Assembly (NCBI RefSeq): GCF_002153425.1
Contig: NZ_KZ119600.1
Span: 1,595,103 to 1,659,102, forward strand
Length of the DNA stretch: 64,000 bases
Direction of reading: 5' to 3'
Origin: Litchfieldia alkalitelluris
GTDB taxonomy: Bacteria > Bacillota > Bacilli > Bacillales > Salisediminibacteriaceae
The notes under the pieces were generated by a model. The model did not search any database, was not told the origin of the DNA, and saw nothing but the letters and a program-made list of their open reading frames with translations. The position numbers were made by a program, and so were the translations under genes. This document shows positions 1 through 64,000 of this stretch, piece by piece; the stretch's first letter is position 1; each line of letters opens with the position of its first letter.

Positions 1-1
1 G

Positions 2-409
2 TTGGGCCCGATTCTCATATTAATTGGTATATATATGCTTGGGTTGTTTACCATTCGATGGTCAGTAAACCTTTGGAAAAAGTCGTCGATGGAAAAGGAG
101 CGGAAAGGGAAATGGGGAGCTTTCATGCTTGGGTTTAGCTTTTCACTTGGTTTCTGTCCGACGATGTTCCTCCTTTTTTTCATGCTGCTTATGCCCATTA
201 CTTTATCAACAGCATACGGAGCAGTACTCCCAAGTCTTTTTGCTCTCGGAACATCTCTACCGTTTCTTCTCGTTATTTTCTTGATATGGTATTTAGGACT
301 TAGCGGAAAAATTATGAAAAAGGGTCGGAAGATAGGTTTGGTCGTTCAGAGAATAGCTGGAAGCTTGATGATCTTAATTGGAATAATAGATATTTTAACG
401 TTTTGGTAA
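2..409 (+). CDS. C-terminal part of a polytopic membrane protein, CcdA/DsbD- or UreH-like
   Basis: The reading frame is open to the window edge, so the 5' end is missing and the first in-frame TTG need not be the start. The visible 135 residues hold about four hydrophobic segments. One carries a FSLGFCPT motif (Cys followed by Pro) like the helices of CcdA/DsbD and UreH/SafE transporter families. A polar KKSSMEKERKGK loop separates two of the segments. The family suggests electron or metal/sulfur traffic across the membrane, but the substrate cannot be told from this fragment. A true CcdA-type gene occurs separately near 53.4 kb, so this would be a paralog or a UreH-like relative. Confidence 0.6.
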   Translation: MGPILILIGIYMLGLFTIRWSVNLWKKSSMEKERKGKWGAFMLGFSFSLGFCPTMFLLFFMLLMPITLSTAYGAVLPSLFALGTSLPFLLVIFLIWYLGLSGKIMKKGRKIGLVVQRIAGSLMILIGIIDILTFW

Positions 410-456
410 AAAAACATGTTACTAAGATATAAAGAATGGGGTCAATCATAATATAG

Positions 457-509
457 AAGCTGAACTCTAATCTGCATTTACCGAGAATAGGGAATAGAGT
501 TCAGCTTTT
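457..509. terminator. Rho-independent terminator between convergent genes
   Basis: A 13-bp inverted repeat (AAGCTGAACTCTA ... TAGAGTTCAGCTT) with a loop of about 25 nt is followed by a short T run on the + strand. It lies between the end of the membrane-protein gene and the end of convergent niaR. Confidence 0.75.
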
Positions 510-547
510 GTGGCCGATGACCAAGGCGCTTGCGCATTTCTTAGTAT

Positions 548-1090
548 TTAGTTTTCCTCCAACAAAATCCCTGCTTCATTCAATGCGGCTAGAGCTTCAT
601 CTAAGTCTTCCTCTGACTTTGCTTCAAGGGTATGGAAATGGATACCTTCTGTTAGTTCTAATAGAAAAGAGGCACCTGTTTCCTTGATTCGAGTAAGGAA
701 TTGTTTCACTTCTTTACGATTGCTCACCATAATTGGTGAAGAAATATCTCCATAAACAGGATGCTTAATCTTCACATCCTTAACCATGATCCCATGATCT
801 ACTAACAAGTGTAATTCTTCCTCCGTCCGCTCAGGGGAATGTTTACAAGGGACTAGTCGTGAGTATGGAAGGGTATTCCCTTTTTCTTCTGTTAGAACAT
901 ACCCTTGGCTTGTCGCAGTGATGGGAATGTTTCTTGCTTTTAAGAGGGAAATATCTTGAACGACTACTTGTCTGCTCACATTTAATTTGTCGGCTAAAGC
1001 CCCTCCAGTTAAGGGTGACGATGTTTCTTGTAACAAAGACAATATTTTACTTCTCCGTTCTTCCCCAAGCCATTTTCGTTTGTCTGTCAT
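548..1090 (-). CDS. niaR: NAD biosynthesis repressor NiaR (NadR/YrxA), HTH plus 3H domain
   Basis: This 180-residue protein has an N-terminal winged helix (RRSKILSLLQ ... LADKLNVSRQVVVQDI, residues about 10-55) and a C-terminal 3H domain with conserved His residues (VDHGIMVKD, HPVYGDI, EGIHFHT). That is the NiaR/YrxA architecture: a niacin-responsive repressor of NAD synthesis genes. ATG at 1090 is chosen over an upstream in-frame start because GGAGGGG lies 8 nt before it and the length then equals the usual 180 aa. The start lies 44 bp inside the 3' end of nifS, so the two are cotranscribed and probably translationally coupled. It is divergent from nadBCA, its expected target. Confidence 0.93.
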   Translation of the reverse strand: MTDKRKWLGEERRSKILSLLQETSSPLTGGALADKLNVSRQVVVQDISLLKARNIPITATSQGYVLTEEKGNTLPYSRLVPCKHSPERTEEELHLLVDHGIMVKDVKIKHPVYGDISSPIMVSNRKEVKQFLTRIKETGASFLLELTEGIHFHTLEAKSEEDLDEALAALNEAGILLEEN

Positions 1091-2234
1091 GTTTGATCCC
1101 CTCCTTCTCATACACACATGCTTTCATTTGTTTTGCCGTTTCAATTATCTCTTCTTGAGTCGTATGTCGCCCTAATGAAATACGAAAAAAGCGCTTTGCT
1201 TCTTGAGTCGATTTACCAAGTGCTTTCATGGCAATCGATGGATCTTGTTTACCTGCTTGACAGGCACTTCCAGTAGAGATACAGACTCCGTGACGATCTA
1301 ATGTGAGGAGCATATATTGTCCTTCTATGCCTTTAATCCCCAACCCAATAATGTGTGGTAATTGTTTTTCGGAATCAGTGCCACCTTCTATTGTAATGAG
1401 ATGAGATATGTCACTTAATTCGTTGATTAATAGAGCTCTAAGCTCCCACATATATTTTATCGAATTATCGAGCTGATGAACAGCATCAACTGCGGCAGTT
1501 GTGAATGCTGCAATTCCAGGTGTATTAACTGTCCCAGGCCGAAATCCACCCTCATGACTTGTGAATGCATCAACAGCTTTCCAAGGTGTATTCCTTGAGA
1601 GATAGACTGCTCCTACTCCCTTTGGTCCATAAACTTTATGGCTTGAGATAGAGATAGCATCAATGGAGAAAGTATCCACCTCAATTGGAATCTTGCCGAA
1701 AGATTGGACACAATCGCTGTGAAAAAGCACACCATGTTTTTTTAGCAGATTACCTATTTCTCTGATTGGCTGGATTACCCCAATTTCTGAATTTATGTGC
1801 TGTATTGATGCGAGTATGGTGTCACTACGGAGTGATTTTTCTAATTCCTCAATGGAAATCACACCATTCGTATCCACTCCTAAATAAGTAACTTCAACTC
1901 CGTTTTTTTCTAAATCAACAAAGAAGGATTGAACGGAAGGGTGTTCTAATACGGTTGTGATAACATGGTTTCCTTTATCCTTACACCCTAAGTACAAGGA
2001 TTGAAGTGCCCTTATATTAGATTCTGTTCCACCGCTAGTAAAATATATTTCATCTGAATGTGCATGTATTAATTGGCTCAATTCACTGCGGCATTTATCT
2101 AACAACTGTTTCGTTTTATCCCCTTGCTCATGTAAGCTACTCGGATTAGCGAAAAATTCTTCTGCTGCTTTTACATATACGTCCAGGGCAGTCCTGGACA
2201 TTGGCGTAGTTGCGGCATGATCTAAATAAATCAT
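1047..2234 (-). CDS. nifS: Cysteine desulfurase NifS of the NAD locus
   Basis: A class-V aminotransferase-fold, PLP-dependent cysteine desulfurase of 395 aa. The PLP lysine lies in SSHKVYGPKG (about residue 200) and the sulfur-accepting cysteine in STGSACQAGK (about 320). The N-terminal YLDHAATTP motif is typical. In Bacillus the nad-linked NifS supplies sulfur for the Fe-S cluster of quinolinate synthase NadA, and the divergent nadBCA context fits that role. The ATG follows GAGGGAT. The C-terminal end overlaps the start of niaR. Confidence 0.93.
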   Translation of the reverse strand: MIYLDHAATTPMSRTALDVYVKAAEEFFANPSSLHEQGDKTKQLLDKCRSELSQLIHAHSDEIYFTSGGTESNIRALQSLYLGCKDKGNHVITTVLEHPSVQSFFVDLEKNGVEVTYLGVDTNGVISIEELEKSLRSDTILASIQHINSEIGVIQPIREIGNLLKKHGVLFHSDCVQSFGKIPIEVDTFSIDAISISSHKVYGPKGVGAVYLSRNTPWKAVDAFTSHEGGFRPGTVNTPGIAAFTTAAVDAVHQLDNSIKYMWELRALLINELSDISHLITIEGGTDSEKQLPHIIGLGIKGIEGQYMLLTLDRHGVCISTGSACQAGKQDPSIAMKALGKSTQEAKRFFRISLGRHTTQEEIIETAKQMKACVYEKEGIKHDRQTKMAWGRTEK

Positions 2235-2310
2235 ATTTATCCCTCATTCATTTTGGCTTGTAATCTTTGAAAAAGGAAAATGTCATTCATGAACAAATGA
2301 AAATATCCTC

Positions 2311-2352
2311 TTGTCATTAGTTTAAAAGTATGTAAATATAGGTGTCAAGACA
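2311..2352 (+). promoter_or_regulatory. nadB promoter with NiaR-type operator
   Basis: A promoter-like pair TTGTCA (2311) and TAAATA (2333), spacer 16, is followed at once by the palindrome TGTCAAGACA (2343-2352) just upstream of the nadB ribosome site. Known NiaR sites contain TGTC/GACA half-sites of this kind. Placement just after the -10 would suit repression. Promoter assignment is by eye. Confidence 0.6.
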
Positions 2353-2374
2353 GTTGTAAAGAAAGGTGTATAAA

Positions 2375-3949
2375 ATGCGAGAAGTGATCATCGTAGGAGC
2401 AGGCATGTCTGCACTTGTAGCAGCTATCATATTATCAAAGGAAAATAATGTGAAGGTTTTTACAAAGGGTAAAAAAACAGATGGTAATTCCTGGCGTGCG
2501 CAAGGTGGTATTGCTGCAGCCATTCATAAGGCTGATTCCCCCTCCCTTCACTTAACGGATACGTTGACAGCTGGTTGCTTTCATAATGATTCACAGATGG
2601 TTTCAACCCTTGTTACTGAGGGGCCAAAACGAGTGATGCAGTGGATTTTACATGGTATGACATTTGATCAAAAATCAAACGGAGAGCTGGCACTTGGAAT
2701 GGAGGGAGCCCATTCAAAAAGGCGTATTCTTCATGCTGGGGGAGATCGGACAGGTACCCAGTGGATGTCTTTTTTAAATAGTCAACTACGCCATCAACCA
2801 AACATACACGTTTTCGAGAACGAAAGTGTCATAGATTTAGTGATTGATAATGGAATATGTAAAGGTGTATACACCAAACGAAAAGATGGTGGGACAACGA
2901 AATATAGTGCACATGTCACAGTACTGGCTACGGGAGGCTGTGGAGGTTTGTTTGAAGCTACAACAAATGATCCATCAATAATTGGAGATGGAATTGCCAT
3001 GGCATATCGCGCTGGTGCACTGTTATCAGATCTCGAATTTATTCAATTTCACCCGACTCTTATTAAGCATAAAGAGAAAGTATTGGGACTTGCCTCAGAA
3101 GCTCTTCGGGGAGAGGGTGCGAGATTAATAGATTCAAACGGAAATGAAATTATGGACGGCGTTCACCCGAGTAAAGATTTGGCTCCAAGAGATGTAGTAG
3201 CTCGTGTTATTGAGCGAAGGACTATGGAAGGGAATCAGATCTATTTAGACATTTCATCTATAGCTAACTTTGAAACACGTTTTCCTGCGATTTTTGACAT
3301 GTGTGTAAACGGAGGGATTTCCATTAGTGAAGGGAGAATACCCGTAACGATTGGTGCCCATTTTTTGATGGGAGGGATTGTGACTGATGCTTTTGGAAAA
3401 ACAACTGTGCCCGGTCTTTTCGCAATTGGGGAGGTTGCTCGAACAGGAGTGCATGGGGCTAATCGGCTCGCTAGTAATTCTCTCCTTGAAGCGTTGGTGT
3501 TTGGAGAACGGACAGCAGAAAAAATCCAGCGTGAGTTGGAAAAAACAGCGAATTGGAAAAGCATGAATCCGTTGAAGCTTAATCAGAATGGCATTGGAAA
3601 ACCAGAGCCGGTTCTACCTGAAAGATCTGAAATTCAGCAAAGGGTGTCCCAAGCTCTAGGAGTGGAGCGAAACGAGCATTCCATGAAGAGACTCTTAAAG
3701 TGGTTAATGGATTATGATGTAGAAAAATTAGAGAGCAATAAACGCATATCTTGGACTCATGAAACGATCGAGCGTTCCAATATGTTAATTACAGCGTGGT
3801 TGATTACAAAGTCTGCTTTAGAGAGGAAAGAAAGTAGGGGAGCCCATTATCGTACAGATTATCCAGCAAGCAAGAATGCTTATGCATGTGGAAAACAGAT
3901 TTTTATACAAAGGTCCAAAGAGAATAAGAGGGAGAGTATGAAACTATGA
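2375..3949 (+). CDS. nadB: L-aspartate oxidase NadB
   Basis: A flavoprotein of 524 aa that oxidises L-aspartate to iminoaspartate, first step of de novo NAD synthesis in the cytoplasm. The FAD-binding dinucleotide motif VGAGMSALVA is at residues 6-15. RAQGGIAAAI, DLEFIQFHPT, LRGEGARL and GEVARTGVHGANRLASNSLLEAL are signature stretches of the succinate dehydrogenase/aspartate oxidase family. ATG at 2375 follows AAAGGTG; an in-frame GTG three codons earlier sits inside the ribosome site and is unlikely. The stop overlaps the nadC start by 4 bp, so the operon is tightly coupled. Confidence 0.95.
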   Translation: MREVIIVGAGMSALVAAIILSKENNVKVFTKGKKTDGNSWRAQGGIAAAIHKADSPSLHLTDTLTAGCFHNDSQMVSTLVTEGPKRVMQWILHGMTFDQKSNGELALGMEGAHSKRRILHAGGDRTGTQWMSFLNSQLRHQPNIHVFENESVIDLVIDNGICKGVYTKRKDGGTTKYSAHVTVLATGGCGGLFEATTNDPSIIGDGIAMAYRAGALLSDLEFIQFHPTLIKHKEKVLGLASEALRGEGARLIDSNGNEIMDGVHPSKDLAPRDVVARVIERRTMEGNQIYLDISSIANFETRFPAIFDMCVNGGISISEGRIPVTIGAHFLMGGIVTDAFGKTTVPGLFAIGEVARTGVHGANRLASNSLLEALVFGERTAEKIQRELEKTANWKSMNPLKLNQNGIGKPEPVLPERSEIQQRVSQALGVERNEHSMKRLLKWLMDYDVEKLESNKRISWTHETIERSNMLITAWLITKSALERKESRGAHYRTDYPASKNAYACGKQIFIQRSKENKRESMKL

Positions 3950-4788
3950 ATAAATTATTGCTTAGGGAACAGCTCATGCAATTTATGAAAGAGGACTTAG
4001 GTTTTGGAGACAGAACATCTGAATGGATCTTCTCTAATGAAATCACAAAGGCAATATTTTTAGCTAAAAGTAAAGGTGTGTTTGCAGGAGAAGAGGTATT
4101 AATCGAGGGTTATAAGCTTTTGCAATCAGACATTGATTTAACATTACTGAAAAGAGACGGTGACAATCTTGAGCCTGGTGATGTTATTGCAGAGGTGACA
4201 GGCCCTACAGTTGATATTTTGTCTTCCGAACGGGTGCTACTTAACCTTGTTCAACGCATGAGTGGGATAGCAACCTTAACGCAAGAAGCAGTAACTCGTT
4301 TAGGAGAAACGCAAACAAGAATTTGTGATACAAGAAAGACTACACCAGGATTAAGGATGCTTGAAAAACATGCCGTTGTTAGTGGCGGAGGCTTTAATCA
4401 CAGATTGCGCTTAGATGATGCCGTAATGATTAAGGATAATCATATTGCTAGATGCGGTTCCATTACAGCAGCCGTCACAAAAGTCCGTGAAAAGGCAGGC
4501 CATATGATAAAAATCGAGGTAGAAGCAGAGTCCGTAGCAGATGTGAAGGAAGCGGTGGAAGCTGGCGCAGATGTCATTATGTTCGATAATTCCACAGTTG
4601 AACAAGCGATCCAATGGCGAAATGAAGTACCACCGTCTATTATTACGGAAGTTTCAGGAGGAATAACACTTGAGACGTTACCGGAGTTCGGAAAAACTGG
4701 GGTTGACTATATTTCCATTGGAGCGTTAACACATTCTGCGAAAGCGTTAGATATTAGTCTAGATATTCAAATTAACAGGGAGGGGTAA
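3946..4788 (+). CDS. nadC: Nicotinate-nucleotide pyrophosphorylase (quinolinate phosphoribosyltransferase) NadC
   Basis: A protein of 280 aa that converts quinolinate and PRPP to nicotinate mononucleotide, CO2 and pyrophosphate. Family signatures visible are [10 protein letters not shown] near the N-terminus, [39 protein letters not shown] (substrate-binding basic residues) and the C-terminal barrel motifs VEVEAES and SGGITLETL. Start ATG overlaps the nadB stop (ATGA-type coupling). It lies between nadB and nadA, the standard Bacillus order. Confidence 0.95.
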
Positions 4789-4789
4789 C

Positions 4790-5899
4790 ATGCTAGGCAC
4801 GGATTTATTCAAGGGCTTAAATGAAACTTTACCTGAGGAGTATAAGAAAATGGCTCCTCAGGATTTAAAAAAGAGAGCGTGGGAGATAAAAAAGGAGTTA
4901 GGGAACAGACTTTTTATACCTGGACATCATTATCAAAAGGATGAAGTCATTGAATTTGCTGATGCAACAGGGGACTCTTTACAACTTGCACAAGTTTCTG
5001 CAGAAAACCAAGATGCAGAATATATCGTATTTTGTGGTGTTCATTTTATGGCTGAGACAGCTGATATATTAACTGGGGATCATCAAACAGTGGTTTTACC
5101 TGATATGCGCGCCGGCTGTTCCATGGCAGATATGGCTAATATGGAGCAAACGGAACGGGCGTGGCAGAAGCTTCAAGAGACGTTTGGTGACACGATTATT
5201 CCGTTAACATATGTTAATTCAACTGCCGAAATTAAAGCATTTGTTGGAAAACACGGTGGTGCAACTGTTACATCATCCAATGCTCACAAAATGTTAAAAT
5301 GGGCCCTAAGCCAGAAAAAAAGGGTATTGTTTTTACCAGACCAGCATTTAGGGAGAAATACAGCATTTGATTTAGGAATCCCTCTTGAAGAAATGATTGT
5401 TTGGAATCCTATATCAGATGAGTTCGAAGGTCCTACTGAAAACTTGGACGACATGCAGATGATTTTGTGGAAAGGTCATTGCTCTGTTCATGAGAACTTC
5501 CGAATGCAGCATATCCATGACCTTAGGGAAAAGGAACCAGATCGACATATTTTAGTTCATCCAGAATGTACCCATGAGGTAGTGACAGCTTCTGATTATA
5601 ATGGATCTACGAAATATATTATAAATAAAATAAAAGAAGCTCCTCCAGGAAGTAAGTGGGCAATCGGCACGGAAATGAATCTTGTGAATCGCTTGATTCA
5701 AGTGCATACGGATAAGGATATAGTTTCCTTAAATCCAGAAATGTGCCCATGTTTAACAATGAATCGTATCGACCTGCCACACTTTGTATGGTCACTGGAT
5801 CAAATTGTAAGTGGGAAGCCTGTAAACAAAATTAAAGTAGATGCTGAAAAATCAGCACTTGCAAAAACTGCGATTGAGCGAATGTTCCAGTTTGTTTAG
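4790..5899 (+). CDS. nadA: Quinolinate synthase NadA
   Basis: A 4Fe-4S enzyme of 369 aa that condenses iminoaspartate with dihydroxyacetone phosphate to quinolinate. Likely cluster cysteines are in FCGVHFM (about residue 82-87), HPECTHEVV (about 258) and MCPCLTMN (about 320), the pattern of Bacillus-type long Nad[10 protein letters not shown] and [11 protein letters not shown] are also conserved. The ATG begins 2 bp after the nadC stop, with AGGGAGGGG upstream. NifS encoded divergently is the expected cluster-assembly partner. Confidence 0.95.
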
Positions 5900-6022
5900 T
5901 TTACTTAGGTTGCTTAATTTGTGTAGCAATACAGCCCCCTTTTGAAAAATAAAAGAAGGAAAGTGAAGGGAATAGGGAGAATGTAAATAAACAGGAAAAA
6001 TAAGTTAATAAGAGGGGATTCG

Positions 6023-6481
6023 ATGAAATTAGCTGAAGCTTTAATATTACGTGCAGATTATCAAAAAAGAGTAGAACAATTAAAAAATCGCTTGGTTCAA
6101 AATGCTAGAGTCCAAGAGGGAGATCAGCCTACTGAGGAGCCTAAAGTTTTGATGGAAGAGTTAACTAGTCTCTTAGGTAAGGTAAAACAACTCATTCAAA
6201 AAATTAATCGTACAAATATAGAGACGTCATTTGATAATAATGAAACTTTGGCTGACGCACTCATCAATCGTGACATAATAGGTCAGGAAAGAAAGTTCTA
6301 TAGTAACATGTTAGAAGAAGCCACTATGAGACATGATCGTTACTCTAGGTCAGAAATAAAGTATGTTACTACAATAAATGTAAAAGAAACGCAAAAGTAT
6401 GTAGACGAACTGTCGCAGAAATATAGACTGTTAGACGTGAAAATACAGGAGTTAAATTGGAGAACAGATCTAATGGAGTAG
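6023..6481 (+). CDS. DIP1984 family (septicolysin-like) protein
   Basis: A 152-aa, largely helical, charged protein starting MKLAEALILRADYQKR, which I recognise as the DIP1984 family, with typical stretches IQKINRTN, LADALINRD and RLLDVKIQELNW. The ATG follows AGAGGGG. No catalytic motif is visible. I recall that the family has been linked by gene neighbourhood to bacterial Y RNAs, but cannot verify it here. The context fits: a tRNA-like, Y-RNA-like sequence begins within about 15 bp of its stop codon. The biochemical role is unknown; RNA binding is inference. Confidence 0.85.
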   Translation: MKLAEALILRADYQKRVEQLKNRLVQNARVQEGDQPTEEPKVLMEELTSLLGKVKQLIQKINRTNIETSFDNNETLADALINRDIIGQERKFYSNMLEEATMRHDRYSRSEIKYVTTINVKETQKYVDELSQKYRLLDVKIQELNWRTDLME

Positions 6482-6489
6482 TAGTTATT

Positions 6490-6612
6490 TAATAGGTAGT
6501 GTAGTTGGTAGCGAATAAGAAAAGGCGAATACCAAACCTAACAACAGGTCAAAGTTGTATGATTGGTACGGATTTCGGGGGATCCAAAGAGGTTCAAGTC
6601 CTCACTTTAACA
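6490..6612 (+). ncRNA. Candidate Y-RNA-like / tRNA-like RNA
   Basis: The stretch carries tRNA hallmarks without a normal cloverleaf. A D-loop sequence AGTTGGTAG is at 6503-6511. A T-arm has stem GAGG (6589-6592), loop TTCAAGT and stem CCTC (6600-6603). Between them is a long imperfect hairpin: TACCAA (6530-6535) pairs with TTGGTA (6563-6568), enclosing ACAAC (6541-6545) with GTTGT (6554-6558). A small hairpin GGAT/ATCC (6570-6585) follows. GGCGAATA (6524-6531) is close to the Ro-binding motif of bacterial Y RNAs as I remember it. There is no CCA end, so it is not a functional tRNA. The 5' and 3' ends are uncertain; a terminator follows at 6743. Confidence 0.6.
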
Positions 6613-6742
6613 ATTTATACCCAGGAATACTTACAAATTTACTTTTTACACACCAAAACAGTTTACTACCAGGTATTGATTTTCTATTCGTGAGGGTGGA
6701 TAGGGGAGTCGTATATAAAAAGAAATGTGCTAAATCGAAAAC

Positions 6743-6781
6743 AAGCCAGATTCCATGAAAACCATGGTATCTGGCTTATTA
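6743..6781. terminator. Bidirectional rho-independent terminator
   Basis: A stem of about 15 bp (AAGCCAGATTCCATG with CATGGTATCTGGCTT, one mismatch) has a loop of about 5 nt and AT-rich flanks, with GTTTTC on the minus side. It separates the Y-RNA-like region from the convergent ASCH gene. The 130 bp between the RNA candidate and this hairpin show no gene. Confidence 0.8.
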
Positions 6782-6819
6782 TTTATGTTGAATCAATCGA
6801 TAAAAGACAAAATTACAAC

Positions 6820-7161
6820 TTATTCAGTCTCTGCTTTAAACTCATGCACCCATACCTTCATTTGTGGTTTCCAAGGCATTCCTGGGTGAATGGATAGTAT
6901 AGAATTTTTATATTCTTCTAAGTTATTGTATCCCTCTTGTACTGCTATTTCGTCCGTTAGATCACCTAACGTCTGTCGGTATACACGCTCTACTTTAAAA
7001 CGTTTACCTTCCAGCACCATTATTTCTCCAGGATCAGCGTATCTGCCATTCCTTCGTGTTGCAGTTTTCTTTCCAGCAAGTGCTTTTTCAATATCTTCTG
7101 GCTTTGTAATTAGTCTATCAATTTCACATGTTTTTGGTGGTAAAGTTTCTTCAATACTCAT
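6820..7161 (-). CDS. ASCH domain-containing protein
   Basis: A 113-aa protein with the ASCH (PUA-like) fold pattern: a GKKTATRRNGRYADPGE segment at about residues 29-46, then VERVYRQTLGDLTDEIAVQEGY and a C-terminal W-V-H-E-F strand. ASCH domains bind RNA or act on modified nucleosides; no specific substrate is inferable. GGGGGATATAAC precedes the ATG. The gene stands alone, between a bidirectional terminator and the divergent dbpA. Confidence 0.85.
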   Translation of the reverse strand: MSIEETLPPKTCEIDRLITKPEDIEKALAGKKTATRRNGRYADPGEIMVLEGKRFKVERVYRQTLGDLTDEIAVQEGYNNLEEYKNSILSIHPGMPWKPQMKVWVHEFKAETE

Positions 7162-7292
7162 GTTATATCCCCCTTATCTCTATTACACATTTTACACCAA
7201 ATTGAGCATGAAAGTCACTACTGGTAGTAAATACTAATAAAGATTATTAGTAAAAGCTAGAGAATTATTTTTATGAGAAAAAAATAAGTGAG

Positions 7293-7318
7293 TGGCAAGT
7301 GCCAAACTACTGTATAAT
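7293..7318 (+). promoter_or_regulatory. dbpA upstream promoter region with a perfect 12-bp palindrome
   Basis: TGGCAAGTGCCA (7293-7304) is a perfect palindrome ending 8 nt before a consensus TATAAT (7313-7318). No good -35 is present where the palindrome lies, which suggests protein binding there or an accessory element. About 50 nt separate the -10 from the dbpA ATG. Confidence 0.4.
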
Positions 7319-7368
7319 GCATAGGTATGCCAAAGAATTATAAATTTAAATAAAAATGAGGTTTCAGA

Positions 7369-8811
7369 ATGAATAGAACAGACTTTAACGATTATCAACT
7401 TAGCGAAGAAATAACACGAGCCTTAAAGGAATTGAAATATCAACAACCTACAGAAGTACAACAGAGGGTTATACCCCTTGCATTGGATAAGAAAGATTTA
7501 GTGGTGAAATCCCAGACCGGTAGTGGAAAAACTGCAGCGTTTGGAATCCCCCTATGCGAATTGGTTGAATGGGAGGAAAACAAACCACAAGCATTGATCC
7601 TCACGCCAACGCGGGAGCTTGCAGCACAAATAAAAGAAGATCTAACTAATATTGGGCGATTTAAAAGAGTGAAAGCAACTGCGATATACGGAAAACAGCC
7701 TTTTAAAAGACAGCAACAAGAATTGAAACAAAAAACACATATTGTTGTAGGGACACCAGGTCGGGTGTACGATCATATTCAAAAAGAAACCTTATCCTTA
7801 GAAAAGATCAGCTACCTTATCATCGATGAGGCAGATGAAATGTTTAACATGGGATTCCTGGAACAAGTGGAAGGAATAATTGAAGTGCTTCCTACGAACA
7901 GAGTCACATCAATTTTTTCCGCAACGATTCGTGGTGATGTAGAACGCATTAGTCAGACATATATGAATGAGCCTGTCCTCGTGGAGGTTGCTGGAACAGG
8001 TGTAACCACTGCTAAAATTGAGCATTCCTTGTTTGAAGTGAAGGAAGCGGACAAACTTGGACTTCTTATGGATATAACTACTGTGGAGAACCCTGACAGT
8101 TGTATTATCTTTTGTGGAACGCAAGAAAAGGTCAATGACCTATTCGTTGAATTGAAACAAGCTAACTATTCTTGTGAAAAAATTCATGGTGGTCTCGAAC
8201 AAGGAGAACGATTTTCCGTTATGAGTGATTTTAAGCGTGGAAAGTTCCGCTATCTTGTAGCTACAGATGTGGCAGCAAGGGGAATTGATATTGAGGATAT
8301 TTCTTTAGTGATCAATTACGATCTCCCTTCGGAAAAAGAAAGCTATGTCCATCGAACTGGCCGAACCGGGCGTGCAGGGAAGGAAGGGAAAGCAATATCA
8401 TTTGTTACTCCTTTTGAAAAGAAGTATATTCCTCCTATCGAAAAGTATTTAGGCTTTTCCATACCGGTTGGTGAGGCACCAACTAGGGTTGACGTTTCAG
8501 CAAACAAAGCTACTTTTGAGGAAAAAATGCACAAGCTATCTGTTTTGAAAAAAGATAAAAGTGCTGTTCTAAGTAAAGATATCATGAAGCTTTACTTTAA
8601 TGGTGGGAAGAGGAAAAAGCTCCGTGCCGTTGATTTCGTTGGAACAATCACAAGTATACCAGGGATCACAGCAGAGGATATCGGGATTATATCTGTGGAA
8701 CAAATAGCGACGTACGTGGATATCTTAAACGGAAAAGGCTCTATTGTATTACAGGAAATGAAAACAAGGACCGTAAAAGGAAAACAATTAAAAGTACATG
8801 AAGCTAGATGA
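7369..8811 (+). CDS. dbpA: ATP-dependent RNA helicase DbpA (YxiN type)
   Basis: A DEAD-box helicase of 480 aa, the length of B. subtilis DbpA/YxiN. The motifs in order are Q-motif region ([16 protein letters not shown]), Walker A SQTGSGKT (about 46-53), PTRELA, GTPGR, DEADEMF (about 150), FSATI, and in domain 2 [10 protein letters not shown] and [10 protein letters not shown]. The last 75 or so residues (after [14 protein letters not shown]) form the RNA-recognition-like domain that directs DbpA to hairpin 92 of 23S rRNA in ribosome assembly. It is monocistronic with its own terminator. Confidence 0.93.
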
Positions 8812-8814
8812 TTA

Positions 8815-8847
8815 GGGTGGGGGGGGGATTGTCCTCCACCTTTTTTT
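8815..8847 (+). terminator. dbpA rho-independent terminator
   Basis: A GC-rich stem (GGGTGG plus a G9 run pairing with CCTCCACC, with G-T wobble) is followed by T7 four bases after the dbpA stop. Confidence 0.75.
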
Positions 8848-8899
8848 GAAGATAATTTATATAATTCGTCGTTTTTGATGTAGTTAATTATTTGTTGCG

Positions 8900-9117
8900 A
8901 ATTTTGATTTCAGAATGGGGACTGAAATGAGGAAGCGGAGCCTTTTGAGTCTTCATTTTTTCGAAATGGAGACTGAAACAGAGCGGTGACAGGATTTGAG
9001 TCTTCATTTTTACGAAATGGAGACTGAAACAGAGCGGTGACAGGATTTGAGTCTTCATTTTTACGAAATGGGGACTGAAATGACTGAACGACACGATTTG
9101 AGTCTTCATTTTCTTAA
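8900..9117. repeat. Tandem array of 51-bp hairpin units
   Basis: Units begin TTTGAGTCTTCATTTTT at 8944, 8995, 9046 and 9097 (exact period 51), with a degenerate unit before and a truncated one at the end. Units at 8944 and 8995 are almost identical; the one at 9046 diverges in its second half. Each unit contains an 11-bp stem AGTCTTCATTT / AAATGGAGACT around a 5-nt loop. Minus-strand translation is open only because 51 is divisible by 3, and has no ribosome site. The same core (GAAGACTC / GAGTCTT) makes the terminator at 18.05 kb. Confidence 0.88.
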
Positions 9118-9286
9118 TTTGAAGGAGTGCGGTAAAGGTTTGAAGTGACCCTACCCTTTATCGAATTCTAAATAATACGACCAGAAGCCAGAACAACAAA
9201 GACTGGGCGTTTTTTACCAGTTTCTAGAACAAAGTATATATAAGATCCTCTAAATTTAGTACTTTCTCCAATACGTTCACTATTAC
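9118..9286. other. Spacer between the two hairpin arrays; no gene seen
   Basis: This is AT-rich sequence without a supported ORF. A short ACTGG / CCAGT inverted repeat with a T6 loop occurs near 9205-9225 and may be a weak hairpin. Confidence 0.5.
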
Positions 9287-9713
9287 CACGAAATAGTACC
9301 CGAAGCCCTTGCCAGACGATAGCTTCGGGCACTAACATCACGAAATAGTACCCGAAGCAAGTGTCAGACGATAGCTTCGGGCACTAACACCACGAAATAG
9401 TACCCGAAGCCCGAGTCACACCATAGCTTCGGGCACTATCATCACTAAATAGTACCCGAAGTCCGAGTCACACCATAGCTTCGGGCACTATCACCAAGAA
9501 ACAGTTCCCGAAGTCCGAGTCACACTATAGCTCCGGGCACTATCATCACTAAATAGTTCCCGAAGTCTGTGTCTCACGGTTGCTTCGGGCACTAACAATA
9601 AGAAATAGATCCCGAAGTCCGAGCCAGACTATAGCTTCGGGCACTAACACCACGAAATAGTACCCGAAGCCCGAGTCACACCATAGCTTCGGGCACTATC
9701 ACCAAGAAATAGT
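9287..9713. repeat. Tandem array of eight 52-bp hairpin units
   Basis: Unit starts are at 9287, 9339, 9391, 9443, 9495, 9547, 9599 and 9651, an exact 52-bp period, with a truncated ninth unit at 9703. The consensus runs CACGAAATAGTACCCGAAG, about 16 nt variable, then AGCTTCGGGCACTAACAC. CCCGAAGC and GCTTCGGG form an 8-bp stem in nearly every unit. Substitutions are scattered, as in an old minisatellite. It is unrelated in sequence to the neighbouring 51-bp array. Confidence 0.93.
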
Positions 9714-9884
9714 CTGAACAACAATTCCAGCATTGCCCTAAGTCTCAAAACTTCCATTCCTTTAAAATTAAGAAATCCCTTCAAATTCAGAATGTAGTCT
9801 GAAATGAGGGTGCGTAATTTCCGATTCTACTCATTAAAATCATTGTTGTTCAACATCTCACATATTTTTAATATTATAAAAATA
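9714..9884. other. Gene-free stretch before the leucine-degradation promoter
   Basis: No ORF with a ribosome site is present. AATTCAGAATGTAGTCTGAAATGAG near 9785 resembles a decayed unit of the 51-bp array. Confidence 0.4.
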
Positions 9885-9954
9885 TTGTAAATTCAGAATA
9901 TATTCCCTATAATAGAAATAATTATTAAGGAGAATCTGAACGATTGCTCAGTCA
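9885..9954 (+). promoter_or_regulatory. Promoter and FadR-like operator of the leucine-degradation operon
   Basis: TTGTAA (9885-9890), a 17-nt spacer and TATAAT (9908-9913) form a good SigA promoter. The 18-bp imperfect palindrome at 9937-9954 follows TGA-N2-GA-N4-TC-N2-TCA, the layout of the Bacillus FadR operator (TGAATGANTANTCATTCA), with differences only at the N2 positions. It lies downstream of the start site, as expected for a roadblock or repression. FadR is released by long-chain acyl-CoAs; another TetR-family regulator is possible. Confidence 0.6.
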
Positions 9955-10012
9955 GATTTTTCACAGAACAAAATGTAAGCCTTTACATTAAGCGATTGGG
10001 GGAATGTGACGG

Positions 10013-11167
10013 ATGGATTTTTCCTTTACGAAGGAACAGCAGATGATACGTGACATGGTGAAGGAGTTTGCAGAAAAGGAAGTAGCACCAAAAGCAGAGG
10101 AAGTGGACCGCACAGGGAGATTTCCTATTGAAAGTTTTGAAAAAATGGGGGAATTGGGATTGTTGGGTATTCCGTTTCCTGAAAAATATGGCGGGTCTGG
10201 GGGAGACACGTTATCTTACATTTTAGCAGTTGAGGAAATAGGTAAAGCATGTGGCAGTACAGGTTTAAGCTATGCTGCGGCAGTTTCATTAGGTGCTTCA
10301 CCATTATATTATTTTGGAACAGAAGAGCAAAAACAAGAACATTTAATACCCTTAGCAAAGGGAGAAAGTCTTGGAGCATTTGGGTTAACAGAGCCAAATG
10401 CAGGTTCAGATGCTGGAGGTACGAGAACGAAGGCGGTGTTGGATGAAGATGGCTCTCATTATGTGATAAATGGAGAAAAATGTTGGATTACTAATACGAG
10501 TTTTGCAAGAACGGTCATCGTTACTGCCTTAAATGGTGTAGATGAGCGGGGGAAAAAGAAGATCTCAGCCTTCATCGTTCCTACAGATACTAAGGGCTTA
10601 ACGATTAGAAGTGAGTACGAAAAAATGGGTGTGAGAGGATCAAATACGACTGAACTGGTACTGGAGGACGTTCGAGTTCCAAAGGAGAACATACTAGGTG
10701 ATCCAGAGAAAGGGTTTGGGCAATTCCTTTATACATTGGATGGAGGAAGGATTTCCATCGCTGCATTGGCTGTGGGAGTGGGGAGAGCCGCTTATGAAGC
10801 AGCACTTGCTTACAGTAAGGAGCGCAAGCAATTTGGTAAACATATTGGAAGCTTTCAGGCAATCCAGTTTAAACTTGCAGATATGGCAATGGAGCTGGAA
10901 CTTGCACAAAATATGGTTTATAAAGCAGCTTGGTTAAAAGATGAAGGGAAAGCCTTTAAAAAAGAAGCAGCGTTTGCAAAATTATTTGCATCAGAAGCAG
11001 CAATGCGTGCTTGTAACCAGGCGATTCAAATTCATGGTGGTTATGGCTATATGCGTGAATATCATGTAGAGAGATACTTAAGGGACGCTAAGCTACTAGA
11101 AATAGGAGAGGGAACGTCTGAAATACAACGTATGGTCATTGCTCGTGAAATTGGATGCCCGAGGTAA
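10013..11167 (+). CDS. Acyl-CoA dehydrogenase, probable isovaleryl-CoA dehydrogenase (YngJ-like)
   Basis: A flavoprotein of 384 aa. Family signatures are [16 protein letters not shown] (FAD/substrate binding, about residue 126), [41 protein letters not shown] (about 270-291), [22 protein letters not shown] and [15 protein letters not shown] at the C-terminus. It should oxidise isovaleryl-CoA to 3-methylcrotonyl-CoA because it heads an operon with a methylcrotonyl-CoA carboxylase-type enzyme, hydratase and HMG-CoA lyase, as in B. subtilis yngJ. Sequence alone would also allow a short-chain acyl-CoA substrate. Its stop is 14 nt before the next start. Confidence 0.88.
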
Positions 11168-11180
11168 GGAGGATACAATA

Positions 11181-12518
11181 TTGATTTCAAAACTATTGAT
11201 AGCAAATCGCGGTGAAATAGCATTAAGAATAATCAAAACTTGTGAAAAAATGGGTATTACTTCTGTTGCTGTATACTCAGAAGCTGATAAAGAAAGTCCC
11301 TATGTAGAAATGGCGAATGAAGCTTTTTTTATCGGAGGTCCTAGGGTTAATGACAGTTATTTAAACATGGAAAAAATCATGGACGTGGCAAGTAAAGCTG
11401 GAGTTGATGCGATTCATCCAGGGTATGGTTTTCTATCTGAAAATCCTCAATTTGCTAGAAGAGTGGAGGAGGAAGGTTATATCTTCATTGGACCAAGTCC
11501 CCATGTCATTGAGGAAATGGGAAATAAGGTAGCAGCCCGTAAATCTATGGCATTAGCAGATGTTCCTGTTATACCAGGATTGACCCTTAAAGATACAAGT
11601 GAAACTACAGTAAAGAAAGCTGCCCGTGAGATAGGGTATCCAATTATGGTTAAGGCTGCTGCAGGTGGCGGTGGCATTGGTATGCAGAAGGTAGACCATG
11701 AAAAAGACCTCATGAATGTAGTATCTAGTGTCGTGAAAAAGTCAGAGACATTTTTTGGTTCAGGAGAAATATACCTAGAAAAATTCATTGTAAATCCTAG
11801 ACATATAGAGGCACAGCTTGCTGCTGATAAATCAGGAAATATCATTTGTCTTGGAGAAAGGGATTGTTCGATTCAACGTAGGCATCAGAAAATTGTTGAA
11901 GAAGCGCCATCTACATTTTTAAGTGATGATGGTAGAAAAAAATTATATGAAACAGCAGTGAAAGCAGGCGAAACCATTGGGTACACGAATGTTGGAACAG
12001 TAGAGTTTCTCGTCGATGAATATGAAGGTATTTATTTTCTTGAGATGAACACAAGGCTGCAGGTGGAGCATCCTGTTACAGAGGAAACAACGGGAGTGGA
12101 TCTCGTTAAGTGGCAGATAGATTTGGCCACTGGCAAAGACATACCTTCGTTACAAAGGGAGAATGCTGTTTTTAACCATGCCATTGAGGTTCGAATTTAT
12201 GCAGAGGACCCTAAAACATTTTTCCCATCACCAGGAAAACTAAAAGAATGGGAGTTTCCTAAGTTGGAAGGGATTCGCTATGACATGGGTGTAAAGAAAG
12301 GAAATACAGTGTCACCATTCTACGATCCGATGATTAGCAAGGTCATAGCCGGGGGGAATTCACGTAAAGAAGCGGTAGAGCGGTTAATAGAATGCTTGGA
12401 AAAAGCAAAAGTGGAAGGTATTAAAACAAATATACCTATGCTGATAACGACACTGAAACACCCAGTGTTCCAAAAGGGAAAAGCAACAACAAATTTTGTT
12501 AACGAATCTCTAAATTAA
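11181..12518 (+). CDS. Biotin carboxylase subunit of an acyl-CoA carboxylase (methylcrotonyl-CoA type, YngH-like)
   Basis: A 445-aa biotin carboxylase with N-terminal LLIANRGEIALRII, HPGYGFLSENP, the ATP-grasp glycine loop AAAGGGGIGMQ, ERDCSIQRRHQKIVEEAP, FLEMNTRLQVEHPVTEE and the C-terminal lid region. It uses ATP and bicarbonate to carboxylate biotin on the small carrier encoded next. TTG at 11181 is the start: AAGGAGG lies just before it and the family N-terminus begins there; an upstream in-frame ATG would overlap the previous gene. Confidence 0.9.
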   Translation: MISKLLIANRGEIALRIIKTCEKMGITSVAVYSEADKESPYVEMANEAFFIGGPRVNDSYLNMEKIMDVASKAGVDAIHPGYGFLSENPQFARRVEEEGYIFIGPSPHVIEEMGNKVAARKSMALADVPVIPGLTLKDTSETTVKKAAREIGYPIMVKAAAGGGGIGMQKVDHEKDLMNVVSSVVKKSETFFGSGEIYLEKFIVNPRHIEAQLAADKSGNIICLGERDCSIQRRHQKIVEEAPSTFLSDDGRKKLYETAVKAGETIGYTNVGTVEFLVDEYEGIYFLEMNTRLQVEHPVTEETTGVDLVKWQIDLATGKDIPSLQRENAVFNHAIEVRIYAEDPKTFFPSPGKLKEWEFPKLEGIRYDMGVKKGNTVSPFYDPMISKVIAGGNSRKEAVERLIECLEKAKVEGIKTNIPMLITTLKHPVFQKGKATTNFVNESLN

Positions 12519-12627
12519 AAATTTTATTTAAAACAGACCTTCATGCACTTAAAATTGCACCATAAAGAATATATATTAGCTGAGTACACTACTTCAATAT
12601 ACAAAAATGTAATAGGGGGGACCTAAA

Positions 12628-12840
12628 ATGAAAGAAATTAAAACAAATATGGCGGGGAATGTCTGGAAAATACAAGTTGCGCAAGGAGATCAAGTAGAAG
12701 TGGGCCAAGAAGTTGTCATCTTAGAATCTATGAAAATGGAAATACCAATTACTGCTGAAGTAGGGGGAACGGTTAAGGAATTAAAAGTAGAAGAAGGCAG
12801 CTTTGTTAATGAAGATGATGTTTTACTTATTGTAGATTAA
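12628..12840 (+). CDS. Biotin carboxyl carrier protein
   Basis: A 70-aa single-domain biotinyl carrier. The biotinylation site ESMKMEIP has the modified Lys at about residue 35, and the hammerhead ends KVEEGSFVNEDDVLLIVD. It shuttles carboxybiotin from the biotin carboxylase to the carboxyltransferase near 15 kb. AGGGGGG precedes the ATG. The 110-bp gap before it contains no gene. A freestanding carrier of this size matches B. subtilis YngHB. Confidence 0.92.
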   Translation: MKEIKTNMAGNVWKIQVAQGDQVEVGQEVVILESMKMEIPITAEVGGTVKELKVEEGSFVNEDDVLLIVD

Positions 12841-12924
12841 GTCGTTTTCAAAAGATAAACATACTATGAAACAAATGAACGGCAGATTGGATATAACAAG
12901 TTTTTTTGAAGGAGGACCACGAGT

Positions 12925-13827
12925 GTGAATTTACCTTCAAAAGTGAAAATAAAAGAGGTTGGACCTAGGGATGGGCTTCAGAACGAAAAAGCTTTTATCC
13001 CTACAGACACAAAGGTTGAATGGATTAACAAACTAAGTGAAACAGGTATGGATTATATAGAGGTAACGTCGTTTGTCCATCCAAAATGGATTCCAGCTTT
13101 AGCAGATGCTATGGAAGTTGCTAAGAGAATTGAACGGAAAAGCTCTGTAACATATGCAGCCCTCGTTCCAAATCGTAGAGGTTTAGAAGGTGCCCTAGAA
13201 GCAGACCTAGATGAAGTATCTATCTTTATGTCTGCTAGTGAAACCCATAATCAGCAAAACATAAATAAATCTATTCAGAATACCTTTCCAGTTTTAAAAG
13301 AAGTGGTATCCGAGGCTCTTTCTTCTGGAAAAAAAGTCAGGGGTTATCTATCAACGGTTTTTGGCTGTCCATACGATGGCAGAGTTCCTCTATCTAATGT
13401 TCAAAAGGTAATAGATGAGTTATTTGACATGGGCGTGTATGAAGTTTCATTAGGAGATACCATTGGAGTTGCCAATCCGAAGCAAATGGATATGGTTCTC
13501 TCACAATTACTCCAGGAGTTTCCAGCTGAAAAGCTTGCGTTACATCTCCATGATACAAGGGGGATGGCTCTAGCAAATACAGTCGTTGGTTTAATGAAGG
13601 GCATCACTGTTTTTGATAGTGCAGTTGGTGGTTTAGGTGGTTGTCCATATGCTAAAGGTGCTGCAGGGAACGTAGCCACCGAAGACCTTATCCATATGCT
13701 TAAAGAAATGGGGATCGAAACTGGGATTGATTTGTCTAAGGTATTGACTAGTGCGAAATACATTGAAAGGGAATTAGGTAAAGGACTCCCAAGTAAGCAA
13801 CTCCAAATATGGAACAGTGCCATATAA
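12925..13827 (+). CDS. Hydroxymethylglutaryl-CoA lyase (YngG/MvaB-like)
   Basis: A DRE-TIM metallolyase of 300 aa that splits HMG-CoA into acetyl-CoA and acetoacetate, the last step of leucine breakdown. EVGPRDGLQNE (residues 7-17) supplies the catalytic Arg and metal Asp. Also present are the LHLHDTRGMALAN metal-binding histidines (about 210) and the VGGLGGCPYAKGAAGNVATED loop (about 237) with the catalytic Cys. The start is GTG at 12925, preceded by GAAGGAGG. The acetoacetate formed would feed the ScoAB transferase encoded at the operon end. Confidence 0.93.
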   Translation: MNLPSKVKIKEVGPRDGLQNEKAFIPTDTKVEWINKLSETGMDYIEVTSFVHPKWIPALADAMEVAKRIERKSSVTYAALVPNRRGLEGALEADLDEVSIFMSASETHNQQNINKSIQNTFPVLKEVVSEALSSGKKVRGYLSTVFGCPYDGRVPLSNVQKVIDELFDMGVYEVSLGDTIGVANPKQMDMVLSQLLQEFPAEKLALHLHDTRGMALANTVVGLMKGITVFDSAVGGLGGCPYAKGAAGNVATEDLIHMLKEMGIETGIDLSKVLTSAKYIERELGKGLPSKQLQIWNSAI

Positions 13828-13934
13828 TATGTGTTAATTATCAATATATTCCATAAACAGAGACCTATCTTCACGGTATTCTTCCATGCAATGGAAATGT
13901 TGCACCTTGTACGATGAAAAATTAATTACTATAC

Positions 13935-14148
13935 TTTGTTGGAACAAACGGAGGTTTTCGAATCAACTGTCTCTTCCTCTACGAGCATATGCTACGAAGC
14001 GTATCCGTCGAGACAACTCGAAGCATACTCGTGATGTAAACGCTCGTTCCTGTGGGAACAGCGGGCCAGGCAAGACCCCGCAGGAACGAGGAGGACAAGC
14101 GGCTTGCCCACGGAAAGGGAGTAAACCGTAGGTTGTTCCAACAAACCT
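13935..14148. repeat. GC-rich dispersed intergenic repeat with terminal and internal inverted repeats
   Basis: The ends are inverted: TTTGTTGGAACAA (13935-13947) and TTGTTCCAACAAA (14133-14145), continuing as imperfect pairing inward. Inside, CTCGTTCCTGTGGG (14043-14056) pairs with CCCGCAGGAACGAG (14077-14090), one G-T wobble. The GCAAGACCCCGCAGGAACGAGGAGG and GCGGCTTGCCCACGG wording resembles a non-coding repeat family I know from several Bacillus genomes. It is clearly GC-richer than its surroundings and encodes nothing supported. It sits between the HMG-CoA lyase and hydratase genes. Confidence 0.75.
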
Positions 14149-14205
14149 TATTTCAGGTAGCCTATTAAAAAGATAACATGATCAGTTTTTATAGGATGTG
14201 AAACA

Positions 14206-14982
14206 ATGAAATGTATTGAAGCAAAAGTTGAAGGGCACATTGCCCAGCTCACTTTGAAGAGGCCAGAGTCAGCAAACGCATTATCCCAAGCTATGCTTGA
14301 TGAAATTCTAATGCAATTAGAGGAATGGAAATATGATTCACAAGTTAGGGCGATGATTATAACTGGCGATGGGGAAAAGGTTTTTTGTGCAGGGGCAGAC
14401 TTAAAGGAAAGAAAGGGGATGGATGCTCCTGCAGTAAAAAAGGCAGTTACAAAGATTGGGAAGATGGTGACTGCTGTTGAAGAAATGCCGATTCCTGTTA
14501 TTGCAGCCATCAACGGAGCAGCTTTTGGTGGAGGTCTTGAGTTAGCGCTTGCATGTGATTTAAGGATAGCATCAAACAATGCGACGTTTGCCTTAACAGA
14601 AACAAGTCTAGGAATTATTCCAGGAGCAGGAGGAACGCAGCGACTACCTAGGGCAATTGGAGAACAGCGAGCGAAGGAGATGATCTTTACTGGAAAACGT
14701 ATTGATGCCTCTTTAGCACATGACTGGGGGTTAATCATTCAAGTAACTACTCCAAAACAACTATTGGATAAAGCAACGGAGTTGGCAAAAGAGATTACAA
14801 AAAATGGACCAATAGCTGTAAAGCAAGCGAAGTTGGCAATAAATGCAGGAAGAAATGTGGATTTGAGAACTGGTTTAGTTATAGAAAAGAATGCTTATGA
14901 AATAACAATTCCAACAGAGGATCGCTTAGAGGGCTTACAAGCTTTTAAGGAAAAACGAAAACCAAATTTTAAAGGTGAATGA
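14206..14982 (+). CDS. Enoyl-CoA hydratase, probable methylglutaconyl-CoA hydratase (YngF-like)
   Basis: A crotonase-fold protein of 258 aa. FCAGADLKER (about residue 63) is the oxyanion-hole motif in the form found in AUH-type methylglutaconyl-CoA hydratases. NGAAFGGGLELALACDLRIAS (about 105-125) and ETSLGIIPGAGGTQRLPR (about 127-145) give the second oxyanion Gly and catalytic Glu. In this operon it would hydrate 3-methylglutaconyl-CoA to HMG-CoA. The general enoyl-CoA hydratase role is the alternative. Confidence 0.88.
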   Translation: MKCIEAKVEGHIAQLTLKRPESANALSQAMLDEILMQLEEWKYDSQVRAMIITGDGEKVFCAGADLKERKGMDAPAVKKAVTKIGKMVTAVEEMPIPVIAAINGAAFGGGLELALACDLRIASNNATFALTETSLGIIPGAGGTQRLPRAIGEQRAKEMIFTGKRIDASLAHDWGLIIQVTTPKQLLDKATELAKEITKNGPIAVKQAKLAINAGRNVDLRTGLVIEKNAYEITIPTEDRLEGLQAFKEKRKPNFKGE

Positions 14983-15015
14983 TGTTTTAACAGATCAAGA
15001 AAATGGGGTGTCTTG

Positions 15016-16545
15016 ATGGATAGGGAGAATCAATGGGAAGAGATTGTATCAAACATTGAAGCTGGAGGTTCAGAAAAATATCACGAAGCAAATGAAAAAA
15101 AGGGAAAAATGTTCGTTCGGGATCGATTGACAAAGCTATTTGACAATGGAGAATGGAAGGAAGATGGAAAGTTTGCTAATAATCAGGCAGAGGGTCTTCC
15201 TGCCGATGGAGTAGTAACTGCAATCGGTAAAGTAAACGGCAGGACCGTCTGTGTAATGGCTAATGATTCTACGGTAAAGGCTGGCTCCTGGGGTGCGAAA
15301 ACAGTTGAAAAAATCATTCGTATTCAAGAAACTGCTGAGAAATTAGAAGTACCACTTTTATATTTAGTGGATTCAGCAGGGGCTAGAATTACAGACCAAA
15401 TTGAAATGTTCCCAGGAAGACGAGGGGCAGGCCGAATTTTTTACAATCAAGTGAAATTATCTGGGAAAATCCCACAGGTTTGCTTACTTTTTGGACCATC
15501 AGCAGCAGGAGGTGCGTATATTCCTGCATTTTGTGACGTAGTCATGATGGTAGATGGGAATGCATCCATGTATTTGGGATCCCCAAGAATGGCGGAGATG
15601 GTCATTGGTGAAAAGGTGTCACTGGAGGAAATGGGTGGGGCAACCATGCATTGCTCTGTGTCAGGTTGTGGTGACGTTCTTGTAAAAACGGAAGAGGGGG
15701 CTATTGAAAAAGCAAAAGCCTATTTAAGCTATTTTCCGTCAAATTATTTGAGCAAGCCAGAGGCAAGTCCTTCTTCAGATCCAAAAGAGATTGATAAAAA
15801 CTTAGAGGAATTGATACCAAAAAATCAAAATGCTCCCTTTGATATGTATGAACTTATTGATGGTTTAGTGGATGATAATAGCTTTTTTGAAATGAAGGCA
15901 ATGTTTGCTAAAGAGCTTATTACTGGCTTTGCTAGAATAAATGGGAAATCTGTAGGCATTATTGCAAATCAGCCAAGGCAGAAGGGGGGCGTATTGTTCC
16001 ACGATTCAGCTGATAAAGCCGCTCGATTCATTACATTATGTGACGCCTATCATATCCCACTATTATTCCTAGCAGATGTCCCTGGCTTTATGATAGGAAC
16101 AAAGGTGGAACGAGCTGGAATCATTAGACACGGAGCAAAGATGATATCGGCTATGTCAGAGGCTACTGTACCGAAGATTTCTGTCATTGTTCGTAAAGCT
16201 TATGGAGCAGGGTTGTATGCAATGGCTGGACCTGCATTTGAACCAGATTGTTGTCTTGCTCTCCCAACGGCACAGATTGCGGTAATGGGCCCTGAAGCTG
16301 CAGTTAATGCGGTTTATGCAAACAAGATTGAGTCTTTGGAGCCAGAGGAACGGCCAAAGTTTATCCAAGAAAAACGTAAAGAGTATCAAGAGAATATTGA
16401 TATTTATCGTTTGGCATCGGAACTAATAATTGATGATATTGTACCAGCAAATCAACTGCGTGAAGAATTAATTAGCCGTTATGATTTATATTCTTCAAAG
16501 TATCAAGTATTTTCACATCGTAAACACGCTGTCTACCCGGTTTAA
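15016..16545 (+). CDS. Acyl-CoA carboxylase carboxyltransferase subunit (methylcrotonyl-CoA type, YngE-like)
   Basis: A 509-aa carboxyltransferase beta subunit with two crotonase-like halves. Visible are RDRLTKLFDNGEW, LVDSAGARITDQIEMFPGRRGAGRIFYNQ, GPSAAGGAYIPAFCD (first-half oxyanion), PGFMIGTKVERAGIIRHGAKM and YGAGLYAMAGPAFEPD (second half). It transfers carboxylate from biotin to the acyl-CoA. Context favours 3-methylcrotonyl-CoA; propionyl-CoA is the usual database label for such proteins. ATG at 15016 gives better spacing from GGGG than the adjacent in-frame TTG at 15013. Confidence 0.9.
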   Translation: MDRENQWEEIVSNIEAGGSEKYHEANEKKGKMFVRDRLTKLFDNGEWKEDGKFANNQAEGLPADGVVTAIGKVNGRTVCVMANDSTVKAGSWGAKTVEKIIRIQETAEKLEVPLLYLVDSAGARITDQIEMFPGRRGAGRIFYNQVKLSGKIPQVCLLFGPSAAGGAYIPAFCDVVMMVDGNASMYLGSPRMAEMVIGEKVSLEEMGGATMHCSVSGCGDVLVKTEEGAIEKAKAYLSYFPSNYLSKPEASPSSDPKEIDKNLEELIPKNQNAPFDMYELIDGLVDDNSFFEMKAMFAKELITGFARINGKSVGIIANQPRQKGGVLFHDSADKAARFITLCDAYHIPLLFLADVPGFMIGTKVERAGIIRHGAKMISAMSEATVPKISVIVRKAYGAGLYAMAGPAFEPDCCLALPTAQIAVMGPEAAVNAVYANKIESLEPEERPKFIQEKRKEYQENIDIYRLASELIIDDIVPANQLREELISRYDLYSSKYQVFSHRKHAVYPV

Positions 16546-16568
16546 GAAATGAATAGGAGGGGAGATTG

Positions 16569-17264
16569 ATGAAGGAAATATTGACCTCATTTACAGATGC
16601 TGTTGCTGATATTAAGGACGGATCAACCTTACTTGTTGGCGGATTTGGTCTTTGTGGTATTCCAGAAAACTTGATAAAAGCACTTCGTGAAACTGGTGTG
16701 AAGGATTTGACGATCGTTTCCAATAACTGTGGTGTAGATGACTGGGGATTAGGACTATTACTGGAAAATAAACAAATTAAAAAGATCATTGCATCATATG
16801 TAGGAGAAAACAAGGAATTTGAGCGGCAAGTTTTGGCAGGTGAACTTGAAGTCGAGTTGACGCCACAGGGGACACTTGCGGAAAAGCTACGTGCTGGTGG
16901 AGCAGGTATACCTGCTTTTTATACTCCTGCAGGGGTTGGAACAAAGATAGCAGAAGGGAAAGAAGTGCGCACTTTTAATGGGAAAGAGTACCTCCTAGAA
17001 GAAGCTATTACAGGAGATTTCAGTCTTGTGAGAGCAAATGTGGCAGATCGATTCGGTAATCTTATTTATCGTAAAACAGCTCAAAACTTCAATCCTGAAA
17101 TAGCAACTGCAGGGAAGGTGACGATCGCAGAGGTGGAAAACTTAGTGGATCCTGGAGTTCTTGATGCACAACACATACACACACCTAGTATATATGTAGA
17201 TAAAATCATTGTTGGTGAACAGGAAAATAGAATTGAACGGAAAACAGTGGCTGAACAGAACTAA
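16569..17264 (+). CDS. scoA: Succinyl-CoA:3-ketoacid CoA-transferase subunit A
   Basis: A 231-aa family I CoA-transferase alpha subunit. [16 protein letters not shown] (about residues 23-38) is the family signature, and [33 protein letters not shown] and [14 protein letters not shown] are also typical. With ScoB it activates acetoacetate to acetoacetyl-CoA using succinyl-CoA. ATG at 16569 follows AGGAGGGGAG; the TTG one codon before is too close. Its place after the leucine pathway enzymes explains acetoacetate use. Confidence 0.93.
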
Positions 17265-17345
17265 TTCCTAGATGAATACAAGGGCTGCGACGAGCCAACA
17301 GCTGCTTAGAGACATTACACAATTTTTTTCAAGGGAGGGAAAAAA

Positions 17346-17993
17346 ATGAGTGTGGATCGGAAAGCATTGAGGGAAAAAATTGCAAGAAGGGCTGAAAAAG
17401 AAATTTACGGTGGGGCTTATGTAAATTTAGGAATTGGGATGCCAACCATGGTGGCAAACTACATTTCAGAAAATAAACAGGTGATTTTGCAATCTGAAAA
17501 TGGTTTGTTGGGAATAGGACCATATCCTACGGAAGAAGAATTAGATGCAGATTTGATCAACGCTGGAAAAGAAACAGTAACTACAATTCAAGGTGCAGCG
17601 TATTTTAGCAGTGCGGATTCATTTGCTATGATTCGAGGAGGACATATTGATGTTGCCATCCTAGGTGGCATGGAAGTTGCTGCAAATGGAGATCTTGCAA
17701 ATTGGATGATTCCAGGAAAGATGATAAAAGGCATGGGCGGTGCTATGGACCTTGTTCATGGGGCAAAAAAGGTTGTTATCATAATGGAACATGTTAATCG
17801 GAACGGAGATCCCAAAATATTAAATGAATGCAGTTTACCCTTAACTGGGAAAAAAGTAGTGGACCGAATTATAACTGACCGAGCCGTTATTGATGTTACA
17901 GATAAAGGTCTCGTATTAAAAGAAATTCTTGGCGATTACAGCTTTGATGAGATTCAAGCAGTGACGGAGCCAAAGCTGATAAAAGGGTATTAA
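17346..17993 (+). CDS. scoB: Succinyl-CoA:3-ketoacid CoA-transferase subunit B
   Basis: A 215-aa beta subunit. The catalytic glutamate lies in [13 protein letters not shown] (about residue 50), the family active-site motif. [27 protein letters not shown] and [15 protein letters not shown] also match. The ATG follows AAGGGAGGG. It is separated from scoA by 81 bp containing no gene and ends just before a strong terminator, closing the operon. Confidence 0.94.
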
Positions 17994-18023
17994 TTATAAG
18001 CATCAGATGTTTAATCTAAAACG

Positions 18024-18073
18024 AAAATGAAGACTCAAATCTAATTATAATTGGGTTTGAGTCTTTATTTTTG
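18024..18073 (+). terminator. scoB terminator, related to the 51-bp repeat units
   Basis: AAAATGAAGACTCAAAT pairs with TTTGAGTCTTTATTTT around a loop of about 15 nt, with a T-rich 3' side. Its arms carry the same GAGTCTTCATTT core as the hairpin array at 8.9-9.1 kb. Confidence 0.75.
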
Positions 18074-18144
18074 GTTACATGAAGACCGAAGTTTATGTCT
18101 GGTGCAGTTCAACCTACTTCCTAAAATTTGCTAACGCTTTTTTT

Positions 18145-18173
18145 ACATACATCATTAAGAATGATACAAACTA
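18145..18173 (+). promoter_or_regulatory. Possible SigG promoter of the spore protein gene
   Basis: ACATA (18145) and CAAACTA (18167) separated by 17 nt resemble the SigG -35/-10 pattern (GNATR / CATNNTA), 32 nt upstream of the ssp start codon. The match is partial. SigG control is known for this protein family. Confidence 0.35.
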
Positions 18174-18204
18174 TGGTTACGTCAGGAGGCAGGAGGTGAG
18201 AAAC

Positions 18205-18408
18205 ATGGCAAGCAACAATAACTCTAACCAATTACTTGTACCTGGTGTACAACAAGCTTTAGATCAAATGAAGTATGAGATTGCACAAGAGTTTGGTGTT
18301 CAGTTAGGTGCAGATGCTACTTCTCGTGCTAACGGTTCTGTTGGTGGTGAGATCACAAAGCGTCTTGTACAAATGGCTGAGCAACAATTCGGTGGTCAGC
18401 AACAATAA
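18205..18408 (+). CDS. Alpha/beta-type small acid-soluble spore protein
   Basis: A 67-aa SASP. The two family signatures are seen: [33 protein letters not shown], containing the germination protease cleavage region (YEIAQEFGV) and the [10 protein letters not shown] motif. These proteins coat and protect spore DNA and are degraded on germination. ATG at 18205 follows AGGAGGTGAG; a longer frame upstream lacks a ribosome site. Which ssp paralog it is cannot be told. A terminator follows at once. Confidence 0.95.
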
Positions 18409-18433
18409 TGATATAGAAAATAACATGGCTGAA

Positions 18434-18463
18434 GGGATGGAGGATACCTCCATCCCCTTTTTA
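18434..18463 (+). terminator. Spore protein gene terminator
   Basis: A perfect 10-bp stem GGGATGGAGG / CCTCCATCCC with a 3-nt loop, then a C and T5, lies 25 bp after the ssp stop. Confidence 0.85.
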
Positions 18464-18496
18464 ATGAAAAGTCGAAGGTCAAGGAGGATTTTTATT

Positions 18497-18742
18497 ATGA
18501 GTTTATGTCCCCTATGTAATGGAATGAATGATTTGAATATACAATGTCAATCTTGCAATAATCAAATGTCTGATAAGGGTAGGTACTTTGATTACTTTGG
18601 AGATTATTCCCCTTATGAGTCCATTGAATTGATGAAGGAGTCTGATGGTATTGCGACAGATAAACAAGATGAAACATGTCCACATTTGTTTACTTGCGAG
18701 AGTTGTCAACAAGATAAAGTGATATTAGTGCAAGAGGTATAA
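18497..18742 (+). CDS. Small cysteine-rich protein, four Cys pairs, unknown function
   Basis: An 81-aa protein with CPLC (residues 4-7), CQSC (about 17-20), C near residue 62 and CESC (about 69-72), which suggests two zinc-ribbon-like knuckles at the ends. The middle is acidic and Tyr-rich (YFDYFGDYSPYES). ATG at 18497 has a good AAGGAGG. I recognise no named family; proteins of this look occur in other Bacillaceae. It follows the spore protein gene and a terminator, so it probably has its own promoter or reads through. Confidence 0.75.
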   Translation: MSLCPLCNGMNDLNIQCQSCNNQMSDKGRYFDYFGDYSPYESIELMKESDGIATDKQDETCPHLFTCESCQQDKVILVQEV

Positions 18743-18744
18743 TA

Positions 18745-18775
18745 AAGTCCCCTTCCAAGTTTGGAAAGGGACTAA
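18745..18775. terminator. Terminator between convergent genes
   Basis: AGTCCCCTTCCAA pairs with TTGGAAAGGGACT (one bulge). The minus-strand side continues TTTATT, so it mainly ends msmX transcription. Confidence 0.7.
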
Positions 18776-18790
18776 GGAATACATTATTAA

Positions 18791-19882
18791 TTAGCGAATA
18801 CGAAGTTCAGTTTCAATATCGAAGAAGTGACATTTGTTCATGTCCATAGCCATCTTAAGCTTGTCGCCACCGTTGATGTCTGTACGAGAATCAACACGTG
18901 CAATAAAGTCTTGGTTATCGATCTTAGAGTATAGGTATGTTTCAGAACCCATTAACTCAGCAACATCAATTTCAGCTTCAAATGAAGAGTGTTCAGATGC
19001 TTCGATAAATACAGGCTCGTCATGAATGTCCTCTGGACGAATTCCAAGAATAATATCTTTATTGTTGTAGTTACCAAGAAGCTTTAACTTACCTTCTGGT
19101 ACTTTAATTTTGTGATCACCAAGGTGGAAGAATCCATCTTTTAATTTACCTGCTAAGAAGTTCATCGCTGGTGATCCAATGAATCCACCTACGAATACGT
19201 TATCTGGATAATCATAGATATCTTTTGGACGACCAACTTGTTGGATAAGTCCATCTTTCATAACAACGATACGAGTCGCCATTGTCATCGCTTCAGTTTG
19301 GTCATGTGTAACGTAAATAGTAGTTGTTTGTAAACGTTGGTGAAGCTTAGTAATTTCAGCACGCATTTGTACACGTAGCTTTGCATCAAGGTTTGATAAA
19401 GGCTCATCCATCAAGAATACTTTTGGATTACGTACGATCGCACGACCTAGTGCCACACGCTGACGCTGACCACCAGACATTGCTTTAGGCTTACGGTCAA
19501 GCATTTCAGTTAAACCAAGAATTTTTGCTGCATTACGTACGCGATCATCAATTTCAGCTTTTTTAAACTTACGAAGTTTAAGACCGAAAGCCATGTTATC
19601 GTATACATTCATATGTGGGTAAAGTGCATAGTTTTGGAATACCATCGCGATGTCACGATCTTTAGGAGCAACGTCGTTTACCATTTCGTCACCGATGTAA
19701 AGTTCACCTTTAGTGATTTCTTCAAGACCTGCTACCATTCGAAGTGTTGTAGACTTACCACAACCAGATGGACCAACGAATACGATAAATTCTTTGTCTT
19801 CAATATCAAGACTGAAGTCAGAAACTGCTGTTACGTCTCCATCAAAGATTTTGTAAAGACCTTTAAAAGTAATATCTGCCAT
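18791..19882 (-). CDS. msmX: Multi-sugar ABC importer ATPase MsmX (UgpC/MalK type)
   Basis: A 363-aa ATP-binding subunit: Walker A GPSGCGKST (about 37-45), Q-loop QNYALYPHM, signature MSGGQRQRVALGRA (about 134), Walker B FLMDEPLSNLD, H-loop VTHDQTEA, and a C-terminal regulatory OB-like domain with GIRPEDI. It has no permeases nearby; MsmX-type ATPases serve several sugar importers in trans. GAGGAGTGG precedes the ATG. Upstream, TGCAAAGGCTTTCA (19963-19976) matches the CcpA cre consensus with one difference. Confidence 0.92.
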   Translation of the reverse strand: MADITFKGLYKIFDGDVTAVSDFSLDIEDKEFIVFVGPSGCGKSTTLRMVAGLEEITKGELYIGDEMVNDVAPKDRDIAMVFQNYALYPHMNVYDNMAFGLKLRKFKKAEIDDRVRNAAKILGLTEMLDRKPKAMSGGQRQRVALGRAIVRNPKVFLMDEPLSNLDAKLRVQMRAEITKLHQRLQTTTIYVTHDQTEAMTMATRIVVMKDGLIQQVGRPKDIYDYPDNVFVGGFIGSPAMNFLAGKLKDGFFHLGDHKIKVPEGKLKLLGNYNNKDIILGIRPEDIHDEPVFIEASEHSSFEAEIDVAELMGSETYLYSKIDNQDFIARVDSRTDINGGDKLKMAMDMNKCHFFDIETELRIR

Positions 19883-19962
19883 ATTAGTTCCACTCCTCTT
19901 TATTTAGAACGGCTGATTGCTCCGTTCGGTTTGTGTAATCAATTTCTATTAATAGTGTAACT

Positions 19963-19976
19963 TGCAAAGGCTTTCA
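19963..19976 (-). promoter_or_regulatory. Possible cre (CcpA) site upstream of msmX
   Basis: Read on the minus strand, TGAAAGCCTTTGCA matches TGWAARCGNTWNCW at all fixed positions except C for G at position 8. It is 81 nt upstream of the msmX start. Carbon catabolite control is plausible for a sugar ATPase. Confidence 0.4.
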
Positions 19977-19992
19977 TAACTACTGTAAGCGT

Positions 19993-20020
19993 GCACAAAA
20001 ATAATGGGCGATTTTTGTGC
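19993..20020. repeat. Perfect 10-bp inverted repeat between the J-like gene and msmX
   Basis: GCACAAAAAT (19993-20002), 8-nt loop, ATTTTTGTGC (20011-20020). It lies 27 bp after the stop of the upstream minus-strand gene. It lacks a T tail, so it could be a weak terminator or an operator for msmX. Confidence 0.6.
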
Positions 20021-20046
20021 AATGTGCAAAAGTAACTAAAACCTCT

Positions 20047-20913
20047 CTATTCTATGACTCTTTTTATAAAGTCTAGTCCGTTTTCATGATCAGTGGAGCG
20101 GGAGTGAAGAGCTAGTACGATTCCGTCTCCCATGTGTATATTTCCTTCTTGTAAGATGTCATGTTCCGTAATATCTATTCCATAAATTTCATCTGTCTCA
20201 TTATGCTCAAGCTTTTCATAAAGGAGTTGCTCAGGGGGAACATGCTCTTCAAGGAAATCTTCAATAGGTGTCATTGGTGAAAAAACTGATTGAGGAAATA
20301 AATCATAGAAGTGAAACAGATCAACAATAAATAAATCAGCATCATCATTCATCAGTTCAAGAATACTTCTCTGTCTTTCCCCCATGTCATACTGACTAGA
20401 GACTTCAGCAGGAGTAGTATAATTATTGATTTCTACTCGCTCCCATTCTGGGAAAACTAATAGTATGTTTTCTTCAATTCTATCTGTATCTATATTATAG
20501 AATTCCCCAAAAAAAGTAATGGCTAGGTCTGCAGGAGGGAGACTGTCTAAATATGCCTGATTTCTCCATGATTGAATGGAAGAATGTAAAATAACACCTG
20601 TTAGAAACAAAATAACTACCCCGAATATAAGGTGGTATTTATAATGATACATCAAATTATCAAGCTTTTCCCTTATTGGGCTGACAGGTTCGTTTTGCTC
20701 CACTTGTTTAGATCTTTCCCTTTCGGTTAAATGTTTTTTTATTACTTGATATGCTTCATTTATTATATTTAAATCAACAATGGTTTCTTCATTCTTATTT
20801 CGATCCACTTCGTTTTTATGTCTTAGTATCCAAGTATAATATTTATCTTCTATTTCTTCTTCGGAAGCATCAAGGGCTACACCTAATACCTCATAAGCCT
20901 CATTTAAATTCAA
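20047..20913 (-). CDS. J-domain-like single-pass membrane protein, unknown function
   Basis: A protein of about 288 aa. Residues 1-65 look like a J domain (NEAYEVLGVALDASEEEIEDKYYTWILRHK ... INEAYQVIKKH) but the HPD tripeptide needed to stimulate Hsp70 is absent. One membrane span (HLIFGVVILFLTGVILH) follows a charged linker. The C-terminal 170 residues would be outside the cell and contain acidic, aromatic segments (DADLFIVDLFHFYDLFP). TTG at 20913 is preferred: AAAGGGG lies 8 nt upstream. It is 25 nt downstream of the PucR-type gene, so the two are probably cotranscribed. Confidence 0.7.
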   Translation of the reverse strand: MNLNEAYEVLGVALDASEEEIEDKYYTWILRHKNEVDRNKNEETIVDLNIINEAYQVIKKHLTERERSKQVEQNEPVSPIREKLDNLMYHYKYHLIFGVVILFLTGVILHSSIQSWRNQAYLDSLPPADLAITFFGEFYNIDTDRIEENILLVFPEWERVEINNYTTPAEVSSQYDMGERQRSILELMNDDADLFIVDLFHFYDLFPQSVFSPMTPIEDFLEEHVPPEQLLYEKLEHNETDEIYGIDITEHDILQEGNIHMGDGIVLALHSRSTDHENGLDFIKRVIE

Positions 20914-20937
20914 TAATGACACCCCTTTGCTCAAGAA

Positions 20938-21852
20938 CTAAAGTTCCCGTTTTTGCTGGAGAAGCACGAACATAAGATAAACTGCCACTGCATTAGGAAA
21001 CCGTTTAATATCAATGGAGGTTTTCTCAATAAATTTATCCACACGGTATTGCAGTGAGTTACGGTGCATATACAATTTTTTTGCAGCAAGGGTCGTATTC
21101 ATATTACATTCAAGATAAACTTTAACGGATTCTATTAAAGTTTGATCTTCCATAACTGGTTCTAATTTTTCTAATGTTATTTTGATCGTCTCATCAGGTA
21201 TGTCCTTTAATAAGAAATAAGGGACTATTTCATGCTCATGAAATATCCTTTTTGTAGGTGAAAAGCCTCGGACAATGTGGAAAACAGATGTTTCCCAGTT
21301 GAAATGTGTTTGAATGTTATTCATTGATGTAATTGGCGAGCCAATATATAGAATGATTTGGACAAAAAAGTCAGATGTGATGGTATCAATGATGGATTCT
21401 TCGTCATTTTCCTCTTCAAAGTGTTCATCGATCACTTGCACGAGAAAACCTTCAGATTTATTTCTCCATAAACATACAGGCGATGTTGGAAAAAGGCTTT
21501 TCATAGCTTCTTCAAATTGCTCATTATTTCCTAATGTACCCTTCACCGTAAAGTAAATAAATCTAAATGGTGTGGTTAAATGGTTCTCTAGTTCTGATGT
21601 ATTCAGCTCTTGTTTATTAAGAAGCGTATCGTATAATAACTGTTCTAGCTTTGTTTTTCCATGAAAGAGATCTGTTTCTTTTTCATTAAACAAGGTGTCC
21701 AATAATGTTGCTTCATCTTCTGTAAGCTTTCTTTTATCAAACGTCAAGCGTGTTCCCTCAATGTCTGTGACTGTTAAACGGGAGGAGGGGGGAATGTCTT
21801 GAGAATTACTAGGTATTGCAAAGGAATAATTTTTCTTCAAACGATTTAACAT
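20938..21852 (-). CDS. PucR/CdaR-type helix-turn-helix regulator (YxkF-like)
   Basis: A 304-aa protein whose last 60 residues form the PucR C-terminal HTH (NTTLAAKKLYMHRNSLQYRVDKF). The N-terminal part has no recognisable sensor motif. B. subtilis has a similar regulator gene (yxkF) near msmX, which supports the assignment. ATG at 21852 is preferred because GGAGGT lies 7 nt before it; an earlier in-frame ATG overlaps that ribosome site. Its target is unknown; msmX and the J-like gene downstream are candidates. Confidence 0.75.
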   Translation of the reverse strand: MLNRLKKNYSFAIPSNSQDIPPSSRLTVTDIEGTRLTFDKRKLTEDEATLLDTLFNEKETDLFHGKTKLEQLLYDTLLNKQELNTSELENHLTTPFRFIYFTVKGTLGNNEQFEEAMKSLFPTSPVCLWRNKSEGFLVQVIDEHFEEENDEESIIDTITSDFFVQIILYIGSPITSMNNIQTHFNWETSVFHIVRGFSPTKRIFHEHEIVPYFLLKDIPDETIKITLEKLEPVMEDQTLIESVKVYLECNMNTTLAAKKLYMHRNSLQYRVDKFIEKTSIDIKRFPNAVAVYLMFVLLQQKREL

Positions 21853-21930
21853 AGAATGTACCTCCATTTATACTCGTATACAAGTATATAGAAAAAAACG
21901 GATTTTCGCCAAATAAATCTAGTGAATTAA

Positions 21931-21963
21931 AATGAGGCTGTCCGTCTTGGACAACCTCATTTC
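21931..21963 (-). terminator. Terminator after the 60-codon ORF
   Basis: AAATGAGGCTGTCC pairs with GGACAACCTCATTT (one mismatch) around 5 nt. It lies directly after the stop of the small minus-strand gene, separating it from the PucR-type gene. Confidence 0.7.
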
Positions 21964-22146
21964 TTATGTTTCATCTTGATCTACACGGTAAGGAGGGTCC
22001 TCCTCCTTAAAGTCTTGCGCTTCATCAATTTGTCGTTTGTCATAGGTAATATGGTCTCTACCACCAGCGAGGCCTTCGTTCGTGTAACGGTCAACATCGA
22101 CCATGACTTTGTCTCTGCCTTCATGTTGTGAGTCTTTGTGTGGCAT
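21964..22146 (-). CDS. Small hydrophilic protein, unknown function
   Basis: A 60-aa, highly charged protein (GRDKVMVDVDRYTNEGLAGGRDHITY ... DPPYRVDQDE) with no membrane segment or Cys. AAGGGGGCG lies 8 nt before the ATG and a terminator follows the stop, so the frame is likely real. It looks like one of the small, possibly spore- or stress-associated proteins of Bacillaceae. I cannot name the family. Confidence 0.65.
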   Translation of the reverse strand: MPHKDSQHEGRDKVMVDVDRYTNEGLAGGRDHITYDKRQIDEAQDFKEEDPPYRVDQDET

Positions 22147-22231
22147 TTGACTACGCCCCCTTTAGTGAATTGGCTGCGGTGAAAATAAGTGCTTCTTCAT
22201 TAGTTTCTGCAGGAAGGGGGGATTTATTCCG

Positions 22232-22447
22232 TTAGTGTTCTTCATATACATGATAAAGCATAAGGTCATGTACACATGATTCTAGGAACGACTTCTCTTT
22301 ATCGTCTGTTATAGCTGACTTCCATGTAATTGAACCATCTTTAAAGTATGTACCGTTGTACTCTTTCTGCTTATAAAAAAATGAGAAATTCCACTCTTGA
22401 TTGATAAGGTTATTTTTTATTTCTTTATATTGAAAATGGGTTAACAA
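22232..22447 (-). CDS. yheE: YheE family protein (DUF5342)
   Basis: A 71-aa protein with aromatic-rich segments (FQYKEIKNNLINQEWNFSFFYKQKEYNG) that I recognise as YheE, encoded at the end of the B. subtilis yheCDE cluster. The start is TTG at 22447, preceded by GGAGGGG. Function unknown; its position after four YheC/YheD genes supports the identity. Confidence 0.8.
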   Translation of the reverse strand: MLTHFQYKEIKNNLINQEWNFSFFYKQKEYNGTYFKDGSITWKSAITDDKEKSFLESCVHDLMLYHVYEEH

Positions 22448-22542
22448 AGTAAAGCCCCTCCCGTTTTATGAAATAACATATCAGGTTCTTTATTATTTTA
22501 CCATATATATGAGAAGGGACTAAGGAAAGGGCTTTATCTGAT

Positions 22543-23565
22543 CTAGCTTTCATGTAAAAATATTTTTGTTAAGTTATCTATTCTTTTCTTTTGAATGTGT
22601 CTTTCATCAAAAGACATCGGTTTACTATTAATATCAAGAACCCATACATTTTTATTCATGTCTATCCCTACATCAAAGGAAAATTCCTTGACAGTATAAT
22701 GACTCTCTAGTAGGTTTCCTATTTGTTGACCTAAGTGACTAACTAGATCTTCTTCAGGTTTTACAGGGACTTCATCCATATCTAATACCTTACCACCTTG
22801 AGGAACATGAGTGGTGTAACCATCTTCATTTGCTCCCCTTGCACCAATTCCAATGAAAATCCATTTTCCATTAATATGATGCATTAAGACTCTAAAATCA
22901 TATGGTGTATCGTTGATCTTTGTAATAGAGATACATCTTTGATTTAACAAATCTCTAGATTTGTATACATCCTTTAGTAAATAGTGTAATTGGGGAAATG
23001 ATAAGTCTTGAAAAATCTTTCGTTGTGAAAATAATTGATATTTATTTCCATTCTTCTCGATTTTCCAAATACCTTTCCCTTGTGATCCGTGAGTGTCTTT
23101 TATATAGATAACTGGATACTTGGAAAGAAAAGACCATAAAACCCCTTCGTTTGTTAAAGGGACTGTAGTAGGGTAATAATGCTTTAAAATATCATCTCTA
23201 CCCATCAATTCTGAAATATCTTTTTTATTGAAAAAAGAATCGTTAAAAAATTTAATGCCTTGAGATTTAAGTTTCTTGAAGTATGCCCTTACTTCTTTAG
23301 AATTCTCTAAATGTCGATATGGATATCGGTTATAAATGATATGGGGTCTAGGGTGCGGCTTTTCAATCCAATCACCTTTTGAATTGTCCCAATAATATAC
23401 AGATAAGGAACGGTTGCGTGTAGAAAGGGGGAAGACGCATCCTGTTCCCCCGTGTTCTTCTATACTATTTATTAAATCTTTATAAAAATCCATTTCACCT
23501 GTAAACAGTTCACCTTTCTTTGCAGAAACAATCACAACATTTTTCTTTAGGCCCTTTCTTATCAA
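22543..23565 (-). CDS. YheC/YheD family ATP-grasp protein, short form (4th of 4)
   Basis: A 340-aa protein of the YheC/YheD endospore coat-associated family. The C-terminal ATP-grasp core shows KDTHGSQGKGIWKI (glycine-rich nucleotide loop, about residue 154), DFRVLMHH and SFDVGIDMNKNVWVLDINSKP (metal-ligand region, about 295-315). The start is TTG with AAGGAGG 9 nt upstream. Compared with the long forms it lacks the N-terminal domain of about 90 residues. Substrate unknown; ATP-grasp ligase activity is inference. Confidence 0.85.
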   Translation of the reverse strand: MIRKGLKKNVVIVSAKKGELFTGEMDFYKDLINSIEEHGGTGCVFPLSTRNRSLSVYYWDNSKGDWIEKPHPRPHIIYNRYPYRHLENSKEVRAYFKKLKSQGIKFFNDSFFNKKDISELMGRDDILKHYYPTTVPLTNEGVLWSFLSKYPVIYIKDTHGSQGKGIWKIEKNGNKYQLFSQRKIFQDLSFPQLHYLLKDVYKSRDLLNQRCISITKINDTPYDFRVLMHHINGKWIFIGIGARGANEDGYTTHVPQGGKVLDMDEVPVKPEEDLVSHLGQQIGNLLESHYTVKEFSFDVGIDMNKNVWVLDINSKPMSFDERHIQKKRIDNLTKIFLHES

Positions 23566-23616
23566 TCCAAAAGCCTCCTTATAAAAACTAGATTGGGAAG
23601 AGTAGTAGATGACGGA

Positions 23617-25008
23617 TCAGATGACGGATTCCTGACCATCCAACACCCCTTCTAGTGTTGTGCGATATAAATAAAAGGCGTAATCCATAGGCAATCTTCG
23701 TGTTAATAAATCATCATGCTTTAACTTTGGATTAGAAAATATTGTCCTGCCTGGTTTAGAGTTGGCCTCAAACATCCATATTTTTGATTCAGAATCTACT
23801 CCCAAGTCAAAGCCGATTTCGCCAACGTCTCCACCTGTTGTAGCATCAATTGCTCTACTCAGTGTAATAGCAGACTCTTTAAGTTGGTGAAGTAATGTTT
23901 TTTCTAATGAAAGGTCTGCCCAAATCTCCGAAGCTGATTTCACATGACCGCCACTTTTTACATGAGTCGTCACACTCCCGGAACCTGCTACCTTTGCGGC
24001 TATTGCACTTACTTTCCAGAAACCATTTATATCTTTATTCGTGTGAACGCGGAAATCGATAGGGTTATTTTGATATTTAATTAATGATATCCCTTCTTGG
24101 ACGACCAGGGCATCAAAACCACTAGGGAATTGTGTCCTTAAAAGTCTTGATAATGAGCCATAACGCCTTAATCGATTTCTCCATTGATCCCTAAATCTGC
24201 AATAATAAAAACCCTCCTCTTCATGATAAATAACTTGGTGTATCCCTAAACCTAGACTGCCATTTTTGGGTTTGATATAGACATGACCATATTGATGGAC
24301 AAAATCCTTAATCTCACCTTCAGTTGGTGATGCAATCGTTTTAGGGAGGTATTTATTTGCTATAGGGATATCAATTAGTTGCTGGTAAATGTGCCATTTA
24401 TCAAAAAAACCAGGATTAAACCAAGGGATTTCATACTCTTCCTGCAGTCTCTCCCTTACTTTTGAATAGTCAGGGTGTGATTCTGTCCTTCTGTTTGGAA
24501 GCCTATCATATATAACATTTGGAATTGGAATTTTTAACTCTACCCAACCGTTATCTGTGAAAGTGTAGCCCTCAATGAGCCCTTCTTCCCAATGAATATG
24601 ATGAGATCCAAAGATGAATGCAAGGCCCCCTCGAGTTTTTGCAGCATGAATGTATTTCGCAAATAAAAAGGATCTTTCTCCTACAGGTCTTAGGGGACTT
24701 CCTGTAAATCCTGCTGTGAAGATCCCAATAATGGGTCCTAGATGAATCTTCCCATCTTGCCCACGAATACTAGTAATCTTCATAGCAAATGGAATAGCTA
24801 AAGTATCCCAAGCAAGCTTTGAAAATACCCATTCACCACTCTTTCTTGACGAACTTATTGTGCAGATAACTTCTTTCGTTCCGAAAATAAAGGTTGCAGT
24901 TCCTCCTATTTTTAATCCTAAGAAGTCAAGATCATCATTAGGGATATCGATCGTATGATTATTTATGTCTTTATCATTACTTATATAAACGGTTCGAGCT
25001 TCCGTCAT
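23617..25008 (-). CDS. YheC/YheD family ATP-grasp protein, long form (3rd of 4)
   Basis: A 463-aa protein. Residues 1-95 form an N-terminal domain (DDLDFLGLKIGGTATFIFG ... ISSSRKSGEWVFS) seen only in the long members. The ATP-grasp part has KPKNGSLGLGIHQV, DFRVHTNKD and IGFDLGVDSESKIWMFEANSKPG. ATG at 25008 follows AGGAGTGA. It begins 32 bp inside the end of the previous gene, so the cluster is translationally coupled. B. subtilis YheD is the closest known architecture and length. Confidence 0.87.
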   Translation of the reverse strand: MTEARTVYISNDKDINNHTIDIPNDDLDFLGLKIGGTATFIFGTKEVICTISSSRKSGEWVFSKLAWDTLAIPFAMKITSIRGQDGKIHLGPIIGIFTAGFTGSPLRPVGERSFLFAKYIHAAKTRGGLAFIFGSHHIHWEEGLIEGYTFTDNGWVELKIPIPNVIYDRLPNRRTESHPDYSKVRERLQEEYEIPWFNPGFFDKWHIYQQLIDIPIANKYLPKTIASPTEGEIKDFVHQYGHVYIKPKNGSLGLGIHQVIYHEEEGFYYCRFRDQWRNRLRRYGSLSRLLRTQFPSGFDALVVQEGISLIKYQNNPIDFRVHTNKDINGFWKVSAIAAKVAGSGSVTTHVKSGGHVKSASEIWADLSLEKTLLHQLKESAITLSRAIDATTGGDVGEIGFDLGVDSESKIWMFEANSKPGRTIFSNPKLKHDDLLTRRLPMDYAFYLYRTTLEGVLDGQESVI

Positions 25009-26062
25009 GTAAGTCACTCCTATCAAGATTCTTCTCGAGCTTTTCTATCCTATTCTTTGGACCTGAAAAGATTCTGCGCCAAACTGTTTTCCCCGTAGTA
25101 CGCAAAACAGTTTGATAGCCTGGCTTTGAATTAATTTCTAAGATCCAAAGTTTGTTTCTTTCATCTATTCCAAGATCCACTCCGAGTTCAAATAATGGCG
25201 AATGGTGTTTTTCCAGTTGTTCAGGTATACGAGGGAGAATGTCACCAATTTGTTTGTTAATGTGATTTTTTTCTCTTTTGGAAAATGGCATGGTTTTTTG
25301 AACGGATCCACCTGAGTGAATATTTGAAACGTTCGTATTTTCCTTTCCTACCCGAAACCCTTTTCCAACGATGTACCAATTCGTTTCTCCCTTTTGTAAG
25401 ACAATCCGATAGTCAAATGGACGGTTTTCTCTTTTTAGGTTCTTATAAGGCTGGATAATATAGTTATCCTTTAAAAGGATGGATTGTACCTGAGTATAAG
25501 GCTCTTTATCTGAGAGTATAGTTACAAGCTTATTAGACGCATCTGTGAGGCAATGGGATCCATCTTCTTTTTTAAAAATAAAATATATTCCTTTCCCACC
25601 TGAACTAGAGATCGGCTTAAGCACTAAATCTTGAAAAAAATTTAAATAACTTTGAAAGGTCGACCTATTCAACAATTGAGTCGGCATTAAGTAGGGGGAA
25701 AGATGCTCATTCCTTTTTAGCCATTGATGAACAGCCCATTTATTAGGTAAGCCAATTCCAAGGAAGGTTGACATTTGTTTTATTTCATTCACGATACTTA
25801 TTGCATGATAGCTACTTTTATCCTTACTGGAATAAAAACAACGGTCGTAAATGTATTTAGGAATAGGGAAAGTTGCATCAAGCCATTTGTTTGTGTAACT
25901 GTTGTACTGAAGTCCTCGTTGTACTAATCCATGTTCCCTATCCACATCGAGTGGACTGAAACGAAATATATCATACCCGTTTTCAGCGCATAAAGAGGCT
26001 ACTCCATTTAAATAAGGATTGTATTCACTTGTATCTAACTGGAGAATACCAAGGGTAGTCAT
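24977..26062 (-). CDS. YheC/YheD family ATP-grasp protein, short form (2nd of 4)
   Basis: A protein of about 361 aa, near the length of B. subtilis YheC (363). Motifs: KPISSSGGKGIYFIF (nucleotide loop), FDYRIVLQKG and LGVDLGIDERNKLWILEINSKPGYQT. The start is ambiguous. ATG at 26062 gives the family-like N-terminus MTTLGILQLD with AAAGG upstream; ATG at 26128 adds 22 residues and has AGGTG. The 3' end overlaps the next gene. Function is probably linked to spore envelope assembly by family. Confidence 0.85.
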   Translation of the reverse strand: MTTLGILQLDTSEYNPYLNGVASLCAENGYDIFRFSPLDVDREHGLVQRGLQYNSYTNKWLDATFPIPKYIYDRCFYSSKDKSSYHAISIVNEIKQMSTFLGIGLPNKWAVHQWLKRNEHLSPYLMPTQLLNRSTFQSYLNFFQDLVLKPISSSGGKGIYFIFKKEDGSHCLTDASNKLVTILSDKEPYTQVQSILLKDNYIIQPYKNLKRENRPFDYRIVLQKGETNWYIVGKGFRVGKENTNVSNIHSGGSVQKTMPFSKREKNHINKQIGDILPRIPEQLEKHHSPLFELGVDLGIDERNKLWILEINSKPGYQTVLRTTGKTVWRRIFSGPKNRIEKLEKNLDRSDLHDGSSNRLYK

Positions 26063-26144
26063 TTCTTTCAGCCTTTCTCTTTTGAGTCGCTGTAATAGAC
26101 CATAAATATAAGGATAGACTGTCTGCATTCAACACCTGATATCA

Positions 26145-27515
26145 TTAATGATGGCTGAATCCGGTTAAATATTCAGCGTAATCAAGCAAAAGTCGTATAG
26201 ATGGGAAGCTGTTATTCGAGTGTTGCAGAGAGTCTCCTTTAGAAGGTTTAATATTTACTTCTAAGATCCAGACATGACCGGTCTTGTCGATCATAAAATC
26301 AAAACCTAATTCACCATATAGACCATCTGTTTCCCTATCGATGATCTGGGCACCATGAATTCCAAGTTCATTCATGAAGCGTATTGTATGTTTTGCTTTT
26401 TCTTCAGTCATGAATTCTTTCAAAAGTGTGGATGCTTTTCTCTGCGATCCACCTTGTGCCAAGTTTGAAACAATTTTTCCACCGTCCCCAACTCTTGAAA
26501 CAGTAGAACATGCTTTCCATTCACCAGATATATTTTTTACACATAAAACTCTAAAATCAATTGGCGCATTTGAGTATTCAAGTGTATCAATTTGTGGTTG
26601 GACGATATATCGCCGTTTCCGAACCCTATCCTGTAATATTTCAAAAAGTTGGTAATCTGTTTTTACTTTTTTTGTTTGCCAGCCTTGATCAGTAGGGTAA
26701 GTAATTTTATAGACTCCCTTTTCTTGTTGGACTTTTATAATGCCAGAGCCTTCTTTACCCCAAAAAGGTTTTATAAATATATTTGAGTATCTCGAAAGTA
26801 ACTCATACAGATCATTCTTCCCCTGGAGGTGCTTTGTTTCAGGGAGGTAAGGCTCAATTGTTGGTTCTTTCATAAATAAGGCGTGTGTATCCCATTTATG
26901 CAAAAATCTATCATTGAAATATGGGATATTCATGTCCTTAAGACGTTGGAAAAAATCCTGCCCTTGGGGAGATCTTTCTTGATCCCTACGCCCGATACGA
27001 TTATAGACAACATGGGGTAATGGGAAATTGCCTTTTTTCCATGTGTTGTCATGAAAAGTATAGCCTTCTACGAATGTTCCTTTTACGTCCTTATATGAAA
27101 AAACGAAAAAAGGACAGTATAAGTCAGTGGCTGATTTCCCCATCTCTTCAATATATGGTGTAATGGTACCAAACTGTGGTAGTGAGTCTGTTTGTTGGAT
27201 ATCACCTATTACTACTCCAATGGACGGTCCAAGATGAAACATTTTTTCTTGGTAATCGTAAAAACATTGAAGTCTTTTAACAGATAATAACGATAAGTGT
27301 TCTGCTATCGGAGGTGCCAGTTGAATGGTCGTGTCAGGCAGTGTATCATCAATAAATACTTCCACGTCCTTCGTTAAAAACTGGTACCCTATTTTGCCAA
27401 GCATTTTATGTTCTATATTCCAAATGGAAGAGATTTTTCTTGGCAATACAATTTGATTAGGGTGTAACTGTTCATTCACTTCAAGATGTGAAATATAAAG
27501 CTTGAAGGAAAGCAT
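26145..27515 (-). CDS. YheC/YheD family ATP-grasp protein, long form (1st of 4)
   Basis: A 456-aa protein with the extra N-terminal domain and an ATP-grasp core: KPFWGKEGSGIIKV, DFRVLCVKN and LGFDFMIDKTGHVWILEVNIKPS, the last with N-I-K-P instead of the N-S-K-P of its three paralogs. ATG at 27515 follows GAGGG with 6-nt spacing; the ATG two codons earlier abuts the ribosome site. It heads the minus-strand cluster and is divergent from yheB. Confidence 0.87.
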   Translation of the reverse strand: MLSFKLYISHLEVNEQLHPNQIVLPRKISSIWNIEHKMLGKIGYQFLTKDVEVFIDDTLPDTTIQLAPPIAEHLSLLSVKRLQCFYDYQEKMFHLGPSIGVVIGDIQQTDSLPQFGTITPYIEEMGKSATDLYCPFFVFSYKDVKGTFVEGYTFHDNTWKKGNFPLPHVVYNRIGRRDQERSPQGQDFFQRLKDMNIPYFNDRFLHKWDTHALFMKEPTIEPYLPETKHLQGKNDLYELLSRYSNIFIKPFWGKEGSGIIKVQQEKGVYKITYPTDQGWQTKKVKTDYQLFEILQDRVRKRRYIVQPQIDTLEYSNAPIDFRVLCVKNISGEWKACSTVSRVGDGGKIVSNLAQGGSQRKASTLLKEFMTEEKAKHTIRFMNELGIHGAQIIDRETDGLYGELGFDFMIDKTGHVWILEVNIKPSKGDSLQHSNNSFPSIRLLLDYAEYLTGFSHH

Positions 27516-27649
27516 GGGCATCCCTCTTTATTTTATAGTTGATACTGGTTACATTATAGAAGTAAGACGTTTCATAGGTATTTGTGGATATCGTATCTTA
27601 TGAAGAGACAGTGATAGATGTGCAAACCAACGGAGAAAAGGTGGTTAAC

Positions 27650-28792
27650 ATGGAGTTTCATATTGGCTGGCTTATATTACTTACAATAATCGGAGCAATA
27701 CTAGGTGGGGGGACTAATATTATTGCAATACATATGCTCTTTAGACCTCATCGGGCAATGTATATTGGCTCCTATCAAATTCCTTTCACTCCGGGATTGA
27801 TTCCGAAGCGTAGGAATGAGCTTGCTGTACAATTAGGGAAATTGGTGGAGGAACATCTTGTTACACCAGAAGGAATTCAAAAGCGAATTAATCAAGGCCC
27901 TTTTATGAATGACCTTGAAACAAAGATACAGCAACTCTTACATGATTTTTTGCATCAGGAACTGAGTTTTGATGAATGGTTGAAGACAAACACAAATCGT
28001 TCATGGTCAGTAACAACCATAAAAGATGCTATTCGCAATGGACTTTACAATAAACTAAATGGGATAGCCTTACGCTATCAATCGAAACCTTTGGAAGAGA
28101 TTATACCACCTGAATGGAATAGTCGTTTAGAAGAGTATATCCCACGAATGACGACTACCATCTTAGATAAGGTAGAAGTATACGTGATATCAGATGAGGG
28201 TAGAGGTAAAATTGATGAAATGATCTCTCGATTTTTTGAAACAAGAGGGAGTGTTGGGGGCTTTTTAGGTAGAATGGTCAATCGATCATCTTTAACATCG
28301 ATAATGATTAAAGAATTGACGAAACTTCTACATGAGGACAAAACGAAAGAACTTCTTAATGACTGGTTAAAAAGAGAGTATCATCAATATTTAAAGAAAA
28401 GTCCAGACGAAATATTAGAAAATATAGAAGTTAGTAATAAGGTTGAGAAGATGGTCGACTTGATCTTATCAGAAACCCCAATTATTAGGGATTTAGAACG
28501 TCCAATGAAAGAGTGGGCATATCAATACGAGGACATAATAATTACTAGCATTGTACCGTCCTTTATGAGTGAAGTAACAAAGTTATTAGAAAAACACTTG
28601 AAAAATACAATAAAAAGAATAGGGATCAGAAACATCGTAGAAGAGCAAGTCAATACATTCCCTCTTCAACGACTAGAGACGATACTGATCTTGGTAGCTA
28701 AACGGGAATTAAAGATGATTGCAATCTTAGGTGCCCTTATCGGTGGACTGGTTGGACTTTTTCAAGGTCTATTGATCATGATTGTTTTATAG
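27650..28792 (+). CDS. yheB: YheB, DUF445 family membrane protein
   Basis: A 380-aa protein with an N-terminal membrane segment (GWLILLTIIGAILGGGTNIIAIHML), the conserved PFTPGLIPKRRNELA motif of DUF445, a long helical middle and a C-terminal transmembrane hairpin (MIAILGALIGGLVGLFQGLLIMI). ATG at 27650 follows AAAGGTGG. It is followed by yheA, as in B. subtilis. The role is unknown; B. subtilis YheB has been associated with the forespore/coat. Confidence 0.88.
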   Translation: MEFHIGWLILLTIIGAILGGGTNIIAIHMLFRPHRAMYIGSYQIPFTPGLIPKRRNELAVQLGKLVEEHLVTPEGIQKRINQGPFMNDLETKIQQLLHDFLHQELSFDEWLKTNTNRSWSVTTIKDAIRNGLYNKLNGIALRYQSKPLEEIIPPEWNSRLEEYIPRMTTTILDKVEVYVISDEGRGKIDEMISRFFETRGSVGGFLGRMVNRSSLTSIMIKELTKLLHEDKTKELLNDWLKREYHQYLKKSPDEILENIEVSNKVEKMVDLILSETPIIRDLERPMKEWAYQYEDIIITSIVPSFMSEVTKLLEKHLKNTIKRIGIRNIVEEQVNTFPLQRLETILILVAKRELKMIAILGALIGGLVGLFQGLLIMIVL

Positions 28793-28958
28793 CAAAATAT
28801 TTCATCTAATATTGTGAATATTAGCCTATAAGATGAATTCTGTCGTTTTTTATGTTAAAGTCGTTAGAGAATGTTAACCGTACGTATGTATCGTAATAGT
28901 TACTTGTTTTTACGTTCACCATATTCATGCGTGCAAAAAACTAAGGAGGATTTATAAA

Positions 28959-29309
28959 ATGGCCAACCCTTATGATAAGGCACAAGATTTAGCGAAAGCT
29001 GTTAAAGAAAGTGATGAGTTTACAGCTTTGAAAAACCTTCACGATCAAGTAAATAATGATGAGGTTGCAAAGCGTATGCTAGATAACTTCCGTAATGTTC
29101 AATTGGAGCTTCAGCAAAAACAAATGCAAGGTGAACAAATTACGGAAGAAGAGATTCAACAAGCACAAAAGCAATTTGAATTAGTTCAGCAGCATGAAGC
29201 AATCTCCAAACTAATGGAAGCTGAACAACGTATGAGCCAGTTAATTACTGACTTAAACAAAGCGATTACTGAGCCCCTTGAAGAACTATACGGCGCACAA
29301 GAAGCGTAA
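28959..29309 (+). CDS. yheA: YheA, YlbF/YmcA family protein
   Basis: A 116-aa, all-helical, Gln- and Glu-rich protein (NPYDKAQDLAKAVKESDEF ... EEEIQQAQKQFELVQQHEAI) of the YlbF/YmcA superfamily. AAGGAGG precedes the ATG. YlbF and YmcA proteins form a complex with RNase Y, but YheA itself has no settled role. It lies 166 bp after yheB with its own leader. Confidence 0.9.
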   Translation: MANPYDKAQDLAKAVKESDEFTALKNLHDQVNNDEVAKRMLDNFRNVQLELQQKQMQGEQITEEEIQQAQKQFELVQQHEAISKLMEAEQRMSQLITDLNKAITEPLEELYGAQEA

Positions 29310-29481
29310 AATAACATAAACTGAACGGTCTTGAGGATGTCACTTTCGTGGCATCCTTTTATGTTCCCCTGAAATTAGTCTGTTTACCACTCTTTTGTAC
29401 CTTCTAGGTTCTATTCAAGAAAAAAAGGACATATATGTGTATTACCAATGAACCAAGGATTAATGAAGGGGGATGGCAGCA

Positions 29482-30336
29482 ATGGTATATCGCTTATTAG
29501 CGTTGGACATCGATGGTACCCTATTAAAGTCGAATCATCGGTTAGGAAAGGAAACAAAGGAAGCAATTGATTTTGCTGTGGAAAAAGGAGCATACGTTAC
29601 TCTCGCAACGGGAAGATCATTTCCTTCTGCGAAAAAAATAGCGAAGGCACTTAAACTAGACGACGCTTACTTAATTACTCATGATGGTGGGTTTGTTGCT
29701 TCAGAGGGAGATGAACCTATATATGAAAGGCGAATTGACTCTGATCGTGCTTACCAGTTAGTAGACATTTTAGAAAACTATCATTGTCATATTCGGTTAT
29801 TGCATGAAAAATATGCAATTGGAAATAAAACACGTCAACGTAATTTAATAGCAAGAATGAATATAAGCATGGGAGATCCACTTTTTTATCCTATTAATTT
29901 TGTTGATTCACTTAGTCATCATTTGATTGATCAACCACTTACGGTTCCAAAAATAAAGGCGCAATTTTGGAATGAAAAAGAACGGCAAGATGCGATGGAA
30001 GAAGTTCAAGAGCTCGTTCCACACATAAGACTTACCTCTTCAGGGGAAGGTAGCCTCGACATAACGGATGCATCTGCATCAAAAGCGAAAGGTCTTCAAG
30101 TATTGGGACATAAATTAGGAATTGAACTTAAGGAAATGGTCGCCATAGGGTGCTATGAGAATGATGAAGAAATGCTAGTTCAATCTGGAATTGGTGTTGC
30201 TATGGGACAGTCACCAGAAAGAGTAAAAAGAGTGGCCGATTGGGTAACGCGGTCAAATAATCAAAACGGTGTTGGTTACGCTGTAAGGGAAGTATTCCGT
30301 AAGCAGTTACATCCTGAAGTGTATAAATTAAAATAA
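29482..30336 (+). CDS. Cof-type HAD-family hydrolase
   Basis: A 284-aa haloacid dehalogenase-fold phosphatase. Motif I is LALDIDGTLL (about residues 5-14), motif II ATGRSF (about 44), motif III K in ASKAKGLQV, motif IV region IGCYENDEEML followed by GVAMGQSPERVK. The type-IIB cap lies between motifs II and III. Likely a sugar-phosphate or flavin/nucleotide phosphatase; substrate unassignable. ATG at 29482 is chosen over 29473 because AAGGGGG lies 8 nt before it. Confidence 0.88.
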   Translation: MVYRLLALDIDGTLLKSNHRLGKETKEAIDFAVEKGAYVTLATGRSFPSAKKIAKALKLDDAYLITHDGGFVASEGDEPIYERRIDSDRAYQLVDILENYHCHIRLLHEKYAIGNKTRQRNLIARMNISMGDPLFYPINFVDSLSHHLIDQPLTVPKIKAQFWNEKERQDAMEEVQELVPHIRLTSSGEGSLDITDASASKAKGLQVLGHKLGIELKEMVAIGCYENDEEMLVQSGIGVAMGQSPERVKRVADWVTRSNNQNGVGYAVREVFRKQLHPEVYKLK

Positions 30337-30382
30337 TATTGGGCTCTGAGATGCTTCAACCCACTAACTAACCTATAATAAG

Positions 30383-30418
30383 GACATCAGCAAATAATCA
30401 TTGCTGATGTCTTTTTTT
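30383..30418 (+). terminator. HAD hydrolase gene terminator
   Basis: A perfect 11-bp stem GACATCAGCAA / TTGCTGATGTC with a 7-nt loop is followed by T7. Confidence 0.9.
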
Positions 30419-30497
30419 CATGGCTATATTTATTGACCTTCAAGATGGTGAAAGCTAAACTGAATAGGTGATTAATCATAGAAAGGAATGGCTATTA

Positions 30498-32009
30498 ATG
30501 AATGCTATTCATTTAGTAGGAATTGAAGAAAAATTTCAAAGGGCTTGCGTAAGGTTAGTTCAATTGTTTAATGATGAAGCTAACGTAACCTTCAATGAAC
30601 GTAAACCAACTAGAAAAAAAGAAGTCCTAGAACTTTCAGTAATATTTGATATAGAAGAAACAGATGATAAGACCATTTTTGTTAAGGCTGGTTTATTTCA
30701 AGATAATAGCCCGTTAATTGAAAAAAGTATTACCCTAAGTGCCTTAGAATTTCCAGTGAAAAAAGTAAAAAAACAAGCAGTCCTCTATACGTTATTAACA
30801 CTCTTAGAAGATCATACTGGCATAGAGCAACCTTGGGGGGTATTAACTGGAATTAGGCCTACAAAGCTATATCACTCCATGAGACGATCGGGAAAAACGA
30901 AAGATGAGATTCACGAGGAATTAGAAAAGTTATATCTCCTTCGTCCAGAGAAAATCGAATTATTATCAAAAATAGTAGACCGCCAATTAACAGTAGTACC
31001 AGACCTTGATGAAGTGAGTAAAGAAGTGAGTGTATATATTGGCATCCCATTCTGTCCAACAATGTGTGCATATTGTACTTTCCCAGCTTATGCGATTAAC
31101 GGGAAAAATGGTTCCGTTCCAGAATTTCTAGAAGGACTTCATTATGAATTGGAGAAAACTGGTGAGTGGTTAAGGGAGAATAAAATCAAAGTATCAACCA
31201 TTTATTATGGTGGAGGAACACCTACGAGTATTACTGCTGAGGAAATGGATGCTTTATATGAACATATGTATGAAGTTTTTCCAGGAATGGATCAAATTCG
31301 AGAGCTAACCGTAGAAGCAGGAAGACCGGACACTATTACACCGGAAAAAATAGATGTGTTAAAAAAGTGGAAAGTAGACCGTATCAGTGTGAATCCGCAA
31401 TCATTTACAAATGAAACGCTGAAAGCTATTGGAAGGCATCACTCTGTGGAAGAAACAGTTCATAAATATCATATGGCATATGAACAGGGACTTACTAATA
31501 TAAACATGGATCTTATCATTGGGTTGCCAGGAGAAGGACTAGAAGAATTTCAGCATACATTGGATGTTACTGGAGAGTTACTACCAACCTCCTTAACTGT
31601 TCATACTCTCTCTTACAAGCGCGCTTCTCAAATGACAAAATATAAAGAGAAATACAAAGTAGCTAGCCGTGAAGAAGTACATGAGATGATGAAGCTTGGT
31701 GATACATGGATGGCTGAACATGGCTATGCGCCATATTATTTATACAGGCAAAAAAATATTCTAGGAAATCTTGAAAATGTAGGATATGCTCTTCCTGGTC
31801 ACGAAAGTATTTATAATATAATGATCATGGAAGAAGCGCAGACGATCATTGGACTAGGTTGTGGGGCGGCTAGTAAATGGGTCGATCCAGAGACAGGGAA
31901 AATTGATCGTTTCGCAAATCCGAAAGAGCCACAAGCATATATCGAAAACTTCAAGGATTATACCCATAAAAAACTAGAGGCTTTATCGTTACTATTTAAG
32001 CTCAATTAA
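30498..32009 (+). CDS. hemZ: Oxygen-independent coproporphyrinogen III oxidase-like protein HemZ
   Basis: A radical-SAM protein of 503 aa. The CX3CX2C cluster motif is FCPTMCAYCTFPAY (about residue 180), GGGTPTSI is the SAM-binding glycine motif, and VNPQSF and NMDLIIGLPGE follow. An N-terminal extension of about 165 residues precedes the radical-SAM core, as in B. subtilis HemZ (501 aa). It is predicted to decarboxylate coproporphyrinogen III without oxygen; some relatives have other roles. ATG at 30498 follows AAAGGA. Confidence 0.9.
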   Translation: MNAIHLVGIEEKFQRACVRLVQLFNDEANVTFNERKPTRKKEVLELSVIFDIEETDDKTIFVKAGLFQDNSPLIEKSITLSALEFPVKKVKKQAVLYTLLTLLEDHTGIEQPWGVLTGIRPTKLYHSMRRSGKTKDEIHEELEKLYLLRPEKIELLSKIVDRQLTVVPDLDEVSKEVSVYIGIPFCPTMCAYCTFPAYAINGKNGSVPEFLEGLHYELEKTGEWLRENKIKVSTIYYGGGTPTSITAEEMDALYEHMYEVFPGMDQIRELTVEAGRPDTITPEKIDVLKKWKVDRISVNPQSFTNETLKAIGRHHSVEETVHKYHMAYEQGLTNINMDLIIGLPGEGLEEFQHTLDVTGELLPTSLTVHTLSYKRASQMTKYKEKYKVASREEVHEMMKLGDTWMAEHGYAPYYLYRQKNILGNLENVGYALPGHESIYNIMIMEEAQTIIGLGCGAASKWVDPETGKIDRFANPKEPQAYIENFKDYTHKKLEALSLLFKLN

Positions 32010-32081
32010 AGGGAGATGTTGAGTTGATTCTCAACACCGATGACTTTTATTAAAGTGTTGAATATGAAGGGGGTATGGGTG

Positions 32082-32513
32082 TTGGATGAAAAAATGATTC
32101 GAGACAATTTTGAACGAGCACTGAGTAAACATGAAGAGGGAACAGGACAACTGTTCATGTATTCCTTATTAGACCTTGACATTACCTATGATGAGGAAGG
32201 GGAAAAGGTGAATATCAGTGCCCCTGTATCGGACATCATGTTTAATCCCATTGGTTTTCTTCATGGTGGAATCTTAATGTATATAGCAGATACAGCAATG
32301 GGGCACTTATGTGCAGCCTTTTCAGAAAGGCCGGGGGTTACTCTTGAAGTGAAGACACAGTTCTTTAGAACAACTAGAAAAGGCACTATCCATGCTACAG
32401 CTTACTTTGTGAAAAAAGGGAAGAGCATTCAGTTTGTTGAGTGTCTCCTTGTTGATGACAGAGGCAGGGACCTTGGGAAAGTAACGGCTACTTTCTATTC
32501 ACTGACTGAGTAA
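32082..32513 (+). CDS. PaaI-type hotdog thioesterase family protein
   Basis: A protein of about 143 aa with one hotdog fold. NPIGFLHGGILMYIADTAMGHLC contains the HGG motif and the catalytic-region Asp. The C-terminal strand set VKTQFFRTTRKGTIHATAY and DLGKVTATF is typical of acyl-CoA thioesterases. TTG at 32082 gives the best spacing from AAGGGGG; GTG at 32079 or an upstream ATG are possible. It sits 72 nt after hemZ and is perhaps cotranscribed. Acyl substrate unknown. Confidence 0.82.
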   Translation: MDEKMIRDNFERALSKHEEGTGQLFMYSLLDLDITYDEEGEKVNISAPVSDIMFNPIGFLHGGILMYIADTAMGHLCAAFSERPGVTLEVKTQFFRTTRKGTIHATAYFVKKGKSIQFVECLLVDDRGRDLGKVTATFYSLTE

Positions 32514-32529
32514 GCTATAAAAACATAAA

Positions 32530-32564
32530 AGGGTGGACGCGACAAATTTGTTGCGTCCACCTTT
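32530..32564 (+). terminator. Terminator after the thioesterase gene
   Basis: GGTGGACGCGACAAA pairs with TTTGTTGCGTCCACC (one mismatch) and is followed by TTT. It ends 18-50 nt after the stop. Confidence 0.85.
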
Positions 32565-32648
32565 CCAACTTTATTAATATGTTACTCCCATATTAAAGTA
32601 AGGAAGCTGCTATCGTGATCAAGGCTCTTTATTATTCCTTGTTTTTGT

Positions 32649-32834
32649 TCATTGATGAAAATGTACTAATCCTCCTGAGGAGCGAACAACTCTACTAGGA
32701 TTTTCCAGTGAATTCTCTTCTTCTAATCTCTGAATACCGAGTTCTTTTGCCTGCTTATCATTAGAAGCTTCAAATGTTTCATCTAATAAATGCTTACCTG
32801 TTTTATCATATGCAGTAATAAAATATTTCGCCAT
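32649..32834 (-). CDS. yhzD: YhzD-like protein
   Basis: A 61-aa protein (AKYFITAYDKTGKHLLDETFEASNDKQAKELGIQRL) that I recognise as the YhzD family. ATG at 32834 has AAAGGGGGC upstream; the open frame extends further but without a ribosome site. Function unknown. Position next to yhaO-yhaN matches B. subtilis. Confidence 0.82.
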   Translation of the reverse strand: MAKYFITAYDKTGKHLLDETFEASNDKQAKELGIQRLEEENSLENPSRVVRSSGGLVHFHQ

Positions 32835-33038
32835 TTTAAATGCCCCCTTTAAGATTATCCAATATACATTTATTCTAAATATTCTATCAACTTTTTTCAA
32901 ATATTTTATGTAGTATGCTTGCCCGATTCTCCAGAAAAAGGGAGTTAAGCCAAAATGAAAATTTATAAACATTAGAGCGAACATTCATTCCCTTTTTGTG
33001 GTATAATCACCTCAACAGCTAATGAAAGGATGATCACT

Positions 33039-34274
33039 ATGATCCGATTTATTCATTGTGCAGATATCCATTTAGGAAGGTCCATTCGTTCTCATATGGA
33101 TATGCCAGATGACTTTGTTGAAGCAGTTCAGCAGGCAACATACCTTTCCTTTCAGAGGATCATTGATAAGGCCATTGAATTAAATGTGGACTTTGTTTTA
33201 GTATGTGGAGATTTATTTGATAATGAACACCGTTCCCTAAGGGCGCAGTGGTTTGTAAAAAAACAGGCCGTTAGACTGGCAGAGAGAAATATACCATTAT
33301 ATTTAATACATGGTAACCATGATCCCCTGATAAAAATGAAGCTTCCAATATCAATGCCAGAGAATGTGCATGTTTTTCCAGAAAGTGTACAGGCCATTAA
33401 AAGAAAGTTTCGAGAAGAAGAAGTTTACATATACGGTTTTAGTTATCCAGAGAGAGCTTATAAAGATAATCCAATCCCTCCCTATAAAAAAGAAGGGGAT
33501 GACAAAGCCTATCACATTGGAATGTTGCATGGACAAGAACGTATGCAGCAAGATCACGATCCATATGCCCCATTTAGCCTTGGTGAATTAAAAGAGAAAG
33601 GTTTTGACTATTGGGCTTTAGGCCATATCCATAAAAGACAGATCCTCTCTGAAAAACCTCCTATAGTCTATCCAGGTAATGTTCAAGGGGGGCACAGGAA
33701 GGAAACAGGTTCAAAAGGTGCTTATTATGTTGAGTTAACAAAAACAGATACGAACATGATGTTTATTGGGACTGCTCCTGTTGAGTGGTTAAAAATCCAG
33801 GCGAAAATTGATGGACTCGACTCAATGGAAATGTTCATGGAGCATATTGAAGAGGAAATAAAGAATGAAATAAGTGGAAATCAATATTTTATAGACTTAG
33901 AAGTAATCGGAAAAGGAGTTCTTCATGACCAATTAATAGACTATAAGGATCAACAGGAGTTTATCAGTTTGTTACGAGATGAGCTATCCATTTCCGTGAG
34001 AAATGTTTGGATTGAGAAAATTCATTTCAAAACAATGCCATTCATTGATAGGAAGGAATTAAGTAACCAGGAGCATTTAATGGGTGATGTGGTTCGTATT
34101 GTAGATAGTTTAAAGATGGAGAAAACTGATGAAGCTGCATTAAGACCAGTTTTTTCTCATCCAATACTCAAACAATTCCTTGATCAATTAAGTGAAGTGG
34201 ATAGACAAGAGATATTGGATCAGGCTGAAAATCTGCTTCTAACATCATTAATGGACAATGAGGTGAGAAGATGA
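33039..34274 (+). CDS. yhaO: YhaO, DNA repair metallophosphoesterase (SbcD/Mre11-like)
   Basis: A 411-aa nuclease. Calcineurin-like phosphoesterase motifs in order: HCADIHLG (residues 6-13), CGDLFD (about 50), GNHDP (about 83), HGQER and GHIHKR (about 193). These coordinate two metal ions in Mre11/SbcD nucleases. The C-terminal half would hold capping and partner-binding elements. ATG at 33039 follows AAAGG at 9 nt. The stop overlaps the start of yhaN by 4 bp, so the two are expected to act as a nuclease-ATPase complex. Confidence 0.9.
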   Translation: MIRFIHCADIHLGRSIRSHMDMPDDFVEAVQQATYLSFQRIIDKAIELNVDFVLVCGDLFDNEHRSLRAQWFVKKQAVRLAERNIPLYLIHGNHDPLIKMKLPISMPENVHVFPESVQAIKRKFREEEVYIYGFSYPERAYKDNPIPPYKKEGDDKAYHIGMLHGQERMQQDHDPYAPFSLGELKEKGFDYWALGHIHKRQILSEKPPIVYPGNVQGGHRKETGSKGAYYVELTKTDTNMMFIGTAPVEWLKIQAKIDGLDSMEMFMEHIEEEIKNEISGNQYFIDLEVIGKGVLHDQLIDYKDQQEFISLLRDELSISVRNVWIEKIHFKTMPFIDRKELSNQEHLMGDVVRIVDSLKMEKTDEAALRPVFSHPILKQFLDQLSEVDRQEILDQAENLLLTSLMDNEVRR

Positions 34275-37261
34275 AAATACTTGAGGTCCATATATATGGG
34301 TATGGAAAATGGGAAGATAAAAAGTGGAGATTCACAGATAACAGTGATCTGATACTGTTCATCGGCGATAATGAGGCGGGCAAGTCAACCTTAATGTCGT
34401 TTGTTTGTTCCGTCTTATTTGGGTTTCCAAAGAAAGGGGAGAACCAATATATCCCAATAATGACTGATAAGTATGGTGGTTCGGTGACATTGTGGACAGA
34501 AGATCATGGGACAGTTACTATTCGAAGGGTTAAGGGGCGGAAGGTCAAGGGAGATGTAACTGTATTTTTCCCAAATGGCCGTGAAGGTGGAGAAGAAGCT
34601 TTATCAATGTTGTTAAATGGAGTAGATATTCATACATTCCAAGGGATTTTTCACTTTGACCTAGATGGTTTAAACGGTTTAGGAAACCTTAGTCCTGAGG
34701 ATATGAATCAGTTCTTATATGATACAGGCGTCGGTGGTGCTCAACAACTTACAGAATTAGAAAAACGTTTATCTGGAGAGATGGAGACTCTTTTTAAGCC
34801 TCGAGGTAAAAAGACCGAAATGAATCAGCTATCAAAAAGGTTAGAAGAAAAAAATAAAGAGATTAAAGGCTGGGAAAATAGAATTGCACAGTTCGATGAA
34901 ATAAAAAAGGAAATTGCAGAGAAAGAATCACAACACATTCAATGGAAAGATAAGCAAAAAGAAGTAACTGAGCAGATTCATCAAGTTGAAAAACAAGAAT
35001 TAATTGTCCCATTAGTTAGGGAATGGAAGGAAAATCATCTGTGGCTTTCAGAAAGAGACTTGATTACGGTTTTTCCTGAAAATGGCTTGCAACGTTTAGA
35101 GGTGTTAGAAGAAAAACTTAGGGATAAACGAGCTTCCCTTAAAGATGAAGAGTTGAAACATCAGTTACTAGAACAAGAACTAAGTAGGATTAATCCTATT
35201 TCAGAAGAATGGAAGGGGGAAGTAGAGCAAAAGCTTAGGCAATATGATATTTATGAAAATAGTAGACTTGACTGGAAGCACTATTACGTAGATAAAGAAG
35301 AATGTAAAAGAAAAATGTCAAAGCTTGAAAATCAATGGAAGCAGTTTGAGGACTTGCATTTTTCCCAAATTCCTTTTCATTCTTTTATGATTAATCGATT
35401 TCAGGAATTAAGAGATCTGATACATACATACAAGCATCGTGAACAAAGGGTCATGGAGGATTTGGAAAAGGTGCAGAGGGAAGTGCACAATAACAAGGAT
35501 TCTCAAGGTCGTGTAAAGGAAGCCCTATTGCCTCAGGACGACTTTGAACGTATAAAGGCTGGAGTTGCAACTGATTCAAACCATGAGGTCAAAACAAAAC
35601 AAGCAATTCTAGGAGAAAGATTAGCTAATTTGAAAGCTCAAAATATAGATCGTTTAAAGTCTACGAAACAACAGCAATTGATATTTAGTATTTGTATCAT
35701 TTTATTCTTAGGTCTTGCTGTCATTGGACTTATCCTTTCTAATTATTTTTTAGGAGGGATTAGCACATTCATTGGAGCCTTTTTCATATTTTTATTTGTA
35801 CAAAAATGGAACGGGAAGAAGCGGCAAGAAAGGGATTTTGCAGAAAAGATTTCAGCACTTGAAAAGCAGTTAGAAGATTTGTTTAGGGTTGGGAATAGTA
35901 CTTCAGATCAAGAGCGCGAGCGGTTGAAACAGATTGTGGCCATGGAAGAGGAAAAGTATGATGAGCTCCAAACCTTAGTACGTGATTATCAAAGATTAAT
36001 TCAAAGACAGGAGCAATTTGAACAAGAAATAGAAAAGGTTAAGAATGACATACAGCAGCTGGAAAATGAAATAAATGAATGGGCTTACGAGAATCAACTT
36101 CCATTAAATCTTGAAATAAATGTTTATGAGGCACTTTTAAAATCAATTAGTGAATGGAAAAATACAGAGGAAGACTATTTAACTTTAAAAAGCAAGGTAA
36201 CTTTAATTGAGATGGAGCAGAAGGAATTAGAAGATGAATTGAACATGATAATTAATCGTTTAGGGCTGAAGAATCTGGAAAAAGTTGCTCCAATTCAAAT
36301 TTTATCCCAATTTATTAATAAAGAACGTGAAAAGGAAAAACGACACAATAGTTTGTTGGAGCAATTAGAGCTTCGGAAAGAAGTTATGTTACGACTTGAA
36401 AGCGAAGTTTTTACAGTGGAGGAAGACTTGAAAGATCTTCTTGACAATGCTTCTGTGAAAAATAGCGAGGAGTTTAGGAGGAAAGGAGCAGATTATCTAC
36501 AACAGAAAACGAAACTAGAGGAGAAGCAGAGATGTTGGATTCAAATGCAAACAATCTTTTCAAATGAAGCAGAGTTGAAGCTCCTTATTGATGACTTGGA
36601 GGAGGGTTATTCTCCACCTACAAAGAAAACTGAACTAGTTCATGAATTACAGGAAGTCGAAGGTCATTTGGAAAAATCGATAGAACAGTTGACGAAACTA
36701 AAGCAAGAAGTTGATGTATTAGAGCAAGACGGAACATATGAAGAGCTACTGTTAACTTTTTCCCAATGGAAGGAAGAACTACAAACATTGGCAAAGCGTT
36801 GGGCAGTCTATTCAGTAAGTAAACTAATTATTCGTCAAGTAAAGAGTGTATATGAAAAAGAACGTCAGCCAGCTGTTATCAAGCGCGCGGAACAACTATT
36901 CCACCATTTGACAGAGGGTAGTTATACTAGGTTATATGCACCGCTTGGTGAGCAACGCTTTATTCTAGAAAGACAAGATGGAGAACGGTTTGAACCGTCG
37001 CAGCTTAGCAGAGGTACTTGTGAATTACTGTATTTAGCACTTCGTTTCTCCTTAGCATCTTTAAACGAAGGGAAAGTGAATTTTCCGATATTTATGGACG
37101 AAACTTTAGTCAATATGGATAAAAATAGAAGGGCTAATGTTATTACCTTATTAAAGGACTTATCTAAATCAAGACAAATCATTGTTTTCACATGTCATCA
37201 ACATATTGTAGATGAGTATAATTGGGATAAAATATATTTAAATAGAGAATATATAGGATAA
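34271..37261 (+). CDS. yhaN: YhaN, SMC/Rad50-like AAA ATPase
   Basis: A 996-aa ATPase. Walker A IGDNEAGKSTLMSF is near residue 31; the ABC-type signature LSRGTCELLYLALRFSLA (about 905) and Walker B FPIFMDETLVNMD (about 935) are near the C-terminus. Between are long coiled coils (about 170-460 and 530-860), split by a two-helix hydrophobic region (SICIILFLGLAVIGLIL ... GAFFIFLFVQ, about 473-512) that would anchor the apex to the membrane. YhaO is its probable nuclease partner. Confidence 0.9.
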   Translation: MKILEVHIYGYGKWEDKKWRFTDNSDLILFIGDNEAGKSTLMSFVCSVLFGFPKKGENQYIPIMTDKYGGSVTLWTEDHGTVTIRRVKGRKVKGDVTVFFPNGREGGEEALSMLLNGVDIHTFQGIFHFDLDGLNGLGNLSPEDMNQFLYDTGVGGAQQLTELEKRLSGEMETLFKPRGKKTEMNQLSKRLEEKNKEIKGWENRIAQFDEIKKEIAEKESQHIQWKDKQKEVTEQIHQVEKQELIVPLVREWKENHLWLSERDLITVFPENGLQRLEVLEEKLRDKRASLKDEELKHQLLEQELSRINPISEEWKGEVEQKLRQYDIYENSRLDWKHYYVDKEECKRKMSKLENQWKQFEDLHFSQIPFHSFMINRFQELRDLIHTYKHREQRVMEDLEKVQREVHNNKDSQGRVKEALLPQDDFERIKAGVATDSNHEVKTKQAILGERLANLKAQNIDRLKSTKQQQLIFSICIILFLGLAVIGLILSNYFLGGISTFIGAFFIFLFVQKWNGKKRQERDFAEKISALEKQLEDLFRVGNSTSDQERERLKQIVAMEEEKYDELQTLVRDYQRLIQRQEQFEQEIEKVKNDIQQLENEINEWAYENQLPLNLEINVYEALLKSISEWKNTEEDYLTLKSKVTLIEMEQKELEDELNMIINRLGLKNLEKVAPIQILSQFINKEREKEKRHNSLLEQLELRKEVMLRLESEVFTVEEDLKDLLDNASVKNSEEFRRKGADYLQQKTKLEEKQRCWIQMQTIFSNEAELKLLIDDLEEGYSPPTKKTELVHELQEVEGHLEKSIEQLTKLKQEVDVLEQDGTYEELLLTFSQWKEELQTLAKRWAVYSVSKLIIRQVKSVYEKERQPAVIKRAEQLFHHLTEGSYTRLYAPLGEQRFILERQDGERFEPSQLSRGTCELLYLALRFSLASLNEGKVNFPIFMDETLVNMDKNRRANVITLLKDLSKSRQIIVFTCHQHIVDEYNWDKIYLNREYIG

Positions 37262-37324
37262 CTCTTTTTTCCTGCATTCACTTTTGGTAGAATTTATTCA
37301 GAGAGGGAGATGGAGGTTATTTCA

Positions 37325-37900
37325 TTGAGTCAGGATAAAAATAATTTTAAAGATTCTCCAGAGTGGACAAAGTATGAAGATACAAAGGATCAATTTATAC
37401 AAAGCATAGCTAAAAATATGACGTTATATGGGATTACCCCTTCGATTGGGCGTCTATATGGTTCCCTTTATTTTTCAGAGGAACCTATGACACTTGATGA
37501 CATGCGAGATTCATTAGGTATGAGTAAAACGAGCATGAGTACTGGTGTGCGTACTTTATCAGATATGAAAATGGTTGAACCAGTTTTCAAAAGGGGAATT
37601 AGAAAAGATTTATACCGTACAGAGAAAGATTGGTATAAATCATTTACTGCGTTGTTTTCTCGTCAATGGAAGAAAGGTACAGAAACAAATATTGAAGAGG
37701 CCGACGAGGCAAAGATGGAACTTGAACAGCTGTATAAAGAAACAGAGGATGAGGAACTAAAAGAGAAAATTGAAAATGATCTAGAGAGATTGGCGTATGC
37801 TCGCAATTATTACATGTGGTTACTCCAATTTGTGGATGTTGTAGAGAGTGGTAAAATTTTTGACTTAGTCCCAAAAAGGGACGATTTGGAGAGATCATGA
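37325..37900 (+). CDS. GbsR/MarR-type transcriptional regulator
   Basis: A 191-aa winged-helix protein of the GbsR (choline/glycine-betaine responsive) family: IAKNMTLYGITPSIGRLYGSLYF, then the recognition region MRDSLGMSKTSMSTGVRTLSDMKMVEPVF and the RKDLYR wing. TTG at 37325 is preferred: a perfect GGAGGT lies 7 nt before it, while the ATG at 37310 lacks spacing. No gbs, opu or choline genes are nearby, so its target is unknown. It ends with its own terminator. Confidence 0.82.
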   Translation: MSQDKNNFKDSPEWTKYEDTKDQFIQSIAKNMTLYGITPSIGRLYGSLYFSEEPMTLDDMRDSLGMSKTSMSTGVRTLSDMKMVEPVFKRGIRKDLYRTEKDWYKSFTALFSRQWKKGTETNIEEADEAKMELEQLYKETEDEELKEKIENDLERLAYARNYYMWLLQFVDVVESGKIFDLVPKRDDLERS

Positions 37901-37905
37901 TAAGG

Positions 37906-37934
37906 GCTGTTCTACTATAGGAACAGCTTTTTTC
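37906..37934 (+). terminator. GbsR-type gene terminator
   Basis: GCTGTTC (37906) and GAACAGC (37921) form a 7-bp stem followed by T6. Confidence 0.85.
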
Positions 37935-38035
37935 TGTTATAATAAATAATGAATTGTTATTTAAATAATGCACGTATTACCTGGTTTAGTTCATTTATTT
38001 TCTGTTTTTACGCTAATGAAAAAGGGTGATGAAAA

Positions 38036-38707
38036 GTGAAAGATTATTTGATTTATCTAGTAGAGGACGAACAAAATTTAGGAGATATCATTCAAGCATA
38101 TATGGAAAAAGAAGGGTGGCAGGTCAGATATTTTAAAGATGGCAAGGAAGCACATGATTTAATAGATCAACCTCCACATTTATGGGTATTAGATATCATG
38201 TTACCAGGTATGGACGGCTATCAACTTCTTAAAGCAATTAAAGCAAAGGGAGATACTCCTGTGATATTTATATCTGCTCGTGATAAAGATTTAGATCGTG
38301 TTTTAGGATTAGAATTAGGAAGTGATGATTACCTTTCTAAACCGTTTCTCCCAGAAGAACTTGTTATTAGGGCAAAGAAACTACTCAAGCGTGTGTATCC
38401 TGAAAATGATCAGGCTGTTGAAAGGTTTGAAGTTAATGGATATAAGATTGACCCGAAAGGTAGAACAGTTTATGACGGTGATAATTTAATCGAATTAACC
38501 ACAAAGGAAATGGACTTAATTATTTTATTAACTACAAATTTGGGTCAGGCCCTATCAAGAGAGCACATTATTGAATATGTGTGGGGTAGTGACTATTTTG
38601 GTTCTGAGCGTGCAGTAGATGATGTTGTCCGGCGTGTAAGGAAAAAATTACAGAGAATACATGTGGAAACACTGTATGGATATGGATATAGGGTATTATC
38701 TTCATGA
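38036..38707 (+). CDS. cssR: Secretion-stress response regulator CssR
   Basis: A 223-aa OmpR-family response regulator. The acidic pair VEDE is at residues 9-12, the phosphoacceptor Asp53 in VLDIMLPG, the Thr/Ser switch in FISARD and the Lys in YLSKPFLP. The C-terminal winged helix has LTTKEMDLI and VDDVVRRVRKKL and ends [10 protein letters not shown]. Long stretches agree with what I recall of B. subtilis CssR. The start is GTG at 38036. Stop and cssS start overlap. CssR activates HtrA-type proteases in response to misfolded exoproteins; no htrA gene is in this window. Confidence 0.88.
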   Translation: MKDYLIYLVEDEQNLGDIIQAYMEKEGWQVRYFKDGKEAHDLIDQPPHLWVLDIMLPGMDGYQLLKAIKAKGDTPVIFISARDKDLDRVLGLELGSDDYLSKPFLPEELVIRAKKLLKRVYPENDQAVERFEVNGYKIDPKGRTVYDGDNLIELTTKEMDLIILLTTNLGQALSREHIIEYVWGSDYFGSERAVDDVVRRVRKKLQRIHVETLYGYGYRVLSS

Positions 38708-40053
38708 TCAAATTAAACTTGACGCAGCGGATTTGGTTTTCTTTTATTGCAATCTTAGTAATGGTTGCTTTATTAATTGGGATTATTTATCCAATTTCAT
38801 TGAAAAGCACGCTGACTGATGAAACGTACCGTATTATTGAGCAAGAACAGACTCGTTTTGCTAATCCTAGGGGAGAACATAATATTCCCCATTCTGAGAT
38901 AGATTTTATTGAACGACGAGAAGCAGAGCGTTCCGTTGGTCATTTACTTTTAATGAATCAACGGAGTACTTTAGAAGGTGATCCTGTTCCGAATGAGGTT
39001 TTATTGGAGATGGGTGAGAATGCCTATAATCAATTGGCGCGGCGTGGTAGATATGAATTAACTTATAATGAAGCGACTTTGTTTTATGTGATATTCAAAA
39101 TTTACACCACAAATGGGGAAGCGTATCATATTTCCTACATGTGGGATACGTACCGTGATCAGATGGTAAATCGACTGTGGGGAAGACTCACTTACATTAT
39201 GCTGTTGGCTGGAGTGCTGAGCCTTATTCCAGCTTTTTGGTTAAAACATTACTTGCGTCAGCCGTTGGCAAGCTTAGGGAATCATTTTGAGCAAATTGCA
39301 GACCGAAACTGGAAAGAGCCTTTTTATTGGGAAGGAGATCCAGAATTTGAGAAGCTTTCAAATCAGTTTGAAGCCATGCGTCAAAATTTAATGAAGTATG
39401 ACCGGGCACAAAAAACTTTTATTCAGCATGCTTCTCATGAGTTAAAAACGCCAATTATGGTCGTGAAGAGTTATGCCAAATCAGTGAAGGATGGGATTAC
39501 TCCAAAAGATAATCTCGAACAAACGATGGATGTTATTTTAGAAGAATCGGATCGTATGGAAAAGCGCGTAAAGGACATGCTCTATTACACGAAATTAGAT
39601 TCCATGAAAGAGACGCCAATGGAAAATGAAAGGTTTCCATTTGGTTCCATTGCATACCGGATTGAAGAGCGTTTCCGTTGGCATAGAGAAGATGTAAAAA
39701 TCATTGTAAATGGAGGACATGTTAATTTATGGGGAGATAAAGAATTGATGGGTGTTCTCGTTGAGAATTTAGTAGAGAACGCATTAAGGTATGCCAAGGA
39801 CTTGATAGAAATTTCAGCTAAAGAAACTGACGATGAAGTAATTATTAGTGTTTTTAATAATGGAGAAAACATACCAGAAAATGAAATGGATCATATCTTT
39901 ACTCCGTTTAGAAAAGGGAACAAAGGACAATTTGGATTAGGACTAGCCATTGTAAAGAGAATTTGCGAGTTACACAAAGGTTATCCAAATGTTATTAATG
40001 TGAAAGATGGTATTAGATTTGAGATGGTATTCGAAAAGAATACAAGTGAATAA
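38704..40053 (+). CDS. cssS: Secretion-stress sensor histidine kinase CssS
   Basis: A 449-aa membrane kinase with a TM1 segment ([21 protein letters not shown]), an extracytoplasmic domain of about 125 aa, TM2 ([19 protein letters not shown]), HAMP-like linker, HisKA box [17 protein letters not shown] (phospho-His about 248), N box [11 protein letters not shown] and G boxes NNGENIP and [13 protein letters not shown]. It overlaps cssR by 4 bp. The sensor domain should detect unfolded proteins at the membrane-wall interface. Confidence 0.87.
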
Positions 40054-40070
40054 ATAGGGGGGAAAACAAT

Positions 40071-41030
40071 ATGAAGCGTGGAATTAATCACCACCAGGTC
40101 GGGGATAGTGTTGAAACTTATTTACTAATAAAGTCATCAAAAAAAGGAATTGCAAGTAACGGAAAACCATTTTTGACCCTTCAACTATCTGATAAAACAG
40201 GCGAAATAGAAGCAAAGCTATGGGGAATAGCGCCAGAGGACGAAACGACTTTTGTGAGCACGGTCATTGTGCATATTCAAGGTGATATTCAGGATTTTAG
40301 AGGTATGAGGCAATTGAAAATCAAATCTATTAGACCAACAACAGGGATGGATCAAGTTAAAATTGCAGAATTCCTCCCGTCCGCACCTCTAGACCCTAAC
40401 GATATGTTGGATAAGGTCATTCAATATATTTTTGAAATGAGCAATCCCAAGATTCAAAGATTGACAAGACATCTGGTGAAAAAGCATCAAGAAAAACTGC
40501 TAGAGTCACCAGCAGCCACTAAAAATCACCATGAGTTTGTATCTGGCTTAATATATCATGTTGTATCAATGCTAGACCTAGCTAAAAGCATCGCTAATCT
40601 ATATCCTTCACTAGATAAGGATCTCTTATATGCTGGGGTTATTCTACATGACTTAGGGAAGGTACGAGAACTGTCTGGTCCAATCGTTTCTGAATATACA
40701 ATAGAAGGAAAACTTTTAGGTCATATCACTTTGATGGTAAATGAGATTGGTGAGGCTGCTAAAGAATTGGAGATAGATGGTGAGGAAGTCCTAGTATTAC
40801 AACATATGGTTCTAAGTCATCATGGAAAAAGTGAGTGGGGAAGTCCAAAACCACCATTAATTAAGGAAGCGGAAATTCTTCATATGATAGATAATGTAGA
40901 TGCCAAAATGAATATGATGGATAGGGCCCTTGAACATGTAATGCCTGGCGAGTTTAGTGAAAGAATTTTCCCAATGGAAAACAGAACGTTATATAAACCG
41001 TCATTTCACGAAAAACCATTAGAATATTAA
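40071..41030 (+). CDS. yhaM: 3'-5' exoribonuclease YhaM
   Basis: A 319-aa protein with an N-terminal OB-fold nucleic-acid-binding domain ([19 protein letters not shown], about residues 35-53) and a C-terminal HD domain ([45 protein letters not shown]). This is the YhaM RNase architecture, involved in degradation of RNA 3' ends in Firmicutes. AGGGGGG precedes the ATG. It is probably read with cssRS (18-bp gap), unlike B. subtilis where it follows yhaN. Confidence 0.92.
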
Positions 41031-41151
41031 ATAAAATAATCGTTTTTTGATGCGCTGAAAAATCTTTTTTATCTTTCTAGCATAAAATCTACTGTCCTAT
41101 CGTATTGATAGATAATAGATAATAGATTATTGATAGAAAGGATGCAGAAAA

Positions 41152-41406
41152 ATGAATCCAATTACGGTGGTATTCTCTTTAATAGGCGGCTTGTTTCTAG
41201 TTTTCGTAATGAGATTGTTATCTTTATCAACAGTAGGGGCTTCATCTCCTTGGTGGGTCTATATGGTATTCTTAGGAATTGTATTTTCAGGAGTAATGTT
41301 TATATATACCATAGTGGACGAGAGAAGTAAGGAGGATAAAATCATAGAAGCCGAGGGAAAGCATTTTTTGGAGAAATATAAAAGAGAACGGAAAGCGTTC
41401 CATTGA
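41152..41406 (+). CDS. yhaL: Sporulation protein YhaL
   Basis: An 84-aa protein with two hydrophobic segments (TVVFSLIGGLFLVFVMRLL and WWVYMVFLGIVFSGVMFIYTI) and a charged C-terminal tail, recognised as the YhaL spore family. AAAGGATG precedes the ATG. The leader contains a run of GATAATA direct repeats (41108-41136). It lies between yhaM and prsA as in B. subtilis. Confidence 0.82.
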   Translation: MNPITVVFSLIGGLFLVFVMRLLSLSTVGASSPWWVYMVFLGIVFSGVMFIYTIVDERSKEDKIIEAEGKHFLEKYKRERKAFH

Positions 41407-41440
41407 GATAAATGTTAGCACCGAAGGACAAAAGTGTTTT

Positions 41441-41484
41441 AAAAAAGGTTGTCAATTGGTATGAGATACCAGTGACAACCTTTT
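41441..41484. terminator. Bidirectional terminator between yhaL and prsA
   Basis: AAAAGGTTGTCA ... TGACAACCTTTT (about 11 bp) encloses an inner GGTAT / ATACC stem. A run of A on the left and T on the right serves both strands. Confidence 0.85.
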
Positions 41485-41491
41485 GCTTATT

Positions 41492-42364
41492 TTACTCTTC
41501 TACAAGTTCACTATATTGTTCGTCAAGTACATTTATTTCAAGATCCTGAAACAATTCTTGTTGTTTCTGTGACATTTTATGTGCTTTACGGTTATTGAAT
41601 GCAGTTTCTAAAATACGTTCCACTTCTTCAAAATCATCAGTAAAAGGATTACGATCAGTTACTTCAATAACATGATAACCATAGAACGAACGTACTGGCT
41701 CGCTCAATTCTCCTACTTCTAAACCGAAAGCAGCTTCTTCAAAAGGAGCTAACATTTGCCCACGGCGGAAAAATCCTAGGTTTCCACCTGATTCCTCTGC
41801 ACCTGGTTCTATGGAATATTCTCTAGCTAAAGCATCAAAGTCTTCTCCAGCTTGAATGCGATCAATTAATTCCTGCGCTTCTTCTTCTTCTTCGACAAGG
41901 ATGTGACGCGCTTCCACTTCTTCACCTAATTCATACTCTTCGCGTAGTTGCTCTTCTGATGCATCACCAACATGTCCAATATGGTGTTCTAATACTAAAT
42001 GACTTAAGATCATAGTACGTAATTCTTCTTCGCTATTTAAGCCTTGTCTTTGTAATAAATCCATAAATTCAGCTTCATTTTGGATGCCGAAGGTTTCTTT
42101 TAAATTATCAATTTCTAAATCAATATCTTCTTCAGTGATATCGAAATCCTCTGCATGCTGTTGCAGTACTCTATCATGGAGAATGTTTTCTAAAGTTGCT
42201 ACACCATAAGTATCTTTTAAAACTTCGATTAATTCTTCTTCCGTTATATTACCAACACTTGATTCTACAATAACTTTCCCATCTTGGGCGTTTGTATTGT
42301 CGTTGTTACATGCAGCTAGTAGTAATAATAAGACTGCAGTAATAAATAGTAATGCTTTTCTCAC
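41492..42364 (-). CDS. prsA: PrsA foldase lipoprotein (parvulin-type prolyl isomerase)
   Basis: A 290-aa lipoprotein. The signal peptide ends in a lipobox LLAAC with the lipidated Cys at about residue 19. The parvulin domain spans about 130-225: EARHILVEEEEEAQELIDRI, ESGGNLGFFRRGQMLAPFEEAAF, VRSFYGYHVIEV. It folds secreted proteins outside the membrane. GTG at 42364 is preferred because GAGGTG lies 5 nt before it; the earlier in-frame GTG is part of that ribosome site. The protein is strongly acidic (runs of Glu). Confidence 0.92.
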   Translation of the reverse strand: MRKALLFITAVLLLLLAACNNDNTNAQDGKVIVESSVGNITEEELIEVLKDTYGVATLENILHDRVLQQHAEDFDITEEDIDLEIDNLKETFGIQNEAEFMDLLQRQGLNSEEELRTMILSHLVLEHHIGHVGDASEEQLREEYELGEEVEARHILVEEEEEAQELIDRIQAGEDFDALAREYSIEPGAEESGGNLGFFRRGQMLAPFEEAAFGLEVGELSEPVRSFYGYHVIEVTDRNPFTDDFEEVERILETAFNNRKAHKMSQKQQELFQDLEINVLDEQYSELVEE

Positions 42365-42547
42365 GAAGTTCACCTCATTATGATTTTTTAACGAACATTC
42401 ATAACTATACCATAGGACAAAGGCTTTGAAAATGCTTACTTATTTGTAAAATCGACAATTTATTTGCGGTTTTGATATAAATAACAGCCATTATAATGTA
42501 ATAAATTGCCCATATTACAATTAATTATAAGCTTTTTTTGCATAGAA
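42365..42547. other. Intergenic region upstream of prsA; no gene seen
   Basis: AT-rich leader of prsA. TATAAT-like sequences occur (for example near 42493) but I cannot fix a promoter. Confidence 0.4.
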
Positions 42548-42592
42548 AAAACAAATTCAAAATCAGTAATACTGATTAGAAATTTGTTTCTT
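42548..42592 (-). terminator. Terminator of the 59-codon gene
   Basis: ACAAATT ... AATCAGTA ... TACTGATT ... AATTTGT forms a two-part stem with tight loop; on the minus strand it is followed by T6. It lies 7 bp after the small gene's stop. Confidence 0.75.
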
Positions 42593-42598
42593 CATTTA

Positions 42599-42778
42599 CT
42601 ATGCTATGAAAATTCTAAAATAAGAGGAAGTTAATAGAATAGTTATTAAGACGTTAATGGTACGGAATACCTTAATTTGTCGTTCTTCAGGTATTTCCTT
42701 TTGTATACATAAGGAGTTTGTCATTGAGTTAATCATAAACAAATAAAAAATAGCGAAAAGAAAAAATGGTATATACAT
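42599..42778 (-). CDS. Small two-helix membrane protein, 59 aa, unknown function
   Basis: This frame begins ATG at 42778, ends TAG at 42599-42601, and has a strong GGAGGT 6 nt before the start. The product has an N-terminal hydrophobic helix (MYIPFFLFAIFYLFMINSM), a short charged loop (IQKEIPEERQIKVFR) and a second helix (TINVLITILLTSSYFRIFI). A terminator follows on the same strand. Ribosome site, topology and terminator make it likely real. No family is recognised. It lies between prsA and ypmS. Confidence 0.7.
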   Translation of the reverse strand: MYIPFFLFAIFYLFMINSMTNSLCIQKEIPEERQIKVFRTINVLITILLTSSYFRIFIA

Positions 42779-42901
42779 CTGCTAACCTCCGTTAGTTTTT
42801 GGTGACCCTATACTTTACTTTAACAAATTATGTTTAGATTGAATAGGATTGTGGCAAAAAAATAGTTATAATAAATCTATTTTTTAAGAAGAGGTTAAAT
42901 G

Positions 42902-43474
42902 ATGAAAAAAAGAAACGGTTGGAAAATCGCATTTATCATATCTCATTCAATCATTGCTGTTATGGTAATTACTTTTTGTGTATGGTTAAGTGGTATTAGT
43001 AATTACCAAACAAAAGAGCAACCTTCCTCTGAAAATCAAAGTATCGGTGGCGGTGCAGAATTTATGGTTACAACAACAAAAGATCAAATAAATAAGTTGA
43101 TTACTAATGAATTAGAGAAAGAAGGAGAGCAGTTCCAAGTATATATAGATAATTATGTTCATTTTGAAATGGATTTAAATATATTTGGTTTTCAAGTTCC
43201 TTTACAAATGCAATTTGAACCTAATGTGATGAGTAAAGGGAATGTTAAATTGATTAAACATTCATTTACAATTGGAAATTTTAATTTACCATCAGAAAAA
43301 ATATTTCAAGTTATTGCTACGGCAGCAGACCTGCCAGATTGGGTAATTGTTTATCCAGAAGAGTCAGCAATTTATTTGGATTTATTCGATGGAATAAGTG
43401 AAGACTTCCATATTTTAATGGAGCAGTTTGATTTAGAGGAGGACGTTGTTAAGCTAACGATAATTACAAAATAA
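42902..43474 (+). CDS. ypmS: YpmS family protein (DUF2140)
   Basis: A 190-aa protein with an N-terminal signal anchor (KIAFIISHSIIAVMVITFCVWL) and an extracytoplasmic domain rich in strands (INKLITNELEKEGEQFQVYIDNYVHFEMDLNIFGFQVPLQMQFEP) typical of YpmS. Two adjacent ATGs exist; 42902 has 7-nt spacing to GAGG, 42899 only 4. In B. subtilis ypmS lies elsewhere (near ypmR), so its position here is a rearrangement. Function unknown. Confidence 0.83.
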   Translation: MKKRNGWKIAFIISHSIIAVMVITFCVWLSGISNYQTKEQPSSENQSIGGGAEFMVTTTKDQINKLITNELEKEGEQFQVYIDNYVHFEMDLNIFGFQVPLQMQFEPNVMSKGNVKLIKHSFTIGNFNLPSEKIFQVIATAADLPDWVIVYPEESAIYLDLFDGISEDFHILMEQFDLEEDVVKLTIITK

Positions 43475-43476
43475 AA

Positions 43477-43524
43477 AGAAGAGACTGGGATATGTCATAA
43501 AATTTTGTCCCAACCTCTTCTATT
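43477..43524. terminator. Terminator of the GACTGGGA hairpin type between convergent genes
   Basis: GAAGAGACTGGGA (43478-43490) pairs with TCCCAACCTCTTC (43508-43520) with an internal loop; T-rich on the right, A-rich on the left. Related sequences end pbpF and hemY. Confidence 0.75.
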
Positions 43525-44065
43525 TTATGTTTTGATTATTGTATAGTATATGATACCCGTCACGGTGCTCTTCAAAATAAGCCTTTTTAGGTGCAGTTCT
43601 CAAATGCTTCAATGTTAAAAGATCGTACATACAAAGGCCAAAGTTTAAAGCAGACATCATGGCTATATAGTGAAGCCATTCTGGAAATATAATCACTGCA
43701 CTTATACTTACAAGGGTTATTACAAGAATAGGTGCACATATAGATGTGATAGCTAGTTGTTTAGATAAAGGTCCTTTAGATGAGTAATAAAAGAAAGGCC
43801 AAAATTTTCTCCTTACTCCAAAAGTTGCCTTCTTCCCAGCAATCCAAAGGGGAAGACAATGTAATATTAAATGGAGTGGGATAATAACAGCTAATGAAAA
43901 TAATAGAAAACCAAGCCCGTAATCCATTAACGGAGGGGCTGAGTAAAATGTTCTAAACGATACGAAAAAAAATATAAAATATAATAGGGCCATGGAGATA
44001 GACATAAACCATAATCGTTCTCTTCCAAATTCATGATCTATGGAAATTGTTTTCCAACAATTCAT
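43520..44065 (-). CDS. DUF3267 membrane protein (YhaJ-like)
   Basis: A 181-aa protein with four hydrophobic segments and a H-L-I-L-H pair (about residue 64-68), the pattern of the DUF3267 putative zinc metalloprotease family, followed by LPLWIAGKKATFG. C-terminal residues are hydrophilic. GGAGGGG precedes the ATG. B. subtilis yhaJ occupies the same place beside hpr/scoC. Protease activity is unproven. Confidence 0.75.
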   Translation of the reverse strand: MNCWKTISIDHEFGRERLWFMSISMALLYFIFFFVSFRTFYSAPPLMDYGLGFLLFSLAVIIPLHLILHCLPLWIAGKKATFGVRRKFWPFFYYSSKGPLSKQLAITSICAPILVITLVSISAVIIFPEWLHYIAMMSALNFGLCMYDLLTLKHLRTAPKKAYFEEHRDGYHILYNNQNIK

Positions 44066-44332
44066 TTTTACCCCTCCTTCCGAAGAATCACTCTTAGTAA
44101 TTTACGCTTTCTATGACAAAAAATCAAGGGGTTTTTTAAATATTTTTATGTCTACGATGAAAATACAAAAAATGTGTTGGTGATCGCTACAGTCCATTCC
44201 CTTTCACGCAAGGTACACAAGTGTGACAACTTCTCATTCTTCCCAGTGTTTTCTTTGCCGAGAGAAATTGAGGAGTATAACATGCCTGCGTAAAGCTTTC
44301 TTTTATAATGGTTTCGACTAAACAGTTTTAGA

Positions 44333-44362
44333 AAAACAAAAAACCGGACTAAGGTCCGGTTA
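44333..44362 (-). terminator. scoC terminator
   Basis: A near-perfect stem ACCGGACTAAGGTCCGGT (44343-44360) is followed on the minus strand by T6-G-T4. The 130 bp between this hairpin and the yhaJ promoter region hold no supported gene. Confidence 0.85.
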
Positions 44363-44402
44363 AAAGTTATAGTGAACAAGTAACATGTGTAGATGATTTT
44401 GG

Positions 44403-44993
44403 TTATGGAGTATGTGCTTCCTTTTCATCCAGCTTAGAGTTCGTCGAAATTAGTTTTCCACCTTCTTCAATAAAGTCGGAGTCTAGCTTGGATAAAGAGC
44501 TTTCAAATATACTCATAAAATCAGGTCCATAAATATGTTTAATGATACTCATAACCTCAGAGAATTCAGGGAATTTTCCATACAGTTCTTTAATAGGGAG
44601 GGACCCGCTATAAACCCCATACGTTGTTGGATTGTAACTTTCAAGTGTTCTTATAAACAGTTCCTCACCCTCCTCAGTCAAATACACATACGTATTCCTT
44701 TTGTCTGTTTGTCGCTTTGAAAAAGTGAGTAACCCCCGTTCTTCTAACTTCTTCGAGAAATTAAATGCAGTGGAAACATGCATGACACCGAATTTTGCGA
44801 TATCAGAAATAGAAGCCCCTTCTAATTGATATGCAATCCATAGAATGTGGTGTTCATTAATGTTTAAGTCATACGGTTTAATCCAAGATTGCCAATCCTT
44901 TTCAATTGACTTCCATAATGCCTTACTTAGCTGTGCAACCTTATGATTAAACATTATGGATTGTTTAATAGAATGTACTGATTGCTGATCCAT
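44403..44993 (-). CDS. scoC: Transition-state regulator ScoC (Hpr), MarR family
   Basis: A 196-aa MarR-type repressor. The N-terminus [24 protein letters not shown] and the winged-helix region [50 protein letters not shown] are characteristic of Hpr/ScoC. In B. subtilis it represses extracellular protease, sporulation and oligopeptide-permease genes. AGGGGCG-type sequence precedes the ATG. It sits beside yhaH, serC and ecs as in B. subtilis and near prsA and cssRS. Confidence 0.92.
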
Positions 44994-45249
44994 AACGCCC
45001 CTCCGTTCATGTTTTATTAAAAATTTATATAGTTTAAGTAATATATATGTCGTAGTTTAGCACTGCAACTCCATAAAGTAAATTGAATTTTCTAAGTATT
45101 CATTATTTTACTAAGAAAATGATAATAACATCATAACACAATGTAATATTTTTTCTCAACACCATTTCAGTATTTTCTGAAAATTATTGAGAGTTTTTTA
45201 TTTATCAGTGCATTTAATTCCAATATAGTCGTTTGAAGAATTGTGTATG
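44994..45249. other. AT-rich region upstream of scoC; no gene seen
   Basis: Very AT-rich, with many possible -10 sequences (for example TTTATATAG near 45024). Such regions often bind AbrB-like regulators; no defined site is claimed. Confidence 0.4.
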
Positions 45250-45297
45250 AAAAAGAAAAGAGCAGGGGAATGATAATTAAATTCCCATCTGCTCCGA
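45250..45297 (-). terminator. yhaH terminator
   Basis: GAGCAGGGGAAT and ATTCCCATCTGCTC pair around 8 nt; on the minus strand TTTTCTTTT follows. Confidence 0.85.
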
Positions 45298-45302
45298 TAA
45301 CA

Positions 45303-45668
45303 TTAAACCTTATTTAAGTTTCTTAACTGATCCTGCATTTTGATTAATAACTCTTTAAGCTCAATAAGTAGATCCTTTAAATCGTCCATATATGGAGCCA
45401 TGTCTTCCTGTAGTTGACGAAATCTTTCACGAAACTGTGGGAATTTCTCATGCCATATTTCTAATGCAGTTTCCCTTAACTGATAAATATCAAGATTAGC
45501 GGTAGCTTCCATATCTTTTTTTAAAGTTTCCCAGCTTGAAATTACAATTTCCTTTGTCTGGTGATAACATTTTGTAATTTTTTCTTGAGCTGTGGGGTTT
45601 GTGTAATATGCAACGCCTCCAGCAATGGCACCCCCGAATAACAATCCACAGAGATAAGTTTTATTCAT
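45303..45668 (-). CDS. yhaH: YtxH domain protein YhaH
   Basis: A 121-aa protein with an N-terminal glycine-rich membrane segment (LCGLLFGGAIAGGVAYYTNPTA, the YtxH pattern) and a helical amphipathic remainder (FRERFRQLQEDMAPYMDDLKDLLIELKELL). Related to general-stress YtxH proteins. AAAAGGGTGAGC precedes the ATG. Position between scoC and serC matches B. subtilis yhaH. Confidence 0.83.
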   Translation of the reverse strand: MNKTYLCGLLFGGAIAGGVAYYTNPTAQEKITKCYHQTKEIVISSWETLKKDMEATANLDIYQLRETALEIWHEKFPQFRERFRQLQEDMAPYMDDLKDLLIELKELLIKMQDQLRNLNKV

Positions 45669-45754
45669 TTTAGCTCACCCTTTTTATAGATTGGCTTTGA
45701 CAAGGTAATATGGTGTTTTGCCAAAACCTATTTACTTAAAAGTTAGGTAACATA

Positions 45755-46855
45755 TTAAGCGTTGTTGGATTTAAACTCTTCCATAAACTCCACTAGTTTT
45801 TTTACATGTTCAAATGGGACGCCATTATAAATGGAAGCTCTACAGCCACCGATGGATCTATGTCCATTCAGTCCCACAAATCCCCGAGCCTTAGCCTGAT
45901 TTAAAAATTCCTTTTCTAGCTCTTCAGTTGGTAGATTAAATGTGACATTCATTTTTGATCTTGAATCTTTTGTAGCATGTCCCTTATAAAAACCGTTGCT
46001 TTCATCGATCATTTGATAAAGTAGAGAAGCCTTTTTCTCGTTAATGTTTTGTATACCGTTGATTCCACCATGTTCTTCAAGCCAATCCATCATAAGTCCA
46101 AGCATATAGATTGCTGCTGTTGGAGGTGTATTATATAAAGAATCACCTTTCGCATGAGTGCTATAAGAAAGGATTGCTGGAATATCCTTATTCGCTTTTT
46201 CCATTAATTCCTTTCGAATAATCACAACAGTAATCCCTGATGGTCCAGCGTTTTTCTGTGCACCCGCATAAACGAGATCCACATGATCCCAATCTATAGG
46301 TTGGCTAAAGATATCGCTTGATGCATCAACAAATACAGGTTGATTGCCAAATTCTTTAGGCAACTCAGGCCATTGTGTACCATAAATTGTATTGTTTGAT
46401 GTGATGTGTATATATGCAGTATTTTCTTCTACCCCTTCAACATTCGGGTTAGGGATACTTTTGTACTTATTATCCTTTGATGTAGATAATTCATAGGCTT
46501 GTCCAATACTTCTTGCTTCTTTCAAAGCTTTCTCAGACCAAGAACCAGACATCAGGTAAGCAGCTTTTTTGTCTTTAGGTAAAAAATTCATAGGTATCAT
46601 TGCAAATTGAAGGCTTGCCCCACCTTGAAGAAGCAAAATGTCAAATTCTTCAGGAATTGAAAGGATTGACCTAACCTTGTTAAGGGCGCCAAAATGAATT
46701 TCCTCATATAAAGGACTACGATGACTCATTTCCATCACCGACAACCCTGATTTTTTGTAATTAAACATAGAATTCTGAGCTTTTTCCAGGATTGCCTTTG
46801 GAAGGGCACTTGGACCTGCGTTAAAATTAAAAGTTGATGATGCTGTTGTAACCAT
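45755..46855 (-). CDS. serC: Phosphoserine aminotransferase SerC
   Basis: A 366-aa PLP enzyme that transaminates 3-phosphohydroxypyruvate in serine synthesis. NFNAGPSALP opens the protein, LLQGGASLQFAMIPMNF and YAGAQKNAGPSG (PLP Lys, about residue 200) are the family motifs, and GHRSIGGCRASIYN near the C-terminus binds phosphate. GGAGGAG precedes the ATG. The trpP gene that lies between yhaH and serC in B. subtilis is absent here. Confidence 0.95.
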   Translation of the reverse strand: MVTTASSTFNFNAGPSALPKAILEKAQNSMFNYKKSGLSVMEMSHRSPLYEEIHFGALNKVRSILSIPEEFDILLLQGGASLQFAMIPMNFLPKDKKAAYLMSGSWSEKALKEARSIGQAYELSTSKDNKYKSIPNPNVEGVEENTAYIHITSNNTIYGTQWPELPKEFGNQPVFVDASSDIFSQPIDWDHVDLVYAGAQKNAGPSGITVVIIRKELMEKANKDIPAILSYSTHAKGDSLYNTPPTAAIYMLGLMMDWLEEHGGINGIQNINEKKASLLYQMIDESNGFYKGHATKDSRSKMNVTFNLPTEELEKEFLNQAKARGFVGLNGHRSIGGCRASIYNGVPFEHVKKLVEFMEEFKSNNA

Positions 46856-47004
46856 TATTTCTCCTCCATCCTTATTAAAGATCTATTCTTTATAGATTAT
46901 CTGAATCCTCCAAAAAATCAAATGTTTTTTTAAAAAAGACAATAAATTTCAACAATTGCTTACTGTGAAAAAAAACTCAGGAATGACTAACATGAAACTA
47001 GGAT

Positions 47005-47038
47005 ACAAAAGAAGCCATCCTGTTATTGAAAGGATGGC
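47005..47038 (-). terminator. hit gene terminator
   Basis: GCCATCC / GGATGGC (7 bp, 11-nt loop) with CTTCTTTTG on the minus-strand 3' side. The region 46856-47004 upstream of serC holds no gene. Confidence 0.75.
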
Positions 47039-47046
47039 TATGTGTT

Positions 47047-47478
47047 TTAGTATATTTTTGCTGCAACTTCCTTTGCCATCTCCTGAAGCTGATCATTTGT
47101 GTATTTACTACTATGATCATGCCAAACGGCACCATAGCCGTCTCCTTTTCCATAGCGAGGAATGAGGTGAAGGTGATAGTGGAAAACAGACTGTCCTGCT
47201 TCTTCTCCATTGTTATTTAAAATGTTAAGTCCAACTGGCTCATATGCTGCTTTCAACGCCCGAGCAATTTTAGGAACTGCTGAAAACAATGCTGTTGACG
47301 TTTCTTCAGAAAGCTCGAATACGTTTTCTTCATGCTTTTTTGGAATGACAAGGGTATGCCCCTTAGTAACTTGACTTATGTCTAGGAAAGCTAGAACCTT
47401 ATCATCCTCGTAGACCTGTGCTGCCGGAATATCACCGGATTTTATTTTACAAAAAATACAATCTTGTTTTGTCGTCAT
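47047..47478 (-). CDS. hit: HIT family nucleotide-binding protein
   Basis: A 143-aa histidine-triad protein (Hit/HinT type). The zinc-binding CIFCKI is near the N-terminus, TLVIPKKHEENVF precedes, and the triad VFHYHLHLIPRY is near residue 98. These proteins hydrolyse nucleoside phosphoramidates. ATG at 47478 follows GAGGTG; an earlier in-frame ATG lacks one. The divergent gene downstream of its promoter is an MFS transporter; ecsA follows that. Confidence 0.92.
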   Translation of the reverse strand: MTTKQDCIFCKIKSGDIPAAQVYEDDKVLAFLDISQVTKGHTLVIPKKHEENVFELSEETSTALFSAVPKIARALKAAYEPVGLNILNNNGEEAGQSVFHYHLHLIPRYGKGDGYGAVWHDHSSKYTNDQLQEMAKEVAAKIY

Positions 47479-47594
47479 CTTGTACACCTCACAGTAATTT
47501 TTCTCTATGTTACCATATTTGACCAGGGAATGGAAAAGAAGGCTAGTCTAAGTTAATAGTTGTCCTCATAGATTGAAACGAGGAGGGATGAGCC

Positions 47595-48752
47595 TTGAGA
47601 CATTTACAACCAAAAGTTGTTCTATATTTCATATTGTTTCTTATTTTCATAAGTATACACATGCAATTTCCTGTTTTTACACCATTAGCAGTATCGTTAG
47701 GTGCAGGTAGTATGCTTGTGGCGATCATGCTTAGCGTCACTTCATTTGTCAACCTAGGGGGAAACCTTCTTGCTGGATCAGCCATTGATCGACTGGGTGT
47801 AAGGGGTTTTATAGTTTTTCCATTATTCTTTTTATCTATTTCATTATTTGCCCATACTTTTATCATGGAAACAACTCATCTTTTTACTCTGAGAGTAATT
47901 AATGGACTAATCTTAGCATTTTTAACTCCTGCATGTATGACGATGCTCGCAACTTTTGCGAAGAATAGCAAAGAGCAAAGTAAAAACATGGCCATGAATA
48001 CATTAATGGTTACTGCAGCCATGACCATTGCACCTGTTTTAGGAGGGTGGCTAGGTGAGCGTTATGGGGCAGATGGTGCCTATTATGCTATTAGCTTTAC
48101 AACGTTTCTGGCATTTTTACTAGCTGTACGCTTCTTGCCACAAACGAAAACAGTAAGATCACAAGGCCAAAGTAACGGAGGAGTATTTTCACTTCTTTCA
48201 TATAAGCGCCTATATCCTGTGTTTTTGACCGCCTTTGCGATTATGTTTGCCCAAGGTACTCTTATGTATGAATTACCCTTTCTAACGGTAGAGAATGGAA
48301 TACCCAAGGATAATGTGGGTAAAATGGCTGGAATGATAGGGGTAGGTACCTTCTTTATATTAGGTATTGTTCTTCTCCATCGAATATCTGCTAAGTTTAG
48401 AACAGTGTTAGGTTTGTTAATAATGGCTACTTCTACTGCAATGATGATGTTCTCTACAACAATTCCATCTTTATGGACACTATTTCTATTTGGAATTGCT
48501 TCGGGGATCATTTTTCCAGCCATGATGACGCTGTTAACTGAAAATATTGAAGAGGCAAATCGAGGGAAAGCATTTGCTTTTCTTTCCGCTGTCTTTTCAG
48601 TTGGGACAATTACAGCACCATTTGTGTCAGGTCTTATAAGGGACAATTTGTCACCTTATTTTATTGCTTGGATTGTCTTAATGCTGGCAGTGACCTTCAT
48701 TGGAATAAAGTACTTATCTATTGAGAAAAAATCACCTGTAGTTCTTGAATAA
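47595..48752 (+). CDS. MFS transporter
   Basis: A 385-aa permease with 12 predicted membrane segments and the motif GSAIDRLGVRGF in the first cytoplasmic loop (MFS signature A, GxxxDRxGxR). Resembles drug/metabolite efflux permeases such as the YfiS/YwoG group; substrate unknown. The start is TTG with AGGAGGG 8 nt upstream. It is inserted between hit and ecsA relative to B. subtilis, and lies on the + strand with the ecs genes. Confidence 0.85.
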   Translation: MRHLQPKVVLYFILFLIFISIHMQFPVFTPLAVSLGAGSMLVAIMLSVTSFVNLGGNLLAGSAIDRLGVRGFIVFPLFFLSISLFAHTFIMETTHLFTLRVINGLILAFLTPACMTMLATFAKNSKEQSKNMAMNTLMVTAAMTIAPVLGGWLGERYGADGAYYAISFTTFLAFLLAVRFLPQTKTVRSQGQSNGGVFSLLSYKRLYPVFLTAFAIMFAQGTLMYELPFLTVENGIPKDNVGKMAGMIGVGTFFILGIVLLHRISAKFRTVLGLLIMATSTAMMMFSTTIPSLWTLFLFGIASGIIFPAMMTLLTENIEEANRGKAFAFLSAVFSVGTITAPFVSGLIRDNLSPYFIAWIVLMLAVTFIGIKYLSIEKKSPVVLE

Positions 48753-48927
48753 GAGGGAGGAAATTATAAAATTGTATCTACTATATTATGTTGACGTCGA
48801 ACCACTTTTCAAGAATGTAAGAATCAGATATAGTAAAAGATGGAATTAAAGTTGCAGCTAACAATAATATACTTCTGATTACAGTATGATTTATAAAAAA
48901 CTATCCAGCTAAAAAGGAGACGAAGCA

Positions 48928-49674
48928 ATGGGTGAAATTTTAAAGATAAGTAACTTAACAGGTGGTTACCAACGGAGCCGCCCTGTACTACATGATGTCT
49001 CATTTTCAGTTAATGCTCATGAAATTGTAGGTTTGATCGGTCTGAATGGCGCTGGGAAAAGTACGACAATAAAACATATTCTCGGATTAATGGAACCTCA
49101 TAAAGGTGATGTTCGTCTTATGGGAAGAACTTGGTCTGAAGACAAAGATGATTATCGACAAGGGCTTGCTTACATCCCTGAGATGCCACTTCTATACGAA
49201 GAGATGACCCTTTGGGAGCATTTAGAACTAACAGCCATGGCTTATGGCTTAAAGGAAGTTACCTTTAAAGAACGTGCGAACGAACTTTTGGAAGAGTTCA
49301 GAATGAAAAAAATGGTGAAGTGGTTTCCTAGTCATTTTTCAAAAGGAATGCGCCAAAAAGTAATGATTATGTGTGCGCTCTTAGTCCACCCTTCCCTTTA
49401 TGTGGCGGACGAGCCCTTTGTCGGTTTAGACCCAATTGGAATACGATCATTTCTTGACAGAATGGTAGAAATGAAGGAAAAGGGATGTGGAATTTTAATG
49501 TCCACTCATATACTGGCAACTGCTGAAAAGTACTGTGATAGATTTATCCTCCTCCATAATGGACGAGTAATTTTAAAGGGGACATTGCAGGAGTTGCAAG
49601 CACAGTCCAATATGCATGGTGCGGACCTAGACCAAATATATGTTGAGATGACAAAGGAAGATAAAAATGATTGA
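48928..49674 (+). CDS. ecsA: ABC transporter ATPase EcsA
   Basis: A 248-aa ATP-binding protein: Walker A GLNGAGKST (about residues 36-44), signature HFSKGMRQKVMIM (about 143), Walker B LYVADEPFVGLDP, switch His in MSTHILATAEKY. Works with EcsB; in B. subtilis loss of Ecs affects exoenzyme secretion, competence and sporulation through intramembrane protease RasP. AAAAAGGAGA precedes the ATG; the end overlaps ecsB by 8 bp. Confidence 0.94.
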   Translation: MGEILKISNLTGGYQRSRPVLHDVSFSVNAHEIVGLIGLNGAGKSTTIKHILGLMEPHKGDVRLMGRTWSEDKDDYRQGLAYIPEMPLLYEEMTLWEHLELTAMAYGLKEVTFKERANELLEEFRMKKMVKWFPSHFSKGMRQKVMIMCALLVHPSLYVADEPFVGLDPIGIRSFLDRMVEMKEKGCGILMSTHILATAEKYCDRFILLHNGRVILKGTLQELQAQSNMHGADLDQIYVEMTKEDKND

Positions 49675-50881
49675 TGAAAAGGGATTATGGACGAGACGCA
49701 GAAGCGAATATTGGGAAATGGCTATAAAGTACTTGAAACTCATAGGGAATAGCGGGTTTTTATTTACGATTTATTTACTATTTGTTTTTGGAAGCTATTA
49801 TTATGGACAGTTTCTAGAATGGTTACCTGAAACATTTCCAGCTACGTTATTTTTTACAGTTGTATTCACATGGTTAATAACTCGTGGAAGAGTTAGGACA
49901 TTTGCCAAGCCTGGTGATCTATTTTTTCTAACACCTCGGGAAGGGAAGATGGATAGTTATTTCCGCTCAGCTATTTTCTATAGTTGGATGATGGAAACAT
50001 TATGGATTGCGCTTTTAATGCTTGTACTGTCACCTCTTTTTGCAGATCGAATATATCCATCAGGATCACTCGTTTTTTCAGTGATATTCTTACTAAGTGC
50101 TTTGAAACTCTGGAATCTTGCAACAGGATTTGAGGAACAGCGTATACAGGAGAAAAATCGTTACTTCATGCATACAATGCTTAGGTTTGGTTTGAATGCC
50201 GTTACTGTATATGCAATCTTTTCCCTGCAATCAATATTAATTGTAATAGGTATAGCAGTTGCACTACTTTTGTTTTACATAGGCTACTTCTATCGCTTAT
50301 CAAAGGTGCATAGCTTAAAATGGGAGCGTTTAGTTGATATTGAAGACAGCACAGTCATGACTTTTTATCGTATAGCTAATTCTTTTACTGATGTACCAGC
50401 TTTAAAGTCGAAAGTAAGAAAACGAGCGTGGCTCTCTCCATTATTCAGATTGGTTTCTTATGGACAATCTCATGTGTACCGATATTTATTCAGCAGGGCT
50501 TTCGTTAGGTCGAGAGATTATTTTGGTATCTACTTAAGGCTTACTTTAATCGGTCTCCTGTTCCTTAGTGTCGTCCAAATTGATTGGGGGCGATGGCTGT
50601 TAATTATCGTATTTGCATATATGACAGCCCTACAGGTCGAAACGTTAAAAAATCACTTTGCAACTAGTAGTATGGCTGACTTATATCCAGTTTCAGAGAA
50701 AGTGAAATTGAAGAGTCATCAGTTTTGGATGCTGTCACTTGGTACTGTTCAAGCAGTTGTCTTTGGTTTAGGCCTAGTGATATTCTTTGGTGTCATGGAC
50801 GGGTTACTTGGAGTGATTTTAACGATGCTTGTCTATTTGTACAGTAGTAGACTCCGTTTACCAAAAACTTATTCACTATAA
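49667..50881 (+). CDS. ecsB: ABC transporter membrane subunit EcsB
   Basis: A 404-aa polytopic protein with about six to eight hydrophobic segments, of the EcsB family: N-terminal TRRRSEYWEMAIKYLKLIGNSGF, RTFAKPGDLFFLTPREGKMDSYF, and the C-terminal GVILTMLVYLYSSRLRLPKTY. Its start lies inside the end of ecsA, so translation is coupled. It forms the membrane part of the Ecs transporter. Confidence 0.92.
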   Translation: MIDEKGLWTRRRSEYWEMAIKYLKLIGNSGFLFTIYLLFVFGSYYYGQFLEWLPETFPATLFFTVVFTWLITRGRVRTFAKPGDLFFLTPREGKMDSYFRSAIFYSWMMETLWIALLMLVLSPLFADRIYPSGSLVFSVIFLLSALKLWNLATGFEEQRIQEKNRYFMHTMLRFGLNAVTVYAIFSLQSILIVIGIAVALLLFYIGYFYRLSKVHSLKWERLVDIEDSTVMTFYRIANSFTDVPALKSKVRKRAWLSPLFRLVSYGQSHVYRYLFSRAFVRSRDYFGIYLRLTLIGLLFLSVVQIDWGRWLLIIVFAYMTALQVETLKNHFATSSMADLYPVSEKVKLKSHQFWMLSLGTVQAVVFGLGLVIFFGVMDGLLGVILTMLVYLYSSRLRLPKTYSL

Positions 50882-50921
50882 GGTGAATTAACTCATATGT
50901 CAGTGATAAAGGGGTGCTACT

Positions 50922-51665
50922 ATGACTGACTACGGTGAAAAAATTCAGCGTGAGCTTCTTCGGTGGGAGAGGAAATCTCTTCAAAGAGGTTCTATATCAG
51001 GTAGGTTTGCTAAAAATTGGCAAAATAAAATTAATAATAAAGTACCAGAGCGGTTTCACCAAACGGTTGCTGAAAGTGTGAAGTATATGATGAAGGCAAC
51101 GTTAACAGGTAGTGATTATTTATCAGATCAAGAGATTTTGAAGGACCTATCAATTGAAGAGCGGGAGAAGGTCTTAGAAAAACGAATTGAGATGTATAAA
51201 AGAACTGCAGCTCTTGAAGGGGCAGGGACAGGTGCGGGAGGAATATTTCTTGGTTTAGCAGACTTCCCCCTCTTATTAAGTATAAAAATGAAGTTTTTAT
51301 TCGATGCTGCAAAGATTTATGGGTATGATGTAAAGGACTATCGGGAAAGGTTATTTTTGTTATCCATATTCCAATTGGCTTTCTCAAAAGAGGAAAAGAA
51401 GAGAGAAGTATTTAACAAAATAACCTCTTGGGAGAAGGAGCGTGAATCTCTCCCTAAAGAGGAATCTTCTTATTTGGAATCTATTGATTGGAAGACCTTT
51501 CAGTTAGAATATAGGGATTTTATTGACCTCCCTAAGACCCTTCAATTAATACCTGGTTTTGGTGCCATTGTTGGGGCGGTTGCAAATTATAACTATTTAG
51601 ATATTCTCTCTTATCATGCGAAAAACAGCTTCCGTCACAGGCTCGTTGAACAAAGAAGTCTTTAG
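50922..51665 (+). CDS. ecsC: EcsC family protein
   Basis: A 247-aa protein of the EcsC family: N-terminal ERKSLQRGSISGRFAKNWQNKIN, the central glycine-rich hydrophobic stretch AALEGAGTGAGGIFLGLADFPLLLSIKMKFLF and LQLIPGFGAIVGAVANYNYLD near the end. AAGGGGTG precedes the ATG. Third gene of the ecs operon; its role is less defined than EcsAB. Confidence 0.9.
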   Translation: MTDYGEKIQRELLRWERKSLQRGSISGRFAKNWQNKINNKVPERFHQTVAESVKYMMKATLTGSDYLSDQEILKDLSIEEREKVLEKRIEMYKRTAALEGAGTGAGGIFLGLADFPLLLSIKMKFLFDAAKIYGYDVKDYRERLFLLSIFQLAFSKEEKKREVFNKITSWEKERESLPKEESSYLESIDWKTFQLEYRDFIDLPKTLQLIPGFGAIVGAVANYNYLDILSYHAKNSFRHRLVEQRSL

Positions 51666-51683
51666 AGACCCCTACAAATATGT

Positions 51684-51734
51684 AAAGGAGCCCTTTAAAA
51701 TCATTTGTATGTGACTTTAGGGGACTCCTTTTCA
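51684..51734. terminator. Terminator between convergent ecsC and yhaA
   Basis: AAAGGAG-CCC-TTTAAA pairs with TTTA-GGG-GACTCCTTTT (stem about 15 bp with a bulge) around a 17-nt loop; T4 on the + side and A-rich on the other. Confidence 0.8.
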
Positions 51735-51748
51735 TATTGGAAATTGCA

Positions 51749-52930
51749 TTATTTATATCGTGAAAAAGCTTCTATCGTAAGTCTTCCAAGTACCTTTGCG
51801 GCGTGAAGCATTGCCCTCTCATCAATATCGAATTTAGGGTGGTGATGTGGATACACTTCTGTCCATTCAGGATTTTTTGCGCCAGTAAAGAAGAAAGCGC
51901 CTTTAACATGTTGAAGATAATAACTGAAGTCTTCACCACCCATTTGTGGTTTTGCATGTTCCACCTCATCAATACCTGGCGTTTTACTAGCTTCTTCACT
52001 TACAAAATTAGCTTCTTCCTCATGATTAATTACCGCAGGATAACCTTTTGTATAGTGTAATTCTGCCTTTGCACCAAAGCTCCTAGCATTTCCTTCAATG
52101 ATTTGCTCCATTTCCTCGGCAATACGCTCTTGCACTGCTTCATCAAAAGTACGCACGGTTCCAATAATCTTCGCACTATCGGCTATGACGTTAAAGGCAT
52201 TGTCTGCAACGAAGGATCCGATGCTTAAAACGGCAGAATCAAGTGGATCAGTACGGCGACTGACAACTTGCTGCAATGATTGAACGATTTGTGCACCTAG
52301 AAGGATCGAGTCTTTTGTATCATGCGGCTGTGCCCCATGTCCACCTTTCCCCTTAATCGTGATTTCAAACCGATCTGCTGCAGCCATTAATGCGCCAGTG
52401 TTGTACTCAATCTTACCTAAGGGAGTAGGAGCCCAGAGGTGTGTACCAAAAATGACATCCACGCCTTCAAGACAGCCATCCTCAATCATTGGTCTTGCTC
52501 CACCAGGCTCTAATTCTTCTGCATGCTGGTGAATAAATACGACATTTCCTTCAAAGGACTGCTGAAGACCATTTAACACTTTTGCCAATATAAGTAACGT
52601 GGCAGTATGTCCATCATGTCCACATGCATGAGTAACCCCTGGCACTTTCGATTTATACGGTACGTCCTTTTCGTCCTGCATTGGAAGAGCATCGAAGTCA
52701 GCGCGTAAAGCGATGGTTGGCCCAGGTTTTGCTCCTTTTAATGTTGCTACAACACCACGTCCACCAACACCTTCCCTTACTTCGTGACCTAACTTGCGAT
52801 GATATTCTGCAATGTATTTAGGTGTTTCAACTTCATGGTGTGATAGTTCTGGATATTGATGTAAATACCTACGGACGGACACCATCTCATCATATGCATG
52901 GTCTAGCTGTTCGTTTAGTTTTTCAATCAT
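51749..52930 (-). CDS. yhaA: M20-family amidohydrolase YhaA (N-acyl-amino-acid / hippurate hydrolase type)
   Basis: A 393-aa metallopeptidase-fold amidohydrolase. HACGHDGHTATLL (about residue 100) has the metal ligands, IHQHAEELEPGGARPMIEDG holds the catalytic Glu pair, GKGGHGAQPHDTKDSI is in the dimerisation lid, and MGGEDFSYYL and HHHPKFDIDE are near the end. It should remove acyl groups from amino acids or related amides. AAAAGGAGATG precedes the ATG. Downstream of ecs in B. subtilis too. Confidence 0.9.
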   Translation of the reverse strand: MIEKLNEQLDHAYDEMVSVRRYLHQYPELSHHEVETPKYIAEYHRKLGHEVREGVGGRGVVATLKGAKPGPTIALRADFDALPMQDEKDVPYKSKVPGVTHACGHDGHTATLLILAKVLNGLQQSFEGNVVFIHQHAEELEPGGARPMIEDGCLEGVDVIFGTHLWAPTPLGKIEYNTGALMAAADRFEITIKGKGGHGAQPHDTKDSILLGAQIVQSLQQVVSRRTDPLDSAVLSIGSFVADNAFNVIADSAKIIGTVRTFDEAVQERIAEEMEQIIEGNARSFGAKAELHYTKGYPAVINHEEEANFVSEEASKTPGIDEVEHAKPQMGGEDFSYYLQHVKGAFFFTGAKNPEWTEVYPHHHPKFDIDERAMLHAAKVLGRLTIEAFSRYK

Positions 52931-52994
52931 TAGTTTTCATCTCCTTTTTACTACATTATTAAAACATACGTCACGTATGCTCCAATCCCTTTTG

Positions 52995-53042
52995 AAAAAA
53001 AATCATCTTAAGGAACTGTCCTTAACAGCTAGCCTTAAGATG
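52995..53042 (-). terminator. ccdA terminator
   Basis: A perfect 10-bp stem CATCTTAAGG (53004) / CCTTAAGATG (53033), loop 19 nt containing a second CCTTAA, and on the minus strand a following T8. Confidence 0.85.
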
Positions 53043-53055
53043 ACTAAAAGAATTA

Positions 53056-53799
53056 CTAAATGTTAAATGGAATGAATTGTGAGAGATAAGCTGCCATTCT
53101 TGCAAATAACCCTGTAAATAGCATTACGCCTAGAAGAACCATAATTCCACCACTTATTTTTTGTATAACTGGCAGATATCGATTGATGTTCCGAATCTTA
53201 TCAAGAGACTTAGAATAAAGAAGTGCAACTAGTAAAAATGGGACGCCTAATCCTACGGAATACATTAAAAGTAACAATAAAGCACTAAATGTAGTTCCCT
53301 GTGCAGCCAATGTTAATATGGAACCTAAAACTAGGCCGATACAAGGCGACCAACCAGCAGCGAAAACTAAACCAAACAAAATAGAACGGCCAAAACTAGT
53401 CGATTTCTTTGGTGTAGTTAAACGCTTTTCACTTAATAAAAAAGTAATATTAAAGATGCCCATTAGTTGGAGACCAAAAAGTATAATAATGATTCCACCG
53501 AGTCTTTCAAATAAGAATCTATTTTCTAAGAACAGGTTTCCAATAAATGAAGAGGAAGCTCCAAGAATTAAAAAAATGGAAGTGAAACCAATGATAAAGC
53601 CAATGCTCCTAGTTAAAATGAGTTTACGGTCTGCTTTTACTTGGTTATCTTCAATGGTACTTCCCGTTAGCTGCGCCACGTATGCTGGGACCAATGGGAA
53701 CACACAAGGAGAAAAAAATGAAACTGCACCTGCAAATAAAGCAATCCACAATCCTACAAATGTAAATTGTTCAATATAAAAAATACTTAAAATTACCAT
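53056..53799 (-). CDS. ccdA: Cytochrome c biogenesis / thiol-electron transfer protein CcdA
   Basis: A 247-aa protein with six predicted membrane segments. SFFSPCVFPLVPAYV (first redox Cys, about residue 31) and AAGWSPCIGLVLGSIL (second, about 155) are the paired cysteines that pass electrons from thioredoxin to extracytoplasmic thiol proteins for cytochrome c maturation and spore formation. GGAGGG precedes the ATG. It stands alone, without ccdB/ccdC. Confidence 0.9.
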   Translation of the reverse strand: MVILSIFYIEQFTFVGLWIALFAGAVSFFSPCVFPLVPAYVAQLTGSTIEDNQVKADRKLILTRSIGFIIGFTSIFLILGASSSFIGNLFLENRFLFERLGGIIIILFGLQLMGIFNITFLLSEKRLTTPKKSTSFGRSILFGLVFAAGWSPCIGLVLGSILTLAAQGTTFSALLLLLMYSVGLGVPFLLVALLYSKSLDKIRNINRYLPVIQKISGGIMVLLGVMLFTGLFARMAAYLSQFIPFNI

Positions 53800-54134
53800 G
53801 AGTGGCCCTCCAATATTACAACACCCCGAGAAACGGAGTAAGTGATTTCATCGTTATATGTAAGTATAGTATATCTCTAGGTGTCAGTACAAAGTATATG
53901 CAACAAGAGAAGAATGCTACAAGACTTTTTATCAGGTTTTGGCTAGCTAAGTATAGTGCTAACTTTTTTGTGAAATGAAACATTATTCGAGTGAATTCGT
54001 AAACAATAAATATACATGCAATTAGGGAGTACCTAAAGTGAAAATCAACATTGTTCAATAGAAGGGTCATTTTTTAAAACTGATATTCAAATAATGTGAA
54101 GTAAAGTATGATAGTAAATTAGGGGGTGAAAATG
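53800..54134. other. Intergenic region between ccdA and pbpF; no gene seen
   Basis: This is the divergent promoter region. A minus-strand open frame is present but has no ribosome site. The pbpF gene of B. subtilis is forespore-expressed, yet I find no convincing SigG promoter here. Confidence 0.45.
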
Positions 54135-56303
54135 ATGTCGAAAAAGAGACTGATATTTGGAATTGTTTTTTTCGTATCTATTTTTATAGTAGGTTTTTCT
54201 CTTTATCTAGGAATTATATTATTTGGTAATTATGCGATTGATAATAAAGAATTAGTGATGAATGCTGCTACATCTGTGGAAGACCCTGAGGGGAATCTCA
54301 TCACGAAGCTATATATAGAAAATCGGGAACTGGTTTCAATAGAAGATGTACCAGAACATGTTATTCATGCTTTTATAGCAGTGGAAGACCATCGCTTTTA
54401 CAATCACCGTGGATTTGATTTAAGGGCTATAGGTAGAGCGCTATACCGAGACATTGTGTCTCAGTCAAAGGCTGAAGGTGGAAGTACGATTACTCAGCAA
54501 TTAGCAAAGAATGTATTCTTAACAAATGATAAAACATGGCTAAGGAAAACGAAAGAAGTTTTAATAGCTGTTAACTTAGAGTACAGGTACTCAAAAGATG
54601 AGATATTAGAAATGTACCTTAACCGAATTTATTTTGGACATGGCGCTCATGGGATTGAAACGGCGAGCCAACTATATTTTGACAAAAGTGTTAAGGAATT
54701 GACGATTGATGAGGGAGCTTTATTAGCTGCCCTTCCGAAAGGTCCTAACAATTACTCCCCAATTCAAAACCCAGAACGTGGTATGAAGAGAAGGAACTTA
54801 GTATTGAGCTTAATGGAACAACGTGGGTTTTTAAGCGCAGAAGAGGCAGTACGACTGCAAGGGAAAACAATCCCAACGCAGAAAAACCAACTGACAGATA
54901 ACCCTGCATACCTAGCATATGTAGATCTAGTCTTAGATGAGGCAGAGAAAACATATCGGTTAACCCAGGATGAGATTTTAAAAGGGGGGTATCGCATTGT
55001 AGTGGAAATGAACCCACAATTACAGGAGGTATCTTTCCAGGAGTTTCAAGATAGTGCAAATTTCCCGTCAACGACTGGAGAAAGACAGGTTGAGGGGAGC
55101 TTTGTTCTTATAGATAATGAAACTGGAGGAGTGATTGCGGCCCAAGGAGGACGTGATTATGTCCGAAGAGGCTTTAATCGTGTAACTGCCCAACGGCAAC
55201 CTGGTTCTGTTATTAAACCGATGGCGGTCTACGCACCAGCTATAGAGACAGGTCACTATGAACCATATTCTTTATTAAAGGATGAACTCATGGACTATGA
55301 GGGATATATGCCACGAAATTATAATAGTAAGTACTCAGGGGAAATTACAATGTATGATGCTATGAAAGACTCCGTTAATGCCCCAGCAGTATGGTTACTA
55401 AATGAAGTAGGCATTGATACAGCTAAGGATAGTCTAGCGAAACAAGACATTCATTTAGAAGAAGATGGATTGGCAATAGCTTTAGGCGGACTTCGCCATG
55501 GAATGAGTCCATTACAGATTGCTGCTTCTTATGGAGCCTATGCAAACAATGGTATTTACCGAAAACCTTATTTTATTAGGGAAATATATGATAGAAATGG
55601 TGAGCTAATTGCAAGTAGAACAGTCGAAGAAAGAGAAGTACTCTCTCCGCAAACAGCCTGGTATATGACAAGAATGCTTGAAGCGGTTGTTAAAGAGGGA
55701 ACAGGCACTGCTGGAAGTTATAACGGTCCGTTAGCAGGTAAAACTGGTACAACTTCTTTTGGAGAAGTTGCAGGAGGAGCACGTGATATTTGGTTTGCTG
55801 GCTTTACACCTGAATACTCTGGAGTTGTCTGGATGGGATACGATTCAACAGATAAAGAACATTACTTAACGAGTAGCAGTAGTGTTCCAACTGAATTATT
55901 TAAAAATATTATAGGGAACACAAGCCTGGATGATAGATTAATGGCATTTGAAAGGCCGTCTTTTGTAGTAGATCTCGAAGATCCTATAAGAATTGTAGCA
56001 ATTGAAGATTTGACCGCTAATATGTCATTAAGTTGGCGTGGAACGAATGTTAACCTCCAATGGTCTGGCAGTGAGGACGATCGGCTTCACTACTATATAT
56101 ATGAAAAGAAAGAAGACGGTAAAGAGAAAATAGGAGAAGTTGTGGGTGAAAATAAATTTACTATTCAAGAAGGAGTAAATGTTTTCTCATCTAAATCTTA
56201 TGTTGTCGTACCGTTTAATCCGCAAACGAATAAGGAAGGGGATCCATCTAATATTGTAAAAGCGCAATTTAGGTTGTTCTCACAAGAAGATAATGCTTCT
56301 TAA
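54135..56303 (+). CDS. pbpF: Class A penicillin-binding protein PbpF (PBP1F type)
   Basis: A 722-aa bifunctional peptidoglycan synthase. N-terminal anchor (LIFGIVFFVSIFIVGFSLYLGIILF). Glycosyltransferase 51 domain with EDHRFYNHRGFD and GGSTITQQLAKNVFL (about residues 85-130). Transpeptidase domain with QPGSVIKP (SxxK serine, about 358), DSVNAP (SxN) and AGKTGTTSF (KTG). A C-terminal FN3-like tail of about 90 residues follows. Agreement with B. subtilis PbpF, including the tail and the location before hemEHY, is strong. ATG at 54135 is best spaced from AGGGGG. Confidence 0.93.
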   Translation: MSKKRLIFGIVFFVSIFIVGFSLYLGIILFGNYAIDNKELVMNAATSVEDPEGNLITKLYIENRELVSIEDVPEHVIHAFIAVEDHRFYNHRGFDLRAIGRALYRDIVSQSKAEGGSTITQQLAKNVFLTNDKTWLRKTKEVLIAVNLEYRYSKDEILEMYLNRIYFGHGAHGIETASQLYFDKSVKELTIDEGALLAALPKGPNNYSPIQNPERGMKRRNLVLSLMEQRGFLSAEEAVRLQGKTIPTQKNQLTDNPAYLAYVDLVLDEAEKTYRLTQDEILKGGYRIVVEMNPQLQEVSFQEFQDSANFPSTTGERQVEGSFVLIDNETGGVIAAQGGRDYVRRGFNRVTAQRQPGSVIKPMAVYAPAIETGHYEPYSLLKDELMDYEGYMPRNYNSKYSGEITMYDAMKDSVNAPAVWLLNEVGIDTAKDSLAKQDIHLEEDGLAIALGGLRHGMSPLQIAASYGAYANNGIYRKPYFIREIYDRNGELIASRTVEEREVLSPQTAWYMTRMLEAVVKEGTGTAGSYNGPLAGKTGTTSFGEVAGGARDIWFAGFTPEYSGVVWMGYDSTDKEHYLTSSSSVPTELFKNIIGNTSLDDRLMAFERPSFVVDLEDPIRIVAIEDLTANMSLSWRGTNVNLQWSGSEDDRLHYYIYEKKEDGKEKIGEVVGENKFTIQEGVNVFSSKSYVVVPFNPQTNKEGDPSNIVKAQFRLFSQEDNAS

Positions 56304-56330
56304 CGAAGATAATGAAGAGTAATTAATTCA

Positions 56331-56460
56331 GAGGCTGGGACGAGTGTTTCTATTGAAAAACGGAACGTAAATATGCATAGGCAGCAATATATTTCCGTAA
56401 GGAGTGCATAGTTCTTATTTTCAATAAAAGACTACTATTATGTCCCAGTCCTTTTCATTT
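56331..56460 (+). terminator. Large nested hairpin after pbpF (GGCTGGGAC type)
   Basis: The outer stem GGCTGGGAC (56333-56341) pairs with GTCCCAGTC (56442-56450). Inside are TATTGAAAA / TTTTCAATA and ACGGAA ... TTCCGT pairs. A T-rich tail follows. The whole forms a structure of about 120 nt, longer than a simple terminator. Confidence 0.7.
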
Positions 56461-56755
56461 TTTTATGGGTTTTGTTCAAACGAGACTTATTTTCACGGTA
56501 GCCTAACAAACTCTAGGTTAAAATAGCCTTTTTAGTCAGCTTTAACTTAACAGAATAATAAAACTATTTAAACTATAAAGAATATAACGAATTTGCAAGA
56601 AGACGGACAGTTTAGTGTACAAACGATACTAACAATTAGTATAGTTAAAGCGATTTATATTATTTTTCTAAGGAAATAAATTAACCAAATAGGAAACAGC
56701 CTAATCAATTTAATATAAGAAATTTTTTATACTTTTTTAGAGGGGTGTTTAGTAT
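56461..56755 (+). promoter_or_regulatory. hemE leader/promoter region with a 17-bp palindrome
   Basis: No gene is present. ATACTAA-N3-TTAGTAT (56626-56642) is a palindrome with 7-bp arms, about 115 nt upstream of hemE, in very AT-rich DNA. It does not match the Fur or PerR consensus. It may be an operator for haem synthesis. Confidence 0.45.
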
Positions 56756-57805
56756 ATGACGAGTCAATTTAATGATCAATTTTTAAGAGCGTGTAGAAAG
56801 GAAACTGTAGACCATGTGCCTGTTTGGTATATGCGTCAAGCAGGGCGGTCTCAGCCGGAATATCGAGAATTGAAAAAGAAGTATTCGTTAGAAGAAATTA
56901 CGCATCAACCTGAAACATGCGCTTATGTTACAAAGCTTCCAGTAGACCAATATAATAATGATGCTGCCATTTTATATAAAGACATCATGACACCACTACC
57001 TGCGATTGGAGTGGATGTTGAAATTAAACAAGGTATTGGACCAGTAATACATAATCCGATTCAATCCCTTGCTGACGTGGAGAGACTCGGAACCATAAAT
57101 CCAGAAAAAGATGTTGACTTTGTTTTAGAAACAATAAAAATCCTACGAAGTCAGCTTAATGTACCTTTAATTAGTTTTAGTGGGGCCCCATTTACCCTTG
57201 CAAGCTATATGCTTGAGGGCGGTCCATCTAAGAATTACAATAAAACGAAAGGACTTATGTACTCAGATCCTAAAGCTTGGTTCCTTCTTATGGACAAGTT
57301 AGGTGATATGGTTATTTCCTATGTGAAAGCGCAAATAAATGCAGGATCACAAGCCATACAAATATTTGATTCTTGGGTTGGTGCATTAAACCAACAGGAT
57401 TATAGAACATTTGTAAAACCAGTAATGGAACGAATTTTTAATGAATTAAGGGGAGAAGGAGTCCCATTAATTACATTTGGTGTGGGTGCTAGACATTTAA
57501 CAAAAGATTGGCATGATCTTAATGTAGATGTAGTAGGACTAGATTGGCGTTACCCGATTAGGGAAGCAAGGCAAGATGGAATAACGAAAGCAGTGCAAGG
57601 TAACTTAGATCCATGTGTTCTAATGGCTCCATGGAATGTCATTGAAGAAAAAGCTAAGGAAATAATCGACCAAGGGATTAGTCAACCAGGCTTTATTTTT
57701 AACCTAGGCCATGGGGTTTTCCCAGAAATAAAACCTGAAACACTCAAGCGATTAACTAGCTTTGTACACGAGTACTCAGCAGAAAAGATAGCATCAATGA
57801 AGTAA
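56756..57805 (+). CDS. hemE: Uroporphyrinogen decarboxylase HemE
   Basis: A 349-aa enzyme converting uroporphyrinogen III to coproporphyrinogen [18 protein letters not shown] (residues 22-36) is the substrate-binding signature; [16 protein letters not shown] and [15 protein letters not shown] are also conserved. AGAGGGGTG precedes the ATG. First gene of hemEHY, the coproporphyrin-dependent haem branch of Gram-positives. Confidence 0.96.
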
Positions 57806-57834
57806 ATAATTATCTCATAGAGAGGTGTGTAAAA

Positions 57835-58779
57835 ATGAAAAAAACAATGGGGTTATTAGTAATGGCTTATGGTACTCCACGTAGTTTAGATGAAGTGGAA
57901 GCGTACTATACACATATTCGAAGAGGTAGAAAACCATCCCAAGAACAATTAGATGATTTAACTGAACGTTATGAAGCAATTGGTGGGATCTCACCATTAG
58001 CTAAAATTACAGAAGAGCAAACAAAGAAACTAGAGGAAGAATTAAACCGTAGGTACGATTCCATTCAATTTCGCTCTTATCAAGGTCTCAAACATATTGA
58101 TCCATTCATCGAAGATGCAGTTCATCAAATGAAGGAAGATGGGATTGAGGAAGCAGTGAGTATTGTACTAGCACCTCATTACTCAACTTTCAGTGTAAAA
58201 TCCTATAATGGCCGTGCAAAGGAAGAAGCAGAAAGTATTGGTGGACCAAAGATTAAGAGTGTTGATAGCTGGTATGATGAGCCAAAGTTTATTAACTATT
58301 GGGCTAATCAAATTAAATTAACTCGTGAAAAAATGACACCTAAGGAACAGGAAAACCATGTAGTGGTATTTTCCGCACATAGCCTTCCTGAGAAAATCTT
58401 ACAACATGGTGATCCATATCCAAAGCAACTGGAAAAAACAGCTGCATTAATTGCTGAAAAAGCAGGTGTGAAAAATTATGCAATTGGTTGGCAAAGTGAA
58501 GGGAATACACCAGAGCCTTGGCTTGGACCAGATGTACAGGACTTAACTCGCGACTTATATGAAAAAGAAAAATATGCTGCATTTGTATACTGTCCGGTTG
58601 GCTTCGTAGCTGATCATTTAGAAGTTTTATATGATAATGATTATGAATGTAAAGTTGTAACAGACGAACTGGGAGTAGGTTATTATCGACCTGCGATGCC
58701 TAACGCCCAACCAGAGTTTATTGATACACTAGCAACTGTAATTGAAAACCTATTAGGAGATACTCAAGGAAATGGGTAA
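57835..58779 (+). CDS. hemH: Coproporphyrin III ferrochelatase HemH (CpfC)
   Basis: A 314-aa soluble ferrochelatase. [23 protein letters not shown] at the N-terminus, [14 protein letters not shown] (metal-site His, about residue 109-112 of the motif), [11 protein letters not shown] and [19 protein letters not shown] (catalytic Glu) are all present. In Firmicutes it inserts iron into coproporphyrin III. AGAGAGGTG precedes the ATG. The 3' end overlaps hemY by 8 bp. Confidence 0.95.
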
Positions 58780-60190
58780 AAAAAGAGTTGCTATTATTGG
58801 TGGAGGAATTACAGGCATAAGTGCAGCTTTTTATCTCCAACGTGAAATAGAAAATGGTTTAAATGCTGAATATGTTTTATACGAATCTTCAGAGAAACTT
58901 GGTGGAAAAATTCAAACAGAGTATCGTGATGGCTTTGTCATTGAACTAGGGCCAGATTCATTTCTAGCAAGGAAGCCTAGTGCAGCACAGTTAGCAAAAG
59001 AAGTGGGAATAGATGGTGACCTTGTCCGAAACAGTGCAGGCAAATCTTATATACTTCGCGATGGTACTCTTTATCCAATGCCAGGTGGCGCCATATTTGG
59101 TATTCCAACACAATGGGGGCCATTCCTTAAAACTAAATTAATTTCACCAGTTGGAAAGATTCGAGCAGCAGGTGACCTATTACGAGGAAGAACCTCAAGT
59201 GATGGGGGAGATCAATCACTTGGTAGTTTCTTTAGACGAAGATTAGGAAATGAAGTTGTGGATAATTTAATTGATCCACTGTTATCTGGGATTTATGCTG
59301 GTGATATTGATCGAATTAGTTTGCAGGCAACTTTTCCACATTTCCAGCAAATAGAAGCTAAATATCGAAGTCTAATCGTGGGAATGAAATCATCTATTGC
59401 AAAAAGACAATCTGGTTCTCCACAAGGTAAAAAGGGTGGTAAATCACCTGGTATGTTTTACTCTTTAAAAAATGGAGGATTAATGTCTTTAGTAGAAGCT
59501 GTGGAATCTCACTTGGGCGACTGTGTGAAAAAGAATACAAAACTAATTTCAGTTAAAATGGATAATAGTGGTTCTTACTTACTTGAGTTTGAAGATGGTA
59601 AAACAGATACGGTAGATCGAGTCATTTTCGCTACACCACACCATGTAACATATGAAATTCTAAAAGACCATAAAGCAGTGAGTCCGCTGAATGAAATCCC
59701 TTCGACATCTGTAGCAACTGTTGTTTTAGCTTTTGAAAAAGAGGCTATTAAGAAGGATATTGATGGGTCTGGTTTTGTGGTAGCTAGTAAAAAAGATTAT
59801 TCCATCACGGCATGTACATGGACACATAAAAAATGGGAGCACTCTACACCAGAGGGGTATGCCCTATTACGCGGTTATGTTGGGCGTGCAGGTGATGAAG
59901 AAATCGTATATAAATCAGATGAAGAGATTGTGGAAGCTGTGATGAAGGACCTCAGCAAAATAATGGAGATTGACGGAAAGCCGTCCTTCCACATCGTTAA
60001 ACGTTGGAAAAAATCAATGCCACAGTATGAAGTTGGTCATTTAGAAAGATTGAAACAGATGTACGTGGACCTTCATAAAGAGCTGCCAAATGTGCATATC
60101 ACAGGTGGTGCTTTTAAAGGAATTGGTATTCCAGACTGTATTAACCAAGGGAAAGAAACAGCAGAAGCTGTTGCAAAATCGTTACTATAA
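58772..60190 (+). CDS. hemY: Coproporphyrinogen III oxidase HemY (CgoX)
   Basis: A 472-aa FAD enzyme oxidising coproporphyrinogen III to coproporphyrin III. The dinucleotide motif [15 protein letters not shown] is at residues 8-22; [31 protein letters not shown] follows, and [23 protein letters not shown] is the C-terminal FAD signature. Its start lies inside hemH. Last gene of the haem operon, followed by a large hairpin. Confidence 0.95.
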
Positions 60191-60204
60191 CAAATGATAT
60201 GGAT

Positions 60205-60283
60205 AGAGGCTGGGATATAACTTATGTGTTTAGCAGGGAAGACGAACATTACTAAAACACTTTTGTCTCAGCCTCTTTTCTTC
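60205..60283. terminator. Large nested hairpin after hemY (GGCTGGGA type)
   Basis: AGAGGCTGGGA (60205-60215) pairs with TCTCAGCCTCT (60266-60276), a G-T pair inside; GTGTTTAG / CTAAAACAC form an inner stem. TTTTC follows on the + strand. It separates hemY from the convergent arginase-family gene. Confidence 0.78.
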
Positions 60284-61208
60284 ATATTTCATTTTTTTCT
60301 TTTCTATGTTCTATTTCTCCAGCTAAGGCGTAGAGTACGAGCGTACTTGCGAAGTGAGAACTAAAGTTATTGCAATCTTGTTGTGGATAAACTTCCACAA
60401 AATCCATTCCAACAACTCCTTGCTTACAAACCTCATTAACAATAGTTAGTAGTTCAAAACTCGTTAATCCATTTGCATCTACTGGCCCACCAGGATTGAA
60501 TGCATGGTCTAGGACGTCACTACAAATGCTCAAATAAACAGCATCGGTATTTTTGGCAGCGAGATCATATGCTTTCCTTGCTAACTCTCGTAAATCCGTT
60601 GCATTTCTAATATCACTAATCGTCATTGTTGTGGCCCCTATTTGTTGGGCTAATTTACCATTCTCCGGTTTGTTTCGAGGACCGTGTATTCCCATATGAA
60701 CAATACTTTCGTTTCTTACACCTTTTGTTTCGTAAAGTCGGGCAAAGGGTGCACCTCTACCGAAAGGGTCCCCTAATGAGTGTTCGTTATTGTCGTAATG
60801 GGCATCAAGATGAATAATACCTACACTCTTTTTTGATTTTTCCACAAGTCCTTTAATAATTGGATATGTTATACCGTGGTCCCCACCTAATGCGACTGGG
60901 AATGCATTTGTTTTCCAAACATTCTTCGCAAAATCTTTAATCATATTATTCGTTATTACGGGTTCAGCAGGAATGACCTTTGCATCTCCTAAGTCACCTA
61001 AAGTAAGGTGATCAAATATATTAATGTGATTAAGTTCAGGTAAATAGCCACTATATCGTTCTGAGCATAATCTCATCACCTTTGGACCTAATTCACAGCC
61101 AGTGTAATCTCCCCATGTAACGGCCCCTTCCCAAGGAACACCGTAGAAAATGACATCCATATTTGAGAGGTTTTTAGACTGTACTAAATTTTCACTGCCT
61201 AAAAGCAT
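60282..61208 (-). CDS. Arginase/agmatinase-family protein, apparent frameshift at the N-terminus
   Basis: The 308-residue main frame carries ureohydrolase motifs: GGDHGITYPI (metal His), IHLDAHYD (Asp-His-Asp ligands) and SICSDVLDHAFNPGGP. In the last, Cys replaces the first Asp of the usual SxDxD, removing one of six metal ligands. ATG at 61208 has no ribosome site. A frame starting at ATG 61237 does (AAAGGGGG upstream) and reads MNKMIYGNTPCF before a stop at the T4 run 61201-61204. One extra T would join it to LGSENLVQ of the main frame. So the true start is probably 61237 with a -1 frameshift or sequence error. Agmatinase is the usual label; substrate uncertain. Confidence 0.75.
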   Translation of the reverse strand: MLLGSENLVQSKNLSNMDVIFYGVPWEGAVTWGDYTGCELGPKVMRLCSERYSGYLPELNHINIFDHLTLGDLGDAKVIPAEPVITNNMIKDFAKNVWKTNAFPVALGGDHGITYPIIKGLVEKSKKSVGIIHLDAHYDNNEHSLGDPFGRGAPFARLYETKGVRNESIVHMGIHGPRNKPENGKLAQQIGATTMTISDIRNATDLRELARKAYDLAAKNTDAVYLSICSDVLDHAFNPGGPVDANGLTSFELLTIVNEVCKQGVVGMDFVEVYPQQDCNNFSSHFASTLVLYALAGEIEHRKEKNEI

Positions 61209-61237
61209 GGTGTATTGCCGTAAATCATTTTATTCAT
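61199..61237 (-). CDS. 12-codon ORF with strong ribosome site, probable N-terminus of the arginase-family gene
   Basis: ATG at 61237 follows AAAGGGGGA by about 9 nt. The frame reads MNKMIYGNTPCF then TAG, overlapping the ATG of the main frame. It is either the out-of-frame start of that gene (one T missing in the T4 run) or a short coupled leader. Confidence 0.5.
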   Translation of the reverse strand: MNKMIYGNTPCF

Positions 61238-61435
61238 AAAAACGATTCCCCCTTTTCAGTTACTAATACCCTCTTAATAGATTAATAAGGGTCTTTTAAA
61301 CAAATTGTTTTCAAAAACTTTGTCGTTAATTAGAGTGAATTCACCGACTTCTTGTCTAAGTGAGTCATATCAGAGCTAATAGTAGGTAAGTGTGGAGTTT
61401 TGGTGGTATTCTTGTCGGAAATTTATTCCGCTTTT

Positions 61436-61457
61436 AAGACATATTTTGTCTTATACT
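61436..61457 (+). promoter_or_regulatory. Kinase-gene upstream palindrome and -10-like box
   Basis: AAGACA-N5-TGTCTT (61436-61452) abuts TATACT (61452-61457), 38 nt before the kinase start. This suggests an operator over a SigA-type promoter. The -35 is not clear. The rest of 61238-61435 shows no gene. Confidence 0.45.
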
Positions 61458-61494
61458 AAGTACAGAAAACTTGGGTGAAGGGAATTTTTAACTA

Positions 61495-62646
61495 ATGTTA
61501 CAAAAAGCCGATCTGTTTTCAAGTTTAATTAATGAGAGAGTTAACATGATTAATGAATTAAGTGAAAGTATTGAAAAAGCCTTACATTGTCAAGAAGATG
61601 TGGTGGAAGGTCTGTCTTTTTGTGTGCCCAAAATAGTCGATACTTTATTACGTTATTCAGAGATTGAAAAAACTGATTTAAAAAAACTAGGACAAGAACT
61701 TAACTTGTATGCTAAAAATAATAAAATTACAACTGAAATGATTTCTGTCGTTTTGAATGAAATACGCAAATATTTTCAAATAAAGATTGAGAGTCTTCCT
61801 ATAAATTATGATTTAAAGTTGGAGGGTATTACTCAGTTAGGACAGTTTATTTTTGAACTTCAGAGTTATACGATGCATTTGTTAATAGAAGATTTAGAAG
61901 AAGAACTAGATAATGAAAGGGAATTAATTCAAGAGCAAGAAAAGAACTTAAAGAAACTACAGGGAGAACGAACGCAAGTACTCTCAAAATTATCAAACAG
62001 CTTCGCACATGAACTAAGAAATCCCTTAACTTCGATTAAAGGGTTTGTTCAATTACTAGAGAGTAGATTGAAAAAAGTCACGGATGAAAAAATGTATTTT
62101 CAATATATTAATCATGAAATTAATGAATTGGAAAATCAGGTGAATCAATTACTCTTTTTATCTAGTTATAAAACTCATCAAGATTATAAAATACAACGAA
62201 TCTCCTCTGTTTCTTTAATAGTCAATGCTATTCAGACATTTCATCTATTATTGATTGATAACAATATACAATTAGATGTAAAGCTTGAAAAAGATCGGAT
62301 CATAAACGGTGTGGAGGAACAAATTAAGCTAGCGTTTTATAAACTCATTCAAAATGCAGTTGAGGCTCTATTGATGAAGGAGAAGGGCCGTAAATTAAAA
62401 ATTGAACTAAAGTTAGATGAGGATATTGTCATTATTGTATCTAATAATGGACCACCAATACCTGACGTATTAAAGGACAGTATATTTGATCCTTTTGTAA
62501 GTACAAAAGAGTTAGGAAAAGGTCTTGGGTTATCAATAACCAAACAAATTGTTGAAAAACATCAAGGAGAAATCATATGCATTTCTGAAGGTAGTTGGAC
62601 AACCTTTATGTTAAAATTTCCGAGGGAGCAAATAATAAATATATAA
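61495..62646 (+). CDS. Soluble sensor histidine kinase next to spo0B, possible sporulation kinase
   Basis: A 383-aa kinase without membrane segments. Residues 1-125 form a helical input domain (SLINERVNMINELSESIEKAL ... LGQFIFELQSYTMHLLIEDL); 130-165 a coiled coil; HisKA box SFAHELRNPLTSIKGFVQLL with phospho-His172; N box KLIQNAVEALL; G boxes SNNGPPIPD and GKGLGLSITKQIVEKHQG. The H box (HELRNPLTSIKGFVQLL) is of the KinA-E sporulation-kinase type. No response regulator gene is adjacent; spo0B starts 92 nt downstream on the same strand. So it may feed the Spo0F-Spo0B-Spo0A relay. AAGGGAA precedes the ATG. Confidence 0.85.
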   Translation: MLQKADLFSSLINERVNMINELSESIEKALHCQEDVVEGLSFCVPKIVDTLLRYSEIEKTDLKKLGQELNLYAKNNKITTEMISVVLNEIRKYFQIKIESLPINYDLKLEGITQLGQFIFELQSYTMHLLIEDLEEELDNERELIQEQEKNLKKLQGERTQVLSKLSNSFAHELRNPLTSIKGFVQLLESRLKKVTDEKMYFQYINHEINELENQVNQLLFLSSYKTHQDYKIQRISSVSLIVNAIQTFHLLLIDNNIQLDVKLEKDRIINGVEEQIKLAFYKLIQNAVEALLMKEKGRKLKIELKLDEDIVIIVSNNGPPIPDVLKDSIFDPFVSTKELGKGLGLSITKQIVEKHQGEIICISEGSWTTFMLKFPREQIINI

Positions 62647-62738
62647 AAATCCTACAAAAACATAAAAAAAGAGTGAGTTGTGGGATTTTACTGTGGTATG
62701 ATATAGGGCGATGCTATGATGCGGCTAGGAGTGTTTGT

Positions 62739-63266
62739 ATGGATAAAGACTGGAATGTTGTTGATGTTTTACGACATTACCGCCATGATTGGTTGAATAA
62801 ATTACAGTTAATTAAAGGGAATTTAGATATAGGAAGGATTGAAAAGGTACATAATTTAATTGATGAAATTGTACATCAATCAAAAAATGAAAGTCATTTA
62901 ACTAACCTAAATACAGAGCTGTTAACGGAAAAGCTCTTGACTTTTAATTGGGGAAAACATCCTTATATCTTGTCGTTTGAGGTTTTGGCTCAAGGAGATT
63001 GGTCAGATTTAGAAGGGGATGTCCTTCAATTATGTGAACATATTTTTGAGATCTTAGATACATCCGCCAAGCCTGGCTATGATAATCAATTATTGTTAAC
63101 ACTAAATGATAATGATGGAATACGGGTGGAATTTGATTTTCAAGGTGATATATCTGAAAATGATCAATGGTTAACAATGATGAAAGATTTTAGAAAACTG
63201 TATAACGAAAAAATTGATCATTTGGAATGGGATAAATATGGTTGTTATATTTGCTTATCCATCTGA
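62739..63266 (+). CDS. spo0B: Sporulation phosphotransferase Spo0B
   Basis: A 175-aa protein. RHYRHDWLNKLQLIKGN carries the phosphorylated His (His16), matching B. subtilis SRHDWMNKLQLIKGN around His30, so the N-terminus is about 14 residues shorter. LLTFNWGKHPYILSFEVLAQGDWSDLE matches the C-terminal kinase-like domain. It passes phosphate from Spo0F to Spo0A. ATG at 62739 follows AGGAGTG; upstream frame extension overlaps the kinase and lacks a ribosome site. TGGTATGAT near 62697 is an extended -10-like sequence. Obg follows, as in B. subtilis. Confidence 0.93.
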   Translation: MDKDWNVVDVLRHYRHDWLNKLQLIKGNLDIGRIEKVHNLIDEIVHQSKNESHLTNLNTELLTEKLLTFNWGKHPYILSFEVLAQGDWSDLEGDVLQLCEHIFEILDTSAKPGYDNQLLLTLNDNDGIRVEFDFQGDISENDQWLTMMKDFRKLYNEKIDHLEWDKYGCYICLSI

Positions 63267-63301
63267 TATTTTGTTTAAACTAATAACGAGGTGAAAGTCA
63301 C

Positions 63302-64000
63302 ATGTTTGTAGATAAAGTTAAAATATATGTAAAAGGTGGCGATGGCGGGAACGGCATCGTTGCATACAGGCGCGAGAAATATGTTCCTGATGGCGGTCCT
63401 GCTGGTGGAGATGGTGGAAGAGGTGCAAACGTAGTTTTTGTAGTAGATGAAGGTTTGAGAACATTAATGGATTTCCGTTACCAACGTCACTTTAAAGGCG
63501 ATCGTGGTGAAAATGGTCGTCCTAAAAACCAACATGGTAAAAGTAGGGACGATATGATGGTTCGTGTCCCACCTGGAACAACAGTTATTGATGAAGATAC
63601 AGGCAAAATAGTTGCTGACTTAACGGAAGAAGGTCAAAAGGCGGTAGTAGTCAAAGGGGGAAGGGGAGGACGTGGTAATTCAAGATTTGCTACTCCAGCC
63701 AATCCTGCTCCTGAAATTGCTGAAAACGGGGAGCCTGGTCAAGAAAGGAATTTAGTTCTAGAGTTGAAAGTCTTGGCTGATGTAGGTTTGGTTGGTTTTC
63801 CAAGTGTAGGTAAGTCCACTATTCTATCTGTTGTTTCTGCTGCTAGGCCCAAAATTGCTGATTACCATTTTACAACGTTAACACCTAATCTTGGTGTTGT
63901 GGAAACAGATGATCATAGAAGTTTTGTCATGGCAGATTTACCAGGATTAATTGAAGGGGCTCATTCTGGTGTTGGTTTAGGGCATCAATTTTTGCGGCAT
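63302..64000 (+). CDS. obg: GTPase Obg (CgtA), 5' part, cut by the window edge
   Basis: The first 233 codons of Obg are present and the frame is open to the window end. The N-terminal glycine-rich Obg fold ([29 protein letters not shown], about residues 10-38) is followed from about 160 by the G domain: G1 [10 protein letters not shown]2 region [10 protein letters not shown] and G3 DLPGLIEGA. Obg acts in ribosome assembly and stress/sporulation signalling. GAGGTG precedes the ATG; spo0B-obg is the known order. Confidence 0.96.

Follow-up and report, generated by a model that had tools for sequence, protein, structure and literature searches.

The window, a stretch of 64,000 nucleotides from the genome of Litchfieldia alkalitelluris, carries a gene of the DIP1984 family and, just behind it on the same strand, an RNA of about 200 nucleotides with a predicted fold of its own (Table 1). 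The family assignment made in the first-pass annotation is borne out, as the open reading frame scores 186.5 bits against Pfam DUF6847 (cut-off 27) and 192.1 bits against the NCBIfam DIP1984 profile (cut-off 70), and it matches no other family in Pfam or NCBIfam. AlphaFold2 models the product as a four-helix protein with a pLDDT of 94.4. A PDB chain with 48% identity to it, 3kdq_A, comes from Corynebacterium diphtheriae and belongs to a structure titled functionally unknown; a fold search of the PDB with our model returned 3kdq (two chains) as the sole match at E ≤ 0.001. Full-text literature searches by family names, identifiers and 3KDQ found no study of a DIP1984 protein among the papers within reach, many subscription papers and all supplements lying beyond it. 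Some Acinetobacter plasmid records and papers call DIP1984 genes septicolysin, which is the name of a cytolysin or toxin. In the accessible text of the papers checked this label is annotation, and DIP1984 likewise appears as annotation in the accessible text of a plasmid paper.

Table 1. Features of the DIP1984 locus in window coordinates, with the predicted elements of the RNA
Feature	Position	Strand	Basis or remark
DIP1984 / DUF6847 gene, 152 aa	6023–6481	+	Pfam and NCBIfam profile matches
Structured RNA core, ~200 nt	6507–6707	+	Covariance model R1, 150.4 bits, E 8.6e-42; score not independent, the window being among the 63 training sequences
AGTTGGTA, D-loop-like junction at foot of rod helix P2	6503–6510	+	GGUA occupies this place in 80 of the 92 RNAs
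P2 rod helix, 5' strand, GCGAATA-A-GAAAA-GGCGA-ATACC	6511–6533	+	Covariation
H-type pseudoknot	6537–6558	+	CCT 6537–6539 with AGG 6546–6548; ACAAC 6541–6545 with GTTGT 6554–6558
Hairpin GGAT/ATCC	6570–6585	+	G-rich loop 6577–6581 pairs with CCC 6620–6622, giving a second pseudoknot
tRNA-type T-arm, GAGG-TTCAAGT-CCTC	6589–6603	+	Strict form present in 55 of the 92 RNAs
Joining region, mostly unpaired	6604–6671	+	Conserved ACAA, CCCAG, ACA, ACUACC (columns of alignment A2)
P2 rod helix, 3' strand, GGTATTGATTTTCTATTCGT	6672–6691	+	Covariation
G-rich tail, GTGAGGGTGGATAGGGG	6690–6706	+	AGGGYGG motif downstream of DIP1984 loci
Terminator-like hairpin, then T-rich stretch	6743–6777	+	Read from the window sequence
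Gene for a small ASCH-domain protein, facing the RNA	6820–7161	−	Pfam 23.8 bits, just above cut-off

The fold of the RNA was derived by comparison of related loci. A first alignment held 76 non-redundant RNAs aligned without structure, left from 104 after removal of 15 near-copies and then of 12 divergent sequences and one without the 5' anchor. An unguided pair scan of this alignment places the covarying pairs in stacked helices. In alignment A2, which contains 63 sequences and was not fitted to the structure, 36 pairs were counted; the share of cells paired is 89.6%, and 30 of the 36 pairs have changes on both sides, which are the compensatory changes across relatives that the first-pass annotation had proposed looking for. 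Covariation in A2 is 0.479 compared with 0.199 after shuffling (none of 500 shuffles as good) and at most 0.096 when the structure is slid along the alignment, with the structure, derived from the same and overlapping sequences, somewhat favored in both controls. A rescored set of 81 sequences gives the same helices, whose scores reach 123 where column shuffling yields 28 at most, in an alignment fitted to the model. Rod helix P2 accounts for 17 of the counted pairs, and 16 of these change on both sides (13 of 13 in the inner part and 3 of 4 in the outer part, with 94.5% and 95.1% of cells paired, respectively). In the H-type pseudoknot, whose commonest form among relatives is CCC.CCAAC.GGG.AA.GUUGG, changes on both sides occur at 5 of 5 pairs of stem 2 and 2 of 3 pairs of stem 1 (86.3% and 86.0% of cells paired), and the hairpin that follows has 3 of 3 such pairs with 84.1% of cells paired. 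The T-arm stem changes on both sides at 2 of 4 pairs. The weakest element is the pairing between the hairpin loop and CCC, where 75.0% of cells are paired and 1 of 3 pairs changes on both sides; one extra pair (CG, UA or UG in relatives, 83.6% paired) is unformed in the window. We thus regard it as confirmed, on comparative evidence, that a conserved RNA with a predicted covarying fold lies behind DIP1984. When the window RNA was folded as a single sequence, the z values of 0.31 and 0.93 carried no signal, which is unsurprising for a member that is rich in A and T and contains pseudoknots. The RNA does not code for protein, as the lengths of 92 cores are spread evenly across the classes modulo 3 (32, 31 and 29) and the helices covary, and the conserved protein frame that might have undone the RNA assignment is thereby absent.

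These data also redraw the feature described in the first-pass annotation. The tRNA-like letters that it reported behind the gene are present, including GGCGAATA from position 6524, and the T-arm lies above chance, as its strict form, G-UUCRANY-C (after the T-loop consensus) on a stem of at least 3 bp, occurs in 55 of the 92 homologous RNAs, compared with 3 of 1840 sequences after shuffling. Of the two hairpins placed between D-loop and T-arm, the short one holds, whereas the long imperfect one is not the conserved structure, since the 5' strand of P2 pairs with a strand beyond the T-arm, with the H-type pseudoknot and the GGAT/ATCC hairpin in between. The feature also continues past 6612 to about 6707 and includes the 3' strand of P2 and the G-rich tail.

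An outer helix, P1, is indicated by the flanks of the core. For the top 88 of 96 RNA matches by score, the 40-nt flanks on either side of the core pair with each other at a mean of −14.1 kcal/mol, compared with −10.9 kcal/mol for flanks swapped between loci (p 2.6e-6). P1 is no more than 4 nt away from the core in five loci (L003, L019, L022, L069 and L076), and in another (L116) it can take in the last codons and the stop codon of DIP1984. The window's own P1 is weak, at −5.1 kcal/mol. The strict T-arm is missing in 37 of 92 RNAs. GGUA is found in 50 of the 55 RNAs with a T-arm and is kept in 30 of the 37 without one, which argues that the D-loop-like motif does not serve merely for docking to the T-loop. 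The tail motif AGGGYGG occurs within 450 nt downstream in 104 of 109 DIP1984 loci (a set that includes duplicates and the window's own locus, and in which one positive, L117, is a chance match in another frame) and within 450 nt upstream in 4 of 109. The five loci that lack it (L004, L035, L036, L052 and L054) still match the covariance model, and the tail is also missing from the RNA copies on Psychrobacter and Acinetobacter lwoffii plasmids. Since tail and strict T-arm are each missing in some RNAs, neither is indispensable. Where present the tail is nearly invariant, so covariation cannot speak on a G-quadruplex or on pairing of the tail with the CCC of the first pseudoknot. A pairing of GGUA with ACUACC, first seen by eye, was rejected because it has no compensatory changes and would cross P2. 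Terminator-like sites follow the RNA in 44 of 92 loci as compared with 20 of 92 shuffled regions, a modest excess.

Nine related genomes have DIP1984 genes, at 40–78% identity, that are likewise followed by a related sequence about 200 nt long. Across 100 sources model R1 matches 94, which are all those with a DIP1984 gene (in L033 cut by the contig end); 33 of the 94 lie outside the training set of the model, one of them (L037) repeating a training locus. The remaining six sources (L012–L016 and L034, examined over the 3 kb fetched) have only a below-cut-off family match, indicating that the RNA accompanies the true family only. The core starts a median of 11 nt after the DIP1984 stop codon and within 50 nt of it in 85 of 92 loci. 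Genome-wide searches of the window's own genome and 99 relatives detected the RNA in 10 of the 100, exactly those with DIP1984 over cut-off. Among 299 genomes of the window's phylum, a set that has a few members in common with the 100, the RNA occurs in 16 and DIP1984 over cut-off in 17, with 15 common to both. In the sixteenth RNA genome (G317) DIP1984 is cut; two genomes (G127 and G392) have DIP1984 without an RNA match under the stricter filters, yet divergent RNAs are present, L025 scoring 32.3 bits and L026 showing the tail motif. When 201 Chloroflexota genomes were searched for the RNA first, it was found in 14, and all 12 fetched loci have DIP1984 just upstream, one of them (L168) only as a 26.8-bit fragment. 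These 12 comprise 11 newly fetched loci and the known starting locus (L153 within L080), with G517 and G477 left out. No DIP1984 lies near a second, weak and partial RNA match, L166 (23.8 bits). Searches of 15 whole genomes or records gave one match in 13 and two in 2, although this search picked up just one of the two copies in L117. The pairing of the RNA with DIP1984 is therefore close to obligate, and the partner named in the first-pass annotation is indeed its constant genomic companion; binding between the two is plausible.

Several loci carry altered or repeated copies. In L011 (1498–1869) an in-frame TAG interrupts DIP1984, yet the RNA that follows is matched at 85.9 bits. L020, L021, L035 and L036 have tandem DIP1984–RNA pairs in which the RNA of the second copy lacks the tail. 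The RNAs of L035 and L036, both second tandem copies, are the weakest of the matched sources (23.1 and 17.5 bits), and their proteins differ at R10, N65, R83 and E111, positions at which alignment A3 shows little or no variation.

By record title the pair is found in Bacillota, Chloroflexota, Acidobacteriota, Cyanobacteriota, Pseudomonadota and Verrucomicrobiota, and a Streptantibioticus plasmid adds Actinomycetota as the seventh phylum. In the wider relative set the Chloroflexota, Acidobacteriota and Verrucomicrobiota records are metagenome-assembled genomes, in which binning can err; this set consists of the best 80 of 367 relatives and so leans to close ones. DIP1984 is present on 371 of 72,556 plasmid records, 342 of the 371 being from Acinetobacter. 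All five fetched plasmid loci match R1, at 101.4 bits in Picosynechococcus, 83.1 in Streptantibioticus, 53.4 in E. faecium, 39.5 in Psychrobacter and 24.1 in A. lwoffii; a PemK/MazF pair and further toxin-antitoxin-like genes are found close to the Picosynechococcus copy. A search of viral contigs with the window DIP1984 alone gave no relative and one with the alignment gave one. The 178-kb IMG/VR contig L117 holds a DIP1984 gene and two RNA copies (4998–5178 and 5799–5983; 42.3 and 29.0 bits) located 0.5 and 1.3 kb downstream of that gene with other frames between. By eye, the frame between the two RNA copies resembles an HNH/endonuclease VII protein. Five phage records contain DIP1984-like frames. 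An exact-pattern scan of the viral contigs gave 4 stretches that were rejected, as none matches the covariance model, and in nucleotide searches the window RNA had no match among plasmids and the L117 RNA none among phages.

In a protein tree of 80 rows the phylum label changes 9 times, near the minimum possible of 5 and well below the shuffled mean of 25.2, so that phyla mostly stay together. Horizontal transfer of the module is likely, though it is not proven by this tree. A scan of 92 loci for 3'-end duplications of the kind left as integration scars found L104 alone, tandem and viral copies aside. There the RNA 3' end and its downstream flank recur (5785–5910; 69 nt, 88% identity) some 1.25 kb after the full RNA, a layout such as an insertion at the 3' end of the RNA might leave. 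The site behind nadA was compared in eight congeners, none of which has the module there, and their downstream genes differ too, so the ends of an insertion could not be set. Within 4 kb no gene cluster other than DIP1984 itself (73 of 80 loci) occurs in more than 13 of 80 loci.

In order to place the RNA among known classes, we searched the window and related loci with several tools. ARAGORN found no tRNA or tmRNA gene in the whole window, and Rfam 15 had no match there at gathering score, Y RNA and tmRNA included; neither program thus detects in the window the tRNA-like domain and tag frame of a tmRNA. At E ≤ 10 Rfam gives seven weak matches within 6350–6850, the best at E 0.67, far below gathering and none of them a Y RNA, and at E ≤ 1 in 20 loci it gives 6 matches, none over the RNA. 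The covarying structure lacks both a D-stem and an acceptor arm. The class of RNA paired with DIP1984 is real and absent from Rfam 15. Literature searches by general terms found nothing naming it; many subscription papers and all supplements were beyond reach and an earlier notice is possible. The main texts of three RNA-discovery papers (PMC11109978, PMC8632094 and PMC6429828) contain no septicolysin, tRNA-like or T-loop term.

Taken together, we favor the reading that the DIP1984 gene and the noncoding RNA behind it are a two-part module that forms a ribonucleoprotein (RNP), with a probability of roughly 0.6. In this module gene and RNA would be made as one transcript, the RNA would be cut from its 3' end, and DIP1984 would bind it as a dedicated RNP acting in trans, a sequence of steps that the genomic data make jointly probable. 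The RNA would have the shape of a long rod, P2, with a head of two pseudoknots, a frequent T-arm and conserved single strands, and with the G-rich tail at its end; in many relatives P1 would close the whole. The two RNAs of L117, which lie apart from the DIP1984 gene, count for action in trans, and they could still share its transcript. The mild acidity of DIP1984 (pI 4.8–6.8 in 19 of 22 proteins examined, the other three having 7.9, 8.0 and 9.0, the last truncated) is unlike many RNA-binding proteins and would count against the RNP. We tentatively suggest that the T-arm, perhaps also the D-loop-like junction, might bring the RNP to tRNA-handling proteins, for instance the T-loop pseudouridine synthase TruB. 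It is possible, if on balance unlikely, that the module is an RNP spread horizontally through at least seven phyla, plasmids and viral DNA, and that its RNA does the work, as an effector mimicking tRNA or as a ribozyme, with DIP1984 as a dedicated holder. The patchy spread of the module, which takes in chromosomes, plasmids and a viral contig, suggests an accessory function, be it in stress, defense or element maintenance, and not a housekeeping one.

DIP1984 could instead bind the end of its own message and control stability or translation through a cis-acting 3'-UTR element, with no free RNA. The genomics predicted by this explanation are nearly identical to those of the RNP, and it fits the closeness of the core to the stop codon and the ability of P1 in L116 to include the final codons and stop. 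We nevertheless consider it improbable, as the viral contig L117 has two RNA copies away from the gene and, in our judgement, about 200 nt with two pseudoknots and single strands invariant across phyla are more than autoregulation needs. Still less probable is a toxin-antitoxin-like or anti-phage module with DIP1984 as toxin or sensor and the RNA as antidote or trigger. The two-part, patchy make-up without fixed neighbors, the many plasmid records together with the viral contig and the PemK/MazF pair near the Picosynechococcus copy would suit such a system; the window protein has no Pfam or NCBIfam family other than its own and no PDB match at E ≤ 0.001 other than 3kdq, which speaks against it. 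In type III systems of the ToxIN kind, a small protein and a pseudoknotted RNA occur on mobile and chromosomal DNA, and the RNA antitoxins are tandem repeats that precede the toxin gene. The DIP1984 module shares the small protein, the pseudoknotted RNA and the mobile and chromosomal distribution, but its RNA is single and lies behind a gene that matches no toxin family.

The identity proposed in the first-pass annotation, a Ro-associated Y RNA, is very unlikely even as a distant relative, since the RNA fails on the defining features. The YrlA Y RNAs have a T-arm mimic and a long helix (PMC8394870, PMC7790460) and, with Rsr/Ro60, tie a noncoding RNA to a dedicated protein, and in these respects, as far as the accessible parts of those papers describe them, they resemble the RNA behind DIP1984. 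The differences are that the latter has two pseudoknots and a G-rich tail, lacks the strict T-arm in more than a third of cases (37 of 92), has neither acceptor arm nor D-stem, is longer than 90–150 nt and has as its partner a four-helix protein, not Ro. A TROVE/Ro search (PF05731) of the window's genome gave no match, which also leaves the suggested distant Ro without a gene, while the same profile was positive in 1 of 14 control genomes. The observation behind that annotation is confirmed as real but partial, whereas its Y-RNA label is unsupported. An RNA as compact, conserved and pseudoknotted as this is often a riboswitch, and a riboswitch or leader of the next downstream gene was considered on this ground. 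The next gene, however, is on the opposite strand in 33 loci, on the same strand in 31 and absent in 3 (n = 67), a split that argues against a leader of that gene; no constant family follows and in the window the next gene is the convergent ASCH gene, so this is refuted as a general role. Also refuted is a decayed tRNA or tmRNA gene: the T-arm and D-loop-like letters recall one, whereas neither ARAGORN nor Rfam matches, and across phyla the RNA is conserved and shows covariation in a fold of its own. In tmRNA a D-loop-like segment without a D-stem leads into a long P2 helix, accompanied by pseudoknots and a T-arm. The DIP1984 RNA has all of these, but its T-arm sits inside the head of the rod, it has no CCA acceptor and it gives no ARAGORN match.

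Ornate RNAs with strong covariation and invariant single strands in many phyla are rare, and those that have been understood are usually ribozymes, riboswitches or parts of RNPs. The OLE RNA with OapA, as described in the accessible literature, is a large ornate RNA with protein partners whose exact biochemical function is unsettled; it resembles the present case in this and differs in its length of about 600 nt, in that the DIP1984 RNA matches no Rfam family and in that DIP1984 matches only DUF6847/DIP1984. The raiA motif (ModT RNA) is, on the parts of the literature available, likewise a widespread structured bacterial RNA, and here too the RNA behind DIP1984 differs in having no Rfam match. 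The RNA looks like the second half of a protein–RNA pair. This link turns DIP1984, a dead-end family with a solved structure, into a testable protein–RNA system, and the covariance model is a concrete tool with which to search for it.
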